Of a stretch of DNA of 16,797 bases, positions 1 to 16,797 are shown piece by piece (within the stretch, counting starts at the first letter, position 1; every line of letters begins with the position of its first letter). Both the position numbers and the translations under genes were made by a program. Under the pieces are notes generated by a model that was not told the origin of the DNA, searched no databases, and worked only from the letters and a program-made list of their open reading frames with translations. This stretch comes from Campylobacterota bacterium (lineage in GTDB: Bacteria > Campylobacterota > Campylobacteria > Campylobacterales > Sulfurovaceae): assembly GCA_013153825.1 (NCBI GenBank), contig JAADDP010000154.1, positions 1 to 16,797 of the forward strand. The letters are read 5' to 3'.

Positions 1-174
1 GTATTATTAAATTCTGCCGTAGCACTAGCACAAGAACCTATAAAGATGGCAAAAGCCTTTAGGTATGCAGTTGAAGCTGGAAGGCTTGGATTTGAGGCTG
101 GGGCTATGCAGAAAAGAGATATGGCAAGTCCATCAACTCCAACGGTCGGTACACCCTTCTGGCATCAAATTTGA
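1..174 (+). CDS. thiG: Thiazole synthase ThiG, C-terminal end (partial)
   Basis: The window opens inside this gene; the last 57 codons are present, ending in TGA. The visible part holds the well-conserved ThiG C-terminal helix, with [10 protein letters not shown], then [19 protein letters not shown], then a short tail ending in TPFWHQI. In the family this segment closes the (beta/alpha)8 barrel near the phosphate site. ThiG makes the thiazole phosphate half of thiamine from deoxyxylulose 5-phosphate, dehydroglycine and the ThiS thiocarboxylate, in the cytoplasm. The gene runs tail to tail into lon with four bases between the stop codons. The active-site lysine lies outside the window, so function cannot be checked further. 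Confidence 0.88.
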
Positions 175-178
175 TGCT

Positions 179-2560
179 CTATAGGAGTGCCTTACTTAAA
201 ACATCTTCAATTCTATCTACAGGGTCTATCTTTAGATGGCTCTTGACCTCTTCTGGGATATCATCTAAGTCTCTCTTATAATTTTTTGTAGGGATGAGAG
301 CCCTTTTTACACCAGCTTTATAGGCAGCTATAAGCTTCTCTTTCAATCCACCTATAGGTAGAACATTTCCTGTTAAAGTCAACTCACCAGTCATAGCCAC
401 TCTACTATCTACACTCTTTTCAGATAGGGTTGAGGCTATGGCTGTAGCCATAGTTATACCTGCACTAGGTCCATCTTTTGGAGTTGCCCCCTCTGGAATG
501 TGAATGTGTAGATTATATTTATTGTAGATTTCATCCTCTTCCACACTCAACTCTCCTCTATCTATTAGAAGTTTAACAACAGAGAGTGCAATATGTGCCG
601 ACTCCTTCATCACATCCCCCATACTACCAGTAAGCTTTATTGTCCCCTTACCCTTAATCTTAATAACCTCTATCTTTAGAACATCTCCACCAACAGCAGT
701 CCAAGCTAGACCATTAACGACCCCCACGAGTGGACTCTTATCAACCTTAGATAGCTCAAATATCTTCTTATCCATGAATTTAGATAGATTTCTAACATTT
801 ATATTAACTCTATCCACGGAGCTATCCCTAAGCAGAGTTGTGGCTACCTTTCTCATTAGAGATGCAACCTTTCTTCTCAAATCTCTAACTCCAGCCTCTC
901 TTGTATACTCATCTATAAGAAGCTTTAAGGCTCCATCACTAATCCTAAATTCACCCCTCTTTAGGGCATGTCTCTTCAACTCTTGAGGTATCAGATACCC
1001 CTTTGCAATCTCCATCTTCTCCTCAGGAGTATAAGAGCTTAGCTCAATAAACTCCATTCTATCCCTCAGTGGAGCTGGAATTGTAGCAAGGTCATTTGCT
1101 GTAGCTATAAAGATGGCTCTACTCAAATCTATATTGAAATTTAGATAGTAATCTCTATACTCCCTATTCTGCTCTGGATCTAATATCTCAAGTAGAACGG
1201 CGGTAGGGTCTCCCCTATAGCTCCTTCCAACCTTATCTATCTCATCAAGTACTATAATTGGATCCATACTTTTAGCATCGATAAGACCCTGAACAACTCT
1301 ACCAGGCATGGCACCAACATATGTTCTCCTATGCCCTCTCAACTCATTAACATCCTCAAGACCTCCAAGTGCAACTCTTATGAGTGGTCTCTTTAGTGCA
1401 TTTGCTATTGAGTTTGCTAGAGATGTCTTTCCCACACCTGGAGGACCATAGAAGCAGAGAATTGCTCCAGACTTATCTATAGATACCCCCCTTAAGTTTG
1501 CAAGTTCTCTAACAGAGAAGAACTCTATAACTCTCTCTTTCGGTCTCTTTAGTGAGTAGTGGTCTCTATTTAATTCACTCTCTACATCATTTACACTTAA
1601 ATCTTTTCCCGTAAATTTACCAAAAGGTATCTCAAATACCCACTCAAGATAGGTGTGTAGCTGTTGAGCATCTCCACTATCGGGGTGCATTCTTGTAAAT
1701 CTATCTAGCTGTTTCTTAACCTCTCTATAGCCATCTTCAGAAATATCACTCTTAATAAGCTCAAGTCTCCTCTTAAACTCCTCAATCTCCTCCTCACGCT
1801 GACCATCTTGACCTAGCTCTCTATTTATCTCCTTTATCTGCTCTTTGAGAAAATACTCCTTATTTGTCTTCTCTATCTTATTGTGAACTTTAGAGCGTAT
1901 CTCCTTCTCCACTCTGGCAGACTCGATATCTGTAATGATTATATCTAGTAGGCTCATGAGCCTCTTCTCTATATCCTGCTCCTGAAATACTCTATATGAT
2001 TCACTCTTGCTCAACTTAAGTAGGGAGGATATCAAGTCTGCCACCCTATATGGCTCTACCGTATCAGATATCGTCTTTAGTAGGTCTTGAGGTATCTGGT
2101 TTTGGATTTTTGATAACTGCTGTAGCTTCTCATTCAATATTGAGATTATCGCATTTATCTTAACCTCATCATACTCCCTATTCTCTATAATATCCACCAC
2201 TGCACTATTGAAGTTGTAGTTACCCTCTATACTAACATCAAGCTCATTAGAGATTATCTCTCCCTTACCTAGACCCTGAAATAGTATCTTTACCCTACCA
2301 TCGGGAATGGGAACCTTTCTCATAATAGAGCCTATAACACCGACCCTATTTATATCACTGATATCTCTAGACCCCTCATGCTCATCTCTAGTTGTTGCTA
2401 TAAAAACTAGAAGATTATTCTCCATAGCGAAACTTACTGCATCCACATCCTCCCTCTTTGTTAGGAAAAGAGGTGTTATCATAAATGGATAGAGAAATGT
2501 GCTATCTTCAATAATAATTGGAAGAGTTGTTGGAAATGGGTCATAGTTCTTTAACTGCAT
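179..2560 (-). CDS. lon: ATP-dependent protease Lon
   Basis: A full-length Lon (793 residues, usual size) that unfolds and degrades damaged and regulatory proteins in the cytoplasm using ATP. Domains in order: N-terminal substrate-binding domain (about 1-205), helical linker with a coiled coil (about 206-350), AAA+ module with Walker A GPPGVGKT at 372-379 and Walker B LDE at 438-440, and the S16 peptidase domain (about 600-793). The catalytic Ser-Lys dyad is visible: Ser699 in DGPSAG and Lys742 in GGLKEKL, 43 residues apart as in Escherichia coli Lon (679/722). The ATG is preceded at good spacing by AAAGGAT, which lies across the 14-bp gap to the upstream bamD, so the two are probably one transcript and may be translationally coupled. 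This pairing is conserved in Campylobacter and Helicobacter. Confidence 0.97.
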   Translation of the reverse strand: MQLKNYDPFPTTLPIIIEDSTFLYPFMITPLFLTKREDVDAVSFAMENNLLVFIATTRDEHEGSRDISDINRVGVIGSIMRKVPIPDGRVKILFQGLGKGEIISNELDVSIEGNYNFNSAVVDIIENREYDEVKINAIISILNEKLQQLSKIQNQIPQDLLKTISDTVEPYRVADLISSLLKLSKSESYRVFQEQDIEKRLMSLLDIIITDIESARVEKEIRSKVHNKIEKTNKEYFLKEQIKEINRELGQDGQREEEIEEFKRRLELIKSDISEDGYREVKKQLDRFTRMHPDSGDAQQLHTYLEWVFEIPFGKFTGKDLSVNDVESELNRDHYSLKRPKERVIEFFSVRELANLRGVSIDKSGAILCFYGPPGVGKTSLANSIANALKRPLIRVALGGLEDVNELRGHRRTYVGAMPGRVVQGLIDAKSMDPIIVLDEIDKVGRSYRGDPTAVLLEILDPEQNREYRDYYLNFNIDLSRAIFIATANDLATIPAPLRDRMEFIELSSYTPEEKMEIAKGYLIPQELKRHALKRGEFRISDGALKLLIDEYTREAGVRDLRRKVASLMRKVATTLLRDSSVDRVNINVRNLSKFMDKKIFELSKVDKSPLVGVVNGLAWTAVGGDVLKIEVIKIKGKGTIKLTGSMGDVMKESAHIALSVVKLLIDRGELSVEEDEIYNKYNLHIHIPEGATPKDGPSAGITMATAIASTLSEKSVDSRVAMTGELTLTGNVLPIGGLKEKLIAAYKAGVKRALIPTKNYKRDLDDIPEEVKSHLKIDPVDRIEDVLSKALL

Positions 2561-2574
2561 TAATTGCTATCCTT

Positions 2575-3231
2575 TTAATTAAAAATTTTATCTAAAAATC
2601 CCTCTTTTGGAGGCTTTATATCTGTTAAGTTCAATACAGAGTTTCTATTCTTATCCCTATATATTTTGGATGCTCCATATTTCCCTATTCTCTCATATAG
2701 ATTGGCAATATCCTCATTGAGAAGATACTCTGCCATGTGCAGTCTAACCTTAATTGTCTCTGCCAATGCCCTATATATTGAGTTTGGGTATCTCGTTATA
2801 AAACTATCTGCCTCTTTAATAGCCTTTAAAATTAGATTTTGGTCTCTATTGATATCCTTTAACCTTAAAAAAGATGCTTTTAATTTCATAAATTTAATAT
2901 ACTCAACCCTTCTACCAGTGGCATACTTCTTTAGATACTCATCTAAATAGTAGTCTGCCATTATGTAACTACCATCATCAATATGTGCATTTGCCAATAT
3001 TAGAGTTGCCGTTGGTAGTAGTTGAGAGTGTGTATGTTCGCTTCTAAGTGATATATAGTAGTTATCTGCCTTATCTAGGTTGGAGTTCACTATATCTATG
3101 ATTTTCATGTACCAATATATTGCCGATTTGTCATACTCCTTTGAGGCATCTTTTGAGCTACATCCAGTAGATAGCAGTGTATATAACACTACTATAAATA
3201 TAGTGGTGCTACTCTTATATCTATTTAACAT
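2575..3231 (-). CDS. bamD: Outer membrane assembly lipoprotein BamD (ComL family)
   Basis: A 218-residue predicted lipoprotein. Residues 1-24 form a lipoprotein signal: basic start, hydrophobic stretch 10-20, then STGC with Cys24 as the likely lipidated residue. The -3 residue is Ser rather than the usual Leu, so the lipobox is slightly off consensus. The rest is helical with TPR-like pairs (for example around 84-103 and 136-160, including a YPNSIY segment typical of the family). BamD works with BamA to fold beta-barrel proteins into the outer membrane. Length matches Campylobacterales members. The start is supported by AAAGG seven bases upstream. It sits directly ahead of lon, as Cj1074c does ahead of Cj1073c in C. 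jejuni. The assignment rests on size, lipobox, TPR character and neighbourhood rather than on a single diagnostic motif. Confidence 0.82.
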   Translation of the reverse strand: MLNRYKSSTTIFIVVLYTLLSTGCSSKDASKEYDKSAIYWYMKIIDIVNSNLDKADNYYISLRSEHTHSQLLPTATLILANAHIDDGSYIMADYYLDEYLKKYATGRRVEYIKFMKLKASFLRLKDINRDQNLILKAIKEADSFITRYPNSIYRALAETIKVRLHMAEYLLNEDIANLYERIGKYGASKIYRDKNRNSVLNLTDIKPPKEGFLDKIFN

Positions 3232-3273
3232 CTAAAACCTTTATTTTTAGAGTTTATCTAATTTTGTTTCAAA

Positions 3274-3279
3274 TATAAT
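3274..3279 (+). promoter_or_regulatory. -10 element (TATAAT) for proC
   Basis: A perfect TATAAT sits in the 89-bp spacer between the divergent bamD and proC genes, with T-rich sequence upstream and no clear -35, as in Campylobacterota sigma-70 promoters. Predicted start about 3286, giving a leader of about 35 bases. The reverse strand also reads TATTAT here, so the same few bases may serve bamD-lon. Confidence 0.6.
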
Positions 3280-3320
3280 ACCTCAAAAATAATTATGTTT
3301 AGATTTAAAAAAGGATTTAA

Positions 3321-4052
3321 ATGGATTTGACAATTATTGGAGCCGGAGCTATGGGGTTAGCCCTAGCTAAGGGGTTGAGAAGAGAACACAATATTGAGTT
3401 TTTAGTTAGAGATATCTCAAAATATGAGCAGTTGAGAGATGAATATATCATCAACAGTATAGATGGATTTGATATTTCAGAGAGAGCTATAATTTTAGCA
3501 GTTAAACCGTACGGCTTATCCAGTGTAGCATCTAAAGTTGTTGGTGAAGCTGATGTGATATATTCAGTTTTGGCCGGAACATCTATTGATACTCTTAAAT
3601 CCTCGCTAATATCTAAATATTATGTTAGAGCTATGCCAAATATATCGGCTAAATTTCAGAGTTCAACAACTGTGATTACGGGTGATATTGAGAGGAGAGA
3701 TAGTGCAATTTCTCTACTCTCTCTAATTGGAGATACATTCTGGGTTGATAGTGAAAAGGAGATAGATATAGCTACAGCCGTTGCAGGTTCAGGTCCAGCA
3801 CTTCTGGCACTCGTAGCTGAAGCTATGGGTGATGGGCTGGTTAGAGAGGGTATGAAGAGGAGCGATGCGATGGCAATCACAAGTTCTCTATTTAAAGGTT
3901 TTCATCCACTCATAGCAGATAGCCACCCAGCCCTAATAAAGGATAGTGTTATGAGTCCAGCAGGAACTACAGCTAGAGCATATTATGCTCTTGAAGATGA
4001 GGGGGTTAGAGGTGCATTTATAAGAGCTATAGAGGAGGCAAATCGCTTTTAG
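3321..4052 (+). CDS. proC: Pyrroline-5-carboxylate reductase
   Basis: A 243-residue cytoplasmic enzyme that reduces pyrroline-5-carboxylate to proline with NAD(P)H, the last step of proline synthesis. The N-terminus has a Rossmann dinucleotide-binding fold with GAGAMG at 8-13. The C-terminal dimerisation and active-site domain carries the P5CR signature region, DSVMSPAGTTARAYYALE at about 208-225. Inside it the usual SPGGTT reads SPAGTT, a mild variation. The protein is slightly shorter than the E. coli enzyme (269), as in other Campylobacterota. AAGGAT lies about six bases before the ATG. It is monocistronic and divergent from bamD-lon. In C. jejuni proC lies near the same pair, with fliW in between; here fliW is missing. 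Confidence 0.93.
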   Translation: MDLTIIGAGAMGLALAKGLRREHNIEFLVRDISKYEQLRDEYIINSIDGFDISERAIILAVKPYGLSSVASKVVGEADVIYSVLAGTSIDTLKSSLISKYYVRAMPNISAKFQSSTTVITGDIERRDSAISLLSLIGDTFWVDSEKEIDIATAVAGSGPALLALVAEAMGDGLVREGMKRSDAMAITSSLFKGFHPLIADSHPALIKDSVMSPAGTTARAYYALEDEGVRGAFIRAIEEANRF

Positions 4053-4094
4053 TTTATAGCTTCATTAATTTATCATTGATTTTTGATTATTCAA

Positions 4095-4160
4095 CTATTT
4101 ACAAAATCTGCCTATAATTTTAAGTATGAAAGATATGAATTCCCAAATGTAATTTTTCAT
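4095..4160 (-). CDS. Candidate 21-residue amphipathic peptide (toxin-like), hypothetical
   Basis: A 22-codon frame starting ATG and ending TAG. The start has a textbook ribosome binding site, AAAGGAG, with six bases between GGAG and ATG. The peptide begins MKNYIWEFISF and ends in IIGRFCK. It is rich in Ile, Phe and Trp with Lys/Arg spaced through the C-terminal half, the character of small membrane-active peptides. The 10-mer TATAAAGGAG, which includes the binding site, occurs twice, 18 bases apart. I recognise no homologue; length and composition alone cannot prove it is made. It overlaps a longer minus-strand frame (4120-4284), and both are unlikely to be real. Confidence 0.3.
   Translation of the reverse strand: MKNYIWEFISFILKIIGRFCK
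4113..4118 (+). promoter_or_regulatory. Possible antisense -10 element (TATAAT)
   Basis: A perfect TATAAT on the plus strand inside the candidate minus-strand peptide gene. A transcript starting near 4125 would be antisense to the peptide start and its ribosome binding site. It could equally be chance in AT-rich DNA. Confidence 0.35.
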
Positions 4161-4226
4161 AATAATCTCCTTTATAGAAAAACCCTCCTTTATACTTTGA
4201 TAGCCCTCTTAAATTCATATCTTTCA
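4127..4226. repeat. 15-bp perfect inverted repeat enclosing a start site
   Basis: TGAAAGATATGAATT at 4127-4141 is exactly complementary to AATTCATATCTTTCA at 4212-4226. In a minus-strand transcript the upstream arm would lie in the leader and the downstream arm inside the candidate peptide codons, so pairing would loop out both ribosome-binding-site copies and the ATG. The pairing is seen in the sequence; regulation by it is inferred. Confidence 0.75.
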
Positions 4227-4279
4227 GATAGCTTTCTCCTATAACCGACACATAATCTACATTTTTAATACTATTTTGA

Positions 4280-4285
4280 TATAAT
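4280..4285 (+). promoter_or_regulatory. -10 element (TATAAT) for the large exported protein
   Basis: TTTTGATATAAT matches the Campylobacterota sigma-70 pattern of T-rich sequence before the -10. Predicted start about 4292, about 27 bases before the mini-ORF at 4319 and 47 before the large gene. The opposite strand reads TATGAT at 4289-4284, so the site may fire both ways. Confidence 0.6.
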
Positions 4286-4318
4286 CATAATAGTTCTATT
4301 TTTTAAGAAAGGATAAAG

Positions 4319-4342
4319 ATGTTAAAAGGGCTATATAAATGA
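4319..4342 (+). CDS. Seven-residue leader ORF (MLKGLYK) overlapping the next start
   Basis: ATG with AAAGGAT at normal spacing opens a frame of seven codons. Its TGA overlaps the ATG of the large gene in the arrangement ATGA. The mini-ORF has the better ribosome binding site of the two starts, which suggests translational coupling. Whether the peptide has any role of its own cannot be seen. Confidence 0.4.
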   Translation: MLKGLYK

Positions 4343-7300
4343 GAATAATATTTACACTATTAATAGCTTTAAATATAGTATATGGAGCAGTATCCGGAAT
4401 AGCATTTAGAGACTATAATGCAGATGGAGTTAAACAGGATGGTGAGCCAGGGGTAGGAGAGATTGTTGTAAAAGTTTATAGTAGCTCTGGGGCATATCTA
4501 AAAGAGGTGACTACAGATGATGCTGGTAAATATAGCATAGATATTCCAGAGTTTCCCGTAAGATTGGAGTTCAATATACCTGAAGATGGGATGGATTTAA
4601 AGAGAGGAGAGGAGTACCCATCTGCCGGAGCAGATAAATATGGCAGTTCAATACAGTTTGTCAATAGAGATGGAGAGGTACACAACTTCGCATTAAGTTT
4701 TCCATATGACTTCTCAATAGAGGATAACCCGTGGGTATTTGTCCCAATTAGAGGAAATGGTGACCCACTCATAGGGGATGATAACAACGATACGTTAATA
4801 GGTAACGTTGGTGGTATAGCAAAATTTAGATTCTGGAACCACGGTATAGCGTCAAACTCAGGAAGGGGTGATGGGGATACCGGCCCAGCATGGGTTGAGC
4901 TTGTAAAGTTGAAGCAGGTTGGAAGTCTCCATGGAATTGCCTACTCTAGACAGGCTAGAAAGGTCTTTGCATCTGCATTTCTCCAACGACATATGGGGAT
5001 GGGACCACTCGGAGCAGGGGGGATATATATCATAGACCCAGATAGAAACTCCTCTGAACAGAGTGGAGATGTTGGATTTATAAATCTAGATGAGCTTGGC
5101 ATTCCCACAAGTGATACTAATGGAGAGTATAACGATACAGTTATAAATAGTGGAGACAATTACACCCTAAATGACTCTATACCATTTAATCCAGTAATAG
5201 GTACAAATATCGAAAGGGGACTAATGGCAGATAAGTGGGCACCCAACCACGACTCTGCAGCCTATAGTCAAGTTGGAAAGTTGAGTTTAGGGGATTTGGA
5301 GATAAGTGATGATGGTAGATATCTCTACAGTGTAAACTTATATGATAAGAAGCTATATGAGATAGATTTAACCAACCCAAAAGAGCCAATAGCTCCTGTA
5401 GTATCAAATGCTAAAAAGAAGATTAGAAGCTTCAATATCCCGAACCCATGTATAACACCTGAGAGTGGGGAGGCTAGACCATTTGGACTAAAGGTTAGAA
5501 AGAATAGGTTATATGTGAGTGTTACATGTAGTGGACAGAACTATAGAGGAGATGTTGTAGCGAGAACAAATTCCGATATAAAAGGGGTGATATATAGTCT
5601 AGACCTACGGGATAAGGATAAACCCTGGGTCGAGGAGATATCTTTTCCATTAAACTATAGAAATAATGATGGGAGTGATAGACCTTGGAATATATGGACA
5701 ACTGAGTATAAGGGTACCTACTACCATAGGGAGTATCCCACACCTCTAATTGCTGATATTGAGTTTGATAATGCCGGTAATATGCTGATTGGAATTATGG
5801 ATCTGCATGGTAGCCAAAATGGGTACTATAACTACACTCTAAGTACAACGGCAAAAGATGATTTTGGTACTCTAAATGGAGATTTAGTTCGTGCTAGGAG
5901 GGTCTTTAAGAGTGGAAAGTACTCCTATGAGATGAATCCAGAGGATTTAGTTAATGAGTATTATAATGATAATGTATTTATGCATAAAGAGAATAGTATG
6001 GGGGCATTAGCCGGACACCATACAAGTGAGAAAAACTTAATACTATTAACATTTATGGATGTAAACTATGATAAGTCAAAAAATGCCTGTTCAGGTACGA
6101 TGCTCTATAATAATGAGACAGGAAATAGAGCTTATGAGGAGATGGGAGAGACTAAGTATCTCGGTTATGAGATAATACACTACAGGCTATCAAAAATCGG
6201 TAAATCTAACGGTCTGGGTGATATTGAGACAATGGAGGCCGTTCCACCAGTTGAGATTGGAAATAGAGTATGGATGGATAGTAACGGAGATGGAATTCAA
6301 GATGCAAATGAGAGTGGAATTGCAAATGTGAAGTTGACGCTAAATAAGGGTATTAGATGTAATCCAAATAGTGATGAGAATGTTACAACGACGGATAGCA
6401 ATGGTAACTTCATATTTAACCATACAAACTTCAATACTAGAAGCTCAACTCCAGGGCTACAGGAGGATACAACATATACACTATGTATTGATAGAACTCA
6501 ATTTCAGAATGGAAGAGGTGTAGATGGGACACCTCTAAATGGTCTATATCTCACAGTTGATGATAGAGATGGGAACTTCTCCGACTATCCAGATAGGGTA
6601 GATTCAGATGCTAAGTTGAGTCTATCTGGATATGCATATATAACATTTACCACAGCTGGGTCGGGAGAGAATAGCCACGACTACGATATTGGATTGACAG
6701 ATAATAATGGAGGTCAGTTCAGAGGAACTTTTAATGTAGAGATGACACATAGTGGGCAGTATAAGATTAATACAAAAGAGAGAAATGCTTGGTTCACACA
6801 GATTGTTGGACGAGACTTTGACTACTCTCTACTACTATATGATGAGAATATGACTGAAGAGCAGAATCTAGATAGAATTGTTGTAAAGATATCTCTAATA
6901 AATGAGGATACAAATCTCTCAATGTATGATAAGTATGGATACTTTTTAAATACAACTAGGGCAGATAACCTCATACCGAATGACCTAGATAAGCTCCCTG
7001 CAACAAAGAGAGCTAGATTTAGGATATTCTACGGTTTAGAGGATAATGGCTCTCTTATGAGGGTTGACTGTAACGATACTCCAAAAGCCTGCTTTGAGGC
7101 TCTTCCAAAGATAGACTATACAGATGCCAGAGATAACTTTGCAATTAGACCAGCCTATTTCCATATAACGATATCTGATAATGGAGTTGCCAGAGCAATG
7201 AATACTCCTCCATTAAAGGTCTCCCCATTTAGAGCATCTGCTGGGTATGATTACAATCTCACGGTCATAGCATCTACATATAAAGGTAACGAGAAGAACA

Positions 7301-8742
7301 ACTCCATAGGCTATAACAGTTTTGCCTTAAGGTCTCTAAACTTTCTCGATAAGGGGAATAGTGCATGTTCAAAAAAGATAGACTATAACAAAAATATAAA
7401 GTTTGATGATGGAGAGAGTATAAATCTCTTGAGAGTATCTGAGGTTGGCCCATACGCCTTACATGTTGAAGATAGTAGCTGGGCTATGGTGGACTTTCCA
7501 AATGGCGATTGTGATATAAATAGCTCCCACGTATCGGATGACCCAAACTCAAAGTCTGGATGTAGTATATCTAGTTCAAGTGTAGATGATATAAATATAT
7601 CGCTCTATCCACACCACTTTGACCTATATCTAAAGTTGAAGAATATTCCAACCACGAACCACAATGACTTTATCTATATGACCGATTTAAACTCCACATT
7701 TGATAGCGTAGCAATCTCATATAGTGGTAATATAGTGGCTAAGGGTAAAGATGGAGTTACAACAACAAACTTTACATGTAACTGCTTCGGTGAAGATATA
7801 CTGTTTGACCTAAATGTAACATCTATATCTGATAATGGTAGAGATGTAGGAATTCAGACGGCAAAAGGCTCACCTATAAAGTTTGTGAGACTTCTGAAGT
7901 TTAACAATGAGAATATACCACTTGTGACCAGAGATAGAGAGTTTAGAAATCTCACATCGATGTTAATCCCAAAAGATAAGTTTATAGATGATAATAATGG
8001 AACTCTATTTATAGATTTAAGATATAATATTGCAAAGAGTCTATTTGAGCCTACAAATCCAATTCAACTTGAATTTAGAAATGTGGATGTTAACTCAACA
8101 GATGCCTACTCAATCGCAGAGGGAAGAGATAGCTTAGACCCACATATACCGAGAGGATATAGATATCTTGGAGACATAATTAAGAACTTCTACTGCTCAA
8201 GGGTCTCACCAGATAAGAGAAACTACCCAAATATAAACTTTAATAATGTGGCATTTGTGAGAACCCCTATGCAGATTGAGATATTTTGTGGAATTAATGT
8301 CGATTTAAAGTACTGTATGGATAAGAATTTAACAAACCATACAATTAAGAGTAGCTCTCCTAGAGCTCAGAGTGGCTGGTTTATCTCAATAGACCACAAT
8401 AGGAGTGTTGATGGTGATGTCATTGAGCTTATCCCAGATAGCAATGACCCAAATGTATTGACATTCTCAACTATCTCAAATCCAACATTCCCTATTCAGT
8501 TTCCAAAGGGTAGAAATGGAACGGTAACCACAAAGTTTACAAATCCTGTTGGAGTACAGAGCTATAAGGTATTTATGCATCCATCTCCTCAACATAGATA
8601 TTCGGAAAAGAGTAGAGATGGTATAGACTACTTTGTAGTTAGGGGTTCTGATATAAACTCAACATGGAGTGGTGTCGGCTCTACAGGTAATGTAATTGAT
8701 ATAAAACCCAATCTAGCCCCATCACGTAAATTGGATTGGTAA
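4339..8742 (+). CDS. Large exported surface protein with two SdrD-type B domains
   Basis: A 1467-residue protein with a Sec signal peptide (about 1-16, likely cleavage after VYG). Residues 17-115 form an SdrD/Cna-B-like domain with a calcium-type loop, DYNADGVKQDGE (25-36). Residues about 130-630 look like a beta-propeller: GSLHGIAY begins at 195, and LGDLEISDDGRYLYSV and further strand repeats follow. A second B domain starts at 638 with the loop DSNGDGIQDANE (647-658). The remaining 700 residues look like Ig-type beta-sandwiches with scattered cysteines that could form disulfides; one unit seems to open at DNFAIRP. The C-terminus ends KLDW, with no LPXTG, autotransporter barrel or membrane anchor. 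There are 21 D/E-X-N-X-S/T sites. It is monocistronic with its own promoter and a terminator-like hairpin after the stop. Function is probably adhesion or matrix, inferred from architecture only. Confidence 0.85.
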   Translation: MRIIFTLLIALNIVYGAVSGIAFRDYNADGVKQDGEPGVGEIVVKVYSSSGAYLKEVTTDDAGKYSIDIPEFPVRLEFNIPEDGMDLKRGEEYPSAGADKYGSSIQFVNRDGEVHNFALSFPYDFSIEDNPWVFVPIRGNGDPLIGDDNNDTLIGNVGGIAKFRFWNHGIASNSGRGDGDTGPAWVELVKLKQVGSLHGIAYSRQARKVFASAFLQRHMGMGPLGAGGIYIIDPDRNSSEQSGDVGFINLDELGIPTSDTNGEYNDTVINSGDNYTLNDSIPFNPVIGTNIERGLMADKWAPNHDSAAYSQVGKLSLGDLEISDDGRYLYSVNLYDKKLYEIDLTNPKEPIAPVVSNAKKKIRSFNIPNPCITPESGEARPFGLKVRKNRLYVSVTCSGQNYRGDVVARTNSDIKGVIYSLDLRDKDKPWVEEISFPLNYRNNDGSDRPWNIWTTEYKGTYYHREYPTPLIADIEFDNAGNMLIGIMDLHGSQNGYYNYTLSTTAKDDFGTLNGDLVRARRVFKSGKYSYEMNPEDLVNEYYNDNVFMHKENSMGALAGHHTSEKNLILLTFMDVNYDKSKNACSGTMLYNNETGNRAYEEMGETKYLGYEIIHYRLSKIGKSNGLGDIETMEAVPPVEIGNRVWMDSNGDGIQDANESGIANVKLTLNKGIRCNPNSDENVTTTDSNGNFIFNHTNFNTRSSTPGLQEDTTYTLCIDRTQFQNGRGVDGTPLNGLYLTVDDRDGNFSDYPDRVDSDAKLSLSGYAYITFTTAGSGENSHDYDIGLTDNNGGQFRGTFNVEMTHSGQYKINTKERNAWFTQIVGRDFDYSLLLYDENMTEEQNLDRIVVKISLINEDTNLSMYDKYGYFLNTTRADNLIPNDLDKLPATKRARFRIFYGLEDNGSLMRVDCNDTPKACFEALPKIDYTDARDNFAIRPAYFHITISDNGVARAMNTPPLKVSPFRASAGYDYNLTVIASTYKGNEKNNSIGYNSFALRSLNFLDKGNSACSKKIDYNKNIKFDDGESINLLRVSEVGPYALHVEDSSWAMVDFPNGDCDINSSHVSDDPNSKSGCSISSSSVDDINISLYPHHFDLYLKLKNIPTTNHNDFIYMTDLNSTFDSVAISYSGNIVAKGKDGVTTTNFTCNCFGEDILFDLNVTSISDNGRDVGIQTAKGSPIKFVRLLKFNNENIPLVTRDREFRNLTSMLIPKDKFIDDNNGTLFIDLRYNIAKSLFEPTNPIQLEFRNVDVNSTDAYSIAEGRDSLDPHIPRGYRYLGDIIKNFYCSRVSPDKRNYPNINFNNVAFVRTPMQIEIFCGINVDLKYCMDKNLTNHTIKSSSPRAQSGWFISIDHNRSVDGDVIELIPDSNDPNVLTFSTISNPTFPIQFPKGRNGTVTTKFTNPVGVQSYKVFMHPSPQHRYSEKSRDGIDYFVVRGSDINSTWSGVGSTGNVIDIKPNLAPSRKLDW

Positions 8743-8766
8743 ATAAGAGGAGTTTTCCTCTTATTT
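8741..8766 (+). terminator. Terminator-like hairpin after the large exported protein
   Basis: An 11-bp perfect stem (AAATAAGAGGA paired with TCCTCTTATTT) with a four-base loop starts within the stop codon. The arm ends in TTATTT but no long U tract follows, so intrinsic termination may be partial. It lies 15 bp before the next gene. Confidence 0.6.
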
Positions 8767-8775
8767 AGATAAAAT
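8764..8775 (+). promoter_or_regulatory. Possible promoter for the permease gene
   Basis: TTTAGATAAAAT resembles a Campylobacterota -10 with its T-rich lead. The hexamer TAAAAT ends six bases before the ATG at 8782, which would place the RNA start at or next to the start codon. It overlaps the right arm of the hairpin. Confidence 0.3.
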
Positions 8776-8781
8776 CTCCAT

Positions 8782-9759
8782 ATGCTAATTTATATAATTA
8801 AGAGGGTTATTTACGCAATACCTATACTTATAGGGGTAAATCTCATAACATTTATGCTCTTTTTTATGGTAAATAGCCCCGATGATATGGCCAGAAGTCA
8901 ACTTGGGGCTAAACAGGTTACCCCAGAGATGATAGAGGCGTGGAAGGAGAAGAGAGGTTACAATAGACCTCTATTTATAAATGAGAAGAGAGATGGATTT
9001 GAGAGATTTAGCGATACACTATTCTTTCAAGAGTCCAGCAGACTATTTAGATTTGATTTTGGAAGCTCCGATAGTGGCAGGGATATTTGGGAGGATATAA
9101 AATCTAGAGCTATTCCAAGTTTAATGTTGGCAATTCCCACACTTATAATTGGATTGGCTATAAATATATCCTTAGCTATGCTACTTGTCCTATTTAGAGA
9201 TAGCCTACTGGATAGAGTTGCTACAGTAGTGACCGTGATGATTATGTCGGTATCTTCTCTATTCTATATCATATTGGGGCAGGTTATATTCTCAAAGATG
9301 TGGCACTGGTTTCCAATCTCAGGGTATGGAGATGGCATAAGTAGCTTGAGGTTTATAGCACTACCCATAGCAATATCTATATTTGCTGGACTAGGCTCTA
9401 CAACAAGATGGTATAGGAGTATATTTCTAGAGGAGATAAATAGGGAGTATATTAAAACGGCTAGAGCTAAGGGGCTATCCGAGATTCAGATACTATTTAA
9501 ACATCTACTACCAAATGCTATGCTCCCTATTTTAACTGGAGTTGTTGTTATAATCCCCACTCTATTTATGGGGAGTCTCATTATGGAGTCATTTTTCGGT
9601 ATTCCTGGTTTAGGGAGCTACACAATAGATGCAATTAGGTCTCAAGACTTTGGAGTGGTTAAGGCGATGGTATTCTTAGGTTCATTCATGTATATAGTTG
9701 GTCTCATATTGACAGACATATCATATAGAATATTTGACCCAAGGGTAGAGTTGGGCTAG
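8782..9759 (+). CDS. ABC transporter permease, OppB/DppB family
   Basis: A 325-residue inner-membrane permease of the peptide/nickel/opine uptake family. The N-terminus (YIIKRVIYAIPILIGVNLITF) is the classic first membrane segment of DppB/OppB. A soluble loop of about 75 residues follows, then five more membrane segments at roughly 112-138, 144-168, 190-208, 249-275 and 293-313. The EAA coupling loop that docks the ATPase is visible at about 222-246 (EYIKTARAKG through HLLPNA). The C-terminus, RIFDPRVELG, is family-typical. No binding protein, second permease or ATPase gene lies beside it, so its partners must be elsewhere and the substrate cannot be told. There is no recognisable ribosome binding site before the ATG. 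Its TAG shares the palindrome CTAG with the stop of the convergent next gene. Confidence 0.88.
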   Translation: MLIYIIKRVIYAIPILIGVNLITFMLFFMVNSPDDMARSQLGAKQVTPEMIEAWKEKRGYNRPLFINEKRDGFERFSDTLFFQESSRLFRFDFGSSDSGRDIWEDIKSRAIPSLMLAIPTLIIGLAINISLAMLLVLFRDSLLDRVATVVTVMIMSVSSLFYIILGQVIFSKMWHWFPISGYGDGISSLRFIALPIAISIFAGLGSTTRWYRSIFLEEINREYIKTARAKGLSEIQILFKHLLPNAMLPILTGVVVIIPTLFMGSLIMESFFGIPGLGSYTIDAIRSQDFGVVKAMVFLGSFMYIVGLILTDISYRIFDPRVELG

Positions 9760-10328
9760 ATTATATTAGGTAGTATATCAGCCATGTGAAGCCAGACGAT
9801 TACCTTTATTATTGCATAGCTAAATATTATGAGTGTAGCCTCTCTAACAGATTTTGTAAACTGCTTTGGGTAGAACTTCGCCTCTTTTGGATTATTTAGT
9901 AGTGATAGTTTTGGAAAGAATCTTGGAACTCTCTCCATATAGTCTCTAAATTCATCTCCAAATATGGAGAGTAGTCTCCTCTCCTCATATAGAATTATCG
10001 GTATGTGAGTTATGGCAAAGGTGAATACTAGAAGTAGTGTAATAAGAGTTGAACCGAAAGTTAGACCAGCTCCTATAAACCCTAGAGAGGAGAAGAAGTA
10101 TAGAGGGTTTCTCATAATTGAGTATGGACCATATGATATAACCCTCTTACTCTTTAAACCTGCTATATATGCAGATGACCATATCCGTCCTACTCCTGAT
10201 AGCACAATTAGAGTAAATCCTATGATATCTATAGATATCTCATATCTAGGTTGTGATATCAACATCAATATTAGAGTAATCCCCCCAAGTATCTTTGCTC
10301 CTATGAGTCTCTTCTGCTGTATATCCAT
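9756..10328 (-). CDS. Membrane methyltransferase of the ICMT/PEMT family
   Basis: A 190-residue protein with about four to five membrane segments (roughly 10-28, 32-52, 78-110, 163-183). It carries the S-adenosylmethionine-binding signature of isoprenylcysteine/phospholipid methyltransferases: GPYSIMRNPLY (67-77), and later EERRLL...FGDEFRDYMERVPRFFP (about 115-139). Members of this family methylate small lipids or C-terminal cysteines; the bacterial substrate is generally unknown and cannot be read from sequence. AGGA lies seven bases before the ATG. A TATAAT for this gene lies about 35 bp upstream. It is a single gene, convergent with the permease and divergent from nadA, so context does not reveal its substrate. 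Confidence 0.8.
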   Translation of the reverse strand: MDIQQKRLIGAKILGGITLILMLISQPRYEISIDIIGFTLIVLSGVGRIWSSAYIAGLKSKRVISYGPYSIMRNPLYFFSSLGFIGAGLTFGSTLITLLLVFTFAITHIPIILYEERRLLSIFGDEFRDYMERVPRFFPKLSLLNNPKEAKFYPKQFTKSVREATLIIFSYAIIKVIVWLHMADILPNII

Positions 10329-10361
10329 ACAATTTTCCTAAGTCTATCTTTTTTAATCTCA

Positions 10362-10367
10362 ATTATA
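10362..10367 (-). promoter_or_regulatory. -10 element (TATAAT) for the membrane methyltransferase gene
   Basis: TATAAT on the minus strand, about 35 bases before the start codon; predicted RNA start about 10355. It lies in TATAATTGA, which is repeated exactly at 10372-10380 on the same strand, 13 bp apart. Confidence 0.5.
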
Positions 10368-10372
10368 GTGTT

Positions 10373-10424
10373 CAATTATAAATTGGATATTAATTATCCA
10401 TCTTTTTTTACAAATGTAAAAAAA
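10373..10424. repeat. Three successive palindromes upstream of nadA
   Basis: CAATT-ATA-AATTG (10373-10385), TGGATA-TTAAT-TATCCA (10384-10400) and TTTTTTTACA-AA-TGTAAAAAAA (10403-10424) follow one another in the 173-bp spacer between two divergent genes. Their position between two start sites suits protein-binding sites rather than terminators. No regulator can be named from the sequence. Confidence 0.5.
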
Positions 10425-10501
10425 AACTGCTCACTCCATATAAATATCTAAAAATTTAAATAAAAATATGATATTTTAAAAAAAAAAATAGGTGAATTGA
10501 G

Positions 10502-11497
10502 TTGAGTATAGATTATAGAGCAGAGATAGAGAGGTTAAAGAGAGAGCTTTCTGTTACGGTTGTAGGTCACTTCTACCAGAGAGATGAGGTTTTTGAGTTG
10601 GCAGATATTACAGGAGATAGTCTAGAGTTGGCTAGAAAGTGTAAAGCTGATGATAACCCTTGGGTAATATTTTGTGGAGTGGGCTTCATGGGGCAGAGTG
10701 TAAAGATAATCGCTCCAGAGAAGAGAGTTCTAATGCCTAAAATCGCCTGTTGTGCTATGGCTAGAATGATAGATAGTAGCTACTTTGAAGATAGTGTTAA
10801 TTATATGGTAGAGAGAGGTATCCCAAGAGATAAAATTTTACCTATTACATATATAAATAGTGATGCCACAGTAAAAGCTAAGGTTGGAGAGATGGGGGGT
10901 CTCGTCTGTACCTCATCAAATGCCTATAAGATAATAGAGAGGGGTCTAGAGAGTGGAAAGAAGATACTATTTGTACCAGATAGATGTTTAGGGCAGAACT
11001 TTGCAAACTCCATGGGGCTTAAATCTTGTGTTATTGGTGAGGGTGATTGTGACCCAAAAGAGGCAGATATCATCTGCTTTAATGGCTTCTGTTCAGTCCA
11101 TCAACTCTTTACGGTAGATGATGTAGAGTTTTATAGAGAGAGATATCCAGATATAAAGATTGCAGTTCACCCTGAGTGTGACCCATCTGTTGTGGCTGTA
11201 GCCGATTTCGTAGGCTCTACCTCCCAATTAATAAAATATGTAAATTCACTTGACCCTGAAGAGAAGGTGGCTGTGGGGACAGAGTATAACCTAGTAAATA
11301 GGATGAGGGATAGAAACACATATGTACTATCTTCTACAAAGCCTGAGTGTCCAACGATGAATGAGACAACTATTGAAGATTTATACTTAACTCTAAAATC
11401 AATTGAGGATGGTGAGCCTATAAATGAGATTATCGTAGATGATAGAACAATAGAGTATGCAAACCTAGCCCTAGAGAGGATGTTGGAGATTAAATAG
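10502..11497 (+). CDS. nadA: Quinolinate synthase NadA
   Basis: A 331-residue cytoplasmic [4Fe-4S] enzyme that condenses iminoaspartate (from NadB) with dihydroxyacetone phosphate to quinolinate, the precursor of NAD. The start is TTG with AGGTGA six bases upstream; no in-frame ATG is better placed. Family landmarks: VGHFYQRDEV (21-30), GDSLELA (38-44), GVGFMGQSVKI (59-69), TSSNA, PDRCLGQN, HPECDP and GSTSQLI. The three likely cluster cysteines are Cys84 (CAMA; Cys83 is adjacent), Cys197 (GFCSVH) and Cys283 (PECPTMN), matching E. coli Cys113, 200 and 297 by motif. The segment between the first two is about 26 residues longer than in E. coli. Several additional cysteines (47, 58, and around 134, 161 and 175-182) are present. 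The 3' end overlaps the convergent acyltransferase gene by eight bases. Confidence 0.95.
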   Translation: MSIDYRAEIERLKRELSVTVVGHFYQRDEVFELADITGDSLELARKCKADDNPWVIFCGVGFMGQSVKIIAPEKRVLMPKIACCAMARMIDSSYFEDSVNYMVERGIPRDKILPITYINSDATVKAKVGEMGGLVCTSSNAYKIIERGLESGKKILFVPDRCLGQNFANSMGLKSCVIGEGDCDPKEADIICFNGFCSVHQLFTVDDVEFYRERYPDIKIAVHPECDPSVVAVADFVGSTSQLIKYVNSLDPEEKVAVGTEYNLVNRMRDRNTYVLSSTKPECPTMNETTIEDLYLTLKSIEDGEPINEIIVDDRTIEYANLALERMLEIK

Positions 11498-12107
11498 AGT
11501 ATCTCTCCATAATCCCCTTCAACCTCTCCACTGCCCTATCTTTGGACTCCTCAACTCTGAAGGTTTGATGGTATATATCGACTCTACTAAATGGCTTTGG
11601 AATTGTAAATCTATCCCAGCTATTTAGTTGCCAATATGAGGAGGCTCTATAGCTTATAACCATTATTGGTAGCCTATTCTTCATAGCTAGTGCTACAGCA
11701 CCGGCACTTACAGAGTATCTCGGACCTCTTGGCCCATCAGGTGTTATTAGAAGATTTTCTCCTCTCCTTAAAGCCTTTAGAGAGTCAATCAGAGCAGACC
11801 TAGCCCCCCTATTTGTAGAGCCTCTAACTGGCATAATTTTAAAATGGTCTAGAACTTTTGCAATAAAATCCCCATCCCTATGTTTTGAGATGATTGCTGA
11901 GGTTCTATCATCTGGATAGAGTCTTCTATACATCTGTGGAGATATAAAAAGCTCCCCATGCCAACTTACAGCAATAATCTGTCCACCCAGAGGCTCATCT
12001 ATAAAGTGGTATCTCTTTCTATATGTTAACCAGAAGAGCCTCATAATCAGAAATAGGAGAGCTGGTGCTATATTTAAGAGAAGAAATCTCTCTACCCTTC
12101 TCTTCAC
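11490..12107 (-). CDS. Lysophospholipid acyltransferase-like protein, DUF374
   Basis: A 205-residue protein with an N-terminal membrane anchor (about 8-28) and the DUF374 motifs SWHGELF (48-54), SKHRDGDFI (about 74-82) and TPDGPRGP (about 122-129). In related acyltransferases an HX4D-type histidine is catalytic and the PDG segment binds the phosphate of the acceptor. Family members transfer acyl groups in lipid A or phospholipid synthesis at the inner membrane; the exact acceptor is not known from sequence. The ATG overlaps the TGA of miaB in the arrangement ATGA, so the two are translationally coupled. The same pairing occurs in C. jejuni (Cj0457c-Cj0458c). The link to MiaB appears to be one of expression rather than pathway. 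Confidence 0.85.
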
Positions 12108-13405
12108 ACAGCTTTTCCCTCTAGAGAGTATAGGGAAGTTTTGATAATCTCTACATCACAAATTTTTCCAAGTAACTCTTCACTCCCCATAACAGTTACC
12201 AGTTTTCCACTATCTGTTCTACCAGATACCCTACCATTTGCCTTTAACTCATCGAAATATACCTTATGGACTCTCCCAAGTTCCCTCTTCTGAATATTAT
12301 CAAGTATCTCTCTATGTCTCTTCTGAAGAGATGTAAGTCTAGCTGATGCTATCTCATCTGGAACTTGATTTGGGAATGATGATGCTTTTGTGTGAGGTCT
12401 TGGAGAGTATTTAAATGAGAATATCTGCTCAAATTTAACCCTCTCTAGAACATCCATCGTATCTTGAAAATCCTTATCGCTCTCTGCAGGGAAACCTACT
12501 ATAATATCGGTGGATATGGCTACATCTGGAACAAGCTCTCTAACCTTTTCGCATCTATCTAAAAACCACTCTTTACTATAGCCTCTCTTCATCTCCCTCA
12601 AAACTTTAGTTGAACCACTCTGAAGGGGAATATGAATCTGTTTACATATTTTAGGGTTATATGCGAACTCCTCTAGAAACTCATTATCCATATGGAGTGG
12701 GTGGGGAGATGTGAAACGTATTCTCTCAACCCCATCAACTCTACTCACCTCTCTTAGTAGCTGTGTGAAGTTTATACTAGGCTCATCTGGTGCCGTAAAG
12801 TGCTTTCCATAATTATTGACATTCTGTCCAAGGAGAATAACCTCCTTTGCACCACTCTCAACAGCCCTTTTCACCTCTCTTATGATGATATCTTTCGGAA
12901 TGGATATCTCATCACCCCTAGTTGCGGGGACTATGCAGTATGTGCATGATTTATCGCAACCAACAGATATATTTACCATCGCTTTAAATCGGTTTGCCCT
13001 ATACTCCCCAAACTGGTATGTGCTATCATCATAATCTATATCTATCTCAACAGCATGTCTCTTATCCATGACTTTAGATAGCTTAGATACATTTCTAGCC
13101 CCAATGACAAAATCTACTATAGGGGCTCTATCTATTATCTCTCTACCAAGATGAGAGGCTGTACAACCTGCAACTCCAATCTTTGCAGATGGTTTCTTAT
13201 ATTTTCTAAAAATACCAATTTCGGAGAATAGCTTTGAGACAGGCTTCTCCCTAACACTACATGTATTGATGATTATTAAATCTGCCTCACTTAAATTCTC
13301 TGTTAAATCGTATGGCTCTCTCTTATTGAGTTCAGCTATAATATGTTCGCTATCTCGAACATTCATTGCACAACCTAGAGTCTCTATATAAAGTTTTTTA
13401 CCCAT
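12104..13405 (-). CDS. miaB: tRNA-2-methylthio-N6-isopentenyladenosine synthase MiaB
   Basis: A 433-residue radical-SAM methylthiotransferase that adds a methylthio group to i6A37 in tRNAs reading codons that start with U. The N-terminal domain has the auxiliary-cluster cysteines Cys12 (TLGCAMN), Cys49 (NTCSVR) and Cys81 (GCTASH, where GCMAQ is more usual). The radical-SAM motif is C150-x3-C154-x2-C157 (CDKSCTYC). HIPLQSGS and the following R-G-Y segment are family-typical, and a C-terminal TRAM domain (about 368-433) binds tRNA. Length and the AMN-x-R-DSE context favour MiaB over RimO or MtaB. The binding site before the ATG is weak, and the gene starts nine bp after the HP0268-like gene ends, which fits coupling. 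Confidence 0.96.
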
Positions 13406-13413
13406 ACCCTATC

Positions 13414-13653
13414 TCAATTTACAATATGTATCTCATATATGTAGTCACTCTCATTCAGCCCATGTTTAACCTCTCTCATATAGACAGAGTAGCCCTGATC
13501 TTCAAAGTACTCTATTAGATTTTTTAAATCTTTATGGGAGTTATCTTTATCAAAGTAAAATATGGATTTTTTATCTAAATTCTCCTCAATATCTTCCAAT
13601 CTAATCCCTTTAGGGGTGGCGTTTAGTGAGGTTCTTGCTAATTTCAGTTCCAT
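13414..13653 (-). CDS. HP0268-like small protein (putative nuclease family)
   Basis: A 79-residue soluble protein with alternating beta/alpha character: MELKLARTSL, a short acidic helix (LEDIEENLDKKS), FYFDKDNSHKDLKNLIEYFE, and C-terminal strands ending YEIHIVN. It matches Helicobacter pylori HP0268 in length and position (immediately upstream of miaB). From memory, HP0268 is reported to have Smr-like nicking endonuclease and RNase activity; that should not be assumed here. C. jejuni Cj0459c lies in the same place. It is first gene of the minus-strand run with miaB and the DUF374 gene, and diverges from nusA. AAGGA lies about ten bases before the ATG. Confidence 0.75.
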   Translation of the reverse strand: MELKLARTSLNATPKGIRLEDIEENLDKKSIFYFDKDNSHKDLKNLIEYFEDQGYSVYMREVKHGLNESDYIYEIHIVN

Positions 13654-13707
13654 AATCTTTTAGTCCTTAGAAATAGTATATAATATGTTGTATTTATGTT
13701 TAAAATT

Positions 13708-13713
13708 ATTATA
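13708..13713 (-). promoter_or_regulatory. -10 element (TATAAT) for the HP0268-miaB-DUF374 run
   Basis: A perfect TATAAT on the minus strand, about 55 bp before the first start codon; predicted RNA start about 13700, leader about 47 bases. A second AT-rich candidate (TATTATATACT, near 13676-13686) lies closer to the gene. Confidence 0.5.
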
Positions 13714-13740
13714 CCTATTTTACTTAAAGGTAAGTTTAGC

Positions 13741-13746
13741 TATAAT
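13741..13746 (+). promoter_or_regulatory. -10 element (TATAAT) for nusA-exbB-exbD-tonB
   Basis: TTTAGCTATAAT fits the Campylobacterota pattern. Predicted start about 13753, leader about 72 bases. No second promoter is evident in the short or overlapping junctions downstream, so the four genes may share it. Confidence 0.55.
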
Positions 13747-13824
13747 TCATCTCCCCCAAAACAGCTAACAAATTCACCTAGTTTAGTAACACATTGTTAA
13801 GTTTATATAAAAAGGACTAGATTA

Positions 13825-14961
13825 ATGGAAAAGATTGTTGATATTATAGATGCTATGGCTCATGAGAAGAATATACCGATAGAGTCTGCCATAGATGCCT
13901 TTAAAGAGGCGTTGATAAATACTGCAAAGAGGTGTAGTAGAAGCAAAGCTCCATATTTTGAGGCCATAATAGATATGGATAAGAGAGATTATAAGATAGA
14001 GCAGGTTACTACAGTTCTCGATGATGAGGATGAGAGACTACTCCTTAAAAAGAACCAAGATAGATACATATCCCTCTCAGAGGCTAGAGAGATATATGGA
14101 GATGATATTGATGTTGAGGATGAACTTAGAAGCGAGTTTAATATAGAGGATTATGGTAGAACTGCATCAGCAAACCTATATCAGGAGCTTCAATATCACA
14201 TCCAGAGGAGAGTCGAGAGAGTTCTATTTGAGAAGTATAAGCAGAAGATAGGAACTATCTTAATAGGAACAGTCACCAGAGTTGACGATAAGGAGAATAC
14301 ATATATTGAGATTGGTGAGTTAAAGGGTATTTTAAGTCAAAGAAATAGAATAAAGGGTGAAAAATTTAGAATAGGAGATACCCTAAAAGCACTATTGAGA
14401 TATGTCAATATAGATAGAGAGCATGGTATGTTTCTAGAGCTTACCAGAACAGCTCCAAAGTTTTTAGAGAGACTTATGGAGAAAGAGGTTCCAGAGATTG
14501 CCGATAATAGGGTTGAGATTGTTGCATCGGCTAGAATACCTGGGCAGAGAGCAAAAATTGCACTTAAAACGGAGTATCCAAATATAGATGCGATAGGTGC
14601 TACAGTAGGTGTTAAGGGGACGAGAATTAATGCAGTGAGTAGAGAACTAAATGGCGAAAATATAGATTGTATAGAGTATGCTATGATGCCGGAGGTATTT
14701 ATCACAAGAGCCTTATCACCTGCAATAGTTCAGAGCGTAAAGATTACAAATAGAAAAAAGAAGAGAGCATTGATTAATATCACTGCAGACCAGAAGGCGA
14801 AGGCTATAGGAAAAGATGGTATAAATATTAGATTGGCCTCTATGCTTACCGGTTACGCTCTTGAGCTAAACGAGATTGAGGGTATCACGGAGAGAGAGAA
14901 ACCTAGAGAGGTTGAGAAGACAAAGAGTACAGATGCACTGGCAGACCTATTTATAAAATAG
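13825..14961 (+). CDS. nusA: Transcription termination/antitermination factor NusA
   Basis: A 378-residue factor that binds RNA polymerase and nascent RNA to modulate pausing, termination and rRNA antitermination. Domains: N-terminal polymerase-binding domain (1-130, starting MEKIVDIIDAMAHEKNIP), S1 RNA-binding domain (about 142-205, IGTILIGTVTRVDDKE to LLRYVN), KH1 (about 225-290, with GVKGTRINAV) and KH2 (about 300-350, with IGKDGINIRLA). It lacks the C-terminal acidic repeats of the E. coli protein, as usual outside gammaproteobacteria. AAGGA precedes the ATG. It diverges from the HP0268-miaB run, as in C. jejuni (Cj0460). The stop is ten bp before exbB. Confidence 0.96.
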   Translation: MEKIVDIIDAMAHEKNIPIESAIDAFKEALINTAKRCSRSKAPYFEAIIDMDKRDYKIEQVTTVLDDEDERLLLKKNQDRYISLSEAREIYGDDIDVEDELRSEFNIEDYGRTASANLYQELQYHIQRRVERVLFEKYKQKIGTILIGTVTRVDDKENTYIEIGELKGILSQRNRIKGEKFRIGDTLKALLRYVNIDREHGMFLELTRTAPKFLERLMEKEVPEIADNRVEIVASARIPGQRAKIALKTEYPNIDAIGATVGVKGTRINAVSRELNGENIDCIEYAMMPEVFITRALSPAIVQSVKITNRKKKRALINITADQKAKAIGKDGINIRLASMLTGYALELNEIEGITEREKPREVEKTKSTDALADLFIK

Positions 14962-14971
14962 GATATATTTT

Positions 14972-15424
14972 ATGGATATTGAGTTAATTAGTAAGATTGT
15001 AGATTACGCTATTATGGGTATATTGGGCTTTATGAGTTTTCTTACACTATTTTTTTGGATAGAGAGAGTTCTTTTTTTCAGAAAACTAGATATCTCAAAA
15101 TACTCAACAAAAGAGAGATTAGAGATAGATATTACAAATAATATATCTATCTTATCCAGCTTTGGGGCAAATGCTCCATATGTTGGATTACTCGGGACGG
15201 TGCTTGGGATAATAGTTACATTTTACACTTTAGGAGAGAGTGGAAACCTTGATGTAAAGAGTATTATGACATCTTTAGCACTTGCACTAAAAGCTACTGC
15301 CATGGGTCTCGCTGTAGCAATTCCTGCCATATTCTTCTATAACCATCTCATTAGAAAGGTGGATGTAATCTTGGCAAAGTGGGAGATACTAGAGAGGAGA
15401 AGAGGTGAGGCTAAGAAGGTTTGA
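14972..15424 (+). CDS. exbB: TonB-system energizer ExbB (type 2)
   Basis: A 150-residue inner-membrane protein of the MotA/TolQ/ExbB proton-channel family, in the short form typical of Campylobacterota. Three membrane segments are visible: about 12-32, about 65-90 with the conserved APYVGLLGTVLGI, and about 105-130 with SLALALKATAMGLAVAIPA, the segment that lines the proton path in the family. It is a scaffold for ExbD and TonB and uses the proton gradient to drive TonB. The ribosome binding site AGGAT overlaps the nusA stop, ten bp upstream, so the gene is probably transcribed with nusA. The 3' end overlaps exbD by 20 bases. Confidence 0.93.
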   Translation: MDIELISKIVDYAIMGILGFMSFLTLFFWIERVLFFRKLDISKYSTKERLEIDITNNISILSSFGANAPYVGLLGTVLGIIVTFYTLGESGNLDVKSIMTSLALALKATAMGLAVAIPAIFFYNHLIRKVDVILAKWEILERRRGEAKKV

Positions 15425-15794
15425 TACCATAAATGTTGTCCCATTTATAGATATTATGTTGGTAATTCTGGTAATAGTATTGACAACAGCCTCCTTTATC
15501 CAACTTGGAATTATAGAGTTGAAACTACCAACAGCAGATGGAGAGAGTATAAAGAGCCGTAAGGTTGAGGAGCTTAATATATCCATAACAGATGTTGGAG
15601 ATATCATATTTAATAGGGAGAAGATAGAGCAAGATAGGTTGGAAGAGAGGCTCAAGGAGCATAATAGAAGTGTAAATATAACCCTCTATTGCGATCGCTC
15701 TGTAAAGTTTGAGAGGTTTGTATATCTTCTTGATATATTGAAATCTAATGGGTATGAGAATTTAGGTATTATGACAGAGAGAGATGGGAAGTAG
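15405..15794 (+). CDS. exbD: TonB-system energizer ExbD (type 2)
   Basis: A 129-residue partner of ExbB with a single N-terminal membrane segment (about 11-32) and a periplasmic domain. The proton-carrying aspartate is Asp16 in NVVPFIDIMLV, equivalent to Asp25 of E. coli ExbD. The start is GTG, inside exbB, with GAGGAGA about eight bases upstream; no ATG could restore the conserved N-terminus. The 20-base overlap with exbB and 11-base overlap with tonB indicate coupled translation of the complex. Confidence 0.93.
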   Translation: MRLRRFDTINVVPFIDIMLVILVIVLTTASFIQLGIIELKLPTADGESIKSRKVEELNISITDVGDIIFNREKIEQDRLEERLKEHNRSVNITLYCDRSVKFERFVYLLDILKSNGYENLGIMTERDGK

Positions 15795-16635
15795 CAGATA
15801 TATCTACTCATTTATGGCCACAGCTCTAATATACATATCACTTATATATGGGATATACACCTTAAATTTTAAGAGAGAGATTAAGAGGGAGAGAGCAGAG
15901 ATTGTAAAGATAGCTCTTATTAAACCTCCTCCTATACCTACGCCTATGAAGATTGCTAAGAGGGTAGAGGCAAAACCCAAAATAAAACGTAAAATTAAGA
16001 GGCGAAAGAGGGTTAAAAGGGTAAAACGAAATAGAAAGAGGCTTAAGAGAAGAGCTAAAGTTCACCATAGGGCTAAGAAGAGGAGAAAAATAGAGGAGAG
16101 TAGCCACATAGAGAGGAGAGTTGTAGAGAGGGTGAAAAATAGACCGATAGCAACTCCAGTAGCAACCCCAGAACCTGAGCCGATTGAGGAGTATATAGAA
16201 TATCAGAGATATACTCCACCAGCTGAAACTATGACACCCCCAAGTGAGTATCACCAGAGTAGAGCAGAAGATAGGGTTGAGAGGGCTAAACCTATAGAGA
16301 AGCGTAGAGAGATTAAACCATCAACAGGAGGTGGTAAAAATTTAAGTGGGGAGAAGAGGGAGTTTCTAAGTGGAATTAGAGAGAGTATAAATCTTAACAA
16401 ACGATATCCTAGAAGGGCTAAGAGGCTTGGAATTGAGGGGGTTGTAAGGGTTACATTTGATATAAATTCAGATGGAGATGTCTCAAATATAAGAACATCT
16501 GATGCACCAAATATCCTTAAAGGGGCAGTTATAAGAGCTGTAAAAGAGTCATTCCCAGTTGATATTCCAGATAATATAGCATCTATATTTCCAATTAGAG
16601 GGGTATCCGTTAAGTTGATATTTAGGCTAAATTAG
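15784..16635 (+). CDS. tonB: TonB energy-transducing protein with very basic linker
   Basis: A 283-residue protein that spans the periplasm and passes ExbBD energy to TonB-dependent outer-membrane transporters. One membrane segment (about 8-28) is followed by a short proline stretch (KPPPIPTP, 47-54). Residues 64-102 contain 27 Lys/Arg in 39 positions and no acidic residue, where TonB usually has Pro-Glu/Pro-Lys repeats. A more ordinary Pro/Glu-rich part follows (about 120-160). The C-terminal TonB domain starts around 195 with RYPRRAKRLGIEGVVRVTF (Tyr208-Pro209) and ends IFRLN. It overlaps exbD by 11 bases and its stop overlaps the stop of the convergent next gene. No TonB-dependent receptor lies in the window, so the cargo is unknown. 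Confidence 0.92.
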   Translation: MGSSRYIYSFMATALIYISLIYGIYTLNFKREIKRERAEIVKIALIKPPPIPTPMKIAKRVEAKPKIKRKIKRRKRVKRVKRNRKRLKRRAKVHHRAKKRRKIEESSHIERRVVERVKNRPIATPVATPEPEPIEEYIEYQRYTPPAETMTPPSEYHQSRAEDRVERAKPIEKRREIKPSTGGGKNLSGEKREFLSGIRESINLNKRYPRRAKRLGIEGVVRVTFDINSDGDVSNIRTSDAPNILKGAVIRAVKESFPVDIPDNIASIFPIRGVSVKLIFRLN

Positions 16636-16797
16636 CGATTTGAGTATATATATATGCTTAAAACAATTAGTGATATAGTCAACAGTAGAGTGGCTATCTT
16701 AATAATACTATATGGTCTCTCCCCCACAACCCTGCCAGATTGCCCATTTATAAGATATATATAATCTTCCCCTTTCCACCTAAATTCAGCTCTATAT
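16632..16797 (-). CDS. C-terminal end of an unidentified tail-anchored membrane protein (partial)
   Basis: The frame is open from the right edge for 54 codons to a TAA that overlaps the tonB stop by four bases. The visible part reads YRAEFRWKGEDYIYLINGQS and continues GRVVGERPYS, then a single hydrophobic segment (about 18 residues, IIKIATLLLTISLIVLSI) and a short tail YIYSNR. A soluble domain followed by a terminal membrane anchor is clear. The NGQSGRVVGERPYS segment looks like a conserved motif I associate with C-terminal ends of zinc-ribbon-like bacterial membrane proteins, but I cannot name the family with confidence. Codon use matches the neighbouring genes. Confidence 0.7.
   Translation of the reverse strand, partial: YRAEFRWKGEDYIYLINGQSGRVVGERPYSIIKIATLLLTISLIVLSIYIYSNR

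What the first reader, a model, noticed from the sequence alone, without database searches (positions are those of the whole stretch)
4339..8742. Exported protein loaded with PglB-type N-glycosylation sites
By hand count the protein has 31 N-X-S/T sites (X not Pro); 21 have Asp or Glu at -2, the extra residue required by the Campylobacter oligosaccharyltransferase PglB (D/E-X-N-X-S/T). Asp plus Glu are only about one residue in seven, so four or five would be expected. The sites run from N150 to N1440; 18 of the 21 are after residue 638. Examples are DRNSS, EYNDT, DENMT, DYNLT, DKNLT and DINST. One, DANES, lies in a calcium loop and is a poor acceptor. The bias suggests selection for a heavily glycosylated surface protein.
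Basis: partly seen in the sequence, partly recalled or inferred. Interest (0 to 1): 0.75.

Follow-up and report, generated by a model that had tools for sequence, protein, structure and literature searches.

The report
Adhesin studded with N-glycosylation sites
A giant exported protein of a Sulfurovum-like bacterium, like many of its relatives across the Campylobacterota, carries far more sugar-attachment sites of the Campylobacter type than chance allows, which points to a cell-surface or pilus protein under selection to be densely coated with sugars.

Summary
Variant motifs show no such excess.

The genome has a full-length PglB beside pglF/E/D/C-like genes. In a 25% genome sample, other exported proteins are enriched (52/143 sequons; 109/832 other Asn) and cytoplasmic ones are not (32/224; 265/2055). 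Among homologues, acid at -2 follows presence of the sequon column by column (odds ratio 11.6).

New here: the C-terminal ~680 residues are a divergent relative of DUF6701, found in 74/200 genomes of the phylum. Of 20 loci examined, 17 have pseudopilin-like genes and 15 the same lon-yfiO neighbourhood as the window. Nineteen homologues from 18 genomes carry 465/880 extended sites.

Against: one PglB+ genus has fewer than background (7/149), and a genome without detectable PglB is enriched.

Best reading: a Sec-exported pilus-locus adhesin, densely N-glycosylated by PglB. No glycan is shown; the pilus link is inferred.

The parts
4339..8742 (+). Gene for the 1467-aa exported protein with 21 D/E-X-N-X-S/T sites
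   Evidence: own match
4339..4386 (+). Signal-peptide-like N-terminus (residues 1-16; cleavage point by eye)
   Evidence: Classified 'exported' by a hydrophobicity rule of my own; no dedicated predictor was available
4339..6714 (+). N-terminal half (residues 1-792), shared with paralogues in the same genome and with proteins of Spirosoma and Streptomyces plasmids; 6 of the 21 sites
   Evidence: sites
6253..6423 (+). SdrD_B domain, best stretch (residues 639-695); holds DANES (N657) and N681
   Evidence: PF17210 78.1 bits, cut-off 29.7
6697..8739 (+). C-terminal region (residues 787-1467), string of beta-sandwich-like domains, divergent relative of DUF6701; 15 of the 21 sites
   Evidence: model with mean pLDDT 87.3; sites
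8665..8739 (+). Low-confidence C-terminal tail (last 25 residues) ending in a conserved [KR]-[MIL]-x-W
   Evidence: pLDDT under 50; 36 of 36 homologues with a complete C-terminus end in this pattern
4780..8664 (+). Span of the 21 extended sequons, N150 to N1440
3321..4052 (+). proC-like gene upstream
   Evidence: P5CR_dimer 96.6 bits; conserved beside homologues
2575..3231 (-). YfiO-like lipoprotein gene, conserved neighbour
   Evidence: PF13525 49.7 bits
179..2560 (-). Lon-type protease gene (name from its sequence, recalled), conserved neighbour

Best explanation
The protein is exported through the inner membrane, and in the periplasm PglB transfers a lipid-linked glycan to many of its D/E-X-N-X-S/T sites, giving a densely N-glycosylated adhesin. 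It belongs to a Campylobacterota family whose conserved C-terminal region, distantly related to DUF6701, sits in a lon-yfiO-(proC) neighbourhood together with pseudopilin genes, so it probably reaches the surface with a type IV pilus or type II secretion-like machine. Selection keeps the number of sites high while their positions turn over, as expected if the glycan coat (stability, protease resistance, adhesion or shielding) matters rather than any single glycan. Shown: site excess, motif specificity, column-wise covariation, PglB and pgl-like genes, family and synteny. Inferred: actual glycosylation, surface location, pilus route, and the purpose of the coat.
For: Site statistics. Covariation: within 20 aligned C-terminal regions, D/E at -2 is present in 271/453 cells with a sequon and 205/1080 cells of the same columns without one (Mantel-Haenszel 11.6); nine other offsets give 0.41-1.88. 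126 columns hold a sequon in some row, 62 an extended one; each row keeps 8-19 extended sites. Exported against cytoplasmic contrast in the own genome. PglB with the C. lari R331 equivalent; pglF/E/D/C-like cluster. Family-wide: 21 homologues from PglB+ genomes of the genus 360/857 vs 393/2526 other Asn; 19 homologues from 18 further PglB+ genomes 465/880 vs 207/2031; 20 pseudopilin-like genes of the same loci 48/113 vs 31/265. 73 of 74 genomes with the C-terminal domain have PglB against 72 of 126 without it. A non-Campylobacterota SdrD_B protein (Spirosoma fragment, 3,364 aa) shows no bias: 7/70 vs 16/174. Own genome has five T2SSE ATPases over the cut-off and two secretins.
Against: PglB is not sufficient: in one PglB+ genus (f10 g13) seven homologues have 7/114 and their seven pseudopilin-like neighbours 0/35 extended sites, together below background (88/763; lower tail p 0.003). 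PglB was not found where the bias exists: G034 (100% complete) has none by three searches, yet three of its proteins have 24/47, 6/15 and 7/20; six proteins of G034, G012 and G013 together 61/153 vs 129/592. Two of five PglB+ order-level genomes sampled (G036, G051) show no significant bias in exported proteins, and the pooled contrast between PglB+ (29/137) and PglB- (21/123) genomes is weak. The R331 equivalent is also kept by relaxed enzymes (PMC4894442, passages). Extended sites are not clearly more often in coil (11/15) than other Asn (30/48). In the window no pseudopilin gene follows; the next gene is a permease. Phylogenetic dependence was not removed from the covariation and co-occurrence figures.
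Confidence: 0.77

Rival explanations
1. The D-x-N-x-S/T pattern comes from calcium-binding loops (DxDxDG type) or another structural motif of adhesin domains, not from glycosylation.
For: The protein is Asp- and Asn-rich with SdrD_B domains; DxNx[DN] is mildly in excess (6 vs 2.2) and DANES lies in such a domain.
Against: Gly at N+3 in 1 of 21 sites; [DE]xDx[ST] not in excess; Thr favoured at +2; the Spirosoma SdrD_B protein shows no bias; homologues in genus f10 g13 keep the domain without the motif; sites turn over between homologues; unrelated exported proteins of the genome also show it.
Confidence: 0.05
2. The sites are PglB sites, but the protein is a secreted or outer-membrane adhesin with no functional link to a pilus.
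For: Signal-peptide-like start; adhesin-type domains (Calx-beta, GEVED, SdrD_B, Laminin-G, bacterial Ig) in family members; no pseudopilin gene next to the window copy; best structural matches are generic Ig-like, FnIII-like and alpha-2-macroglobulin-like folds, including adhesins SiiE, FdeC and PrgB.
Against: Pseudopilin-like genes at 17 of 20 phylum loci and beside family members in the genus at L062 and L068; positional conservation with lon-yfiO at 15 of 20 loci.
Confidence: 0.3
3. The sites are relics of past glycosylation, no longer used in some lineages.
For: G034 has the bias but no detectable PglB; genus f10 g13 has PglB but no bias.
Against: The window's genome has a full-length PglB with the motifs aligned; the bias extends to other exported proteins there.
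Confidence: 0.08

Closest known systems
PglB general N-glycosylation system of Campylobacter jejuni/lari
   Same: Full-length PglB with the TIxE-like motif (TVRE) and R331 equivalent, pglF/E/D/C-like genes beside it, same acceptor motif.
   Different: Acceptor density. In C. hepaticus, 9 of 33 identified glycoproteins had two or more sites and the examples given have three sequons (PMC9816155, passages); this protein has 21 and a relative's 3,670-aa fragment has 92. PglH, PglI, PglJ and PglK equivalents were not sought; the glycan is unknown.
PglB enzymes of deep-sea vent bacteria, including Sulfurovum lithotrophicum
   Same: Same kind of organism; these enzymes are reported as identified oligosaccharyltransferases (statement citing Mills et al. 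2016, seen as a passage of PMC6025236).
   Different: That work is about the enzymes; I saw nothing there on this acceptor family.
DUF6701 (PF20419); by recall the C-terminal domain of MshQ of MSHA pilus loci
   Same: Target region 1.3e-4, 21.7 bits; 5 of 30 family members match, best 7.2e-13. In G240, G083 and G062 the DUF6701 and family matches overlap; in G050, G092 and G080 they lie in the same open frame. Pseudopilin-like neighbours.
   Different: Target is below the Pfam cut-off of 27 bits. The MshQ link is recalled; no paper in the library holds 'DUF6701'.
SdrD_B / MSCRAMM-type adhesins
   Same: SdrD_B domain over cut-off.
   Different: SdrC model 33.8 bits against a cut-off of 1700; no such site bias in the one Bacteroidota SdrD_B protein tested.

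Membership tests
PglB-type N-glycoprotein | D/E-X-N-X-S/T acceptor sites beyond chance | tested here: met
   21 vs 2.3 expected
PglB-type N-glycoprotein | PglB in the same genome | tested here: met
   L074:6030-8264, three Pfam domains over cut-off; below the NCBIfam equivalog cut-off for PglB (651 of 1300 bits)
PglB-type N-glycoprotein | Passage through the periplasm | tested here: inconclusive
   Signal-peptide-like start by a home-made rule
PglB-type N-glycoprotein | Glycan attached to Asn | not testable with these tools
   Needs mass spectrometry
C. jejuni-type pgl cluster | pglF, E, D, C and a glycosyltransferase near pglB | tested here: inconclusive
   Polysacc_synt_2, DegT/DnrJ, hexapeptide acetyltransferase, Bac_transf and GT4 genes in a row beside pglB. 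Only the acetyltransferase passes an NCBIfam cut-off (TIGR03570), so diNAcBac synthesis is inferred; PglH, I, J and K were not sought
DUF6701 (PF20419) | Pfam gathering score of 27 bits | tested here: not met
   21.7 bits for the target region; relatives pass at the same loci
Pilus-associated (MshQ-like) protein | Pseudopilin genes in the same locus | tested here: inconclusive
   17 of 20 homologous loci by a motif search; 3 of 3 tested pass Pfam N_methyl; not in the window itself
SdrD_B domain (PF17210) | Pfam gathering score of 29.7 bits | tested here: met
   78.1 bits, two stretches

The most novel reading that the evidence does not exclude
Campylobacterota outside the Campylobacter-like genus f10 g13 use PglB to build a mucin-like N-glycan coat on pilus-locus adhesins and on the neighbouring pseudopilins: tens of sites per protein, up to 92 in a 3,670-residue fragment, with site number but not position under selection. 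Lineage f10 g13 has kept the locus and PglB but has shed, and perhaps avoids, the sites, so the degree of pilus N-glycosylation was switched during evolution.
Probability: 0.5. Interest if true: 0.82.

Novelty: new variant of a known kind. Interest (0 to 1): 0.72.

Why it matters
Bacterial N-glycosylation is known mainly from Campylobacter proteins with one to a few sites, and its purpose is unsettled. A family in which the extended sequon is enriched about tenfold, and in which column-by-column evolution shows the -2 acid and the sequon appearing together, is direct genomic evidence that N-glycan density is selected, and it names the proteins on which to test why. The natural contrasts (a PglB+ genus without the sites; a site-rich genome without detectable PglB) make the question testable. 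It also offers natural acceptors with many sites for glycoengineering.

Tried and rejected
Calcium-loop or other structural-motif origin: rejected by variant motifs, Gly at N+3 in 1 of 21, the Spirosoma control and lineage f10 g13.

Cytoplasmic enrichment: the first sample gave 19/87 vs 116/918 in 'cytoplasmic' ORFs (p 0.016); 7 of those 19 came from one HTH-transmembrane-linker protein (L084:7335-8300) that my classifier misplaced. With the larger sample and that protein dropped, 32/224 vs 265/2055. ORFs cut off at the 5' end (such as L073, 17/24) were left out of the class comparison.

PglB presence/absence as a natural experiment: only partly works (see evidence against). In one search the group of homologues from incomplete genomes without PglB (G002, G011) counted one protein twice (L012 and L066), so its pooled figure is not used.

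Naming the organism: the first scan of genome contigs with the single protein found no relative; with alignment A1 it gave 35 loci, 14 of whose titles name Sulfurovum.

Literature: ten searches. None of the listings showed a paper on this acceptor family or on site density in Campylobacterota adhesins; apart from passages of PMC4894442, PMC6025236 and PMC9816155 I saw only listings and abstract starts. One search found no paper with 'DUF6701'.

Homologue selection: of 74 genomes with the domain, 20 loci were taken and 5 shorter ones, chosen by hand for complete or long contigs before their sites were counted for the 20; the 5 were chosen afterwards to extend genus f10 g13 (three) and family f15 (two). 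My own hmmsearch did not recover the homologues of G050, G155, G123 and G189 at 1e-3; their membership rests on the match coordinates.
Full report
Observation. The ORF at 4339-8742 encodes 1467 residues with 31 N-X-S/T sites, 21 with Asp (18) or Glu (3) at -2. Composition shuffles give 2.26 +/- 1.49 extended sites with a maximum of 9 in 20,000; dipeptide-preserving shuffles give the same mean with a maximum of 8 in 2,000. Only offset -2 is special: 21/31 sequon Asn against 18/105 other Asn, with 3-6 of 31 at ten other offsets. Eleven variant motifs are within 2 SD of expectation, while N-X-T is in excess (21 vs 7.6).

Own genome. The window is contig C119 of an unnamed assembly of 1.21 Mb, 199 contigs, 77.6% complete. 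It has one PglB homologue (744 aa, L074:6030-8264) with all three Pfam domains, aligned over 53-743 to C. lari PglB with the TIxE-like motif and the R331 equivalent in place. In a row beside it are a GT4 glycosyltransferase, a Bac_transf (PglC-like), a hexapeptide acetyltransferase (PglD-like), a DegT/DnrJ aminotransferase (PglE-like) and a Polysacc_synt_2 enzyme (PglF-like). In 41 contigs (297,116 bases) exported proteins other than the target carry 52/143 extended sites against 109/832 other Asn with acid at -2; exported proteins under 900 aa alone 35/107 vs 72/674 (odds ratio 4.1); cytoplasmic ones 32/224 vs 265/2055. Export was judged by a simple hydrophobicity rule.

Family. In 60 relatives the protein has matches in 35, and the PglB core is found in 47. 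The C-terminal ~680 residues align among 20 homologues. Column by column, acid at -2 accompanies the sequon (271/453 cells) far more than it occurs in the same columns without a sequon (205/1080; Mantel-Haenszel 11.6), and no other offset tested exceeds 1.9. Extended sites occur in 62 columns, with 8-19 per protein: number is kept, positions turn over. All 30 PglBs aligned (the window genome's among them) keep the R331 equivalent, but relaxed enzymes keep it too (PMC4894442, passages), so the -2 preference of this PglB is predicted, not proven.

What the protein is. The C-terminal region matches DUF6701 weakly (1.3e-4, 21.7 bits, cut-off 27), 5 of 30 family members match it, the best at 7.2e-13, and DUF6701 over the cut-off occurs in 8 of 200 phylum genomes, in six of which it falls in the same proteins as the family profile. 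The family profile finds 74 of 200 genomes of the phylum. At 20 loci fetched, 17 have pseudopilin-like genes beside the big gene (3 of 3 tested pass Pfam N_methyl) and 15 have both lon and yfiO homologues, the neighbourhood of the window (lon, yfiO, proC, target). So the target sits where relatives have a pilus-type locus, although no pseudopilin follows it here. By recall, DUF6701 is the C-terminal domain of MshQ of MSHA pili; that link comes from no call. N-terminal parts vary: Calx-beta, DUF6923 and GEVED in a homologue, Laminin-G in another, bacterial Ig in others, SdrD_B here. The N-terminal half here resembles a paralogue of the same genome, whereas a homologue beside proC in another genome has Calx-beta repeats, which suggests a domain swap. 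The model of the C-terminal region is confident (mean pLDDT 87.3) and all-beta except for a disordered tail of 25 residues that ends, in 36 of 36 complete homologues, in [KR]-[MIL]-x-W, possibly a sorting or docking signal.

Phylum-wide sites. Nineteen homologues from 18 further PglB+ genomes carry 465/880 extended sites against 207/2031, and 20 pseudopilin-like genes of their loci 48/113 against 31/265. The extreme is a 3,670-residue fragment of G039 with 92/124. Of 74 genomes with the domain 73 have PglB; of 126 without it 72 do, a figure not corrected for kinship.

Results against. Seven homologues of genus f10 g13, all from PglB+ genomes, have 7/114 and their pseudopilin-like neighbours 0/35, together below background (p 0.003). 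G034, reported 100% complete, has no PglB by three searches, yet its proteins are enriched: 24/47, 6/15, 7/20. Proteins of G012 and G013, also without detected PglB, are mixed: 16/31, 12/26, but 2/28 and 1/6. Pooled order-level samples differ only weakly: PglB+ 29/137 vs 89/889 (odds ratio 2.4), PglB- 21/123 vs 126/947 (1.3). PglB is thus neither sufficient nor, as far as assemblies show, strictly necessary for the bias; missing contigs or recent loss could explain the latter.

Verdict. Dense PglB glycosylation of an exported adhesin of a pilus-type locus is the best reading. In C. hepaticus 9 of 33 identified glycoproteins had two or more sites (PMC9816155, passages), so the density here is unusual. 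Enzyme and sequon are known; the hyper-acceptor family and the evolutionary signature are what is new.

Noticed in passing
L084:7335-8300 (own genome, C100): A 321-aa protein with an HTH-like start, one transmembrane stretch and an acidic linker holds 7 extended sites of 9 sequons, most of them in the linker; it looks RodZ-like (recalled).
   Followed up: partly
L205:3873-5306 (own genome, C196): A 478-aa lipoprotein-like exported protein with 7 extended sites of 10 sequons and no Pfam match.
   Followed up: no
L233:3-11015 (G039): Fragment of a protein whose open frame is 4,079 aa, with 92 extended sites of 124 sequons in the 3,670 residues fetched.
   Followed up: partly
L236, L237, L238, L241, L249-L251 (genus f10 g13): Homologues and pseudopilins in PglB+ genomes with fewer extended sites than background, as if avoided.
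   Followed up: partly
window 8665-8739: Disordered tail ending in a conserved [KR]-[MIL]-x-W; may be a sorting or docking signal.
   Followed up: partly
window 4339-6714 against L059:13689-19151: At the proC locus the window copy has an SdrD_B-type N-terminal half, a relative has Calx-beta repeats: an apparent domain swap upstream of a conserved C-terminal region.
   Followed up: partly
window 14972-16635: Three genes that read like exbB, exbD and tonB (from their sequences, recalled).
   Followed up: no
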